Shown here: piece by piece, positions 1 to 64,000 of the stretch
Layout: each line of letters starts with the position of its first letter
How positions within the stretch are numbered: position 1 is the first letter of the stretch
Translations under genes and position numbers: made by a program
The notes under the pieces: generated by a model
Database searches by the model: none
What the model saw: only the letters and a program-made list of their open reading frames with translations
Told to the model about the DNA's origin: nothing
NCBI GenBank assembly: GCA_018292915.2
Contig: JACVVK020000005.1
Location: 4,760,001 to 4,824,000, forward strand
Direction of reading: 5' to 3'
From: Batillaria attramentaria
Lineage: Eukaryota; Mollusca; Gastropoda; Batillariidae
Length of the DNA stretch: 64,000 bases

Positions 1-1835
1 AGATCAAGTCATCAAGTGGTCGATAGTCAAATTATGTCAGTTTCACGGCCGCCTCAGTCGGTGAAATTTGGACACATCCCAACTGCATACAGACTAAACC
101 AAATGTCGTCTTTGGTACACGTATTCTCTCTCTCTCTCTCTCTAGTGCCAGTGGCGCAGTTTTGTGGCACAGAATGTGCCAGCTTGCATGCATGTACATT
201 ATTATTTCAGTAGGTGTACTGGCCCGACTGAGCTGCAGAACCAGACTTCCATCGCTTATTCATGAGGCTACAAAACTGTTACCTTCACACCAGCGGATCT
301 TAGTAGCGCCGGCCGGGTCGGGTATTGCAGCAGAATTCTTTATGCCACTTGCTTCTATTACTCAAGAGGTTTGGAAACTGTTTGGGGGGGGGGGGATTGG
401 AGCAATTACCTGCAAAGTGTTCTTACTGAAAAAAGGCCAGATAGCTGGTGCGTGTCACCGAAGATAGAAGCTGGCATTTTTGGAACAGTGGATGGGTTCG
501 AGAACAGAAGACCCGGCTGTAGGTTTTCGTAAAGTTTGTAAACTGCTCGCTGGAGCGATTACCTAATGTTTACCAAACGTTTACAGAACAATCTCAGGCC
601 GCCGAGCAGTCATGCCCCTACTACGTGTACATGTCACGGACGAAAAGAACTCGGGCATTTGAATGAACCTAATATTACCAAGGGCTGAAGACCGTGTGGT
701 TATTTTATACCCCCGTTCAGAGGCAGTTGAGCAGGTCGGCATAGTGTAAGTGACTGCTTTCGTACGGGCATGTATCCGGTGCATGTAATTTCAAGGCGGT
801 GCGCAGGCTGGATGCATTATCTGTGTATCGTAATTTCGCACTTACTCACTCACTCACAAAGACGATGCGTTGTGGTGCTCCTCCTCCTACCCCCTCCCCC
901 CGCCCCCCCCCCCACACACACACACGCGCGCACACCATCCTGTGCTGAACGAGGGGTGGGGGGGGGGGACGGGCGGTGGGCAGAGACTCCAAAAAATCAA
1001 ACGTGGGAGAGGGGGGTGGGGAATCCAAGCAATTTGAAGGAGTCCATTCCAGTCAAAAATCCCATTTTGCCTGAAGGGATCTAAGTCTTCATTTCTAGTA
1101 TTTGAGGTATAGGTATTTGTAGACGATTCTGGCGTTTTCAGCAGGAGAGGGGGCGAAAAGATACTCACGTCCCCCCCCCCCCCCCCCCCTCTTCCACGGG
1201 TTCCGACGCCAATGCCATCCCGAGGGTGAATTATTACGTTACCGTCTCGACCCATTCTCACTGATCCCTTTGAGCTACATGTACTTTGCACGCAAAGCAC
1301 GGCGGCACCTGCTGGAGTTGTATCTCTCGAAATAATTGGATTCTACATTTTTGCTTTTCCAGTGGAACGGAAAACACATGGAACGAAATGGCAAAAGCTA
1401 GAACTCTGTGGGTTTGGGTGTTTTTTTTCCCCCTTTTTCTTTTTTAACCAGAGGGCATGCTGGGGCGATGTGGCCTTCAAATCCAATCAGCGGAACAGCA
1501 AGTTCTTGGGAATCTGTGAGCCTGGTCAATGAAATTTAATTCCGCCATTGCCGCGTCCAGGCTTTCTTCACTGAGTGGCCGGCCCTCGCCGAAAATCATG
1601 ATTGTTCACAACTGAACTGATCCAGCCTTTTATTTTGGAGTAGTTGTGCATGCACGCTCGAAATACTGCATGTTAGTACGTAAGAACAGAGGCGTATTCT
1701 TAAGACTTGATCTTGCGTATCAACGATAGACATAGAAATAGTCAATCTAAGTAACTTGAATGGGCCGAAGTGGCAGACGATGTCCTTTTCGGCTTGCGTT
1801 TCGGCTTCTGTTTGCTCAGTGTCAGCCTGTCCGAG
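1..1835. other. Intergenic, no gene recognised
   Basis: No coding sequence supported. Contains a (TC)n tract at 125-143, pyrimidine/purine-rich and homopolymer tracts at 885-1020 and a C-run at 1171-1189. ORFs here are low-complexity artefacts. Confidence 0.6.
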
Positions 1836-1914
1836 ACTCAGTGTTAATAATAATAATACATTTATAGGGCGCCTATCAGTCCCCGCTGAACGAGCTCTAG
1901 GCGCCTTACAATCA
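1836..1914 (-). mobile_element. Retroposon 3' end with (ATT)n tail
   Basis: The minus strand reads ...aaggcgcctagagctcgttc...ggcgccctataaatgtatta then TTATTATTATTA. The GCGCC...CTATAAAT end plus an ATT repeat is the shape of a SINE/LINE 3' terminus. The 5' extent is unclear. Confidence 0.5.
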
Positions 1915-1977
1915 AAAACCGAAGAAAAAAAAAAAACTCAATGTAGACTACGTAAGAACAACTATAAAAAATAAAAG

Positions 1978-1979
<2 letters not shown>

Positions 1980-2042
<63 letters not shown>
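1980..2042. repeat. (AC)n microsatellite
   Basis: Uninterrupted CA/AC dinucleotide array of 63 bases just upstream of the SINE at 2117. Confidence 0.95.
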
Positions 2043-2044
<2 letters not shown>

Positions 2045-2116
2045 TAGATTTCAAGTTGACTAAGTCAGCGGTACAGTGAAATTTGTGAGCATAGCTATGT
2101 TTGACCGAAGATTTAA

Positions 2117-2286
2117 GGGGAGCCGGGGTGGCCGAATGGTAGAGCGTTGGACTTCTAATGCTTGGGTCGTGAGTTCGTATCCCGGCTGGGGCCAAATATG
2201 TGTGCTGGCTTTTTCATCTTTGCCCCGTCTTTGATATCACCCGTATGTGGTGGAAAAGGACGTTAAACTCCCAAACACCCACCCAC
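2117..2286 (+). mobile_element. tRNA-derived SINE, family A, full length with 12-bp target-site duplication
   Basis: Begins with a tRNA-like head: box A (tggccgaatgg) and box B (gagttcgtatcc), closest to tRNA-Arg by anticodon-arm sequence. It is followed by a family-specific body and a 3' end containing gtggaaaaggacgttaaac and CCCA units. It is flanked by perfect direct repeats ccgaagatttaa (2105-2116 and 2287-2298), proof of insertion by target-primed reverse transcription. Confidence 0.85.
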
Positions 2287-2770
2287 CCGAAGATTTAAAA
2301 CTGAGCGTGCACTGTTTCGTTTGACCCATTTTCGTACACCAGATGAGGAGGAGCATCTAGTATTATTCTGCCCGATATTTGAACTTTAATTGAACTGAGC
2401 ACCTGACTCTGAGCCATCTCCCCTTACATTCCCCGTGCACAAGCCTGCTGCTTGAGACTCGGAAACCGGGAAACACAAACTGATTGTTATTAATCTTGGA
2501 TTCCAAAAAGTCGGACTCGTGTTCTGAAGCTTAGCAAGTCTTATCACGAGCGGCAGCCCTTTCAGGCAGAAACTGAGTCGATTTTGTTCTAGAGGTTCGC
2601 CATCAGGTGTTGCGTTGCCTGCGCCGGAGGGGACAAGGGGATGTTGTTCTCGGTTCTGGCTGGAGTAGTTCCAAATGCATCGGCGGATATTCAGTCGTGC
2701 AGCAGGTGCTGTTGCACAAATCTGTACACACACACACATAAAAAATCAACCTTTTTGAGTCGTTACTATT

Positions 2771-2880
2771 AAGGGTGGGTGGGTGTTTGAGGGTTTAAAG
2801 TCCTTTTCCACCACATAGAGTGATATCAAAGACGGGACGGATGAAAACGCCAGCACAAATATTTGGCCCCAGCCGGGACG
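2771..2880 (-). mobile_element. SINE family A, 3' body fragment
   Basis: The reverse complement matches the body and tail of the family A SINE (tttggc/gctggc, gatatcac, ggaaaaggac-ttaaacc, CCCA units). The tRNA head is missing, so it is 5'-truncated or broken. Confidence 0.75.
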
Positions 2881-2999
2881 TCGCTATTAAAGCATGTGTA
2901 TAGGAATATGTTTGGAAAGAGTGAGCAGGTAAATTAATGAACTGATTAAAACTAATACTAAATAATTACTATGACTATGACGGCAACCATCACTCAGCT

Positions 3000-3565
3000 A
3001 CAGGGCTTGTTGCGATAATCTGTACAAAAATCACTCACTTCTTTGTAGGTCGTTGCGAAAGCATGTACAGGAATAATTCAATATGTTTTGGATCGTGCCT
3101 GTTGCACGATTCTATACAAAAATCACCCCCTTTTTAGGTGCATTGGGCTTGTTGCTATAGGTCGTTGCTAAAGCATTATAGGAATATGGCCGGATCGGGC
3201 CTGCTGTTGCACGAACTATACAAAAATCACCCCTGCAAGGTCGTTGCTAAAGCGTGTATATGAATGTTTTGGATAGGGCCTATCGCACGAATCTGTACAA
3301 AAATCACCTTTTAAGGTCGTTGCTAAAACATGTATAGGAATATGTTTTGGGCCGGGCCTGTTGCACGAATCCGCTGTACAGAAATCATCCCTTTTGGGGT
3401 CTTTACTAAAGGAATACGTTTTGAATCGGTCCGGCTGCACGAATCTGTACCCCCCTCCCCCCCCCCCCCCCCCCCCCCAATAAATAAAAATCCGTCTTTC
3501 TAAGGCGTTTCGGTCGTTGCTAAACCATACATTGGAATATGCTTTGGATCAGGCGTACAGATTTT
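3000..3565 (+). repeat. Tandem repeat, period about 75-85 bp
   Basis: At least five diverged copies of ggtcgttgctaaagcatgta ...ggaatatgttttggatcggg ...cctgttgcacgaatctgtac ...aaaaatcacccc. Starts of the unit near 3160, 3239, 3315 and 3398 give periods of 79, 76 and 83. A long C-run at 3450-3478 interrupts the last copies. Confidence 0.8.
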
Positions 3566-4094
3566 CCTCCAAGAGCAAGTGAACTTGCTGAAAAGCCTCC
3601 TTTCGTGATACACGAACCGTGCGTTCAGAAATAGAATAAGAAACAGGGTTGAAATCGATCTGTTCTAGAGATGATGTGAAGATCTTTTTTTTCTTTGGTG
3701 GTGGTGGTGGGGGGGGGGGGGTACATAATGTCATTCTTTCCTGTTATAGTTTTTGGGCCAGCTTAACTCCTTTAAAAGTTTTAACAGAAAGATTGAAATC
3801 CGATCACTGTGATACCCGCCTGACATCGCAACTCACTCTACATACAAACTCAGGCGATGCTCGATCAAGACTGAGTTCTTTGTTGAAAGTGGAACAGTTC
3901 GTGGGCGTTATGCTTAGAACAGGTCTCCGGCAATAGGATAACTCCTTTGATTTTAAAGACACGAACCTGATAAGGGTTTTTCTTTTTTACCTAAACTGCT
4001 GATTAACCTAAACCGAGACAGTTCAAAGGTCGTTAATACTTGCCCCACTCCATCCACCCCCCCCACCCCCCCTACCGCTATCCCCGCCTATTTG

Positions 4095-4235
4095 GGGGAG
4101 CGGGGACAGTCGAACTCAGTGGTAGAGCGTTGGACTTTCAATGCTCGGGTCGTCAGTTCGAATCTCGTCTGTGACCAGATATTTGTTCTGGCCTTTTCCT
4201 CGGTGTCTCGTCGTAATATCTACCGTATGTGGTGC
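4095..4235 (+). mobile_element. SINE family A, diverged copy
   Basis: Box A-like cagtggtagagcgttggac, box B-like agttcgaatctc, then diverged body ending near the ccgtatgtggtg stretch. The tail is replaced by an A-rich run at 4237-4247. Older than the copies at 2117 and 53073. Confidence 0.65.
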
Positions 4236-4271
4236 AAAAAAAAAAAATACCAAAAAAACAAATTCCATCTT

Positions 4272-4365
4272 TGCTAAGCCAACCTATGTTTTCGCTCGTG
4301 AGTCACGAATACCCTGTCTTGATGATTAGTACAGCTCTTAATGCGATACAATGTTCTTTACACTA
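4272..4365 (+). repeat. Dispersed repeat shared with 17.5 kb
   Basis: ttgctaagccaacc at the start and a 30-base identity including attagtacagctcttaatgc then gatacaatgtt at the end, as in 17474-17591. Directly adjoins the repeat at 4384-4491. Confidence 0.65.
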
Positions 4366-4383
4366 CAACTGTTGTTACAGATA

Positions 4384-4491
4384 CTCGAGCGCTCAGTGTG
4401 GTCGCCGTGTCGTCGAGTACGTTTCTGTTGGCTCAGTGCCAGCATAAGAGACGCTGATACTGTCCAGGTATCTAAGTGGTGTGATGATAGA
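4384..4491 (+). repeat. Dispersed repeat, copy 1 of inverted pair
   Basis: Contains gagcgctcagtgtggtcgcc, tgttggctcagtgccagca and taagtggtgtgatgatagat. Its reverse complement recurs at 11688-11812. Unclassified. Confidence 0.65.
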
Positions 4492-5063
4492 TACCACAAA
4501 AAAGCTCAAAATGATCTGTGAATATGAAAGTGGTGGCACTGGTATCTTGAAACGCTCGAACAACTATCCAAAAATAAAAAATCCTTGTCCGCCCCCACCC
4601 CCTCCACCCTCTCTCTCCTCTCCCCACCCTCTTACAGACCTACAGGGTCGCATTCATTACTCTGAGAGCTTTATCAGCAGTTCACAAATTCAAATCATTT
4701 GTCGTGTGAACAGGTGAAGAGGGGCCTGGTCTGCGAGGCCATCTGAACGCGAACACCGTCCTGCTCATTCGTGAAACGAGCTTGTAACGGTTCGTCTGAT
4801 ACGAGCCCAGGAAGTCGGCTTGAAGGCTGTGGAGGTTATCTTCGTTTATCACCCTCATGCTGCGGGGAGTCGCGACTCGATCCAGTCTGTGCTCAGGGCT
4901 TGAGCTGCCGACCGAGCCAGCATGCCGGATGCACTGCCTGCTGTGGCCTTTAGACCATCTGTTTCAGACAGGTGTAGAGTTGTACGGGAGCATGTCTATG
5001 TTTCCCCCAGGTCTACGTTCCTACAGCAACCCTAAATTGTAACCCTGAACCCTCTAGACCTTT

Positions 5064-5316
5064 ACCTAATAGAAGGAACATAGAGCCGGGAACAAGGACC
5101 TGGGGGAACATAGGCCGTGGGGAATATAGACCTGGGGGAACATGGACCTGTAGAAACATAGACCTTGGGGAATATAGACCTGGGGGAACTGATATAGACC
5201 TAGACCTGTGGGGGCAGAGACTGGGGGAACCGACATAAACCTAGGGGAACACAGACCTGTGGGAACATAGACCTTGGGGAACATAGACCTGGGGAACAGA
5301 CCTGGGGGAACATTAG
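5064..5316 (+). repeat. Minisatellite (gacctgggggaacata unit)
   Basis: Roughly a dozen imperfect units of about 16-21 bases related to gacctgggggaacata. The apparent minus-strand ORF across it is only the repeat. A second array of the same unit is at 10089-10222. Confidence 0.8.
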
Positions 5317-5349
5317 TCATGGTTTCCCCTCTCCTGTAATCGAGGGTCA

Positions 5350-6260
5350 TGGCTCTTCGCGTAGGAAAAAATTTAACACATTAATATCTCTGTGGTGGCT
5401 GGACCAATATTTAAATAATGATAGGATACAAGTGACGCTGAATAACGCTCCATGAAAATATACACTTTGGCCTTACAAGCTACCGTGCATGATTGTCTGA
5501 GTGGAAAATGCCCAACTCTAACACTGCGAGCTGAGGTTCGTCTGCTTGGCAGCCATTTGCAAGGTGTCGGCGCATGCGTGCCTGAATAGAAAACCGCGGG
5601 AAAAGTCGAAGATTTCTAAAGGTGGGCAGATTAGACAAAAGCTGACAGAATAACAGGAATTGGTGTAATATCTATTTGTCAGTCTCAAAAACAGTTGGCT
5701 GAAAAATCTCACAGGTCCTGTACTGCTTTCTACAAGCTTTTCTTAATCAAAAAATTCACTGACTCAGCGAAAAGATCTTTCAACTAAAACGTAAGTCAGT
5801 TCAAGATCCCTCGAATCTGACAGGCCGGCATGCTGATTCCTCCCAACCGCATAGCAGAAAGATCTACACAAACACACGAGATTTATCTTTGATGACTGAA
5901 CAAAATTTCTGATTACCACTGATTTGATGTGATCACTGATGTGTGAGTGTCAGTTTATGTCACTTATGTCTCTCTAGATCTAGATTGTGAGCCGACAAGC
6001 ATATTCACGTGGAAGGATGGTAGTGAGGAGAAAGAATAAAAGGAAAAAAGGGGGCGGAGCGTAAAATACGGCAGGCACTATTACACAGCTGCTGTACTTT
6101 TTAAACTTTACAAAATCACCGTCACATAATCCAGTGTGTTAAACTGTACGTGCAGTTTTGCTTTCCATGGACAAGGTCGGTGTAAACTAGCATGCATAAT
6201 CAAACGCAAAACAGTAATTAATAATGGAAAACGTTGAATCTGAACAGATGATTTAAGTCC
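5350..6260. other. Intergenic, nothing recognised
   Basis: Unique-looking AT-rich DNA with no coding, RNA or repeat signature I can name. Confidence 0.5.
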
Positions 6261-6261
6261 A

Positions 6262-6408
6262 TCCTATACAAATCAAGACTCATCTTTTTTGTCCCTGTCC
6301 AAGAGCATCACATGTTTGGCAGCGTGAGCGGGGAAAACAGCAACATGGTTCAAACTGAAAATGTTGCCACTTCACATTGTCAGACTCTTGACGTCAATGG
6401 CACCATGC
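6262..6408 (-). pseudogene. Possible degraded coding remnant
   Basis: The minus strand reads RDAHGAIDVKSLTM, an in-frame TGA, then SGNIFSLNHVAVFPAHAAKH and VMLLDRDKKDES before a stop. It looks protein-like on both sides of the internal stop. I cannot identify it. It may be an old mobile-element gene or part of the putative minus-strand transcript above. Confidence 0.15.
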
Positions 6409-6863
6409 GCATCACGTTTGTATGTGGGCACTTGTTTTCAAATGTTTTTTCCTTTGGAGCGAAATGATCCAGTTTGCTGAAGATGATCAATAAAATTGTA
6501 TTGATGATCTTTGGTTTTCCCTCTGTTGTTGTATGTTTCTAAAAAGCATTCATGTCTGTGCTTGGGACTGCTGATAAGACAGTCGAAACATGCTTGGTGA
6601 GTGGATGAGGATCTTTGTAAATTAGGCTTTTGGTTGTCCTTTGAGTTGGTCAGACCAGACACAGGGAATGGTCAGACATCAGATTCCTGAGGGGCGAAGG
6701 TTGTCTGATTTCATTTAAGACTTTTTTTTAATGTTTGGCAGATAGTACACATGGTAAATTTTAATTCATATACAACTAGGTCTGTTGTACTGCAAACAAA
6801 AATGCATACATGGGCACACCAACCGTATTTGTTTATATTTTAGTATTACTTGTACTGTTTAAT

Positions 6864-6866
<3 letters not shown>

Positions 6867-6937
<71 letters not shown>
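6867..6937. repeat. (CA)n microsatellite
   Basis: Perfect dinucleotide array, 71 bases. Confidence 0.95.
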
Positions 6938-6939
<2 letters not shown>

Positions 6940-7654
6940 AATGAGAAACATCGAAAGACTTAATGTTCAGGTAGTGTATGTTGAAATTTATCAGCCTTGT
7001 GATTAGGACATTACTTGGAAGGTCACACATTATCAAACGTTTCCTTTTGTACATTTATTTCTAGACACATGTTGATCAGTTACAACACAAACATTTTGGC
7101 CAGTGGGGACAAAGTTTACCATTCAGGATGGAAACATGACAGCACATGGAAACTGATCAGATTTAGGACTGACCATACAGTAATGTGTCATGGTAAAACA
7201 AAAACAAAACTAAATACCATTTCTTTCAAATGTTACAACAGTGAAACAAGTGCTTGGACAACTAGCAAACTACAGATAACAGAAAATGTATACCTGAAAT
7301 ATATTCTTTAGATTCTCACTGTTCCTTCAGCCCTAGCCAAGTCAGATTCACACTACATTGTGTCTACTTTGCTTCAGTGTTATAACCTTCAAAATGAAAA
7401 TGTAGCAGTACAAACAAACATACAACCAACCAGCACACCTACAAACATTTCAAACAGAGTTTAGTACTAAATTTATTTCAAAAAGGTGGGGGCGGGGGTA
7501 TGGCAGTTTGAATTTAGCGTCAAGTGTCCGATTAGATGAGGGAATTTTGGGACTGAATTTCACTAGTGTCAATACTGGAAAAGGTCTTGTCCTATTACAA
7601 CCGGCTTTGACATCACCATTATGGTAACAAAAGATAATTTTAATGAGGGAATTT

Positions 7655-7760
7655 TAGTGTCCAAGATGCCCAGTCTGTAGATCCTGCAGCAGGTTTAAAT
7701 CCCATGGTAGGCAGGGATATCACTGGTGATTGCTTTCTGAGGGGATTTCATATCGGTTAA
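7655..7760 (+). mobile_element. Diverged SINE related to family C
   Basis: gcaggtttaaatcccatggt followed by aggcagggatat resembles the box B and downstream section at 58120-58150. The upstream half is not recognisable. Weak match. Confidence 0.3.
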
Positions 7761-7912
7761 ACACAGACTTAGGCCAGTTTAAGAATATGTAATCTTTGCT
7801 CTTAGTTTGTAGTACATGTACATGGATTCGACACAATAGAGGTTGTCTGGTATGCTTGTTGCTAACTTTAACATTAAAACAAAACAGCAAAAGTAGACCT
7901 AACTAAACTTAC

Positions 7913-8017
7913 CACTTGGTGTTGACTTGAATAATCGCCATGTTGAACATGATATCAGATGATGACACATTTGTAAACATATTTGCAGGAGCTGGTTGTT
8001 TTGAGCAGGAGCTGGGC
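7913..8017 (-). other. Candidate internal exon of an unidentified minus-strand gene
   Basis: On the minus strand an acceptor (catttatttcag) precedes 105 bases that end at a good donor (AAGTG|gtaagt). One frame is open throughout and reads APANMFTNVSSSDIMFNMAI then IQVNTK; the exon is symmetric (enters and leaves in the same phase). I do not recognise the protein. It lies about 1 kb downstream (minus strand) of the ATG-containing CpG-rich segment at 8909-8992, so both could belong to one transcript. It could also be a transposon remnant or chance. Confidence 0.3.
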
Positions 8018-8054
8018 CTGAAATAAATGCATACATGCAGATCAAAGTGATGTT

Positions 8055-8057
<3 letters not shown>

Positions 8058-8122
<65 letters not shown>
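8058..8122. repeat. (AC)n microsatellite
   Basis: Perfect dinucleotide array, 65 bases. Confidence 0.95.
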
Positions 8123-8125
<3 letters not shown>

Positions 8126-8908
8126 CCCACAGACCTGTAAAAAAAAATAAAAAAACAATTTTGTGATGGGGTGCATGGTTTCTCTTCAGTTCTCATTTGT
8201 ACTGATCTTGCATGATACATGTACTTCATAGACTGTTCAAACACACACAAAACACTTTGGTATACAGCTGACTTGTACTGCAGGCTTACTGAAATAGCTG
8301 CTGGTGAGTCTGACATGAGATCTATCTGTACACTGTACATCTGTACACTGCCTGAGATTATACTTGCAATACCTATGTACAGACCAATGCCACAGCAAAA
8401 TGCACAGTGTGCCCTGCTTTTCAGCCCCCCCCCCCCCCACACACACACACACACACACTTCCTGCTGCACCAATGCACACCTATCTGTCTAGCATACTGG
8501 TTTGTTCAGTGCTCTGCAATAACATGACAAAGTCCAGGGAAAAGAATATCCCAAGTGTCTATCATGTCACAGTCAGCAGGGGGAAAACACAGTAGGACCA
8601 TGCTCACTTTCGTAGAATGGATACTGTCTGTGTATGTGATTATTAAAACTGCTGTGAGAATCAGAATCTAATGTAGCTCTCCCTCCAGTTTTATTCTGTT
8701 GCCTCCCAGTACTGCCTCTACTCATCCCTCTCCAACTTTCCTGGAGTCCCTTCACAGTACACATCTTCCACACCCACCGGAACTCGACTGATTAGTGTAG
8801 ATTGATCACCTCCTCCTTCCCATCATCAGAGTCATTTTCTTCCAATTCTTCTACATGCCCGAAGGAATCAGGAAAACCGCCGTCCAAATCTACGAATCTT
8901 GCCACACT

Positions 8909-8992
8909 CTAATCTTCACTTTCTGCACCATTCCCCGGAATATTGAACAAAATTCCACGATTATCCCCATTACGTAATGATCGCGCCGCCAT
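8909..8992 (-). other. Short minus-strand ORF starting in a YY1-like AAGATGGCGGC motif
   Basis: The minus strand reads ACAAGATGGCGGCGCG, a match to the YY1 binding/initiator motif often found at metazoan promoters, with the ATG opening MAARSLRNGDNRGILFNIPG and ending after GNGAESED at a TAG. Just downstream another frame is rich in acidic residues (HVEELEENDSDDGKEE) and could follow by splicing or be separated by an old frameshift. Function unknown; may be the 5' end of a minus-strand gene. Confidence 0.3.
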
Positions 8993-8999
8993 CTTGTTG

Positions 9000-10080
9000 A
9001 TACGAAAATCTAAAGCAGATTTTCACACGAACATTTATAGAAACTTAAAACCACTAGTAGATAAATATTGCTGTTTGATGTGAGGAGCGAGACCGCGTCC
9101 TTCGACTTTGCGAAACTATTCAGAATATCCCAGGTCAGTAAACCACTGAATATTTCGCTAACGTCATATTTTGAGAAAATTGAATCTCGCCTGCCAAAGT
9201 CGCTGACGTGTTCTACACGGTTGCTGAGGAAGCAATAGACAAGAAATGCAGTAATTCTGAGTTATACAAACGCCACCAGCGACATTGTGAAATCCGGGAG
9301 CAGTATGTTACTGGTATGAGTGATCGAGTGCGAACATTTCAAGATAATAGATAGATCTGGTTCCTGCCTGGTCTGTACAATTTAGTAACTGCAGACATGT
9401 ATCCGTAAAGGCTTTCTTTCTTTGAAACTTGAAGCAGGCATTTCAGTTCTAGCATTCTAAAACCACTCTAGTCAATGTCCTAAAATAGTCGGCTGCTAAG
9501 ACAAAGGTATCAGTGACGCGACGTTACTTAGCTTGTATACTCGCTTCCTTGTCGGACTCAGACGACAATCTCTGTCTAAACTGACAGAGATCATATTGTT
9601 TTGAAATAAAGGGGGAAAATGGACGTACAAATACAGTACACTCAAACACACTGCTTACCTTCAACCACGACGAAGAAATCACAACGCGGATTGAGACTGA
9701 TTGAGGAAGTATCCGTGTTAGTATCCTTTCGTGAAAAATGTCGCAGGAAAGTGCGCGCGGGTTGGTGTGCGGGCAATTGGGAGATAATTAAAACATGGAA
9801 GATAACTCTGAAATAACAATGAGTTCAGTCCCTTCAGTTTTCGCCGTGCGCCATAAGGGATCCCATTCTAACTTCCGCAGACGGCCGGTTGAAGCCGTGA
9901 ACATTTCAATCAAGTTCAGCTATAAACATCATCGTACAGCTTAGGTACGCTGTCAGTTTTCTTATATTAGCCTGACGTTTACCTGTGCCATAGCCACCAC
10001 GAAAAAAATGTAGCCACCAAAAAGTTTCTTCGCTTGGATCCCTGACCCAGGATGTGTCTTCCCCGAACACTCATGGGTTA
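9000..10080. other. Intergenic, nothing recognised
   Basis: Moderately CpG-containing DNA to the right of the YY1-like site. No ORF with protein-like composition. Could include the upstream side of a promoter for a minus-strand transcript. Confidence 0.4.
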
Positions 10081-10088
10081 GCCCGGAC

Positions 10089-10222
10089 TAGGGGAATATA
10101 GACCTGGGGGAACAGACCTGGGGGAACATAGACCTGTGGAAACACAGACCTGGGGGAACACAGACCAGGGGGAACTGACATAGACAAAGGGGAACATAGG
10201 CCTGTGGGAACATAGACATGTG
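10089..10222 (+). repeat. Minisatellite, same unit as the array at 5.1 kb
   Basis: About seven units of gacctgggggaacata-like sequence. Homologous to 5064-5316 and 4.8 kb away from it. Confidence 0.75.
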
Positions 10223-11004
10223 TTTATCACGGCACTGACTTCAGCATTACAGGCGTTTTCACGAAGAAGCTGTAGGGTCAAAACAGAAGCTGTAGGCGGC
10301 CAGCACCGTGGGCGAAATATAGCTTTGTTCCCCTCCCCCCGGCGTTAGCTGTGATGACCTTACCTCATACAGTAGGCTACAAGTCATATTCCAAGACTGC
10401 TACAACTTACAAGCCAAGACGCCAGCAATACATTCTGAATCCGGCTGATTTACGCCCAAAACGTCTGGAACAGCAGAATTCCGGCACAGCGTTACCGGCG
10501 TACGCCGGTACGGCAGCATAACCTGCTTTTCAGGGACCTCGCTGTCAGTTGTGGGTCCTTGCCAACATGCCTCCCTCCAAGAATAATCATCAGCCTTCAT
10601 TAAACGTCTGAATATCTAATCTATCCACACGCTTCTCCGCGAGCGTTTTTAGTCGAGTTGCGGTGTCGGCACGCGAGTGTGGGTGAAGCCACTGAAGGGT
10701 TGAAGAGATGTGATGAGAGTTCCAGATGAAGGCGCCAGGGAAGCCGGCTGATTCCGTGTCACTGGGGGGAACCCGGCACAGGCGTGCGTTTGTTTTGGAA
10801 GGAGAAGAGGTGCATTGAGAACATAGTAACGTGTATCGAATACCGCAGCCGGCGTAACCTTGCGTAAACGCGCGTATGCCGTGCAGTGGTGGGGGATCAG
10901 TCAGTGGTGATCTTTCTTTTCCGCCTTCGGCGTTCCCTGGTGGTGCCAGTTTTTGTGGCTCCCTCATTCACATACCCCTCCTCAGTCTCCTCTTTTGCAC
11001 ATCG

Positions 11005-11290
11005 GTCAGAGTTTAATTTCTCAGTTGTTAACGAACCCCTCTCCATTTTCCTCGGGTCTTTTAGGACGCTTTTTTTTTTTCAGATCTGCGAATGCGGATG
11101 TCACGCTGATGGATGTTCTTAGGGTGTGTTTTACCCCGAGGTATTGCTATAGAGTTTAATTTCTCAGTTGTTTGTCAGCCGTGAGCCCATTTCAAGTCTT
11201 TTGTCTTTGGGTCTTCAAGGATGCTTTTTTTTTAATTGTGCGAGTGTGGTTGTAACGCTGATAGACGTTCTTAAGGTGTGTTTCGTTTTC
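11005..11290 (+). repeat. Tandem duplication of about 140 bp
   Basis: gagtttaatttctcagttgt at 11009 and 11153 begin two copies that share a poly-T stretch, aacgctgat-type sequence, gttctta(a/g)ggtgtgtt. Substitutions throughout, so the duplication is not recent. Confidence 0.7.
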
Positions 11291-11687
11291 ACATTCTGCG
11301 TTGCCAAAATATACAAAACATCTCTAGTGTACTAAACCAAGCTGGCAGCGCTGATACAACTTGGAGTCAGTATAAAGACACCCTTTGTCTGATCATCTTC
11401 AAATATTTATCTTTCTCGACATTCAGTTACCCCCTCGCCCCCCACCCCCACCCCCTTACCAGCTCCACCCTGCCTGCCACCACCATCCGGCCACTGCCAC
11501 CAGCCCACCACCACTGTCATGTCCAGCGGATAAGTACTTAGTAGTGCTTGGCAGACATAGTACCCAAGTACCATTATCCGAGCTGTACTCAGTGTTAATC
11601 GACCTGGCACACGATTGTTTTAAAGGGGACTAATGCTACCATTTTTATGCTCACAGATCATTCTCAGCTGTTTTCTTGCTATCATGG

Positions 11688-11812
11688 TCTATCATCACAC
11701 CACTTAGACTGAAACGTGCACAGTGACAGCCGAGCGTCTGCAGTCAGTGCTGGCACTGACTGAGCCAACACAACGTACTCGATGATGCGGCGACCATACT
11801 GAGCGCTCCAGT
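11688..11812 (-). repeat. Dispersed repeat, copy 2 (inverted relative to 4.4 kb)
   Basis: Reverse-complement match to 4384-4491 (tatcatcacaccacttaga, gtgctggcactga, gcggcgaccatactgagcgc), with small insertions. Unclassified repeat. Confidence 0.65.
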
Positions 11813-11849
11813 CGTGTAAAATTTTATTATGCATGATGATGGAGATGAG

Positions 11850-12197
11850 GATGATGGTAAGATGATGCTATGGAGGTCTGTGTGGTTTGGGACTGCGGGA
11901 CAGGGCCGCATTCCACGCTTCCCGTCATAAATATCCCGGCATAACCAGGCACGGCCGTGTAATCATCCACATCATAAGATGTGTCATACCGAGGCCGGGA
12001 AGCACCCCCAAAGTCGCACCCGTGAAGTGGGTAAATCTCGGCTGTGTGACAAAAGCCTTCCCATTGGGCCCATAGCACACCCGCTCTGGGTAGGAGCCGA
12101 CCTAGGTAGGAAAAATCCCGCTTGCTTCGGCTGGGACTGGAACCCGGGTCTCCCGGTCCAAGGTCCGAAGTGCTAACCCCTACACTACGGGGGCCGG
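11850..12197 (-). mobile_element. tRNA-derived SINE, family B, long copy
   Basis: The minus strand begins with a tRNA-like head: box A tagtgtaggggttagcac and box B gggttccagtccc, followed by about 280 bases of body. Different head and body from family A. No clear target-site duplication found. Confidence 0.7.
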
Positions 12198-12681
12198 TAC
12201 AGCTGGCAATGTTAGTTACTGCCATCATGAACTAACGGTTCATTCATCCTATGGACGTTCTTACTATAGCTTTTACATGTAGCTATCTCTTATTTGTAAA
12301 CTTCAGTTTTTGTTGTTCGGTGTCTGTTGTTCATATGTGTGGTGGCAAACATTTCCTTTTGGGATCAATACAGTATGTTTGTTTATATTTGATTATATAG
12401 CGTAGCAGATCTATTGTCTTTGAAACAGCCAAACTGTTCGATCTTCCACCGTAACGTCTTACTCACAGTCGGTCATAGTCATAGATCTACCGTGACCACA
12501 CTGAGGCACTTCAGTACATTCTATCTTCGGCGCCAGTATGATCGTACACGCATCGTCAGTCATCACCGCCGATCAGTCAGTCATGACCTCAGCCGGCGCC
12601 GGTGTCTGATCCAAAGCACGTGCGCACCGGTTCCACAAGCCTTCAGTGTGTGGGTCCAGTCACTGCGGAACAGGTAACACG

Positions 12682-13046
12682 GGGTGTAGTCAAAACTGGC
12701 CCGAGTATTTACGGTGCTACCCCACTTCAAAAGTAGCACCGTGGCCGCCAGGACAGAGTGTTTCCAAAACAGTAGCACCGAGTGTTTTCATTTTCAGATT
12801 TGAGTAGCACCGAGTGTTTCCAACGGACAAAGTTACGTCTGCTGGCGTGAAACTGAGAAAGGGGCCGTTTGTGCCAGGCAACGACTTTGACTAACGCGTT
12901 ACTACAATACAAACACCTGTGCATGCTCATATTTCAAACATACGGCTTTGGCAAAGCCGGAGTAACCATAGTCGAAACTGACTTTTAAATGAAAGCGGCG
13001 GAGTAGCACCTGACTGAAACACTTGCGTCCACTTTTGACTACACCC
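12682..13046 (+). mobile_element. TIR element (MITE-like), about 365 bp
   Basis: Terminal inverted repeats gggtgtagtcaaaactgg (left) and the complement of ccacttttgactacaccc (right) differ at one base in 18. The interior carries three related units containing gtagcaccg and gtgtttcca. No coding capacity. No clear target-site duplication found, so superfamily is unassigned. Confidence 0.65.
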
Positions 13047-13525
13047 CCGGCCTGAGTATGTCGGCGTTTGATCACCGAGTCAGCTCCTGACAGTCAGTCG
13101 AGGCACCCCTCAGTCGGAATACTAGAACAAACATGTGGCAGCTATTTTTAAGACCTCTTTACCTGTAGCCTGTGCGTAGTACAAGCACCCCAAATTCCGG
13201 CTGATGAAGTGGGAATGCGGCGTCAAAACGCTGCTGCACGCTTCTACAGTGCTCCGTCGGTACTACACAGGTGTCGACAGGTGTGGCTAACCGTCGTGTG
13301 TACGTAGTCTTCTACTGATGAGGCATTTCAATGTAGACTACATCAGAGCATGCAAAACATGATCACGTACAAGGTACGTTCGTGGCCGCGTGAGTGAAAA
13401 TATGGCCGATTTGCTCTAACCGCATATAACTCACCGTTGGGGCTGAGACTGTGAAATCATCGTGACATCATTCGGGCCGACCGTCGGGGGTTCTCTCCGG
13501 GTACTCCGGCCCCCCCCCCCCTCTG

Positions 13526-13765
13526 CTTTGGAAATGTTCAGCCCACCAAATTTGAAAAATAAATCAGTGTAATTCTAAATTCCGAAATTTAAATAGCTGA
13601 GCTGACCCTTCGCACCACGTGATTGTAATATGTTTATGTCCAGTGTCAGTGTGGGAGAATGCGTGTGATTCACGTGAGCGTGCGTGTTGGGTTCAGTTCG
13701 CGGCGCTTTGAGCCGATTCGTGAAATTGGGTAAAGCGCCTATACAATACTCATTATTATTACTGG
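13526..13765 (+). mobile_element. Dispersed repeat with (ATT) tail, copy 1
   Basis: About 240 bases shared with 35318-35560: both contain ttggaaatgttcagcc, a gctgacccttcgcacc-type stretch, tgtgattca, gcactttgag-type sequence, then taaagc and ATTATT. The common 3' end suggests a retroposon (SINE or LINE tail). Confidence 0.6.
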
Positions 13766-14208
13766 TCTCAGTGTCGCCTGTATCCATTCCAACCACCACC
13801 TTCAAACCGACAGACATACCCACACTCAGTGACACCCCCTCCAAAAACAAGCAAGCAAACAAGCAACAGAACTAACAAAACCAGCAATCACTTGTGATGG
13901 CTTGGAAACTCAGAAACAGTATCTGTGAGGAACCTTGCATTCTGAAAACTCTAGCCGTTTTTATCAGAAAACTGATCCAGTCCACTGGGCCCAAGTATCC
14001 CGGTCTGAAAAAAGTTTCATTTCATCAGTTCTGGGAAGAAACAGAAGCCTGAGAAGGTTTATACAGAGACAAGCTTGTGTCGTTGGGATGTACTGTACGT
14101 AACTGATTTTGTGTCCGTGGCCAAAAGTAACTTGACTAAGTTCCAGAGTTCTAGCTGCATAGATAAACCATCTGCAGCACATAAAACCAACTAACATGAT
14201 CTTGGTGA

Positions 14209-14394
14209 ATGGGCGGGTGTTTGAGACTTTAACGTACTTTTCGCATCATAATATGAGTGATATCAAACAGGGGCAAAGACAAAACAAAGGCCAGCACAAA
14301 CGTTTGGCTCCAGCCGGGAGTCAAACCCACAACCCAAGCACTGACAGTCGGCCAAAGCTCTGCCGCTCAAAGCTCTGTCCCGTCTCCCCAGCTA
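14209..14394 (-). mobile_element. SINE family A, diverged copy
   Basis: On the minus strand a degraded tRNA-like head (box B ggtttgactccc) is followed by agccaaacgtttgtgctggc, a gatatcac stretch, acgttaaag and GGGTGTTT tail complement. Several substitutions and a small duplication near the head. Confidence 0.7.
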
Positions 14395-15308
14395 AACTGA
14401 CAAGAAGATCTTGACGGGCAAAAATTCATATAAAGCAACACTGTGACCCAAAGTCTGTATGCTAAATTAATGCAATCCTTCTGACTTGAGGTGGTTAGAG
14501 GCGTGACCCATCCCTAGCCCGCTATCTCGTTGTGACAAGACCCTGGCTAATTCTTCCTATATCGCCCCCCAAAATGCCAGGCTTCCGGTTACATGGGGAG
14601 ACGCTGGCGGCTGGGGTGGGGTCAGCGATACGGCACATCGGCCCTGCTCGTGCAACTCGTAACTTACTGATAAAATATACATGCACCCTGCAGGAAAATA
14701 TCCTTCATTTGGTCCCTCCCTTAGTCAAAACATATTGACTGTCAGCCGGCGTTGTTTTGAATGAAGGACTTTTTAGTTTTTAGCTTGGGTTCACGTTGGG
14801 TACATCAGTTCACTGGAACCTTAGCGTCAGTTCCGTGCGAACGTCACCGAGAAAACTTCTTGATGTTAAATATTGCCCATTTGTACACTGTTCTCGAGTC
14901 TTACATCTTGTTTCGGCCGGCCCTGTGTCAGTTTGCAGTCATATTAGTCATATTAGACCTGCAATATCGCAGCATTCGTTCTGTATGGACGTCCAAAAAC
15001 CTTTTGATGTTCGGTATAACACTTGTTCACGCTGTGTGATATATTGTTTTTTGTGTGTTTTTTTTTCTGCGTCATTTAAAAGAAAATTAACCTGCAGTAT
15101 CCGCTTTCAACCAGGCTGTCTGCTTTTGAGCAGCAACTTACAGTATCAGTTTCCCGTCGGGACTGAGGAGGGAAACCCTCGCACTGTTTGGTACAGTATT
15201 GCTGGGTACCTTGTACAGGGTCGTTCCGACTGCCTGGGTTTGGTATCTTGTACTAGTATTCACAAATGCGAGTCAGTGCACTATCTAACTCATCTGCAGT
15301 ATCTTTCT

Positions 15309-15382
15309 CGGCTGGGACTCGAGAACTCGGGTCTCCCGGTCCATGGTCCGAAGTGCTAACCACTACACTACTGGGGGCGGTG
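15309..15382 (-). mobile_element. SINE family B, head-only copy
   Basis: The minus strand reads agtagtgtagtggttagcac and then ttcggaccatggaccgggag and box B-like sequence, nearly the same as the head of the copy at 11850-12197. The body is missing. Confidence 0.65.
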
Positions 15383-15883
15383 ACAGCCTCGTTTCGGGTC
15401 ATGACATGGCCGTCCGACGGACCCGACCCGAGCTGAGACTGGGTATTTGTCGACTCAGAGGATCTTTCCCTTTCACTGATGCAATAATATCGTTTTGCGT
15501 TGTTAGGATGAGATCTTGCTTACTCAGCTGGTGAAGGCATGACCTTTTTGTCCTGAGAGGCCCGACTGGATCACAGTGGACCCACTGATTCTCCTTATCG
15601 GTTATCCAGCTCTTTTGGTGAATGAGGTAGCTTTGCTGTCTGGGTGATCGACTGAATATGAAGCAGCGTTGCCGCTGGGCTAACTCTTTCACGGTAATGA
15701 TTTAATAGACACGAGAGCATTGCCTGGGACGTTCTCAAATCATAGTGATGTCGGTCGGAGGGCATTTTGCCGTTTACAACCCTCTTGACCCAGATCTGTG
15801 GCAAAGTGCTTGCAGTGTTGTCGCCGGCTGGAGTGGAGTGCGCGCTAGCAAGTAGCGGCTGTTTGAGTGTTGGCATCATAGCC

Positions 15884-15959
15884 GGCTCTGTCTGTGTGTG
15901 TGTGTGTGTATTGGCCGCCGGCATCATTGGTGTTACGTGTATCTTGGTATCCGACGTTG

Positions 15960-16003
<44 letters not shown>

Positions 16004-16005
16004 AC

Positions 16006-16037
<32 letters not shown>

Positions 16038-16183
16038 GGCCGCATCATTTGTGTTACGTGTATCTTGGAATCCGACGTTGCTGTTTTGTGTGTGTGTGTG
16101 TCAGTGTGTGCCGCGCGCGCGCGTGTGTGTGTGTGTGTGCATTGGCATCATTGCTTTAATTTACGTGTTTCTTGGTATCATTG

Positions 16184-16232
<49 letters not shown>
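15884..16232 (+). repeat. Compound repeat: 45-50 bp unit alternating with (GT)n
   Basis: Three units of tgttacgtgtatcttgg(t/a)at ccgacgttgctgt type (15909-15960, 16036-16083 and a shorter 16142-16187) are separated by (GT)n runs. Long valine/cysteine ORFs here are artefacts. Confidence 0.85.
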
Positions 16233-16234
<2 letters not shown>

Positions 16235-17473
16235 CGACAAACACAGAAAGAGGACGGATCTACTCATTAAAACATATCAGTCGCCGATGAACTTGGACTG
16301 GATCAGGGTCATACTTGCCGCAGGCTAACATCGTTTTTGCCGGATAAGAAGACCGATTGCATTCCGGAAATTCGAGTCAATCCCAACTCAGTACATACTG
16401 CCATAGGGCTCAAGATAATAATTTATGCGTTTTGGAAAAACCGTGGAAAGCACAGGACTTCGTTTGAGTCTAGTAATGTTGGCCGCAAACAAATAAACGG
16501 ACAGACAGACAAACGACAATGGTATTGGTGAAAACTTGATTTATACGTTTGTGTTCTGGTTGCTGTGTGCTGGGTTCTTAAAATACATCTACAGTTCTTA
16601 ATTTAGTTTACAGTTCTTGATTTAGTTTAGTAGTAATGCTGAGAAACAAACAGACGGACATTCAAACAAATAAACACACGAAAGGTAATGATGTTGATGA
16701 AGACTCGATTTACGTGTTTGTTACATTTGTATCCTCGTTGCTTTTTCTTAATAATATGTATTATTATTTTAATTTTGTAGTTGTTCGGTTTCATGTGTGA
16801 CACACCTCGGCAAAGGCAACAAGCGTTGAACAATAAGACACATGCTCTCACGAAAACATTCACCTTCGCCACTCAGTATTGGGACGAACCCGAAAAATCA
16901 CGTGCTCAGCTCCCTTGCGCACAACACGGGTTAGGGACAACCCGCAGGCTGCCTCCAAGCCAGTCATAGCTGAGGGTAGATTTTCAGTTTCGTCCGTGAC
17001 CTGCACAGAGACAAGTTTATCCTAGCTATCGTCACTAGAGCAGCCTAACACTCGGTAATTCTCACCATCACTAAAAATGCATGGTAGCCTACGATAAACA
17101 TAAACAAGGCTAGGGGAGGACTCGCCAGCTGACCTCGATTTCTGTTTCAGTCCCGGCATCGCCCCTCAGGCTCGGGGCAAGAATTGCAACAACGCCAAAC
17201 ATCCCAACGCTGGCTTCTTATGCAGCCACCCACACAAATTAACTTTTCGTGTCGTCTGACACCTACCCCGTCTGTTTAACCGGGTTGAGGACACGAGACG
17301 GCGATGTCCTCGCAAGCATCTGTCCAATTATGTTTGGTCGAAGTACCTGTCTGTGAATATCTTTACACCCACTGTTGGGGTGAGAGCCGGCGCGGTGCTA
17401 CCGGCTGTGTGGACGGGTCAGCTTGACGCCCATTGCACCTCAAGTCTGAGATGTTAAATGGGCTAATTCCACC

Positions 17474-17591
17474 TTTGCTAAGCCAACCAGTGTTTTGAAA
17501 CAGTTTCGCTCGGGACTGTGCCTTTACGATCGAGACTATGTTGTATCTTGATTATTAGTACAGCTCTTAATGCGATACAATGTTGTTTACA
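17474..17591 (+). repeat. Dispersed repeat shared with 4.3 kb
   Basis: Second copy of the 4272-4365 repeat, same orientation, with an extra segment in the middle. Confidence 0.65.
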
Positions 17592-17682
17592 AATTGTGCG
17601 AGCAGTCGAACAATCACTGAAATTCTACGACAGTGTTTTGTAATCTCTTTATTGTAATTGTATTGTATTACCATGAATCAAA

Positions 17683-17716
17683 GGTATTGTATTGTATTGT
17701 ATTGTATTGTATTGTA
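17683..17716. repeat. (GTATT)n pentanucleotide repeat
   Basis: Seven consecutive GTATT-type units; related imperfect units extend from about 17652. Confidence 0.9.
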
Positions 17717-18151
17717 ACAAAATTAAAAAAAGAAAGAAAGAAATTCTACTGAAGTCGGTCTGTCTGATGCACTGCAACTCAGTGCCACTGCAACGGGTCT
17801 TCTGCGATGTCCATAGTCTCCTGTACAGCACGGCTTTAAGGTCGTCCTAAATACGTACAGTCACTGTGTCTAATTAATACGGTCAATATTATGCGAGTGT
17901 GGTGCAATATATTCAGACCAAAGATCGTGGAGAAAAAGTATTTCCACGATCTTGGCTCCTTCTCTGGTGCCGCATTCATCATATTCCACACACACACACA
18001 CACACGCACGCACGCACACACATTAAAGGCACTGCAGTGAGCTATAATGTGTTCTTATCAAATCGATTTTTTTCCCTCTCCACGTCAGAGACTTACTGCT
18101 ATTTCCAGCGTACAAAATACAACAAACGGATTGTCTCGTTGCCGCCGGTTC

Positions 18152-18262
18152 AACCAGGTTCCAGTTCAGTCAGGACTCAGCCCGGCGAAAATTCACGTGC
18201 TCTCTGATGCTGGCGCAGCTCGCAGGCCACCTCAGGTTTGAGTTGGAATTTTCGGGCTGAAT
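18152..18262 (+). repeat. Local duplicate, copy 1
   Basis: ggactcagcccggcgaaaat, gtgctctctgat, cgcaggccacctcaggttt and gagttggaattttcgggct match 19065-19145 in order. Confidence 0.6.
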
Positions 18263-18554
18263 TCTGAGCTGGGTGCAACCGTGACGCCGGAGGTGACTGA
18301 TTAGTGATGGCAGCGGATATGACCGTGCGATGGCGGAGTTCAGTGCCAATCTCTGATCGATTGAAATGCATCTATTCGTTGTATACGTCGAACCCAGCCG
18401 TTCTGTACAGCTTTAACCAACCACAGTTGTCGTTCAGAAATCGATCTTCGTGGTTCTGAAAATAAAAAGAAGAGAAAAGGGCCATTGCTAAGCATTCTAG
18501 GCAAACGAAAAGCGACTTGAAAACGGAACCTTTTTAACGCCTCTAATTTTCAAG

Positions 18555-18594
18555 GGGAGGAGGGGTGGTGGTGGGGGGGGGGGGGGGGGGGGGG
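18555..18594. repeat. Long G-tract
   Basis: G-rich stretch ending in 22 consecutive G. Possible G-quadruplex. Run length in an assembly may be inaccurate. Confidence 0.85.
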
Positions 18595-18718
18595 ACTGTG
18601 GAACTCGAGACTGACAGCGTTTGGACTTGAGACGGCCTTAATGGGCAGGTTCAATTTTGGTGGTGGGGGCATCTACCCTAAATTGAACAGTCTTGCTGAA
18701 CAGTCTTGCTATTCAATC

Positions 18719-18853
18719 AGTTCTAATGCTCGGGTCGTGAGTTCGATCCCGGCTGGAGCCAAATATTTGTGCTGGCTTTTTCATCGTTGCCCCGTCTTTG
18801 ATATCACCCTATGTGGTGAAAAAGGACGTTAAACCCCCAAACACCCACCACCC
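18719..18853 (+). mobile_element. SINE family A, head-truncated copy
   Basis: Starts within the anticodon arm (ttctaatgctcgggtcgtga), has box B gttcgatcccggctgg, body and full tail with CCCA units. Confidence 0.75.
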
Positions 18854-18920
18854 TTATTCACTCAGACTGCCAGGTCGGAAAACATTTGACTGTAACGGAC
18901 AAGTGACTGTCCTGTCTCAG

Positions 18921-18967
18921 CTATGTGGTGGAAAAGGACGTTAAACCCCCAAACACCCACCCACCCA
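18921..18967 (+). mobile_element. SINE family A, 3' tail fragment
   Basis: Only the last section of the SINE (ctatgtggtggaaaaggacg, then ttaaaccccc and CCCA repeats), 68 bases after the tail of the preceding copy. Probably a 5'-truncated insertion or a local duplication. Confidence 0.65.
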
Positions 18968-19044
18968 TCCTCCTGTCTCAGTTTCGTTCAATTAGCATGG
19001 TTTGGTGTACCACACTTGTTCACGATGCGAGTCAGTGGACAGTT

Positions 19045-19158
19045 CCTACTAATTCAGTACAGTTCAGGACTCAGCCCGGCGAAAATCGCGTGATCTCTGT
19101 TTGCGCAGGCCACCGCAGGTTTCAGTTGGATTTTTGGGGCTGCCAGGGCTCTGAACTG
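19045..19158 (+). repeat. Local duplicate, copy 2
   Basis: Second copy of 18152-18262, same orientation, about 0.9 kb downstream. Confidence 0.6.
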
Positions 19159-19402
19159 ATTAGGTAAGAAGCTTCTAAGCCGTGATCAGCAAACACACAC
19201 AGGTCGCAGTATTATGCCGACTAGCTCAGTGACGGCACAATGATTTAAGGGACGTCTCGTCACTGATATCCATCATCACTTAGCTAATGTTAGCTTGGTT
19301 GTAAGCCTGGCTACTTTGTCATGTGTGCGGTGGACACACTGAGGACGCTATCTGTGAAACTTCAAAACACCCACCTGTCTCCCTACCCGCCTTCCTTTGT
19401 CA

Positions 19403-19505
19403 GTGCTCGGGTCGTGAGTTCGATTCCCGGCTGGTCACAACTGGTCAGTTGCCCAGTCTTTGATATCACCCAGATGTGGTGGAAAAGGACGTTAAAACCT
19501 CAACC
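19403..19505 (+). mobile_element. SINE family A, internally deleted copy
   Basis: Begins in the tRNA variable/T arm (gctcgggtcgtgagttcgat), lacks part of the body, then continues with tttgatatcacc and ggtggaaaaggacgttaaaa. Confidence 0.65.
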
Positions 19506-19637
19506 GCTCCCCCACCCCACCCCACCCCCCTCTCAGTCTCCATCCGCTTCGGGGCTCTCTCCCGCATCAGTAGGGTTTTATTCTCTTATTTTAAACTCAA
19601 TACTGTGCAAAAGAGAACACTCGGTATGGACACAATC

Positions 19638-19640
<3 letters not shown>

Positions 19641-19705
<65 letters not shown>
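19641..19705. repeat. (CA)n microsatellite
   Basis: Perfect dinucleotide array, 65 bases. Confidence 0.95.
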
Positions 19706-19707
<2 letters not shown>

Positions 19708-20099
19708 ACATTGACACACGAGCCCAACTCACTAGAACCCAGCACTGCCCGCTTACCAAATTCTTCGCCTTCCGCATTCTTGGTCGAATCCTTGGACCCA
19801 GAAGGTCTCAGAACGCCAGTGTCAGTCAGTGCAACCGATTGTCTGGTCAGAGCTGATCAGTAGACATGAGATTGGATCCAGACAGCTCCTGTGCTGCTGC
19901 TGCTGCTGCTCCATGCCACAGTTCAAGTCTCCACATCGCTCTTCTGTTTCTTGCCGACTTGAATGGTCAACCGGCGATGACTCGGACCGGAGCTGCCCGC
20001 CGGCTGCCGGCCCCCTGGACACACATCATCAAACGCAGCATAAGTACTGACTCGCACCTTTAGGCCACTGAGATGTAGTCCACTCTCTAATTATCAGTC

Positions 20100-21000
20100 C
20101 CGGATACCCACGCTTCGGTTACTGCTCACAAAGGTCTTCTCCACTTGGCAACTGGGTCGAGTCACGTACTGAATTGCCCCTCATAGACTCGCGCTGCTCT
20201 GGGATACTTACCGAATTTACCTGCCCGTTGGTCGTATAATGACCTCGTCACTGACTGACTAGCCCGAGTGACTAAACTGAGGCGACTGAAAGACAGCTAG
20301 AGGTCGAATGGATGAACTAACAGTGACTGTTACTTCCCGGACTCAACTCAGTTGAGAGACGACTGACGTCATATTACGTATGTCTTCGCTAGACTTTAGT
20401 GATACCAGAGACATAGATAAGATCTTATCTATGTCTCTGGTGATACTGATTACGTGACTTTTCAAGGCTTTTTTGTTGTTGTTGTTGTTATTGTTAAAAG
20501 CTAATTATGCTTGTCTTAGTGTCTGATTTTCAAATATCGGTCGATAAACCATGGAAAAGAAACATCAAAACAAACTGAATCTATGTTCCTTCGTTTGACT
20601 GGTCAGTGTTCATTATCAAGGACTGAATGGCCCGCCGGAGGCAGATTAGACGGTCACTGAGTGGAAGGGGCAGAGTGAGAAGTTCGTCAGTGACATCGGG
20701 TCCGAACCAGTCACTAGTGAGACTCATCAAGTTGTATTTTACTATCCCGGCGCCGAGGCAGGCCGTTGGCAGACCGTCAGTTTCATGTACTGATCGAGTG
20801 ACTTAGTCAGTCAGTGATCTATGTGTTCGTAAGTCACGAAAAGTCACAGGCGTGCCCATGCCTTTCGTCAGTGTAAGTCACAATAGGTCATCACCGAAAG
20901 TACGGTCAGTTCCCCGCCCACCTTTTTTGCCGGCCGGCGCCGCTTGAGCCACTGCGGACACGCAGAGGACAAGTTCACCTCGTCACTGAAAAAACACACA
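20100..21000. other. CAGT/ACTG-enriched intergenic DNA
   Basis: Unusually frequent cagt, actg and gtcactgac motifs scattered across the interval, not in strict tandem. No gene. See findings. Confidence 0.4.
20404..20441. repeat. 38-bp perfect palindrome flanked by 7-bp direct repeats
   Basis: accagagacatagataagat and its exact inverse, centred on gatc. The gtgatac sequence occurs at both borders (20399-20405 and 20440-20446), overlapping the palindrome tips, which resembles a small inserted foldback sequence with target duplication. Confidence 0.8.
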
Positions 21001-21339
21001 CACACGGCACAAACCTGAAAACTTAAAAAGAAGAAAAAAACAAAACACTTAAACACTTCCAATTTTACATAGTCTCGCTGCCAAATGCCCAGTATCTGTT
21101 TCAAACATTTAACAAAGTAATCGAAGTGAACTGAAACTGAAACACAGTTTGCTAGAGCCGGGGGGCCGAAAATGGACTGTCTCAGTAAGTAGAGCACCGG
21201 CGGCCGCTTTCGCAGGTGTTCTGCCGGCGTACAGCTGAAGAATGGACGAAGAGATATGAACGGTTTTTGTGGGTCTCGCGTTGAGCAAAATTTGTGTGTG
21301 TTCTTCTGAGTGCGTCTCATTCAATACTAACATCAAACA

Positions 21340-24300
21340 ACTTGATTATCTTTGTTAATGAAATTCCGATGCATTATTCATTTTTAGCGGACGGCTGCAG
21401 AAGTACCCCATAATACTATGATGACATCATTCACTTCCGCGATATTAATGCGCACACACCTGCATTTTTTAAAAGACCGCTAAGTAAAAAGAAGTTCTCC
21501 CCACAAGAAAGTTAATACAGACTTAAATTGAAAAGCTGAACACCGTTTTACACTTGATAGTTTGAACTACTCGAGTAATTACAGTTGTGTGGGGGGACTA
21601 TTTTGTTTATGCATGTGCTACCTCTCCGCCACCGTTAGCAGGCTCGCGTCGGGTTCCCGCAATCTTCTGCAACCTCCCCGGTAGACTTACTCCTTGTGCA
21701 AGCTTTACAATTCTATCTACCACTGGAATTCTTGGATATTTCAGAAACGGATACTGTGCGGTCCGATCACTAAGGTGAGAATATTCATGCGATCAGAGTT
21801 TCGCTGCTGCAAACATCGGAATTACAACCTGATGCTTGATGGCAGTCGACCAACATGGCGTGTAAGGAGCACCGGTGTGTGTGTGTGATTTGTGCTCTCA
21901 GAAGGATCGATACACGCCTTTTTCGTTCAGATCCGAATGTGATGATTTAAGCTGCTCTTTTTTAAGGTATACCCAGTTCGATGTCATCGCTTTAGTGCCT
22001 ATTTCGTCCCCAGTTCTAGTCTGTGAAGGTGACCCGTTTGGGCGTCCTCAATCCCAATAAAATGCAGCAAATGCTATGCAGCGGCTGTGCAGGAGAGAAT
22101 GAGTCAAATTTATGTTGAGAAGCGTCGGTGGCAAACTGTTGTCTGGTTTGCACAGTAGGCGAGCAACGTTTCTTTTGTCTGTGACCGGTTAAGAGTCCTA
22201 GTCAAGTGTGGATTTCACTGCACCGGCTTTGAAAAGGATCCTGTTTGGAGTAATATTCAGTGGCAGCTTTGCTGTGTGGAGATGTAGGCTGTGTATTGAC
22301 CTTGCTGTGTATGCTTCAGTCAGTGCCTGGCGGTGGATGTCAGGACAAGGCCAGTGGATCAATGGATGTGCTGCGATCTGGTTCAGTCTGTGGAATATAT
22401 TGAAGCTATTTCATGTGGTAACAGTAAGGCCCATGCTGAATAACAATCCTTGCAACTCATTAGAGAAAATAAGGTTTGCCCACCGTTCCCCTGCATCTTT
22501 GTTGATACCACATGTATTCTGGTTCTCCTGCACCTCTGACTCGACTCTGAGGTTGATCAGGTGTAGTGTTGATTGGTGCCATAGTGGGTGACTCATACAG
22601 TTGTATGAGTTGTTTTCGATTTCCATCATGGTCAGCTTCCAGTTCTTTGAAGTTAATCACCGGCCTAGGCTGATTGTGATAGATTTTTGTAATAAATTAT
22701 ATTGATGAAAATTATATACGGGGAAGTTTGTGTTTCAAGTTTTATGAATGAATAGCCCATCTACAAAAAGGGAAAAACAGCAATTGACGATGCCCATTGT
22801 GGAGGATGCAGTGCGAGCTCATACCCTCTTAGTCTAGGTCTTACTCTTAGTGAAACATCAGATCATAACATCTCAGTCTGTGGGCAGAATCAGAATTTAC
22901 AGTCTCATTTTATGCCCATTATGCGTCCATACTCCAGGGCTCCCACTTTCCTGCGATTTCGTGGATTTCTGTGAAAAGTAATGCCCCCAGATCGCCCTTA
23001 ATGTGCATGCATACATGTCTATTTTGCCTGTACGTACTTGTGGCTCTGCCACTTTGACTTAGAAGACATGAATTGTTAACTGGATTTTTGCTTTTCCACA
23101 CACACACAGTACCGTCCCAGCTAACTGTCACCTTGCATACATGATTCAGAGTGTGAAGGACTGAACGCCTACCCACATTCCTTACCAAATTTGTTTTGAA
23201 AACATTGTGTTCAGGACTGACAGCGCTGGCAACTCCCAGCTAGTACTAGTAGTAGCACCTAGTAGGGCTGCACTTGGTGTTTGTTTTGATTGGAAAGCTA
23301 CCCACACAAAGGTATGCAATGTTTAAAAAATTCCATATTGGCCAGTGTGACAGTGCAATGGTCAAGAAGATGTTGACACTACGGCTGTCTGGGCGTCACT
23401 GAAGCGCCAGGCATAGCCAGCCCAAGCAGGCCCCAAAGTGGTGGTCACAGGGCTTTATGAAGATAATCCCCCGGCTATTAGGGCTACAGTTTACTCAGCT
23501 AACTTACGTAGGGGTCAGGGGTTTTGCTGTGCTGTGCATCTTGATTCAGAAATAGCACCTCCTTTTAGTTCAGTAGTGGTTGAATGGAAGCAGTGAAAGT
23601 TCCGTCTGATGGCTGGAGATGATATATCGGTAAGCTTTGGCTGAGCTTCCTTCAGGGGGATATAAACCAGAAATTACGAATGGGAACAAACGTGCTCGGC
23701 CAAAGGAGCCGGCAGTCCCCCTGCCAAGACCGTTGTTACTATGTTAGTGTTCCTTTAGTTTTGGCCGCTTCCACTAGTTCGTCACTTTGGGGGTGGGTTG
23801 ATCTGAACGATATTTATTATTAGTGTTATGAGCCTTTAATTTTGTTTTGATGGTGCGAATTAAAGATGAAAATTAGACCAGCTTCTCAGATAGAGTGAGT
23901 CAGTCTCAAGAGTGAGTGAAATTTGGTTGTATCTGTGGCTGTTGTGTAGTAGTGGGTCATGCAGACTTAATAATTATTACTCAAAGATCTTGTTCCAGCT
24001 TTGTGTAGGGACAGTGTGTGAAAATTTGGGAGGCATTGCAGTGTTATTGACCTCAGGCGGCTTTTCCCACTAGAACAGGTGTAGTGAGAGGATTAAGGTA
24101 GACATCTAGGTGAAACTGGATTGGAAAACACAGAAAAACAACACACCATGTATCCATAGGCATAGGTGTATACAGTGTACTAGTCAAATACTACATTTTG
24201 TACTGGCGTGTTGAAAAATGGCCTGTTCCTATACGAATTCCAGGTCAGATTGTTGTTATTTCCTCCTGACAAAGGCAGTGCCCTCAGTTCTTAGGCGAGG

Positions 24301-27049
24301 AATGGGGTAGTGATACTGGTATTAGTAGTAGCAGCCCGCGCTCTCTCACGCACATCCTCCCCTAAAACCTCCTTACTGCTCCCCGCAAAACATGCACTGG
24401 ACCACAGAAGCGCATAGTTTAACTCTTTGACGACGAAGCACAATTTCTAACACGTGATTTCCTATAGGAAATCGCGTGTTAGAAATTGTGCTTCGTCGTC
24501 AAAGAGCTAACTGAACAGTAAATGGGCTAACTGGGCTGTTGTGCTGTTACTATGGGAACCAGGTGGGGGAGAAATTCACGCTTACATTCCAGGTCAGAGA
24601 GCAGAGGGGGAGCATAATGTGTGGCAAGATTGACGGCTGGAAGAGTAAATCCATTATGACCCTAAGCAGCAAGTGCAACGCATCTGCAGCTGTTTTCTCC
24701 TCAAACTGAGGTTATATAAATCCCACCGTAGCTTGGAGCTCTTTTGAAAAGCATACTGCTTTTGAAATATTACCTGAAAATGTGAAATGCGGCGATAACC
24801 GACCAGTTCGATGATCACCCTGTACGATTTAAACAATGTTGGTTGCTGTGTGATATGACTGAAGCATTTCATCAAAGAATTCACAATAGAGCTTTATGAT
24901 TCTTATTGATTCAGATCTACATGTGTAGTCCTGATGATGATGCTACATGTATGCGGTGATGAAGAATGCTATCAACTCATGAACTCAGAACTCATACCCA
25001 TTAAGCAAAATCACTTCTGCTGTCGTCTTTATAGAATTTACATACAGTAGAAATAGTTGCCGCTCAGGACCATTCACCAAAATCTTGGCATACGTACACG
25101 TGTATGAATTCATGTATTGGTGCTCTGTAAGCTTAGACTGAGGTTTAACTGTTATCTTCGGTCAAACCCAGGCTTACATTATAAATCAGAATTCAAATCA
25201 AAACACCCTGGTGTCAACGTGCTTCTTCAAACTATTGTTAGCACGGTTGATGCGTCTGTATGCACCCTGTATTTGCCCTAAATCTTGGTTGATAAGGGCA
25301 TAAAGGGGATTTATTCAGGAGGGGTAATCTGTTGACACCAGCAGAGACTGTTGGGTACTGACTGGTATTTGGTTGTCTCCCATGCACCATAGACTGTACC
25401 CCTACTCTAGTGGGGAGAACTCGTTTCATGCACTCCTACATGCTAGGTATTCTCAGATGAGGGCACACACGTAATTTAGCAGGACTTTGACTTGGTCTTA
25501 AGTTGCACTTCTGTGTCATCATTGTGGTAGGAGGTAGGCGATACCAAGCTGCTTTGAACTGTACTGATAGTGATAGTGATACTATTATTTCATACACTGG
25601 TCAAGTGTACTAATGGTACAAGGGGCATGGTCTGCCAGGTGCATAAACAGCACGATATTGCTGCTCATTCAAGATGTTGATCTTGATTTCTTGTAGGCAG
25701 TGACATCCAGAAATTGTTTGAAAATAAGCACTAGACTTTAGAACAAAGATTGTGTGCCACATTACCAGTGATCGCTATACAGTATGTATCATTGTATGAC
25801 TGACTAAAATTTCATGGTCTAACCAGTGAGTAAGGTTTGTGACATGGGTGATCTTGGTTTGGCAGCTGCCCATCAAAGAAGTGCCCATACCGGCTACACC
25901 TGAATCAGCAAGGCTGACAATAGCTTTTGTAGTGGTACTGAGTACTACATGTAGTAGTAGTAGTGGAACCATTTGGAAGGCACTTGTTCCTAGACCTCAC
26001 TTGGCTGTGTCAGTCTTTTGCTGTGCACGTCTTTTGGAAGTCAGACTTTTGAAGCTTTGCGTATTCGCTGATATAAGCACCTTGGCGCAATGCTTCTGAC
26101 TTGCTTCCACATGAATACTAGGGTACACACTACACAGTAAACCTTGGCTGTCAGTCCGGGTTATTACATTTTAGTTTTGGCTGATTGTCAGAATGAGTAG
26201 AGAGCATTGAAAACATCCCCAAGCAGCGAGTGGGACCCCTTGCTGTTGATTGTGTCTGTGGACATAAAAGGCACACAACACTGTATTGGGGGCACAGAAC
26301 TGGATGTATGAGCAGTTGGAGTTCCCAGGGCCCTCACGATGTGGGATATATTGAAATTGCCTCTTCACATTTAAATTCATGGCCGGGCTGCCTGCCATGA
26401 AAGGAATGACTGAGCGGTTGCTTTTTTCCACCCTCATCGTGAAACCCAGCGGCGGTGTGAATAAAGAGTGCTTTTTAAGTGTGTGTGTATGAATGTCTGT
26501 GTGGCACATCCTGATGTTAGGGCAGTCTAACTTGCTTTTTTGAAGCGCCCTGTTTAGGTGTTACAATGGGTTGAATTTGTTTACAACTTGCCTGTGAAAG
26601 CCAGTGTAACTATAAGTAAGTGCGCGTTAAACCGGGTTCGACATTTGATAGATTTATTCGCTGTGCTGTAACACTAACAGTGCAGTGCATTTTGTCACTG
26701 AAAAGTGCGGGGATTACATTTGCAGCCGGCAATCTCTACAACTGTACAAGAACCAGGAGCTTGCTGTATAATGGAGCATCGGTTGAATAAGCTTTCTGTG
26801 TCTTTTAAAAAAAAGAAAAGTATCCATTCATGTTTCATTCATTTCTTTCTTGACATTTTCTGCTTGTTGTCATCATAGCATTTCTACAGCTCAGAGTCAG
26901 AGTCAGAGTCAGACAGAGTCCAAGTACCGTACATGGATAGTCACACTGTGTATACATGTTTTGTTTTGTTTTTCAAGGGTTCATTTAAAAAGTGGTTTAA
27001 CATTGAAAATTTTACCCTGTTTCTAATGTTTTCTACATTGCTCGTGCAG
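21340..27049. other. Upstream region of beta-spectrin; must contain or flank the 5' noncoding exon of isoform 1a
   Basis: No coding sequence supported. Because exon 1a begins with a splice acceptor, a 5'UTR exon and promoter must be here or further upstream. Candidate donors such as aag|gtgaga at 21775 cannot be confirmed. The only strong structure is the palindrome at 24421-24508. A short (cagagt)n tract lies at 26890-26915. Confidence 0.4.
24421..24508. repeat. 88-bp near-perfect palindrome (hairpin)
   Basis: Two 44-base arms meet at cctatagg (centre 24464/24465) with no spacer. Only two positions mismatch (24422/24507, and the T/G at 24455/24474, which could wobble-pair in RNA). Arms include tttgacgacgaagcacaatt. 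Could be a foldback MITE or a hairpin RNA source. No protein coding. Confidence 0.85.
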
Positions 27050-27202
27050 GATCGTGTGGGTGTGAGTGAGGTGGCACCATGACCGAGATCGAGTCCTTCG
27101 CCAACTCGGTCCGGTGGGACCCGGGCCAAGTGGACGAGGACTTTGATGCCGGCAACAACTCCTCAAAACTCTTCGAACGCTCCAGAATCAAAGCCCTAGC
27201 CG
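27050..27202 (+). CDS. SPTBN1: Beta-spectrin exon 1a (5'UTR end plus start codon, isoform 1a)
   Basis: The exon follows an acceptor (ctcgtgcag) ending at 27049, so a noncoding 5' exon must lie further upstream; I could not place it. The ATG at 27079 has A at -3 (cacc-ATG). It encodes residues 1-41, including VRWDP and the [16 protein letters not shown] segment that precedes CH1 in fly and vertebrate beta-spectrins. The coding part is 124 nt, so it ends in phase 1; donor gtaagt at 27203. The split Asp codon (G|AC) is completed by exon 2. Confidence 0.95.
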
Positions 27203-30200
27203 GTAAGTGAAGCAACGAGAAGTGTCAAAGTTTGTACAGCATCGCTTTGTTAGTCTAGTGCTTTCCTGTCCCACCAGTTCAACTTCAAGATTTGTGTTTT
27301 CACAACGCCTGGCATGAACAACAGCTTTGTTTCATACCTGATGATACCAGCAATCCAAAACTTTCTTTTGGTATCCATCCACGTGTTGAGAATGGAAAAA
27401 AAAAAAGTTACAGTGGGTAGGCAAACCGGTTTAGAGTTAGCGATGCCGTGAGCGTGACCCTAGAACTGTAGAAGGTGACATGAAAACTGAAACTGGATAA
27501 GCGTAGGTACTTCACTGCTTGCCAGCATTACTGTAGTGTAACTTAGCATAAGGACTTAATGTATACATGTGACACTGCTGTCCCTACTACTGTACTAGTG
27601 TGACATGTCAGGTACTGTGACAAGCCTCACAAGGGTATGACTCACAGTCACACCTAGATAAGTTGTTACCTGATGGGTCGCAAGATGTCACAGGCAGTCA
27701 TTAGGGCAGTTTGTCACAGTCAGTTTGCCTTGGTACTGCTTGCAACATTAGCATTTAAATTAGGGGAAGTCATGCAGTTAATCCAGCACATTTTCATTGC
27801 TCCCTGTACTGCACACACAAAAGACGGACAAAAATTCCCTCGCTACCTTAAGTTGTGTTTCACAGCTTTGCACTGTATACATGTACATACTGCCTGTTCT
27901 TTGCAGGATTTTTGTTTTAGCAGTGAGAATAAGTCCAGTCATGTCAGGTGATAAGGAAGAAGAGTGGGTGGTTTTGCAACCATGGGAATTACTACAGGTT
28001 TTACAGTAGGGTTACTGTACCTTAGCCCTTCTAGTAATTAAAAGAAATGGAGGAGGGGGGGGGGTGTGTGAGGCAGTGGGCAAGTCTTACTTCTGCAGCT
28101 AAAAGAAATTTGAAATAATAAAAACGTGACAAATCTGCCGGTTACCGGGTAATGTTAATTAAAAATGCAGTGGTTTAACAACAACACAAAAACTTTTCTT
28201 CAGTATTTTGAGCTTGACTTGTGCATCTCAGACTGTGTATAGCACTCAGTTCAAGGCCTTTTTGAAAGAGGCGGGAAAACTCAAGGGTGTTGATTTTGGA
28301 ACAGGAGTGAAAATAGACTACTGATAGCACAAACTTGGTGTCCCCATTCCAATGACAGGTGTCAAACAGCAAACGAGGCCCTGTGTCTACAGTCTTCTAC
28401 GCAGAGTTAAAGCACAGAGGTCCTCATGGCTTGTTTGATGCGTCAACTCTCCCTCCCCTCCTAGCTTAACAATATGGTGTTTGTCGGTTTGTTTGGCTCA
28501 GGTTCATTGTCCCGGCAAAAACACTAAACTGTGGGTTATTGCCATTTCACTGAGTGAAGGGGATTCTGTGTTCCCGCCACTTTTTTTATGGCTGAACGGA
28601 TCGCCTTGAGAAAAGCTGATCCTTGGTTGATAAGAGGTTTTCATGCAAGTGTGGCGGTCACATTTACCGATAAACTGCAATGTGCATTTGGGCTAGTCAC
28701 TAGGAAATGGGAAAGAAATTTTGCAAGCAGATAGGATGTAGTGAAGTTTGAGCAGAGGGCAATTTAAGGGGCGTACTAATGCTCAGTTGGTATAATTCCC
28801 CCGATTTGCACTCTTCCAGTTGGAACAGAGGGTGCATTGTATTACATGTATACATACAGTACTTGTATGCCTAACATAGCAGAGAAGAGCACCCCCACTG
28901 TCTTCAGCATGTAACACCCAGATCACTGTGATTTGCACAAAACAAGTATAGCAAGTAATTCATTCTTTGCACAACCTCTATAGATCTTTAAAAAATTATA
29001 CATAGAAACAGGAAAAAACATCTGAAAACGGAAGTCAGACAACACAGAGCAAAAATAGATTTTATCGGCAGAATGTGATGGATCATCGTTGCTGTAAATA
29101 GCAAACAATCCCTTGGTTGTCCATGGCTGATTTACTTCCTCATGCTGTATAATGTGTAAAAGCTGATCCACAGATGGAAGACACTATTTACATTATAAAG
29201 GTAGGTTTAACAGTAACAAACGCATTCCATTGATACGTTGCATTGCAAAAGCCTGGTGTGGTTTCTTTATAATACCAGATCTTCTATGCAGAACACACCA
29301 ACAGACAGGCACACACAGCTGAATTACCTTTGGTTCAGGGAAGAGGCATAGTAGAGTTGTTGCTTGAACACCCTGGCAGGACTGAAGACTGGTTATGTCC
29401 AGGACTGAAGACTGGTGATTTCTCCCCGCATCTGTAGCATTTGGCGTGTCAAACAGTCCCCGTTGCACTGCATACTTATCACACAGTTGAACCAGCGCTG
29501 CACTTGGTTGTTACTCTGCAATTTTAGTCAACGGAAGCTGACAATTTCGTGTCATCAGGGGGGTCCTCCCTTGCCAAAACTACCAGTCCTGACATTTTCA
29601 GGGCCGACATGGGCTGTCACCTACGGGCTTACCACTTGATCTGCACAATGTTTTCTAGCCCTTATATGGTCCTTCACATGCTGAACCAGCACGCCACGGT
29701 ACAAAAAACACAAATGTCACCCGTTCTGCTCGCCTGCTAATTCACAGAGAATAATAGAGATTTTTTCTGAAGCTCAGCGTGTCGCCCTGGTAGCGGGGGT
29801 TTCGGTTTTCTGTGGTAGACCGCGGGGCGTCACCAGTTGACTGTATGGTGGTGAAGGATACCACAGAATTTGACTCTCAAGTGGCGGCTTAGTTGGACAG
29901 GATGCCGTGTTTCCTGACAGGCAACGCATGAGATAATATTTCATGTGACGCCGGGAATAACCTTGCGAAGACGTGAACGGACGCCCCCTGTAACTGGGTT
30001 ATCTCGCCGGTTTAATGTTGGGTGCAACACTTTTCGCGGCTGGCTTCGAGGTGGAGAAATTGTGTTCAATTTGAGCAGGAAGTGAGCGCAAAGTGTCGTT
30101 ATTGGTAAAACTGTGTGAACCAAGAACCACTTGTTTCGCCGCCCACAAGGAAATAACGTAGCTGCGCGTTGTGGAAATGTGACTTCACATAGTGGTTTAG

Positions 30201-33200
30201 CTGTGCTTTTAACTGTTTTGGGAGTTTCGCACCACCCCCTTTTTGCCGATGAAATTAGGAAGGCAAGATGGATAATGAAATTACAAGTGCAGCTTTAAAT
30301 GAAGATCGTGTCATCAAGGGGAAAATTAAACAGCTCTCAGGTAACTTGCAGACTATTTTTTCGTCATTATGTTGTTGGTACTACTGGTAGCACATGTATA
30401 CAAACTTACAAAAAACTGCCGTACCCTTTTATTAGTGAATTGCTTCAGAGTTGGTGACCTAGATTTGAAATACCACACTGCTTAGTAGTGCTGCCACTTT
30501 GACAAGAGTTGTCAAAGGTGCAGATTTTATGACTGATGCCTGTTTGGTGTGCTGAATTGTGCCAGTTGGTTTATTACCATAAAGAGAATATCAAATTCTG
30601 AGCGTTTTGAGGTACAGTGTACATAATCATTGCGGCTTAAGTTTTTTGGTAAATGTACACATTTCCTTGTGTTTATAGGCAGTGCATAAATTTACAATCC
30701 AGCCGTCCATCACTCCCCTAATTTTGTATAACAAGTAAATTTCGGGGGGGAGGGGCTCACTTAAATATTGCAGTTGTAGTTTTGTTCTGCCTGTCTTGGC
30801 TATACAGTATCCCAGCAGCATTGTATGTAGTGGCAGCGGTGGTGTAATTATAAGGGTTTGGGGTGACCTTAGCCTAGTAGTAAATATTTAATTGGCCGCA
30901 TGAGAACACAGCTGTGATACAGCTTGACTCAAACAGGAGAAAATACACCCCCCCCCCCCCAAGTCATGGCTTTCAGTCCTGTTACAGTCATGTCACTGAG
31001 GCGTCTATGAATAGTAATTAGTATAGCATGTTATTATATATCTCGGTCCTTGAAACTTGGCAGGCTGAAAATTTCACCAAGTTAAAGCACTTGCAATTTG
31101 CTGTAGTGGTGCAGATTATTCCTGCATTGAGTTTTTACTGCTTTATCAGGACGTGTTAAATTTGTTTTGCTATCGAGAATATTTACCTTGCATAAATTTG
31201 CAGGGTACTGGGTATTAATGCTTTATTTAGTTTGTAAAACTCTTTCCTTTGTTGAAATTTCCTCAGTAGGTTAAGACAGTTGAGTTCGCGGTGATACATA
31301 CATCATTTGCAGTGCATACATGTATACATGTATGTACAACTTTCTTTTCAAGACGTAGCATTGACCCTGTTCGACTTTGAGGCTGGAGCTGTTGCAGTTA
31401 TTATGGGGTGGGGGTGAGGGTGAGGGTGTCTTGTTGGTGATGGTGGTGGTGGTGGTGTTTGTTTTGCTGTACCCAAACCTGAATTAGGTATCATAAGCAT
31501 GGTCAAATTACTCTGGAATTCTGGCCTGTGCTGAATCAGGTTGCACAAATTGTTTTAATTTACTGGTGAGTGATATAATTTTGATATCATCTACATTGAT
31601 TCTTTGGAATCTCATGATCAGAATTGTTCTTTGTTTACTTTCAGACGAGAGAGAGCTTGTGCAAAAGAAAACATTCCAAAAATGGGTCAACTCCCACCTC
31701 ATCCGAGTCAACTGCAAAATCAACGACCTGTACGTGGACCTCCGAGATGGCAAGATGCTCATGAAGCTGCTGGAGGTTCTGTCTGGAGAAAGACTGGTGA
31801 GTTTGTTTTGCCTCTCATGTATCAAGTCGTTGTGGTTTAATTCTGTACTTTTGCTCTGTTAGAAATATTTTCACTGTGTACATTATATATAAGGCAGTGT
31901 TCAGTGGCCCAAACATTGCCGTACAAAATGGGCCACTCAGACTTTGAAAGAAGTGTATTTCAATTTGAGAAGCAGTATAAACACTGGTGACAAAGAGCAG
32001 TATTAGAGCTTGCATGGATGTGTTTTCATTTTCAGCTGTGTTTTTTAATGTTTTAATTTTTTTTTATATACCTCAAATTAAAAAAAGTAACATTTTTACA
32101 AATGCCAGTAAAGAGAGAAAATGTTTGTCTGTAAACTGTACTTTGTTTTTGCTTTAAAAGATAGTGAACCCTGTGTGTGGTGGTGGTGGTGTTGGGTTTT
32201 TTTGGGGGGGGGGGGGGCGGGGGGGGGGGGGGCACAGTGGCTTCACTATGAGGTGGGGGGTGGGGTGTGCACAATGGCTTTGCTATGGTATCTCCAGAAA
32301 CTACCCCTACAAATGAGAACAGCTCCAGTTGCTTCGTTTTGATCAACTGCTCTTGTGTTGCAGCCCCGGCCCACCAAAGGCAAGATGCGTATTCACTGCC
32401 TGGAGAACGTTGACAAGGCCTTGACCTTCCTGCACGAGCAGCGCGTGCATCTGGAGAACATGGGCGCTCATGACATTGTTGATGGCAGCTCTCGGCTGAC
32501 ACTTGGTCTCATTTGGACCATCATCCTCAGGTTCCAGGTAGAATATACTTTTTTGTTGTTGTCATTAATAATTATGATTTAAAAAAAAAGTATATTCAAT
32601 CCCTGCCCAAGTAAGGTCTAAGTATCTTACATGACGTTAAACTCATTTTGACAAATAGGACGTACAAAAGGACATTATTAAGAAACACTTATAATTGTAC
32701 ACATCTTGACATGGAACCCCCCCCCCCCCCCCCAAAAAAAAAAAAAAAAAAAGGTCTGTAGAGGAAGAGTAAATCAGTTTAAGTAGCTTGGAGATATTTT
32801 CAATTGTCATTCACCTTCGAGGTTTGCTCTGACCTATTTGTTTCTTTTGACCCATTTATGTGAATTCTGACATTGAAACTGGAGTAGCCGGCATACAACA
32901 AACTTCTGTGTGTGTGTGTGTGTTCAAGGAAATGACCCTACTTTGCTGGAACACATGTACACATTGTTGTCGATGGTGTGACTAATTTGCTTTCAACTGT
33001 TTTCCTCAGATCCAAGACATCATGATAGAAGAGGTTGACAACAGTGAGACCAAGTCGGCCAAGGATGCGCTGTTGTTGTGGTGCCAGATGAAGACGGCTG
33101 GATACCCCAACGTCAACGTACGCAACTTCACCACCAGCTGGCGAGACGGTCTCGCCTTCAACGCCATCATCCACAAACACAGGTCAGCTGGTTTAGCAGT

Positions 33201-33411
33201 GTTTTCTTGGGACCAGTGAATAGTTTCGGTTTTCAAATTCTTGTTGTTTGTTATTAATGGTGCTGATAAGTGGATGTGTTAGCGTTTTGTTGCAGTGAAG
33301 CGTCCACACTCTACAGTTTTTTGGGTATTCCCTGTTGTATAGAAATATTAGGACATTTTGTTCTTCCAGTACCTCCTAAAAGGATGGCAAAGCAAAGTGA
33401 GTCTGTCATAG

Positions 33412-33464
<53 letters not shown>

Positions 33465-35012
33465 CGTGCCATTGCAGCTTTCAAAGAAAAGAGCCATTGC
33501 CTTGTGTGATGAATGTCATAGCGCAGTGTGCGAATGTTGTGTCAGCTATCAGAACTGGCACACAGTTGCTTCAGTTATTACATGTACCACACAGGGCGTA
33601 TAAGTGATGTATGCCCTAGGTGTGGCTAGCTCAGCAAGATAATGGCTGCTGATAAAGTGCTGCCCACTAAGTGGCTGAGTCGGCTGCCAGTACAGTCAGA
33701 GGGGGGGGTCATGGCCCCATGATGTTTTCAGTACTGGCCAACCTCATGTTTTGCCTCCTGACTTTGCCGGACTAGCGCTAACATGACACAGTACTTAACT
33801 GTGGCTGTCCGTTCTTACCTATCAACATACGCAGGCTGGGGAATTTTCAGCCAAATAACCAATTCTTTCAGCCAAAAAAAATCTAAGCTTAAACCAAAGA
33901 AAAGAGAGGTAAAACAGATAGCACAGTCATTATGTTATTATGTTCAGTGGTGTAAGCAATCGGTTACAGTCATTTATGGACATCATTCACGCCGAATGAC
34001 GTCGCAGCTTATGCAGGGTAACTGGTTTGTTGAGTTGGGTGACGGGCATATTCACTAATTCAGCGAAATAATATTTTCCCCAAAGATTGTGCATTTCAGT
34101 TGTAATATTCAGCATCACCAGTAGAAAAGCAGTTAGAAAGAGAACCAGGCCAGAAATAATCCACATTGGTATTGGGAGGCATTATTAATTCATGTGCTTT
34201 CCCGGGACACGAGGCAGAGAAAGAACACCGGTGCAGCTGTGGGAGTGGTGCATTTATTGCTTATTTGTCCCTTCACAAAAACACCAACCCAGAAACATTG
34301 ATTGGTGGCTGTAGCACTGTGGGCAGCAGCAATAGGAGTGCGGCAGAAAGCGCAATTTGATACATGTATTTGTCAGCTTAATAAAACCTCCATTATGGTC
34401 ATTTGGTGGCAGGCTATTTTGACACAGCATGTCAGAGAATGATTATTTGGAATAGCATGGAAATGTTCAGACCTTAAAAACCTTTATTTTTGTCCCCTTT
34501 AATATGTTTTTCTAAACGCTGCCCTCTTGAGTCTGACTCCTCTTCTCTCCTAATGTCCTATACAGCAAAACAAGCCGACATTTTTTTGGTGTCTTCTCTG
34601 ACCCAACATTCAGATTCTTCCCCCTCTGACTCAGAAATTTTTTTTAAAAATCCAGTGGTTTATACATTACATAAATTTTACTTATCAGTACAACCAGATG
34701 CTGATTATTCATAGGTGCGTACCCTGCATAGAACAGGCATGATTTTTTTTGTTTTTGTTTAAATGCCGTTCGGCAGAATTATGCCGCATCTGGGCCAGTT
34801 TACGCCATGTTTTTTGTTATTGTGATAAAATCTGATGTATGAACCCTCCAAATTTACAAAAGGACCCTCAAAAAAATGGAGAGAGGGTCCCAAGGTCCCT
34901 TCTGTTTTTGAATCACAGGGAACAACTGTTTATCACTTTATGTTCTTGTATCAGCTTGTTTGGTTGGTTGTGTGATGCTGTTTTTTTGTGTGCATAATTG
35001 TGTTGTTCTTCC

Positions 35013-35044
<32 letters not shown>

Positions 35045-36772
35045 TAGTGGAATGTCACTAAAACCTGTCCTTTTCCATCATGATTTCAGACCTGACCTGA
35101 TCCAGTATGACAGATTGTCCAAGGCCACCCCAATCCAGAACCTTCAGAACGCCTTCACTGTTGCAGAAGATTCACTTGGACTCACCAGCCTGCTGGAGCC
35201 AGAAGGTACAGCACAGGCTCCAGTGATGGAGACTTTTTTTTTTTTTTTTTAAATGAAAAACAAGTGGCTGTGAGGAGGAGAGGATGACCCAGTTTTTGCC
35301 TGCTGGTTGACCATTTCTGTTTTGGAAATGTTCAGCCTACAGAATTTCCAAATAAATGAACTTCTAACTTCTGAGACCTAAATACCTGAACTGATCCTTT
35401 GCACCGCACAAATGTGTTGGTGTCTGGTGTGTGATTCATGTAATTGTGTGTGTTGAGACAGAGTTCAGTTTGCAGCACTTTGAGTCAAGAAACTGCGATA
35501 AAGCACCTGTACATGTATTAATTCAAACATTATTATCAATATTATTATTATTATTAATACTCTGTGGTTTGTCGGCTCTTTGTTGTACGGTTTTGTTACG
35601 TGGCAAATTGTCCCTTGCTTTAGTCACAACCATTTTTTCTGGCTTGTAATTTGCCCTTTTTTTCCTGTCCTTTTCCTCTGTCAGATGTTAATGTTGAGTA
35701 CCCAGATGAGAAGTCCATCATCACCTATGTTGTCACTTACTACCACTACTTCTCCAAGATGAAGGCAGACTCTGTGCAGGGCAAGAGGATTGGCAAGGTC
35801 AGTATCTACTGCTCTAGCACAGAAACATGCTTGCACACACACAGGCTCGGACAGCAGGGGTTATGAAAGCTGAAAAATCTTGCTAGTCCGTCGGGCTAGT
35901 AAGATGTAAAACCAACTAGCCCGAAACCATTTCCACTAGTCCAAAAATGCATTTTGTCAAATATAGACCTATTTGTAAAAAAAAAGAAAAAAGATTCACA
36001 ACACTGTTATCGGGGGTAGAAATGATCCAGGATAAAAAAAAAAAGGAAAGAAGAGTGGCGAAGCCACGTCTGCGTAGCGCCAAAGGCGCCCTACCTAAGG
36101 GGATCCGGGGGCATGCTCCCCAGGGAAATTTTTTTAAAATCTAGATTAAAATCTGTGCAATCTGGTGCATTCTGACTGCAAAATTGCGCATAATCTGGGA
36201 TGAAAAATTTCAGAAAAGATATGTTTTTTTGTTTTATCAGACCATCAAACAACTTTGTTTTTGTGGTCTTCATTCAATTTCACACAACCCTTGAAAGAGC
36301 ATGTTCCCCACAATGGCAATGCTTGAGGTCACTCATGCATCATTCAGACTACTCTCAACTTCAGATAAGCCATGACACTGATTTACATCTCTGAAACAGA
36401 TTTTTGTTCTACAGTAGAGCCTCACGGCAACTGAGTTGGTCGCTCAAGTCACAGACACTCACGGTGGTGTCCGGACCACTCCGAGTCCCCGGGAGCGCAT
36501 GTCAACCGTAGAGATCATGGCATAATAAATGATAATTGGTACAAGCATAAATGTGACTCAGTAGCAGAGTCTGGTGTTTCTGTGGAGTCTTTCAGCAGTC
36601 AAGATTGTGTGACTTTACCTAACTTGAATTTGCGCGAAGGATAACGTGTCCGAACGGCGTACACTGACATCACGGCGTTGCCGATGTGCTGTCATTCAAA
36701 TCACTGAGTTTAGTCCGGTTGAATTGCAGCGGCATCACAGTCTCTCCCTTTCTCTCACCGTCACCATGGCAA

Positions 36773-36817
<45 letters not shown>

Positions 36818-39800
36818 TCCAAACGACGCACACACCGAGACATCCCGGCGTTGCAGATTTGCTTAGTGTCAAATCGCTGAGTTTAGTCCGGCTGAATTCG
36901 CAGTTTTCTTTATTGTCAAACACGAAAACAAGGGGGCCGGATTAGTACCCACGCGATACCTATCAAATATCCGCCTTAATTCGATCACACACACCGGCAC
37001 ACAAAGAAACACGTTCACACGCACCGACATACGCGTGATAGGGTGTCTTGTGAAAACAATGGTCAGTGATTTGACAGGTGTAAAGGACGTCGGAACTTTC
37101 GGATGAGGTGATAACTACCCGCAGAGCTGCAGTGGAGCTTCGGGGGCGATGCGCTAATTGCCCTGTCTTTGTCCGCGGTCACGCGTGCACAGTAGGGGGT
37201 GGGCCACACAAAATTAATTCGCTGTCTTGCCAGGACCGTATCGAGGGGAGATTTGCACCGTTCGCGGAAAGCGTACTACTGGGAATTTTTTTTTCCCGAC
37301 AGAGAGAGGGAGGCTCGCTGACAGTACCTTGTGCATTCAGCTCTGTGAAAATAGAGCAAGCTTTGCCTCGTAATCTCAACTAGTCCGGCGGGCCAGTGGT
37401 AAAACAATTTAACTAGTCCGACGGTATTTTCACTAGTCTGCGGGCTTTCGGACGAGTCTTTTCATAATGCCTGGACAGTCACACACATACAGAGTTACAC
37501 ACGCATAGTCACATACACAGCGACACGTACACATGCATGCACACAAAAAGCAACTTCGTATTTGATCTGTCTCCTTAAAAACGTTTGTATTGTTGAATCC
37601 TGTCAAGAGAATTAATAATGATTCTGTTTCAATGATTCTGTTGAATAAAATCATCGTCATGGTGGTCATGTAAAAGGTTTGAAACTGAAACTAGTGAAAG
37701 GTGAATTCTGTTGCCATTTTCTTGTCCCAGACTCACGCACGTTTAATTGGTAATTGGTATATATAATATTGTCTTTTATTGACTTTTACTGAAACTGTTC
37801 ACTAGATTTACATTTAGTTTTATCTCTTCATTTTTAGAATGTGCGTACATTTGTGTGTGTTTTGTTTGCGTAGGTCATTGACAACGCCATCAGCACAGAG
37901 AACACCATCGAGGAGTACGAAACCTTGACCTCTGACCTGCTGGACTGGATCGAGCAGACCATTGTCATTCTGAAGGACCGTCAGTTTGCCAACTCGCTCA
38001 CTGGAGTCCAGCAGCAGCTGTCTGCTTTCAACACCTACAGAATAGTGGAGAAACCACCAAAGTAAGATCTATTTCTTGCACCTTATCATAACTGTGTCGC
38101 CATTGATTGGCTGTACGTGAAAGGGGACATGAATGTTACGAGGAGAAATGAGCAAATCTAGTTGACATGTGCAAGACAGTTGAAACAAGGCAGAGCGAAG
38201 GAAGATTATCCTTGGACCTCTAATGGGGTACAGTTTTTATCTGTATAAATGGAAAAGTCCAGATTTGTTGTAAAAGTCAAGTCATTGGACATGGCATTAA
38301 TCGCAGCAGGGCGTGTGTAGGAACAGTCAGCAGCTGGGAGGTGTCAGCTTCACATGGATATATATATATATAATATGTATATGTGTCTGGTCACAGTTTC
38401 CAATTTCTAGGGCTTCAATCTGGTTTGTGATCAGAGTCTTCATTACAATTAGTTAGAAGTTCATCATATATGAATGTGTATCTGTTCTCTGTGGCTCAAT
38501 TTGTAATTTTTTCTTTTTTTAACTTTGCAGGTTTGACGAGAAGGGCAACCTGGAGGTGCTGTTGTTCACCATCCAGAGCAAGATGCGATCCAACAACCAG
38601 CGAGTGTACCTGCCGCGTGAGGGCCGCCTCATTTCGGACATCAACAAGGCCTGGGAGCGCCTTGAGAAGGCGGAGCACGAACGCGAGCTGGCACTTCGCG
38701 AGGAGCTTATCAGGTGTGTAGGAGCAGTCAGTTTAGTTCATCGTCAGTTCACCATTACTTCGTCACCAGTTCATCAGTCCATTGTTTCCGTCTGTTATAA
38801 CTTATAAGTTGCCCCATTATCATCTTTTAGACTGTTCCAGTGTTGGTGTGGATCACAAGGGCCCTTTTCAGGGCATAAAATCTTTCACCTTTTGGCAGAT
38901 TTCCACCTTTTGCTAAAAAGTCCCCCCCCCCCCCCCAAAAAAAAGAGAAGTATTTCCTCCTCTGAGGCACTTGAAGTCATGCCAAAACGCACCAAACTGC
39001 ACACATTTTTGTCTGATTCTAAAACGTTTCCTTCTGAAAAAGTGTCTCCTCCGCTGAAGCACTTACTGTCTTAAAATCATGCCAAAATCAGCACAGCACA
39101 GACTTTAGTCTATTTAAAAAAAAAAAAATAAAGGAAAGTTTGGGATAAGCATGCCTCCAGGCACCCCTAGCACAATGCATCTGTTTTGTATACACGAGCT
39201 ATTGGCTTCATCACGAAATACCACACACTTTTCCTCCTGTTGGATCATCGACCATTTTAAGCCCTTCCTTTCAGTGTCAGTCGTAATCCACTACCTCTAT
39301 GCACACCTCAGGTCTGCAGTTAACCAGTGGTATGATAACTGATGGTTTTGCTCCTGTAAGCTACATCTCGTATTCCTCACCACCTCTAATGTTTAAGTCA
39401 TTAGTACATGTAGTAGCACTGCTTTTGTGTACTTGGGGAGCTGGGATAGCTGAATGGTAGAGCGTTGGACTTTCCGTGCTCAGGCTGTGAGATGCTAGGG
39501 CTACATATTTGTGCTGGCACTGCTGGTCTTTTTCTTGTTGGCCTGTCTTTGACATCACCCCTACATGGTGGAAGAACCAAAAACTCCCGAACACCTACCC
39601 TTGTGTGTACTTGTTCTGCCATACATGTGCGTACGTGAAACTTTCCATTGCTACTGGTTATAGTTAAAACACTAACAGCTTGTACTTCCGTGCACTTACA
39701 TAAAACTTTTCTCCAATGCTTGTTATATTCAGAAAACTGACTGCTTGATTTTGGTCTGTAAAACCGTCTATGTTTCTGTCTTCCGCCAGACAAGAGAAAC

Positions 39801-42800
39801 TGGAACAGCTTGCTGCACGGTTCGACCGCAAGGCTGGCATGCGTGAGACGTGGCTGAGCGAGAACCAGCGGCTTGTGTCCCAGGACAACTTTGGCGCGGA
39901 CCTGCCCGCGGTGGAGGCTGCCACCAAGAAACACGAGGCCATTGAGACGGACATCAATGCCTATGAGGAGCGTGTTTCGGCAGTGGTGGCTGTGGCCACG
40001 GAACTGGAACAGGAGAACTACCATGACATTGACAGAATCAATGCAAGGTAAGATGTTTAGCCTGCTTGGGTGGACGCACACACGTATACATGCACATGCA
40101 GTGATGCACACTCGCACGCACACACACAGAATAACATGCTCTGTATATTTATGTGTGAAATTTTTTTTTTACCCTATTTCATAGAGCCTTTGGCCTAACA
40201 AATTTTCGTTTTTGCACACACGTACACATACGCACACTTGTTCATAGATTTGCAATTTTGAAGTTACACAATGCAATATTGTGTGCATTTTTAGTCTGTT
40301 AGTAGATGTGAGGCCTGTTTGCTCTGTCCAAAGGTTGTAGTTGTGTGGGTTTGTATTTTCAGGAAGGACAACGTGCTGCGGCTGTGGAACTTCCTGCTGG
40401 AGCTCCTGCGTGCTCGCCGCATGCGTCTGGAGCTGACCCACAACCTGCACAAGATCTTCCAGGAGATGCTCTACATCCTCGGCTGGATGGAAGAAATCAA
40501 GGTACGCACCTTGCATATTTTGAAACTTCACATTCTGTTGTGAATACGAAACAGTTGGCCACCACAGAACTGGAAGCTTTCACAGTTTCCGAGGGTCACA
40601 TCCTCTCAGTCCCTTTTAGTCGTCCCGCTGCTCCCACCCACCTAGTTATTAAGAGTAACTTAGAAATTCCCTTGCATTCAACACATGTAGTTATTTTAAC
40701 ATACTTGTTTTCTGTGACGTAGGCACGCCTGATGTCGGAGGACTACGGCAAGCATCTGATGGGTGTGGAGGATCTCCTGCAGAAGCACTCTCTGCTGGAG
40801 GCTGATGTCCACGTGGTGGGTGAGCGAGTGAAGACAGTCAACACACAAGCTCAGCGCTTCATTGAGGACGACTTTGCTGATGTGGGAGGTGAGGCCTTTG
40901 GACTAATTTCTGTATGCTGCTCTCTTTTGTTGTTGTTGTTTTTACTACCATGGCTTAAAAAAGATCGTCCACCTTTCAGCAGGTTTACACCTTTGCCAAA
41001 AAAGTTTCCTCGCCCCCAAAAAGTGTTTCCTCTGCTGAAGCACTTAAAATCACGCCAAATTGCACAAGTTTTAGTCAAATTCTACAAAATTCCCTCTGAA
41101 AAAAGTGTTTCCTTTTTTGGAAGCACTTAAAATCATGCCAAAATGCACCAGATTGCACAGATTTTAGTCTTATCACAGACAATTCTTCTGATCTGAATTG
41201 TTGTATTGCCTGCACAGGCTACAGGCCTTGTGACCCAGAGGTCATCCAGGAACGCATGACAACATTGAGCCAGGCCTACGAAGAGCTGTGCGACCTGGCT
41301 GAGTCGCGTCGCAAGAGACTGGAGGAGTCACGCACACTGTGGCAGTTCTACTGGGACATGGCGGACGAGGAGGGCTGGATCCGCGAGAAAGAGCAGCTCA
41401 TGTCCTCCCCTGACCTTGGTCATGATCTCACCAGCGTCAACCTTCTCCTCAGCAAACACAAGGTGAGAACGAAAGCTCGACGATAGAGAACATTAGCTTG
41501 TTTGTCTGATCGCATGTACGATGTCAGTTTGAAAGATCAGGCACCCTGTGATTGTGTGAAAGATTGTCACCTAAGATGGTCAGGTTGATCCAGTTTTTGA
41601 TTGAATGACTGTCTTACACAGGTTTGACAGTATGGTCACACGTGTAGGCTGTGTGCATGCTTACATGCATACATTAAGACAGGCAGGAAGTCAATATTTA
41701 AACTTGTTTTTGTTTTTCCCCACAGGCGATGGAGGATGAGATGCAGGCACGGCACTCACACCTGCAGTCCGTCATCCAGGCCAGCCAGGACCTGATCGAG
41801 GCTGGCAATTTCGGGGCGGAGAAGATCCAGGAGCGTATCGATGAGATCAACCAGCAGTGGGAGAGTCTCATCGACCTGGCCACTTACCGCAAGAAGAGAC
41901 TCAACGAGGCTGTCGACTTTTACCAGGTGAGCGTTGCCCCCTGCATCTCACTGTCAGCCATTTTTTCTGCTGTGGGTCTCCTCCCCCACCCCGAAGTCAA
42001 AAATCTTTTGCACACATAAAGCAGTCCTAGGATAGCCACACACTATTAAAAGATAATGATACATGAAATTTGAGAGTACGAATGAAGAAACTCGGTCACA
42101 GTTAAGGACATCCCCCCCCGTCAAATTTGAGCTGTAAACCATTTTTGTTTGTAGCCTGTAAGGTTATGGATGGATGTTGAGATTCACAGCATGCATTTCA
42201 GGGGCAAGTTTATCTTGCCAGAGGTTAATGTATGTCTAGTGATTACGCATTAGCATAATTATTAGAATTATAATTCTTATTGTGATCCATTAAGTTGAAA
42301 GGGCAAAAAGGTAGCATCTTGTCTGTATGGTGTAAAGCGCACTAGATGTAGTCTGATGTGACGTTCTGTTTTCTTGCTGTGCAGTTCTTTGCTGATGCCG
42401 ATGACGTGGATGCGTGGTTGGTGGATACCCTGCGCATCGTGTCCAGCAAAGATGTTGGCAAGGACGAAGCCAGCGTACAGTCTCTTCTCAAGAAACACAA
42501 GGTACACGCATTACTTTGACTAGAGCATCTTCTTATATTTGTTTTGAAATTTGGTAGATACAGCTTGACCAAAAAACAAACAAACTGTTTTGGTTTTAGT
42601 TTGTTATTGTCATTTGGTGTGTGTTTGTTGTTTTTGCATGTTCTGTATGTGTGTGTGGGGGGTGGGGGGGTGGGGGGGGGGGCGTTGGTGTGTGCAAGTA
42701 GAGTGGGTGTTTTGCTTTTGGCATTAATTTTTCTTCAGTGTATTCTGTAGGTCTTGCAATGTTAAATACTACAAGTACAAGCACAACCTCTGTAAACCAC

Positions 42801-45800
42801 ATCGTGAAAGATATGTTCTGGGTTTTGTGCAGGAGGTGACAGAAGAGCTGAAGAACTACCAGACCGTCATTGAGGCTCTCCATGAACAGGCAGCAAGTCT
42901 GGGTGAACAGGTAGGACTCAAACTTCACACATTCTTGTAAGGATAGAAAGTATTTGTCCAGCTTGCTTGCATAGCAGGCCAAGCCGCAGATAAAGTTACA
43001 GTAATAGACAACTTACACCTTAATAATTAAGGGAAAAGTTGCTTTGGTTTGAGCAGTTTTTCCTAGACGTGACATTCCTTTGAGAGTGCACATGAAACCG
43101 ATGGTACTGTAAAGTCTGTACATTAAGACAATCCAGGCGCCATTCCAAATCGGAGTTACTTTGAAACTTGAGATTCAGCTGACTTCTTGTGGTCCATTGC
43201 CTTACGTAGAGTTTTGTCCAAGCTGTTTTTTTTTTGGTTTTTGAGGTGGAATGTTCCTTTGAGTGTTGGCATGAAACTGATTTTACTGAAACTGTATGTG
43301 TAGACGTTGGGATCTAAAATGCCCACTCCTCAGCTGGGTGGCTTCAGAGTGTATCAGAGAATCCATTGACTTGTCGCTGTGTCTGTTCCTCATAGAATTC
43401 ACTTGTCTGCGTGCAGGATCGGGAGTCCCCAGACGTCCAGAGCCGACTGTCCAGTATCGACAAGCGGTACCAGGATCTGTTGGATCTGGCCAAACTTCGC
43501 AAACAGCGCCTCATTGACGCTCTGTCACTCTACAAACTCTTCAACGAGTCCGACGGCGTGGAGACCTGGATTGATGAGAAGGTAGGGGCACCTCCTAGGG
43601 GCTTGTCCTCACATCTTAGAATCTGATGTATTTCGATCGTGCCCAAATGAACAGAGTGTAACTCTGCTATGGAAAGTATTAACACTCATCTTCTGATTGA
43701 CATAATATTAAGCACAGTTTTAAGATGTTTGTGCACAAAGGAGGCTGAGCTAAATTACACAGAAAGGTGACCTGCTTTTGGGTTGTGTTTTCCAGCAGTT
43801 TTCATCAGAATGTCCCATGTTAAGTTAAGGCAGGGAGTTGAAAAAAGAAATAATTACTTATAAACTTAATATTCATTACTTTCCAAAAGTTGATACTGAT
43901 TAAAAAAAAAAAAAAAAAAAAAAAAAGCGAGAAAAACAAAGAGGAAAGATGTTCGGTAAGACATCTGATTTCTAATTTGCATTCCTTTTTTTTTTCTGCA
44001 GGAGAAATTCCTGACAACAATCCTGGTAACGGACGACGTCGAGGAACTGGCTATCATGAAACACCGCTTCGACAGCTTCGACCATGAGATGAATGCCACA
44101 GCTTCCAAGGTGGCGGTCGTCAACCAGCTGGCGCGCCAACTGCTGCAGGTGGAGCACCCCAACGCTGCTGAAGTTGTGCAGAGACAGAACCAGCTCAATT
44201 CCACGTATGTGTTGCCTTTTTCCTTCGACATGTATCACTTGTAACTGGAGTCTGTCGTGAAGTCAAAGTTGGCTGAAGTGCTAGTGGGGGGGGGGGGGGT
44301 GGGGGACGGGGGGGGGGGGGGGGGGGGGGGTCAGAATGAAACTGGTAGAGCTGTCGATGCTTGGATTAATTATGCAGGCTGGGGAATTCTTTTCAGTCAT
44401 TTGGCAATTTTCAGACACATTTCCTATCCTTTCAGCCAAAAAAATCTAAGTTTCAGCTGAGAAAAGGAGGAAAAAGGTTGCATTTATCAACTAATCAAGA
44501 TGCATTTAATACCATATGGAACAGTCTAACTTCATTTTATAATTCTTGCATGTCAGTATTAAGGCAGTATTTCACTTGTGGGTGCCAAGAGAGGCTACTA
44601 TATCAGTAAATGCCTTTGAAAATGCTAAAATTTGTTTTCTTGCACCTGTGGTCCCCCAGTAGGGTACTTCTGCCCCTGCACTCCGGCCCAAGTTTCAGTC
44701 TGTTTTTTCCCCAGCAATTCCCCAGCCTGATTATATTAGATGTAGTGAGTACCAGTTTATATGTTAACAGAAGTGCAACGTTCGTTCACCGGCTGAGATA
44801 CACGTCAACAACGTGGTGGAATCTTTGGGTAACTCTATAGCAGTTTAGCCCAGGGGAAGTGTACGCAGTTCATGTCATCCTGTGCTATTCTCAAAATCCA
44901 GTACTGCTGAAATTCGATGACGACCACATCAGTTATATGTTTGGCAGTTCCTTGGATTATGCTCTACATATAACCTTACATCTTTTTCTTTCTCTCCAGG
45001 TGGAACAACCTGCGTGAGATGGTGGACCAGAAACGCGACGAAATCACTGTGGCCCATGGCTTCCAAAACTTCAACATTGAGTGCAATGAAACCATTGTGA
45101 GTGGTAACCTTTTACTGGGCTTCATTCATTCATGAAATTTCAAGTTCGTTTTAATAATTTTGCCTTTGTCATTACTAGCTGGCAACTTAAGTATGGAAAA
45201 GTAATGAAAGCATTCGACTTGTAAAGGTAATTGTGGGGACAGGTTTTCACAGGCTCTGAGGAGGAAAGGTAAAGAGACATAGAAATGATAGATGTAAATG
45301 CAAGTACATGTAGTATCGATGTGTAAAGTTGCTGTTAATGACTTGCATGCATTGTGTGTTTTCAGGGCTGGATCCATGAGAAGGCCAAGCTGATCGAGTC
45401 GACAGACGAGCTGGGTAATGACCTTGCCGGCGTCATGACACTGCAACGACGACTGAGCACCATGGAGCGTGACCTCGCTGCCATCCAGGCCAAGGTCAGA
45501 TAGCTCAGTTAAACTGCAGAATAAATGTTGGGTTTTTTTTTGCCTGTGGCTGTGTGTTATGGCCTTATTTTGAGGGGAAATTGCCTAGAAGTAGCCTTTT
45601 AAAAAAAATTCCAAGATAATGCACTTTGATGATTCCAGGGCACAACTTGTTTTGACATATCGATTTGAGGATGAGATCGGGTGCTTCAAGTTTACATGAG
45701 GCAGACGAAGTCGCCTTATTGGTATTCATAATTTTGTGATTCATTGTGTGCAGCTGGAGTCTCTGCAGAACGAGGCCGAGCGATTGGAGGAACAGAAACC

Positions 45801-48800
45801 GGAGGAGGCTCAGGCCATCCGGGAAAAGATTGCCGAGATCAACAATGTCTGGATGGACCTCAAGGACATGGTAAGTGCTAGGCTGAGAGAGAGCATCTGC
45901 TTTTGTTGGGTGGTACCTGATGTTTAGCGAGTTCAGTTCTGGTGATGGTGTTGGATTCGTGTTTTTTGCCCTTTCAGTGTAAGGATTTGATAGGTATCGA
46001 AAAGGGTTTGATTCTACATTCATATTTGAACAGGGCATATTGTTTCAGTGCACAAACGACAGTACTTGGTTGTATCTGAAGATTCAGTACTTGGTTGTAT
46101 CTGAAGATTAGTTATTCAAGCCACTGTAAAGAGTGAATTCAGTTATTCCTTCTTGTATGGTAGACATTCCTCTTTCTGGCTGACGGAAATCTGTTTTTCC
46201 CAAATATGCCCTGATGAAAAATCCATTTTTTGAGGAAAAATATGGGTCAGATGGTAGCAAACCAGGGGTAAGCGTCAGTGCCATCGTGTTAAGTTTACTT
46301 CTAGGTTTCATTTGAGCCCACCAAAAGCCTTTGCCAAATTTCTTTTTGGGGCTGGGGTGCCCCTGGGTTCAAAATGGTAAGTGTCACCCATGATCTTACC
46401 ATTTTAAAACCCAGTGTAGTGAGAGTAGAGGTAATTATAGTTCCCCTCTCGTCATTTGAAACAGCTTGTCATGACAGTAGAGTTATTTTACAAATTCCCC
46501 TCTATCTGCCTACAGCTGAAGGAGCGTGATGAGAAGCTGGGTGAGGCCGGGGAGTTGCAACGTTTCCTGGGCAGCCTGGACCACTTCCAGCAGTGGCTGT
46601 CTCGCACACAAACCACCATCGCCTCCGAGGACATTCCCAACAGCCTGGCTGACGCAGAGCGCCTGCTCAACCAGCACCAGCAGCTCCGGGATGAGATCGA
46701 CACGTACGCGCCAGAGTATGCCAAGATCAAGGAGTTCGGGGACAAGGTCACCGAGGGGCAGGACGACCCACAGTACATGTTCCTCAGACAGGTGAGCATG
46801 TCAGGGGGCAATTGTAAAGTGGGAATGTGTCTGAATGTTTGCGAATAGGTGACATGATAAACACATACGGTCCACCTTTCGTGTGTTTAGTTGATATTTG
46901 TGAAGATTATGTAGTATTTTTTTCTCTGGGCTGTGATGCTAAGAGAACAGCTTTGTCTAGGGGTGGAAATCGAATTCTCAGGTTCAAATAAAAGTATGAA
47001 ATGTCAGCAGGAGGTTTTGTACTTTGTCAATCTGAAGAACAGTAACTTTCCACTGTGGGGTTACAGCCTCTTCAGTTCACCACATATATGATTAGGTAAA
47101 GACAGTTGACAAATGTGCTCTGTGCATGTGTGTTTCCAGCGCCTGCAAGCATTGGATGATGGCTGGCATGAGCTTCTACAAATGTGGGAGAATCGCCAGC
47201 AGCTGTTGTCACAGAGCCTCAGTCAACAGGTAAGCACACATTTTGCTGCCCTGTGCATGTTTTGTGGAACAGCACAACTCATTACTGAGATGTAAACAAA
47301 TGTGCAAAAATCGCTTTGAATAATATGAGGATGAACTACGCTTTAGAATATTAGGATATAAAGAGAATGATATTAGTTGGGTGTGTACACTGTTGTTACG
47401 TTGAGAGATTTGATATCAAAGGAGTGTTGACAGTGCTGAATACTTATGGAAAATAACCTGATCTTGGTGGGAATGGTTCTTCCTGTTATAAGCGTGGAAC
47501 ACAAGTCAGTAGGGGTACTTACCTGAATTTATGCACGTGATTGCAGATGTTCTTGCGAGACGCCAAGCAGGCAGAGGTGCTTCTCAACCAGCAGGAGAAC
47601 TTCTTGTCCAAGGAGGATGTGCCGGTAAGGGTCTTGCTTCACATACTCCCATGTTTGTCCCCGTGGAAACTGTACATCCGTGGAAACTGTACATCTTTCA
47701 ACCTCTAGATCTTCTCGACCCCTCACACAGTTTTCCTGTTATCACTAGGTTTTCTGTACCCTCGTCTGGAGTCTTTCCCTCCGTCACAGACAGCCCACGT
47801 TGGTCCCATCTTTTGAAACACGGATCACTTTTTTCCCTCTGGATACTCCCCACCCCCCACTTCCCCTAGTGAATGTGGTAGAAAACTGATTCTTTGTGGG
47901 TACCACTTCTGTGCACTGGAGTATGTATTTTCCTATCGTTCAGCCCAACATCTTTCACCCGTCAGCAAGAATGTATTTCATTACCTTCAATTGTGCACAA
48001 ACTGAAATTTTCAACCATTTCAGCCAAGCATATGAGAGCAGATTTGCGGATGTAATGGTTGCTACTTTGCCGTCATTAGCCATGCATTGAAGGCATTGGT
48101 TTTATCGATTGCCTGATGTGGAAATCTTGCATTCAGATCCACAAAGCATCCATTTTGAGCATTTGTCTTTCATATTTTCACACTACTGCCAGCATTATCG
48201 AGCTCCATATGCTCAGAATTCATCCTCCATTAAACGTCACTAGTCACGCTTGTGTTGTTTGAAGCATCGACGCATCCTTTGATTGCAACTAATATTTGGC
48301 ATGTGTCTGACAGAATGGTAGGTTTTGTTACAATCACTGCAGAACACATGATGGCAATTTTGGTTTCATTCCTTTCCTTATGTGTTTGTCTGGTTCAGTT
48401 TCATTGCTATATAGCCAGTGGGAACAAAATCCCAAAAGTAGTGTAACCAAATGTGTTTTTCCAGAAAATGTAGGGGACAGTACAGAGAATTTTCTTAACT
48501 GGGATACAACATGTTGATAAATTATACAGTGTGGAAAATATTGTCATTTTTTGATTAGCTTTACATATACTTCCAGATCAGTATTCAGTTGATATTTGTC
48601 CATTTCTGGCCAAAATTTTTGACAATTTTTTTTTGCATTCTGAAATTTGAATCCTATATTGGTATTCTTTGGGAGAGAAAAACAGCTTTGGCTGTAAGTA
48701 TTACGTGATCCCAGTTAGGATTGTGTAGACATGTACCTGTGTGTGTGTGTTGCGTACAGTACAAAAGACCGTGGTGTTTGTGTCGTGAGCGTCAAGTTAA

Positions 48801-51800
48801 TCTGTTGGTGTGTGCTTTAATTACCCATACAGAGTGGCCTCGGAGCTCTCGATAAGCAGGTAACGCCAAAGTGACTGTGTGTATACCTGTACTTGGCTCT
48901 TCAGTCTCCTTTCGTTAGAGTCAATCGTGCACACAGAGACACGCAGCCTCACTTTGGTTGTCGTACTTTTAACAATTTGCATGTAGCAGCAGTAGGCCGC
49001 AGCGTGGAGGGGCATCAACCAGCCGCCTGGGCCTTTCACTGCTATAGCATGCCACCCCTATACCCAACCTCACCGTTTATTTCAGTTCACCGGCTGTGCC
49101 TGATTACCCAGCTTTGCATTTTCATTTGATTTTATACCCCCACCACCCTCCATACACTGAATATGTTCATGTATGTTTCATTTGTATATGTTGTACATAT
49201 GACAGTAAAATTTTCCACAACCTCTTGACTTTGATGTAGGAAAGTGCATGCTGTTACTCACCAGTAGTATTTTTTTTGTTGAAAGACAAGTACAGAAATT
49301 TGCAACTGCCTTTTGGCAGGATTTTTGCATTGAAATAATGACCATAGCTGCAGTTTTGCAACTCTTGTCATCGGAGTTTTCTCTCAACTTGTGCAGTGTA
49401 AGAATGGTTGTAAATGCATCGAAGCACACAAGAGGTTGTTGAAATAAACTTTTTATTTATTTATTATTTCTTTTTTTGAAAGCACTATTTGTGAAAGATG
49501 TGTACGAGTTACCACTATCACTTACGTCGATGATGTACAGTATTCTTTTTCTTTTTTTTTTAATCATCCAGTTTGCTTGTAGGAGACTCAGTTTCATTAT
49601 GCCATCTTCTCATGTTCATTTTTGTCAACACTGGTTGGTTGCATTTCAAATCACATTGTCGTCTTCATGTACTGTCGGGTTAAGTGTTCTCATTTGCCAT
49701 TCCCCCCATTTTTCTCATGTGCGGATCTCGCCGGGATTTGTGACAAGCATTACTCTACTGATTCACTGAGAAGGTGATGTAAAGTCACAAACCTATAACT
49801 AACTGTTGCTGAATTAATTTGTCTTATGCTGAAAAAGCCATAGATCGAGGTAGTCTGGAATATCTGCACTTACCACTATCAGGGTTAAACCATACTGAAA
49901 GAAAAAGAAGTTGTGATTACTTATTCATATTTTTTAAAAGTGTCACCTAGCAAGGAGGTACAGTGTAATTGGAATTAGTGACAACACTTGAAATGACATC
50001 AGATATCTTTTTGCTCTTTTAGTCTTCATAAACTTTTTTTTTCAGTAAGCATTTACCAAACAAAAACAAAATACATAAAGGAATGCCACCAAAGAGACAA
50101 AATCAAAAATTCCTAACAGTTATTCCAGACTTACCAGGTACAATTAATCAGGTGGAAAAATCGCCACTATATCCTCATTACTTCCCTCATCTCATTCAAA
50201 CAGTGGTTCTGGATGCCCATCATTAACTTGGATCATCGAAAATAAATAAGAACTATGCTGTAATTAGTGTAAAGACAGACAATATGCCGGTTGTACATTC
50301 GTAGCTTCTGTCCGTTTTCTATTTAAGTTGCAACGCAGAAAAAGAAGTGGGAATGGTTTGATTGTTGTTCAGATGTTGTACACATACTAGCAGCAAAAGA
50401 AATCCTGAACATCCCTGCTTGCTTGGAGAGAGATGCAAGAGGATACATTGTTTTAGTGGAAGATACACTCATGCTTAACAACAGGGCCTGCAGGTACCAT
50501 ACTAACACCGTTCACTGAACGGGCCACGGAATGCAACTTGCACATAACGGTCGCTGTCTCCATCACGCAAATACTGGTGACACATTTAACAGCATCGGGT
50601 TGAGGGTTCCACAGCTCCAAACGCAAGCCCCTTGCACTGCGATGCGAGTACCGTACCTTTAGATTTCCTCGGTACAATGTAGTGAGCAGTGGTGCCATTG
50701 GCTCACAAAATGTTTATTTTGCATCTACTTCTTTTTTTTTTTTTAATTGGAGTATTGGTATATTCAGTACAGTGTTATGGTTTTTTTTTTTCCTTTTTTC
50801 CCCCAAGATCTGCTTCTATGTGTAATGTAAAATGTATTTATTTGTTTATTGTTGATCTTTTTTGCAAGTATATATGGCTTATTGGGAAAGGGTATTAACT
50901 GTTAAGCTTTCTTTACATGTCTAAGAATACAGCAGGGGTGATATGTGTTTAAAGTTCAGTTATTCTCTAACTCTGGTCAGCAGATCCTGGGGCAGGCAGT
51001 AGACAGCTGCCCTTTCCCCCTGTACATTGTACATATTGAACAAAGTGTTCAGATGTGGATTGTGGTCTCTGCTGGTTGCAGGAAAAAATAAGTCATTCCC
51101 TGTTGTGCAGTGAGAGTTATGAGGAGTGGATGAAATAAGTGCGCAAAAATAAATTGCCAACTGATCGTAACACATTAACATACATTTTTGGACTCGTCAG
51201 CCTGACATGTGATTGTATTGTAGCCCAGGTTTGTCGCTTCGGACGTCAGCGTGAACAGAAATTTGTGTCCGTCACTTGTGAAAAGTCCCCTTTCATACTT
51301 ATCTCTGTTTGTCAAACATTTGTACAAAGTACTTCATCAGTGGCTATGTACCGACTCCCCTTGCTTGTTTGTACGTTTACACTTCAGGCATCTTCATTGT
51401 GACTGGCAGTAATGCTCATTTTGTTTTGAATGAGGTATTTACGATTTCAACATGAATACCTGGTGTGAATGTGCAGAGCACAGTACAGGCGGCAGAGAAC
51501 ACTATCAAGCGCCATGAGGCCTTCATCACCACCATGGACGCCAACGACGAGAAGATCAATGCCGTCCTGCAGTTCGCCAACAGACTCATCGAGGACAACC
51601 ACTTCGCGGCTGACAAGATCCAAAAGAAGGCGGAGAATATCAATGAGAGGTAATTACTTGTGTAAATAGTATTCGTGGTATTGTGTGTAATAGCAGTACT
51701 GAAAATTTGTTGGAAAAAAAGAAATATTGTCACACACACCAGAGTGAATAGCAGGGTGGAGGTTTGCAGATGAATTAGCGTCTAGCAGTAGCAGGTTTTC

Positions 51801-54800
51801 ACATCTTCATCCTCCAGCTCTGCAGTGCCTTGAGCATCTCTGAAGAGACGGATACAGTGAATGTGCACTTAGGATAAACCCTACCCTAGCCTACCCTACC
51901 CTACTTGCGCAAACAGGGCAAAGAGCGGTATAGTGCCTGTCAACTGATAGGACATTGTTGTTTGCAAACAGCATGAGTACAAGTTTGAGGATGCATCCTC
52001 CATCATACTTACAAAGAAGCTGTTTTAAAAAATATACAGTTTTTCTTGGACATTGATCTCTAGTACTGGTGCCTGCCCACCTGCTTGTGAAGCGAAAGCC
52101 GCACAGTCCTTGTTCTTCACCCTAGCTGCAGCAGACGTGCCAGGCAGAGCTCATAAAGCACACTACTTCCTCTAGCAAATGATCCTGTGTACAAATCATT
52201 ATGGCCGTTCACAGTATACCATCCCTGGCAAGCAGCTGGGCGGTTTGTTTATGTTTATGGCCTGTCTGTGATTCAGGCAAATGCTCCCCTGACTGTGAGA
52301 GATGCAGTCTGTGTGTGTGTGTGTGTGGGGGGGGGGGGTTCTAGATCTTTATCAGTTACCAATCCCTGGTCAACTCCTAGTATAAGGATAGTCTGCTCTT
52401 CCGGTTTTCCTCACTTTAAAGGAAATTCTTCGCCATTTACAGCAAAGAGGGTCATACCGGACAGGAGAGAGAATTGTAATAAATTTGTATTGGGTATTCT
52501 TGCACTTGTCATATGTGACCCATTCTCACAGAAGGTACCATAAGTCGAAAATTATCAATTTTGAGATATGTATATGACTGCAATCTACTGGTTATGCAGT
52601 TTAATTCAAAATAAGAATGAAAGCTTTACTACTGAAATTGATAGAGATGTCAGCAGTTGAAGTTGGCTACTCATGAGGTGTACATACTGACCCCCGGCAC
52701 TCTTTTCGCCTGTAGCGGCGTTCGGCCTGGCGCGACTTACGGTCCCTTTCGCGAGAACAGGTCACTTATAGGCGCCTTTTCATATAGGCAGTCTGTGTGC
52801 CTCCCATCCAATGTTCTATTTGTATTTCTTCATGTCTGCATATTCCAGCATGGTGGTCGCATTTGTGGAAGCCATGTTCAGGCATTTTGCCATAAAGCTG
52901 TTAAGAGGTTGAGGAGTTCATGTAACTTACTACTTGCACACATCCTGCATATATCCAGTAACATGGTCACTCGAGAATCTGCACACCTTATGATGAAAGC
53001 CTGCACTTCCCATCCATGTGCCTTACTCTTCACTTACAATACATCTCTAGACTCACTTAGCAGGTATCACTAGGGAGCCGGGATAGCCGAATGGTAGAGC
53101 GTTGGACTCCCAATGCTCCGGTCGTGAGTTCGAATCCCGGCTGGGGCCACATATTTGTCCTGGCCTTTTTCTCATTGCCCCGTCTTTCATATCACCCATA
53201 CGTGGTGGAAAAGGACGTTAAACTCCCAAATACCCACCCTACCCACCCAAGTATCACTAATGGTCATACATGACCTCTCACACTTGATTTCTCTTTGTGG
53301 TGTTTCAGGCGCGACGCTAACCGGCAGCGTGCCGATGAACAGCTGGAGAAGTTGAAGGACCAACTGACACTGCAGCAGTTCCTGCAGGAATGTGAAGAGG
53401 TGAGTAGCAGTCACTCTCTCACTGCAGCTTTTGAAAGTGCCATGGAGATTCCCCAGGATACACACATAAAGAGGACCTGTTGATCTACATACACACAGAT
53501 GACCAGATAGCTCACGCAATGAAACCCTTGTGCTTGAAATGGGAAGGTGGTGAAATTTAGGGGCAAAGTGTGGTTAAGATTGTGCCCAACATAATTTACT
53601 CTTTGCCAGCTGCTGATGATGTTCGCTCCTTGTGTTTGTCCGATTTAACGCCGCTTGTATGCACGTTGTCCACTGCAGTCTGGAAGCCCATCAGAATTGA
53701 GTCATGTTCAGCTGCACCACTCAGATATCCAGGATAGTTATGCTCAGTTGGTATAGTTTGCCCGTTAGGGGGTGCAAATGTAAGTCAGAATTTTGCATAA
53801 AGTCAGGTCGTAGAATGAAGTCAGCGGTCACGTGACTTCACCTCGCCAGACCCCGGAGAACATTTGCACCCCCTCCCGTGTAGCGGGGATACAGTAACCC
53901 CCGTTAGTGGACGACTGGAGTTCGTTTGCCCCTCCTGCGCATGACTGGTATACATTTGCACCCCCTAACGGGCGAGCTAGACCAACTGAGCGATAGTTAC
54001 CCCTGGGGATGTTTCTAATGACTCATATGGTGGAAACATCAAATGCCAACAAACAATACCTTGCGTTCCACCTCTGACATGATTCACATTGAACTGGAAT
54101 TCAGCAGCATGCTCTGCCACCCTCAGATCCGTACTGGGCCAAATGCTTGGCAAAGTCCTTGTTATTCCTAGGTCTACTGTTGCAATTCTTGCTGCGGCTT
54201 CAGGGCTAACTGTCCTGTTTATCCTAGTGAGTTAGTCTTAGTTTATTAGACCACAGATGTGCCCTGTCTAATGGATGGTACTGAAGCATTTGAACAAACA
54301 CACACCTTAAAGTCTTTTTTTTTTTTGGTAAGAAGCGTGAATACGCAAATGAAATTTTTTCTGTCACCTTGTTTGTGTAAATCACTTTAAAAAGTTTGTG
54401 TTCACCAGTAAGCTTGTCGTTCCATCCGCCGATCTGTAAACAATCTTGTCCCAAAGAGAATCACTCGCTGTCTGGTGAACGCTTCTTCTCTGACCTCTAC
54501 ACATCAAACCCAACCTTTCACAGAGTTTTATGTGCAACATGCCCTGTTCTGCATAAACAGAGGGGGAGTGTAAAATTACTGATACCATCAATTGTACACA
54601 GCCTGACTGGTGCTAACTCTAGAAATAGACAGGAGATGCGGGATTGAATCAGATGCTCTTCGTGGGGCGACCCCTTTTTTCTGTTGCGGAGAGAAGCAGT
54701 GAAATCAGAGATAAATAAACTTGTTGAGGAGGCAAGAGGGAAACTTTGGTGGCCAGGCGTAAACAGCTCAGCACCACTGCCACACATTCTGGGGGTTCAT

Positions 54801-57800
54801 TGATACCCTCCCGTAGATGAAGCCCGTGTAAACAACAGCGGATTTCAGTTTCTGCAGCCCCCTACCTTCTCTTTCACTCAGTCTGTGAGGAACCACCTGT
54901 CTTGGAAGATGTTCCAGGTTTTGTGGCGCAGTACTCAGTACCTGTTAAGTTCAGCAGCGTCTATTGTTGAATTCAAACTTGTGTAGCAGTCGGTGCTAAT
55001 AGTAGAATCCTTTCAGCTTCATTCGAACGGTTCTAAGCATGCTTCAGGTGGGAGCAGTAGCCAGTGCCTTGACGGTGGAGGAGTCCAAAATGGAGGTGGG
55101 AAAGGAAATGAAGTTTGTAGTTTTCTTACATGGCGTCTGCTCTGTACCCAGCATCGCCATTTCTAGCTCAGGTTTAGAACTTTCTCTTTTTGACTTAGCG
55201 ACGTACCTTTGTCTGTAGTTTTACAATGTATTATTGTCAGCACACTTCCTGGACAAACACATTTGGAAACGTGTTCGTCGTCTCTCTGCATTGGCTGACG
55301 TGAACAGTAAGGATGATTTCATGTGTGCAGAAGGATTGATCAGTATCGTTTACCTCGTTGCAGTTACGAGACTGGCTGGCCGACAAGATGGCCGCATCCC
55401 AAGACGAGACATACCGGGATGCCAAGAACCTGCACAGCAAGTACATGAGGCATCAAGCATTTGAGTCGGAGATTGCAGCCAACAAAGATCGTCTTGAAAG
55501 GGTCAAACAGGTCAGTCTGAATCACTGGCTTATTTTATAAAATATGCATTGTGTATAAAAAGTGTATCATAGATATAATTTAATTGATCTGTGGACATGC
55601 CTGAAAATGATGCCAGTAAATGCTACCATGATATGAAGCAGAAATTATTATGATGAAAATGTAAGTGCTGATTATAGGCGTTGTTGATAAGTCTTATCCC
55701 AGTTCTGGAGTGCTAAGGCCCGATGCACACGAGCGTCGGCGTCAGCACCATGAAGCAAGCAGCGAAGGCTGTCTCGCATCATACGCCTCGCGTGAGCGCG
55801 TGGTGTGCGCCGTTTGCATGCACACTTGGCTTCGGCGTCATTCGCCTGCACGCCTGTCATTCGCCTGTTCGCTGAGCCCACACTGCACGCGCTGACCCAC
55901 ACTGCTTTCTGATTGGCTGAAACCAAGTCTGCAGCGCGGCGTCAGCAGCAGAAATAGGACATGTTCTATACGCGGCGTCAAAGGATTCCGCCGCCTGGCA
56001 TCATTGATGCCGTTGCCTGTCGCCAGGCGCCGATGTCATGCACACGTGGCGGCGCCTTGAAACTGTCGCCGGGAGTCAGATCCGCCGCTCGGCATCATGA
56101 CGCTGACGCTCGTGTGCATCGGGCCTAAGCACTGGGGGCATCGGGGGTTTCACCATGAGGATAATTTTTTTTTTTTTTGGGGGGGGGGGGGGGGGGTTAC
56201 TGCTTAGAAACAGTCTGTACAAATTTTGGCCCTGTTGACAGTGGAGACTCAATGCACAGTTGGGTTACTTCTCTCCCCCAGTTCAAAGTGCTTCCATCAG
56301 TAGCTGGTTATATAGCTGTTTATTTTGAACTGCTTCAGTTGCAGGTTTGTTTTACTGGTAGAGGGATAGTTATTGATTTAAAAGAAAATTTTCATGTATC
56401 TATTTATTATTGTCATTATTATTATATTCTCTTTTTCTTTTTTTTTCAATTTTTAGGAGGGTGAGGACATCATGCGTGCCAAGCCCGAGACCCGGGAGCA
56501 GATCCAGCCCATGCTGGCCGACCTGGACACACAGTGGGAGGAGCTCGAGACCACCACCAAAGCCAAGGGCGAGAAACTCTTTGATGCCAACCGCTCCGTG
56601 CTGTATGAGCAGAGCTGCGATGACATCGACGGCTGGGTGACTGCTCTGGAGTCACAGATCGTGACAACCGAGGACTTCGGCAAGGACCTGACGACAGTCA
56701 ACTTGCAAGTCCAGAAACAAAACGTGAGTGATAGATTTTACTCTTCATTATTTTTATTTTATTTACCATTATGTATTTATCTTCGTAGCTACCATCTGAA
56801 AGAGCCGAAGTGTCATGGATTCCATAAGTACTCAAGCCATTTTGCCGTTTGACAGTAGATAGGGGGGTGGTTGCTCTTCGGATGAAGGGCAGGTCATGTG
56901 ACAGGGGCTGTTGGACACTAAACTCTTTCTTCAGTACATCAGCATGATCAAGACTGCTCCCTCGTCTTCTATCTCACAAGAGACACATATGGATGATACG
57001 CAGAATCAGAAAGGACTGGGTTGATTGGGGTGGTATATAGCTGGGCTTACTTCAGAAACACTTTGTTATCAGTCCTTTTGCCAGCCTCTTAAACAAACAC
57101 ATTGATATGCAACCATTATACAGGTGGCTACCCTGTGAAATCAGTGTATTGATGGTGTGTGTGTGTGTTGGTTTTTGTATAGCAACTGGAGAACCAGATG
57201 AAGATGAAGGAACAGCAGGTGCAGGAGCTGGAGAGCCAGGCAGACCATCTGCGCCGCATCGAGCCAGACCGCGTGGATGACATCGAGAAACGCAGAGCTT
57301 TGGTTGCCGAAAGGTAAGCCTGGTGTAACTGATTTACAAGATACCTTGAGACTGGCCGTATTTCACTGCGTAAGATTGTACGGGCCTTTTCACCAGACAG
57401 TTCAGACGTACTGCCATCTCTGTTTTGAGGATGAATGCTGAGGATTTGGAAAACATTGCACATGCGCAATATGAACATGCTGGTTGAAGACACTGTTCGT
57501 CTGCCCCCTTAGTCCTGTTTAGTTTTAGAGTTTTGCCAATCTGTAACGAACTTGCAGACAGCATATAGCCAGAATCAATTTTGGCTTGTAAGGTAAACGG
57601 GCAATGATACATGTCTTGAAGTCTTATGAAACTCAGTCATACTGGAGATTTGTCAGTTCGACAGCCCCTCTCTGGAGGGTGAAAGAAAAAATTGCAATCT
57701 GTTTAACCATCCTTATTTCTCTGCTGTTGCCCAGATTCTCCAAGATCCAGGCACCACTGATGTTGCGGCGATCGGCCCTCGACAAGGTGAAGCGCATACA

Positions 57801-60800
57801 CCAGTTCATGCGGGACGTGGAGGACGAGAAGCTGTGGATCGAGGAGATGATGCCCCGTGCCACGGCCACCAACTACGGCAACAGCCTCCTTAGTGTACAG
57901 CTCCTTATTAAGAAAAACCATGTGAGTAGTCGGCTCTGTGCCGGGACTTTTCAACTGTGCATCTTGTTTCAGTCCACTCGGCTACGTCATTGATGAGGCA
58001 GACCTTGATATTTTGAAGTGGAAAGCTGTACAGTGATGCGTTCTTCCTGTACCTCCAATATTATGGGGATTTTTGGCCTAGTGGTGAAGGCGTTTGCTTT
58101 CAGGTGCAGCACATGGCGCTAGGTTCAAATCCGCTTGTGGGCAGGAATATGGATGGGGGGAATTTTTTCTCACAAGATTCAGAACTTCATATTTGACGTA
58201 GACTGATTGAGACAAAATGTCTGATCACTTTCTCACTTAGGCGGACATGTGTTCTATCATTTCTGCGTAACAGCAGACAATATTCTGGACAATCACCCTG
58301 TTCTTTCAGCCAGGACATTATTCCTAGTATATTTCCTATGGATAGGAAACCCTGAAGGTTAAGCCAAAATTTGTGTGCAGACATGTTTCTGGTCTTAGCA
58401 CTTTCGTGCGCAATTCCACCATGGCAATGGGTCAGTAAGTTAAGATACTGGGGAAAAAATGAAAAAACTTTGAAGCTTTTTTGTTAATTTGTGGTTTTTG
58501 CTGTCTTTCAGTCCTTACAGGTAGAGATCGAGAACCATGAGCCACGCATCATGTCCGTGGTGCAGGTCGGCCAGGAACTGATCGACGAGGGACACCCGCA
58601 GTCAGAAGAGTTCCGGGCCCTGATCGAGGATCTGCTACGACGGTGGCAGGAGCTGAAAGACGCTGTGGAGGCACGCAACCAACGCCTCCAACTTTCGGAA
58701 ATTGCGCAGCAAGTAAGGAAGCTACGCACAGTAAAAATGTAGTGTATGCATGGCTGACACTCTCCATGTCTGTGTGACAGAAGACCATTATTTCAAAACC
58801 TAGCCTAACAGAAAATCTAGTTCTTCAGAAAACACTGGATCAGATATCAGCAAACTGAGAGGTAAGTGTCATGGTTCAAAGGTCAGAATTGCTCCTCTTT
58901 TTGCGGATCTCCGCAGTTTCTCATTGCCAGTCCGCTGAGAACCCCCTAGATGAGAGCAGATGCGGATCTTCCAATTCCACCCAAAAAACAAAACAAAAAA
59001 CAAAAAACGTTGTTTCTTGGGTAATGCTGACCTTTCATGGTTATATTTTACTTACATGTGCTAGGAGAGGCCATGAAATGCCTCTACTAATTGGTTTCCG
59101 CTTCATTATTGCCTCTGACTTTAAGCACTGAAAACATTCAGCTCTGTTGATCACCTGCTGAATCTCTGAATCTTTGCCTTCCCCCTTGGGATGGTGACTA
59201 ATGAAGTCTTATGCATTTGTTTCAGTATTATTTCGATGCCTCAGAAGCGGAGGCGTGGATGAGCGAGCAAGAGCTGTACATGATGGCGGAGGACCGTGCC
59301 AAGGACGAGCTGGGTGCGCAGAACATGATGAAGAAACACCAGACGCTGGAGAACAACGTGGAAGACTACGCAGAAGTGGTGCGGCAGTTGGGTGAACGCA
59401 GCCGCAGGTTGATCGAGGAGGAGCACCCTGAGTGGTTAGTGTCGTGTTGTGCTCTTTTCATGCTTAACTTATGTTCTCGCTTGCTGTTCAGACCAAAACA
59501 AACTAGCAGGATTTAATGCGGTGTGCAATTGACTATTTAACCTGCTGTCTGTTTTCATCGCCATCATTACTGGAAGCACAGTTGTTGTTGTTTGCGCTGC
59601 CTGGCTTAACACATGTCACCTGTCGCCCATTTGATTTTCAAAAAATATCGGACATTATTTTCACAAATGATTTGTCTGTGTGCGCAGCGACCAGATTGCA
59701 GTGCGACAGTCCCAGGTGGACAAGCTGTATGCTGGCCTGAAGGACCTGGCCGGAGAGAGGCGGGGCAAGCTGGAGGAGGTGTTCAAACTCTACACGCTGC
59801 ATCGCGAGATCGACGACCTGCTTCAGTGGATCGCCGAAAAGTCCCTGGTGGCAGGTTCCAACGAACCAGGCCAGGACTACGAGCATGTCACGGTGAGGAA
59901 GCACTCTCCGCTTTTCTTGACGCACTCTGTTGTCTGAAGTTTGTCTGCTGCTGCACACAGTTACTGTTAGTTGATATTTTCAACAGACCGTCATAGTTTT
60001 GAACAGAAAGGATCTTCTTGACAGAGGAAAACTGCCGTAGGTGATCACCATATGTAGGCAGCTCCCAGCCCCTAGCAGGCATTGTTTTCTTTATTTTTCA
60101 CTTTTCTCCTAACGAGGCTCTGAATCTAGCTCCAGAATGCAGCTTCGGAAGAGTTCTTTTTATAGTTGGAGATTGCATTACTGGGTGTCGCTTTCATTGC
60201 TTCAAGCCTGCGTCAAAGTTTTTCGTTCTTGGTTTTATCTATTTAAAATCCTGAATCATTTCTCGTCTCGCTGCAGATGTTGAAAGAACAATTCAAGGAG
60301 TTTGCCCGCGACACGGAGAGCATCGGCCAGGAACGTGTGGCATCTGCCAACGAGGTCTGTGACCAGCTCATCTCCTTGGACCACTCCGACTCCGCCATCA
60401 TCGCCGAGTGGAAGGACAACGTGAACGAGGCCTGGGCGGACCTGCTGGAGCTCATCGACACACGCACGCAGCTTCTGCAGGCATCATGGGAACTTCACAA
60501 GTTCTTCTACGAGTGCAAGGACACACTCGAATGCATTTACGTAAGCACCTTGGTTTAGTCTTCACTGTAAGGCACTCTATTTGGTAAGATAGCTAAGTTT
60601 ACAGATGACGGCTTTTGTCTTGGGACAGTTGTGTGCGTGAGTGCACCTGTATACTTGAAACAGTCTGTCCTTAGTGTTAGGGCTGAAAATGCAGTGCATT
60701 GATGTTTGCTGACTGTCAGCCAAGGGGTACCAGGGCTAGTTCCGGTCACTGCGGTTACCACACTGCTCAGCATTGTTAGTGTCAACGTATGTGTTTTGTT

Positions 60801-63800
60801 GTTTTTGAGTTAGTTTTTTTCATTTTTTTTGTGTTTGTCTGTTTGTGGTTGTTTTGTTTTTCTTTCTCATGCCCTGCGAGGCTCGAGAATAAATGACTTG
60901 ACTCTAGCAGGTGTTTAGTTTCACCTCTGTATGCTCGGCTCCATCCTGAGTTAAGCTTTAACCGTGCATGCATCTACATAGTCCAATGCTAAACATCTGA
61001 ACGGCTCCAAAGGATTTGTGCCTGTCGTATTATTTATACTTGTCCATTTTCCATTTAAACAAGTTATTGTGTATGCTCTTCACTAAGGATAAGTTGGTTC
61101 TCACGTTTATTTTTTTTGTTTGTGTATTTGCAGGAGAAACAGAACTACATTCCTGAAGACCTTGGGCGGGACGCACAGAGCGTGGCTGCCATGCAGCGCA
61201 AACACGCCAATTTCGAACATGACCTCATCACGTTGGGCAAACAGGTAAAGTGAAAGTTTCAGGGATCTGTTCCGATTTTGAAAATCCAAACTAAAACTTT
61301 GCATGAGAGTTTATCAACGATAACCAAGTGCATAGACAATGATTTTGGCTGCGGAACTGTGCTTGGAGCATTATCTTTCTGCTGATAGTCAAAGAGAAAT
61401 GAAGTTGTGCTTCGATTAATAATAGTGATGAGGATCGCTGCAGCACTTGTCCAAAAAAAAACAACCTCTGGGTGCATTACAACAGCCGCAAAAGAAAACA
61501 AACAAAATGACATCAAACAAAAATCGTCAGTTTTGAACATGGTATGAATCTGTCCTGCGCTACCCCATTGCCTGCAGTAACGATGACTTCAAAAAGATTT
61601 GCCGCTGTGACAGGTGGAGGCCATCCAAGCTGAGTCAGTGCGACTACAGGCAGGCTACGCAGGCAACAAAGCGGCTGAGATCCAAGCACGCGAGGCAGAG
61701 GTCGTCGAGGCGTGGCGTAATCTGCACGTGCTGGTGGAGACGCGGCGCATGAAGCTGGCCGACGCCAGCGACTTCTACCGCTTCATGTTGATGGCCAACG
61801 ACTTGCAGTTGTGGATGGACGACATCATCCGTCAGATGAACACTCAGGAAAAACCCAGGTGAGAAGTGGACGTAGGTTTGCTCAGTCTTTGTGTGTGTGT
61901 TTGTGGGTGTAGGTGTGGGTGTGGGTGGGTGTGTTCATGGATACATCCTCAGTTCTGCATTTGTAAGCATAGAGGAGACTTACAGTCCTTCCAGTTTTCT
62001 GTGTGTATGCAGTTTTATTTATGTGTTTGTTTTAACTTTCTTTTGATTTTTTTTAAATATCTATTTTGAAAGCTATATTTTTTTCAGGGCCGAAAGGGTA
62101 TATATCCTTTCAGTACCCCTACCCCTGCCGGTACTTCCATTTTTTTTATCTTTTTTTTTTCTTCCTTTTTTTGCCTCGTCTTTCTGGAATTTTTTAGATT
62201 AGGTGCCTCCAGTTTTATGCCGTGGGACCTGTTTGTTTGGTGCACACCTTTATTTCCCGACCTGTTGCCTATTTTTTGTTTTTGTTTTTTTAAATCGGCG
62301 ACTAACCTATTTATGCAAGATATTCTACTAAACAGTAGAGTCAGAGATGTGTGCACTGTATGTGCATGTATGTACCGTGGTGTTCTGTTGGATCTGACTG
62401 TATTTGGAAACTCACATGACTTACCATGTCACTTGTCTTTTCTTCGTACAGAGACGTATCTGGTGTTGAACTGCTGATGAACAACCACCAGAGTCTGAAG
62501 GCCGAGATCGACGCCCGAGAGGAAAATTTCGCAATCTGTATCAATTTGGGCCGTGACCTCCTCAACAGAAACCACTACAGGCAGGAGGAGGTGAGGCGTT
62601 TGATGTTGAAGGAGCATACGTAGTATTCAGTGCTCGGTAGCAGTTACTTACTTACTTAGGCCCATGGCTCCCTGTGGAGCATAGGCTATCGACGAACGTT
62701 CGCCATTGCACTCGCTTCTGGGCTGTTCTTGCCACTCCAACACAGTTGGTCCCCTGCTTGTTTAACTCTGCCTCAGTGTCCCGCCTCCAGCTGTTGCGAG
62801 GCTGGCCTCTCTTTCTCTTTCCCTGACGGTAGCAGTTACGTTAGTTTTTTTCTTTTCTCTGTGGACTTGGGCCTTAATTACAAACACAGTAACAACAAAA
62901 CTAATTCTGAAACTAAGCTTGCGTGCAGTTATTAAAACTAGAATCCACTCATCACAACTGCCAATTGTCTGTGTTTGTCAGGTGCGGGAAAAGTTGATCC
63001 AGCTGACATTAGAACGCCTCGACATGACAGACCTCTGGAAGGATCGCTGGGAACACCTTCAGCTCAGTAAGTCCTCTTCAAAGTTCATCCTGTGCAGACC
63101 CAATTGAGAAGTGGTTCCTCCACTTACACCGATCAATGGAGCAGGGTTTTTTGTCATTGTTTTCTCTTATCATATCTGAATGGTTTTCTTTTTCTTTTGT
63201 TTATGCCACAACTTTGCAACACAGGCTTTTAATTGTTTGACCCATAGGAGCTCTGCATATAAAACTTCTAAGAGCATACAGAGTTCCATTCTAGTGATCA
63301 GCCGGTCTGAGAGGGTCAAGGTGAAATACTACAATTAACACCTAAATATGATGTCATTGTGGCTTTCAGTTCTGGAGGTGTACCAGTTTGCCAGAGATGC
63401 GGCAGTGGCCGAGGCGTGGTTAGTGGCACAGGAACAGTACTTCCTCAACCGAGACCTGGGAGTAAGTCTTTGTTTTGAACTCTTTGCATTCTTGAGTAGA
63501 ATATGTGTAGACTCGACCGTCTGCTGTCTGTGTTCATAAATTCTGTCGTTCGACAATGGATATTAATAATTTAATTGCTGCAGGTTTCATTGAGCACCAT
63601 GTTTTTTTTTTTTTTCCCCCAGGACACATTAGACGCTGTAGAGAACCTCATCAAGAAACACGAAGCCTTTGAAAAAGCTGCTGCCACACAAGAAGAAAGA
63701 TTTGCTGCCTTAGAAAAACCAACAACAGTAAGTATACTAGAGGACATATCACGGTTTAGTTGTCTAAAATGTCTGTTGATATTAACTGACTGGAGGAGTG

Positions 63801-64000
63801 GAATCATTATGACTGATAGTAGTGATCAGCACTCTGTTTCAGTTTTTGTTGGGTTTGCCTCTGTGTGTGCGTGCGTGCGTGCGTTTATGGATGTTTTGTT
63901 AGGGTGTGTATGGAGGTGTGTAGCGGAGATGAAAGGTGGGGATGTGTGTACTTGTGCGTGCGTACACCTTCGTCGTCAGATACTGCCCAAGGAGTTCAAG
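27079..64000 (+). CDS. SPTBN1: Beta-spectrin (conventional, non-erythroid type), spliced gene, 3' end beyond window
   Basis: Structural protein of the submembrane spectrin-actin skeleton; pairs antiparallel with alpha-spectrin. Joined exons: 27079-27202 (or 30268-30340), 31645-31796, 32364-32537, 33010-33182, 35090-35205, 35685-35797, 37874-38061, 38531-38713, 39790-40047, 40363-40501, 40723-40888, 41218-41462, 41726-41926, 42385-42501, 42833-42910, 43417-43581, 44002-44204, 45000-45096, 45366-45494, 45754-45870, 46516-46791, 47140-47229, 47547-47624, 51477-51649, 53309-53399, 55364-55510, 56457-56723, 57183-57313, 57735-57921, 58512-58712, 59226-59434, 59688-59892, 60277-60540, 61134-61244, 61614-61858, 62452-62590, 62982-63066, 63370-63461, 63623-63727, then perhaps 63980 onward. 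All junctions are GT-AG and frame-consistent. Rough domains: CH1 45-150, CH2 165-272, spectrin repeats from about 300 to 2005, partial repeat 17 about 2010-2085. No stop or frameshift was found. Invertebrates usually have one such gene, co-orthologous to vertebrate SPTB/SPTBN1/2/4, so the symbol is a family label. The C-terminal tail is outside the window. Confidence 0.96.
29930..30267 (+). promoter_or_regulatory. CpG-rich putative alternative promoter and 5'UTR for exon 1b
   Basis: I count 19 CpG dinucleotides from 29941 to 30240, against about 8 in a comparable 300 bases of the same intron near 27.3 kb. The CpG-rich stretch stops just before the exon 1b start. This matches an unmethylated promoter inside an otherwise CpG-depleted intron. 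I see no clear TATA box. The transcription start is not determined. Confidence 0.5.
30249..30275 (+). promoter_or_regulatory. Upstream ORF overlapping the exon 1b start codon
   Basis: An ATG at 30249 starts an 8-codon ORF that ends with TAA at 30273-30275, in a different frame and overlapping the main ATG at 30268. If the 5'UTR of transcript 1b includes this ATG, it would reduce or tune initiation at the main start. The ATG is read directly; the regulatory role is inference. Confidence 0.4.
30268..30340 (+). CDS. SPTBN1: Beta-spectrin alternative first exon 1b
   Basis: The ATG at 30268 (aag-ATG-G, strong context) opens 24 codons plus one base, ending CTCTCAG before the donor gtaact at 30341. 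Phase 1 is the same as exon 1a, so it joins exon 2 in frame to give [13 protein letters not shown]. Vertebrate SPTBN1 has an alternative N-terminus ending KQLQ before the same DERE sequence, which supports homology (from memory of the family, not a search). It lies inside intron 1 and has a CpG-rich region just upstream, as expected for a second promoter. It would replace residues 1-41 of isoform 1a. Not proven to be transcribed. Confidence 0.8.
31645..31796 (+). CDS. SPTBN1: Beta-spectrin exon 2 (start of CH1 domain)
   Basis: Acceptor ctttcag, donor gtgagt. Residues 42-92, beginning [19 protein letters not shown], the invariant opening of CH1 in beta-spectrins, through [19 protein letters not shown]. 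This is the shared exon to which both alternative first exons splice. It carries the first actin-binding segment of CH1. Ends in phase 0. Confidence 0.97.
32364..32537 (+). CDS. SPTBN1: Beta-spectrin exon 3 (CH1 core)
   Basis: Acceptor gttgcag, donor gtagaa; 58 codons, residues 93-150. Encodes [14 protein letters not shown], the [13 protein letters not shown] loop and [14 protein letters not shown], the hallmark CH1 core. Vertebrate beta-spectrins usually read DGNHRLTLG here; this gene reads DGSSRLTLG, a local substitution that keeps the fold residues. Confidence 0.97.
32717..32752. repeat. C17-A19 double homopolymer (intron 3)
   Basis: Seventeen C immediately followed by nineteen A. Confidence 0.9.
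33010..33182 (+). CDS. SPTBN1: Beta-spectrin exon 4 (CH1-CH2 linker and first half of CH2)
   Basis: Acceptor ttcctcag, donor gtcagc. Residues 151-207 plus two bases of codon 208. Starts IQDIMIEEV, continues [22 protein letters not shown] and [19 protein letters not shown], the diagnostic CH2 sequence. CH2 regulates how CH1 is exposed to actin. Phase 2 exit, Arg codon completed by exon 5. Confidence 0.97.
33415..33464. repeat. (AC)n microsatellite (intron 4)
   Basis: Perfect dinucleotide array, 50 bases. Confidence 0.95.
33828..33905 (+). repeat. Partial copy of the 44371-44735 repeat (intron 4)
   Basis: gcaggctggggaattttcag then tttcagccaaaaaaaatcta agree with 44374-44450. The right half is not found. 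Confidence 0.5.
35013..35038. repeat. (AT)n microsatellite (intron 4)
   Basis: Perfect AT array, 26 bases, 51 bases before the exon 5 acceptor. Confidence 0.95.
35090..35205 (+). CDS. SPTBN1: Beta-spectrin exon 5 (CH2)
   Basis: Acceptor gatttcag, donor gtacag. Residues 208-246, [12 protein letters not shown] then [22 protein letters not shown], the second half of CH2. Phase 1 exit (G|AT, Asp). Confidence 0.96.
35318..35560 (+). mobile_element. Dispersed repeat with (ATT) tail, copy 2 (intron 5)
   Basis: Second copy of the repeat at 13526-13765, ending in TATTATTATTATTA. Sense orientation within intron 5, 124 bases before exon 6. Confidence 0.6.
35685..35797 (+). CDS. SPTBN1: Beta-spectrin exon 6 (end of CH2)
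   Basis: Acceptor ctctgtcag, donor gtcagt. Residues 247-284, including [20 protein letters not shown], the conserved final helix of CH2, then KRIGK leading to the first spectrin repeat. Ends in phase 0 before the 2.1-kb intron 6. Confidence 0.97.
36030..36215 (-). repeat. Dispersed intronic repeat, copy 3, inverted (intron 6)
   Basis: The minus strand contains gaatgcaccagattgcacag followed by attttaatctag, matching the end of the unit at 41139-41171. Lies inside the larger 35858-37472 element; the CG-rich block at 36055-36118 adjoins it. Confidence 0.5.
36644..36903 (+). repeat. Direct duplication flanking a (CA)n array
   Basis: About 86 bases at 36644-36729 (starting cgtgtccgaacggcg, including ctgagtttagtccggttgaa) recur at 36814-36903 with substitutions. 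The (AC)n run at 36774-36814 lies between. Confidence 0.7.
36774..36814. repeat. (CA)n microsatellite (intron 6)
   Basis: Dinucleotide array of 41 bases between two copies of a direct duplication. Confidence 0.95.
37874..38061 (+). CDS. SPTBN1: Beta-spectrin exon 7 (linker and start of spectrin repeat 1)
   Basis: Acceptor tgcgtag, donor gtaaga. Residues 285-346. [16 protein letters not shown], then [12 protein letters not shown] with the repeat tryptophan, ending [10 protein letters not shown]. Repeats 1-2 of beta-spectrin form the high-affinity nucleation site for the end repeats of alpha-spectrin. Confidence 0.96.
38531..38713 (+). CDS. SPTBN1: Beta-spectrin exon 8 (spectrin repeat 1)
   Basis: Acceptor ctttgcag, donor gtgtgt. 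Residues 347-407; [39 protein letters not shown] and [10 protein letters not shown], almost unchanged from vertebrates. Phase 2 exit; Arg codon AG|A completed by exon 9. Confidence 0.97.
38900..39120 (+). repeat. Dispersed intronic repeat, copy 1 (intron 8)
   Basis: Two internal units of the type aaagtgtctcctccgctgaa + gcactta...aaatcatgccaaaa. Related to 40960-41170. Followed by an A-rich run. Confidence 0.6.
39436..39603 (+). mobile_element. SINE family A in intron 8, with 10-bp target-site duplication
   Basis: tRNA-like head with box A (tagctgaatggtagagcg), diverged box B, body and tail. Direct repeats tgtgtacttg flank it (39426-39435 and 39604-39613). Inserted in the sense orientation 187 bases before exon 9. 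Confidence 0.8.
39790..40047 (+). CDS. SPTBN1: Beta-spectrin exon 9 (repeat 1 end to repeat 2)
   Basis: Acceptor tccgccag, donor gtaaga. Residues 408-493, including [38 protein letters not shown] and [11 protein letters not shown]. This is part of the alpha-spectrin dimer nucleation region. A 240-codon antisense ORF across this exon is a shadow of its biased codon use. Confidence 0.97.
40363..40501 (+). CDS. SPTBN1: Beta-spectrin exon 10 (spectrin repeat 2)
   Basis: Acceptor ttttcag, donor gtacgc. Residues 494-540; [20 protein letters not shown] and [17 protein letters not shown], matching repeat 2-3 in the family. Phase 0 exit. Confidence 0.96.
40723..40888 (+). CDS. SPTBN1: Beta-spectrin exon 11 (spectrin repeat 3)
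   Basis: Acceptor gacgtag, donor gtgagg. Residues 541-595; [20 protein letters not shown] then the acidic EDDFADVGG segment. Phase 1 exit. Confidence 0.95.
40955..41172 (+). repeat. Dispersed intronic repeat, copy 2 (intron 11)
   Basis: Two tandem units containing aaagtgtttcct...gaagcacttaaaatca, then gccaaaatgcaccagattgc and acagattttagtct. Same family as 38900-39120. Confidence 0.6.
41218..41462 (+). CDS. SPTBN1: Beta-spectrin exon 12 (repeats 3-4)
   Basis: Acceptor tgcacag, donor gtgaga. Residues 596-677; [27 protein letters not shown] and [14 protein letters not shown], then [12 protein letters not shown]. Family-diagnostic repeat 3 helix C to repeat 4 helix B. Confidence 0.97.
41726..41926 (+). 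CDS. SPTBN1: Beta-spectrin exon 13 (spectrin repeat 4)
   Basis: Acceptor ccccacag, donor gtgagc; 67 codons, residues 678-744. [33 protein letters not shown] and [13 protein letters not shown] give the B and C helices of repeat 4. Confidence 0.96.
42385..42501 (+). CDS. SPTBN1: Beta-spectrin exon 14 (spectrin repeat 5, helix A)
   Basis: Acceptor gtgcag, donor gtacac; 39 codons, residues 745-783. [34 protein letters not shown]. Symmetric phase 0-0 exon. Confidence 0.96.
42833..42910 (+). CDS. SPTBN1: Beta-spectrin exon 15 (spectrin repeat 5, helix B)
   Basis: Acceptor ttgtgcag, donor gtagga; 26 codons, residues 784-809, [20 protein letters not shown] ending GEQ. Small symmetric phase 0-0 exon, skippable without frameshift. 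Confidence 0.94.
43417..43581 (+). CDS. SPTBN1: Beta-spectrin exon 16 (repeats 5-6)
   Basis: Acceptor gcgtgcag, donor gtaggg; 55 codons, residues 810-864. [36 protein letters not shown] and GVETWIDEK. Confidence 0.96.
43902..43926. repeat. A25 homopolymer (intron 16)
   Basis: Twenty-five consecutive A, 75 bases before the exon 17 acceptor. Confidence 0.9.
44002..44204 (+). CDS. SPTBN1: Beta-spectrin exon 17 (spectrin repeat 6)
   Basis: Acceptor tttctgcag, donor gtatgt. Residues 865-931; [34 protein letters not shown] and [15 protein letters not shown]. Phase 2 exit; Thr codon AC|G completed by exon 18. Confidence 0.96.
44286..44330. repeat. Long G-tract (intron 17)
   Basis: G14, then T, G5, AC, then G23 on the sense strand, so the intronic RNA could form a G-quadruplex. 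Confidence 0.85.
44371..44735 (+). mobile_element. Short TIR element (intron 17)
   Basis: Left end caggctggggaatt and right end aattccccagcctg are perfect inverted repeats of 14 bases about 360 bp apart. A related left part occurs at 33828-33905 with the same tttcagccaaaaaaatctaag segment. No ORF. Confidence 0.5.
45000..45096 (+). CDS. SPTBN1: Beta-spectrin exon 18 (repeats 6-7)
   Basis: Acceptor ctctccag, donor gtgagt. Residues 932-964; [15 protein letters not shown] and FNIECNETI, the conserved ECNET motif at the start of repeat 7. Confidence 0.95.
45366..45494 (+). CDS. SPTBN1: Beta-spectrin exon 19 (spectrin repeat 7)
   Basis: Acceptor gttttcag, donor gtcaga; 43 codons, residues 965-1007. 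[30 protein letters not shown] and [11 protein letters not shown]. Confidence 0.96.
45754..45870 (+). CDS. SPTBN1: Beta-spectrin exon 20 (spectrin repeat 7, helix C)
   Basis: Acceptor tgtgcag, donor gtaagt; 39 codons, residues 1008-1046. [38 protein letters not shown]. Confidence 0.95.
46516..46791 (+). CDS. SPTBN1: Beta-spectrin exon 21 (spectrin repeat 8)
   Basis: Acceptor cctacag, donor gtgagc; 92 codons, residues 1047-1138 and the longest exon here. [49 protein letters not shown]. Confidence 0.97.
47140..47229 (+). CDS. SPTBN1: Beta-spectrin exon 22 (repeats 8-9)
   Basis: Acceptor gtttccag, donor gtaagc; 30 codons, residues 1139-1168. [20 protein letters not shown] then [10 protein letters not shown], close to the vertebrate RLQALDTGW segment. 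Confidence 0.96.
47547..47624 (+). CDS. SPTBN1: Beta-spectrin exon 23 (spectrin repeat 9, helix A)
   Basis: Acceptor gattgcag, donor gtaagg; 26 codons, residues 1169-1194. [26 protein letters not shown]. Followed by the longest internal coding intron in the gene (3.85 kb), which holds a candidate 27-nt microexon. Confidence 0.95.
47625..51476 (+). other. Intron 23, longest intron between internal coding exons
   Basis: 3,852 bases. The only exon-like feature is the 27-nt candidate at 48833-48859. The rest is AT-rich with T-tracts and no recognised mobile element or coding sequence. Confidence 0.7.
48833..48859 (+). CDS. SPTBN1: Candidate 27-nt microexon of beta-spectrin (optional, intron 23)
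   Basis: The 27 bases lie between an acceptor (ttacccatacag) and a donor (CAG|gtaacg) and read SGLGALDKQ in the frame used by exons 23 and 24. Nine codons, phase 0 on both sides, so inclusion preserves the frame and inserts nine residues after EDVP, in the A-B loop of repeat 9. Skipping it gives the arrangement normal for the family (VP followed by [10 protein letters not shown], aligning with vertebrate MPTTLEGAEAAI). It would be an alternative cassette exon. No transcript evidence is available here, and chance is possible in a 3.85-kb intron. Confidence 0.45.
51477..51649 (+). CDS. SPTBN1: Beta-spectrin exon 24 (spectrin repeat 9)
   Basis: Acceptor atgtgcag, donor gtaatt. Residues 1195-1251; [51 protein letters not shown]. 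Close to fly and vertebrate repeat 9. Phase 2 exit. Confidence 0.96.
53073..53250 (+). mobile_element. SINE family A in intron 24, full length with 9-bp target-site duplication
   Basis: The best-preserved copy: tRNA-like head with box A (tagccgaatggtagagc) and box B (gttcgaatcccg), body, and CCCA-type tail. Flanked by perfect gtatcacta repeats (53064-53072 and 53251-53259). Sense orientation, 58 bases upstream of exon 25, so it may influence that acceptor. Confidence 0.85.
53309..53399 (+). CDS. SPTBN1: Beta-spectrin exon 25 (repeats 9-10)
   Basis: Acceptor tgtttcag, donor gtgagt. Residues 1252-1282; [31 protein letters not shown]. Lies 58 bases after a SINE copy that has an exact target-site duplication. 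Confidence 0.95.
53736..53998 (+). mobile_element. TIR element (MITE-like) in intron 25
   Basis: The left end (gctcagttggtatagtttgc then ccgttagggggtgcaaatg) is repeated in inverted form at the right end with few mismatches over about 45 bases. Total near 263 bp, no ORF. The end sequence resembles a tRNA D-arm (gctcagttggt). Confidence 0.7.
55364..55510 (+). CDS. SPTBN1: Beta-spectrin exon 26 (spectrin repeat 10)
   Basis: Acceptor cgttgcag, donor gtcagt; 49 codons, residues 1283-1331. [45 protein letters not shown]-x-x-x-HQAF is a family signature of repeat 10. Confidence 0.96.
55717..56125 (+). mobile_element. TIR element, PIF/Harbinger-like MITE (intron 26)
   Basis: Left terminus ggcccgatgcacacgagcgt and right terminus in perfect inverse over about 20 bases, continuing imperfectly (cggcgtca/cagcgtca). 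TAA on both sides (55714-55716 and 56126-56128) fits a 3-bp TWA target-site duplication. Internally GC- and CpG-rich, quite unlike the surrounding intron. About 409 bp, no transposase. Confidence 0.75.
56457..56723 (+). CDS. SPTBN1: Beta-spectrin exon 27 (repeats 10-11)
   Basis: Acceptor aatttttag, donor gtgagt; 89 codons, residues 1332-1420. [52 protein letters not shown]. Confidence 0.97.
57183..57313 (+). CDS. SPTBN1: Beta-spectrin exon 28 (spectrin repeat 11)
   Basis: Acceptor ttgtatag, donor gtaagc. Residues 1421-1463; [20 protein letters not shown], then [15 protein letters not shown]. Phase 2 exit. Confidence 0.95.
57735..57921 (+). CDS. SPTBN1: Beta-spectrin exon 29 (repeats 11-12)
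   Basis: Acceptor ttgcccag, donor gtgagt. Residues 1464-1526; [60 protein letters not shown] is conserved in this repeat. Confidence 0.96.
58068..58172 (+). mobile_element. tRNA-like SINE, family C (intron 29)
   Basis: Box A-like cctagtggtgaaggcg and box B aggttcaaatccg spaced as in tRNA genes, followed by tgggcaggaatatgg. A third SINE family by sequence. Sense orientation. Confidence 0.55.
58512..58712 (+). CDS. SPTBN1: Beta-spectrin exon 30 (spectrin repeat 12)
   Basis: Acceptor ctttcag, donor gtaagg; 67 codons, residues 1527-1593. [40 protein letters not shown], ending SEIAQQ. Confidence 0.96.
59226..59434 (+). CDS. SPTBN1: Beta-spectrin exon 31 (spectrin repeat 13)
   Basis: Acceptor tgtttcag, donor gttagt. 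Residues 1594-1662; [39 protein letters not shown]. The [14 protein letters not shown] segment is nearly invariant in beta-spectrins. The donor is slightly weak; the split codon becomes Cys (TG|C) where vertebrates have Ser. Confidence 0.96.
59688..59892 (+). CDS. SPTBN1: Beta-spectrin exon 32 (repeats 13-14)
   Basis: Acceptor tgcgcag, donor gtgagg. Residues 1663-1731; [47 protein letters not shown]. Start of repeat 14, the first half of the ankyrin-binding unit. Confidence 0.97.
60277..60540 (+). CDS. SPTBN1: Beta-spectrin exon 33 (repeats 14-15, ankyrin-binding)
   Basis: Acceptor cgctgcag, donor gtaagc; 88 codons, residues 1732-1819. [58 protein letters not shown]. The repeat 14-15 junction near residue 1794 is the ankyrin-binding surface in vertebrate beta-spectrins; its conservation suggests the ankyrin link is kept. 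Confidence 0.97.
61134..61244 (+). CDS. SPTBN1: Beta-spectrin exon 34 (spectrin repeat 15)
   Basis: Acceptor atttgcag, donor gtaaag; 37 codons, residues 1820-1856. [30 protein letters not shown]. Second half of the ankyrin-binding region. Confidence 0.95.
61614..61858 (+). CDS. SPTBN1: Beta-spectrin exon 35 (repeats 15-16)
   Basis: Acceptor ctgtgacag, donor gtgaga. Residues 1857-1937; [39 protein letters not shown]. Phase 2 exit. Confidence 0.97.
62452..62590 (+). CDS. SPTBN1: Beta-spectrin exon 36 (spectrin repeat 16)
   Basis: Acceptor tcgtacag, donor gtgagg. Residues 1938-1984; [39 protein letters not shown]. Corresponds to the family [13 protein letters not shown] motif. Confidence 0.97.
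62652..62840 (-). mobile_element. Fragment of a LINE-type retrotransposon (C-terminus of reverse-transcriptase ORF)
   Basis: The minus strand encodes [20 protein letters not shown] then a stop, matching the typical C-terminal end of LINE polyproteins in invertebrates (W-R-x-F-V-x-x-L-C). The segment sits in intron 36 opposite to the spectrin gene. Only the final part of the ORF plus a little 3' sequence is present, a 5'-truncated insertion. The clade cannot be assigned by eye. Confidence 0.55.
62982..63066 (+). CDS. SPTBN1: Beta-spectrin exon 37 (spectrin repeat 16, helix C)
   Basis: Acceptor ttgtcag, donor gtaagt. Residues 1985-2012; [28 protein letters not shown]. Phase 1 exit. Confidence 0.95.
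63370..63461 (+). CDS. SPTBN1: Beta-spectrin exon 38 (partial repeat 17, tetramerization)
   Basis: Acceptor gctttcag, donor gtaagt. Residues 2013-2043; [31 protein letters not shown]. Helix A of the partial repeat 17, which combines with the lone helix at the alpha-spectrin N-terminus to form tetramers. Confidence 0.97.
63623..63727 (+). CDS. SPTBN1: Beta-spectrin exon 39 (partial repeat 17, helix B)
   Basis: Acceptor tccccccag, donor gtaagt; 35 codons, residues 2044-2078. [30 protein letters not shown]. This ends the tetramerization helix pair; vertebrates continue with a charged tail. Confidence 0.96.
63980..64000 (+). CDS. SPTBN1: Probable start of beta-spectrin exon 40, cut by window end
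   Basis: After a tcgtcgtcag acceptor the last 21 bases read ILPKEFK in the expected phase 0 and could begin the charged C-terminal tail. The polypyrimidine tract is weak and the sequence does not clearly resemble the vertebrate tail, so this is tentative. A second AG at 63990-63991 is an alternative acceptor. Confidence 0.4.

Follow-up and report, generated by a model that had tools for sequence, protein, structure and literature searches.

In human beta-III-spectrin the helix formed by residues S37-A52 lies on F-actin and is continuous with CH1, which is taken to begin at D53, as set out in the structural passages of PMC8810934, and without its N-terminus this protein no longer binds actin (PMC8810934, PMC5676748). 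The same two papers describe the extension that precedes CH1 as needed for actin binding in vitro by beta-III-spectrin and, in fly neurons, as necessary for beta-spectrin to function. In plectin the alternative first exons (P1 to P1g and others) set location and tissue, according to the section of PMC8466646 that deals with them. The passages on SPTBN1 in PMC2764345 and PMC7757025 cover its short C-terminal form and general function and hold no treatment of a second SPTBN1 N-terminus, and among the listed open-licence papers on invertebrate spectrin or SPTBN1 we found no report of a second N-terminus in a mollusc spectrin.

Here we describe what is very probably a real and conserved alternative first coding exon, exon 1b, in the conventional beta-spectrin gene of the snail Batillaria attramentaria. 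The gene lies in a window of 64,000 nucleotides (the whole stretch of DNA that was analysed, to which all positions refer) and is matched by a hypothetical protein of the same species (P0007, 2409 aa), which maps collinearly by tblastn to 27079-63736, up to residue 2088. In 32 of the 39 collinear pieces identity is 87.7-100%; the other seven (46-80%) are probably alignments that overrun exon ends. The gene has a tandem CH actin-binding domain at the N-terminus (exons 1b to 3 encode the CH1 part and P0007 continues through later exons), a long spectrin-repeat array (seen in the collinear mapping of P0007 and in the precomputed spectrin and PH domains on that protein) and probably a C-terminal PH domain, which is present in the annotated P0007 and whose coding end lies beyond the end of the window. 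When the product of exons 1b-3 (133 aa, CH1 part) was compared with known structures, the best matches were beta-spectrin chains (8iah_M, E 1.6e-60; 6anu_f, E 3.6e-59). The features of the 5' part of the gene are collected in Table 1. Further downstream, P0007 includes a short exon at 55045-55098, inside a spectrin repeat, that P0002, a beta-spectrin model of the land snail Candidula unifasciata, does without, reading through (...QECDELRDWL); this is a candidate for either a cassette micro-exon or a gene-model addition.

Table 1. Coordinates of features around the classic and the probable alternative N-terminal exon of the B. attramentaria beta-spectrin gene (positions in the window).
Feature	Position	Strand	Remarks
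Exon 1a, coding part, classic N-terminus (41 residues)	27079..27202	+	phase-1 exit, donor CCG/GTAAGT; 41/41 identical to P0007
CpG-rich stretch, candidate promoter region of exon 1b	29750..30199	.	CpG observed/expected 1.08-1.16; putative promoter role
Upstream ORF, 8 codons, out of frame, C at -3, overlapping the start of 1b	30249..30275	+	
In-frame stop TAG, starting 12 bases before the 1b ATG	30256..30258	+	
Exon 1b, coding part, 24 residues + first base of D codon	30268..30340	+	donor CAG/GTAACT
Exon 2, common, start of CH1 (actin-binding domain)	31645..31796	+	
Exon 3, common, CH1 continued	32364..32537	+	

Exon 1b is 73 nt long and has its own ATG (at 30268), 24 codons plus one base, and a good donor whose GT lies at 30341. 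It exits in phase 1, as does exon 1a, and would join in frame the same acceptor exon, the common exon 2 at 31645. An earlier note on this DNA had described just such an exon, of 73 nt with an ATG, sharing the exit phase of exon 1a and in frame with exon 2, and its coordinates, phase and junction were all reproduced. The interval 20000-31640 of the + strand was scanned for ATG-open, phase-1 stretches of at least 10 codons followed by a donor that agrees with the consensus at 8 or more of 9 positions, and only exons 1a and 1b qualified. The start context is strong (A at -3 and G at +4), and the in-frame TAG upstream makes the ATG at 30268 the first start in this frame. The short upstream ORF could dampen translation of exon 1b; it would be in the transcript only if transcription begins 5' of it and there is no splicing at 30258. 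The 201 bases 30200-30400 have one match in the genome (assembly of 715,342,989 bases in 863 contigs).

The earlier note had also suggested that the 24-residue N-terminus be sought in beta-spectrin transcripts of other molluscs and annelids, and a counterpart was found in one gastropod, for the tail and the junction. A search with 1b and the start of exon 2 returned 23 proteins at E <= 10 among 26 candidates; one of these 23 relatives, P0002, has a 1b-like N-terminus, with the likeness in the tail only, and it should be noted that the database holds one representative per 90% cluster, so that the gastropod rows stand for clusters of up to 52 members and possibly hide isoforms. P0002, which is a partial model, begins with a non-classic N-terminus whose tail reads RxIKxKIKQLS; in the 11 residues preceding the junction there are nine identities to exon 1b, and the junction to exon 2 is the same. 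The two N-termini differ in length (29 residues from the first Met in P0002, 24 in 1b) and in their front halves, where the first 13 residues of 1b show no likeness to the Candidula front beyond that of shuffled sequences (1937 of 2000 shuffles do as well). In exon 1a conservation extends over the full length, with 32-37 of its 41 positions identical in the eight rows compared (seven named gastropods and one unnamed), whereas in exon 1b it is confined to the last 11 residues. The classic N-terminus is found in 10 gastropod rows, one unnamed row, the tardigrade row and eight hymenopteran rows of the 23, the hymenopteran row P0023 having it without its last residues; two hymenopteran rows have other, unrelated starts. 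Among 16 candidate proteins of about 231-735 aa, none had a 1b-like start at E <= 10. In the hymenopteran models P0022 and P0024 (Bombus pyrosoma and Lasius niger) the N-termini, unlike 1b, are non-classic and attach at this same position or beside it, that of L. niger reading MNYDKVVFDLRG-ERELVQ, and these starts are either more alternative first exons or model errors.

For comparison with chance, the 10-residue Candidula tail was scored against the open peptide before each GT donor on both strands of the window. Among the 1502 ATG-open donors the one at 30341 ranks first with a score of 35 (exon 1a 24, best chance site 14), and with the ATG condition removed it keeps the first rank among 5313 (17 for the best chance site). 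When the tail is extended to 14 residues it again comes first, scoring 42 against 24 for the best chance site. As a stricter null, 3382 spectrin-repeat 10-mers of P0007 and of human SPTBN1 isoform 2 (P0050) were used, and none reached 35. These figures bear on the suggestion that exon 1b is open by chance within the intron and that the N-terminus of Candidula comes from faulty gene prediction. By itself an ORF of 24 codons is indeed unremarkable, P0002 is partial and unnamed, and the two N-termini show no likeness in their front parts, but agreement at nine of 11 residues with the same junction is hardly expected of two unrelated intron artefacts, and we regard this explanation as highly improbable. 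A purely chance ORF was rejected on the donor ranking together with the lack of a rival exon under the criteria of the scan above. Candidula belongs to the Heterobranchia and Batillaria to the Caenogastropoda, and since these are different subclasses the tail of exon 1b, to judge from the two sequences, has probably been kept since they split.

Where transcription of the 1b message would begin is a separate matter. Exon 1b had been said to follow a CpG-rich stretch, and this stands in part: the 300-base segments starting at 29750 and 29900 hold 21 and 20 CpG (observed/expected 1.08 and 1.16), but the segment 30050-30349, which holds the exon, has 10 CpG only and there is more CpG elsewhere in the window. 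For comparison, observed/expected CpG is 0.63 for the whole window, 0.14-0.56 in 13 intron segments starting at 27500-29300 and 0.09-0.59 in nine segments starting at 30200-31400. CpG content was not accepted as proving a promoter, since richer places exist within the 64 kb, with up to 30 CpG near 55.7 kb. Three other CpG-rich places besides 29600-30400 were compared with the window for repeats: 29600-30400 has no repeat partner in the window, whereas partners exist for those at 55.6-56.0 kb and 36.6-37.2 kb, and that at 10.4-10.95 kb has an 18-base inverted match. Between 29500 and 30267 there is one CCGCCC, at 30139, and no TATA, CCAAT or initiator motif. A bacterial-type promoter scan was set aside as uninformative for an animal gene. 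Of the repeat-bearing places, that at 55600-56133 has the window maximum (30 CpG in 300 bases) and an inverted pair of 36 bases, 94% alike (55709-55744 and 56098-56133), which suggests a mobile element in the intron; 36644-36903 is a CpG-rich direct-repeat pair, 79% alike over a 91-position alignment.

Two arrangements of the 5' end can be considered. On the sequence features above, exon 1b would have its own CpG-rich start region. Alternatively, exon 1b would be an internal 5' exon, to which a leader shared with exon 1a is spliced at the AG at 30257-30258, a conceivable 3' splice site picked by eye, so that splicing and not a promoter makes the choice. The sequence ccacccccttttt...attag/gaag does resemble an acceptor, splicing there would remove the upstream ORF at 30249, and exon 1a itself looks internal, a probable acceptor (tgcag, also by eye) ending at 27049, but the pyrimidine tract before the putative acceptor of 1b is short and interrupted, and the CpG-rich stretch directly upstream fits a promoter. 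We hold a shared leader to be unlikely. For the classic transcript, the acceptor-like sequence at 27049 and the CpG-poor sequence before exon 1a indicate that it probably starts further upstream. Exon 1b is very probably an alternative first coding exon of beta-spectrin, which may have its own transcription start nearby and would replace the extension before CH1.

We infer the promoter, the expression and the actin effect of exon 1b, and the working proposed for them is as follows. Transcription that begins within the CpG-rich stretch (about 29.75-30.2 kb) or close to it would give an mRNA with 1b first, spliced 30340^31645, and a distal start would give the classic mRNA via exon 1a, spliced 27202^31645. 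As far as this exon choice goes, the two proteins would be identical from the D of DERE onward, and the extension before CH1 would be swapped whole: 41 residues with an acidic front and an SRIKALA helix in the one, 24 residues with a GKIKQLS helix in the other. The last 16 residues of 1b are basic (+2, compared with +3 in exon 1a), and 1b has no counterpart of the acidic front of 1a. The classic N-terminus (exon 1a; residues 1-52 of human beta-III-spectrin) occupies the same position as 1b and, in the part of PMC8810934 concerned with it, its helix is continuous with CH1. The snail exon junction is the A/D boundary equivalent to A52/D53 of human beta-III-spectrin, so that 1b replaces the pre-CH1 element and nothing else. 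Because the beta-III extension forms a helix on F-actin, the swap is likely to alter actin binding, and the suggestion in the earlier note that the isoforms could differ in this respect is plausible by analogy, the swapped part being the actin-binding part of the human protein. By the same analogy the swap would most likely tune how strongly or where actin is bound, or how this binding is regulated, and leave the remaining spectrin lattice unchanged.

A second N-terminus of this kind is found in mammalian SPTBN1. Isoform 2 of human and mouse (P0050 and P0104) starts MELQRTSS and goes on to ...NQLEGRFKQLQ-DEREAVQ, and LEGRFKQLQ-DEREAVQ is present in all 120 matches listed (the best 120 of 477), of which the 113 that are named are all mammals; the SPTBN1 N-terminus ending KQLQ-DERE, named in the earlier note, is thus borne out for human, mouse and all matches listed. 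We take this N-terminus to reflect a second N-terminal exon in the mammalian gene. Like 1b, it is a second coding N-terminus joined at the same DERE residue before CH1, with KQLQ where the snail has KQLS; it has 36 residues as against 24 in 1b. In 111 of the 120 matches listed no PH domain is shown, and most of those have a length of about 2155.

Scored as above, the last 10 residues of the SPTBN1 form give 23 with exon 1b, which ranks first of the 1502 ATG-open donors (next 17), and none of the 3382 spectrin 10-mers reaches this value. Exon 1a scores only 6 against the same tail, and 1b scores 13 against its own exon 1a. These values, together with the shared junction residue, support a reading in which exon 1b and the second N-terminal exon of vertebrate SPTBN1 are homologues, and the last common bilaterian ancestor had a distal classic start and a proximal one in the next intron, both leading to the DERE exon. 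Several points tell against it. With the ATG condition removed, a score of 22 against the SPTBN1 tail is reached by a chance site of the window, close to the 23 of 1b; in their front parts 1b and the SPTBN1 form show no significant likeness (233 of 2000 shuffles do as well); no 1b-like N-terminus occurs in the insect or tardigrade rows among the 23 relatives; and the named carriers of the SPTBN1 form among the best 120 of 477 matches are all mammals. Moreover, the tails do not sort cleanly. The Candidula 1b tail scores 16 against SPTBN1, a value reached by 11 to 15 of the 3382 spectrin 10-mers, but 24 against exon 1a (SKIKQLS against the classic SRIKALA), which none of the 3382 reaches. Common descent with the SPTBN1 exon is accordingly a tentative proposal that we think doubtful.

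The alternative is that the second N-termini of snails and of vertebrates have separate origins, the phase-1 intron before CH1 allowing any short exon with a new promoter to be spliced on. A basic helix continuous with helix A of CH1 would be required of every such N-terminus, so that the tails converge on K/R-hydrophobic-K-x-L, and they do form a loose group (RIKALA, KIKQLS, RFKQLQ); a structure search with 1b and exon 2 also aligned 1b, with a gap, to the classic N-termini of two spectrins. The Candidula match to the classic tail supports this view, as do the variety of N-termini before CH1 among tandem-CH proteins, which differ greatly in those considered in PMC8810934, and plectin, with a common exon 2 before the actin-binding domain and at least nine alternative first-exon N-termini in the account given in PMC8466646. 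It is even conceivable that 1b of the snail arose long ago by duplication of exon 1a, although in this case the likeness is limited to the tail, the front being no better than shuffles (1264 of 2000). The closer match of 1b to the second SPTBN1 tail than to its own exon 1a stands against independence. Since the 1b tail of Candidula resembles that of 1a at least as closely, a shared need of the pre-CH1 helix explains the snail-SPTBN1 likeness equally well, and within ten residues of tail common descent, exon copying and shared constraint are inseparable. For the proposal of the earlier note that a two-promoter layout predates the vertebrate-invertebrate split, what holds is that the likeness between the snail and SPTBN1 tails exceeds chance expectation, and what weakens it is this resemblance of the Candidula tail to the classic one. 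On balance we favour independent origin, without pressing the point, as more likely than common origin; both are compatible with 1b being a real first exon.

Whatever its origin, exon 1b is a coding exon that is missing from the one Batillaria protein seen, P0007, which is the listed protein of this species and starts with exon 1a. A second pre-CH1 extension conserved in snails is a natural swap of an actin-binding element and offers a simple test of what the extension tunes. The finding would be of more interest if exon 1b were present across Bilateria. If the vertebrate SPTBN1 form is the same exon, the switch would be more than 500 million years old, this being the age of the common ancestry of snails and vertebrates. 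That beta-spectrin has had two alternative actin-gripping N-termini since that ancestor, as an ancient bilaterian switch and not a vertebrate invention, is a possibility to which we give limited credence.

Plectin is another gene of the wider superfamily and has at least nine first exons, compared with the two seen in snail beta-spectrin; targeting by the first exon is a feature of plectin. By analogy with plectin, the place before the CH1 exon is one that readily collects alternative first exons, and exon 1b is of a kind already known from mammalian spectrin and plectin.
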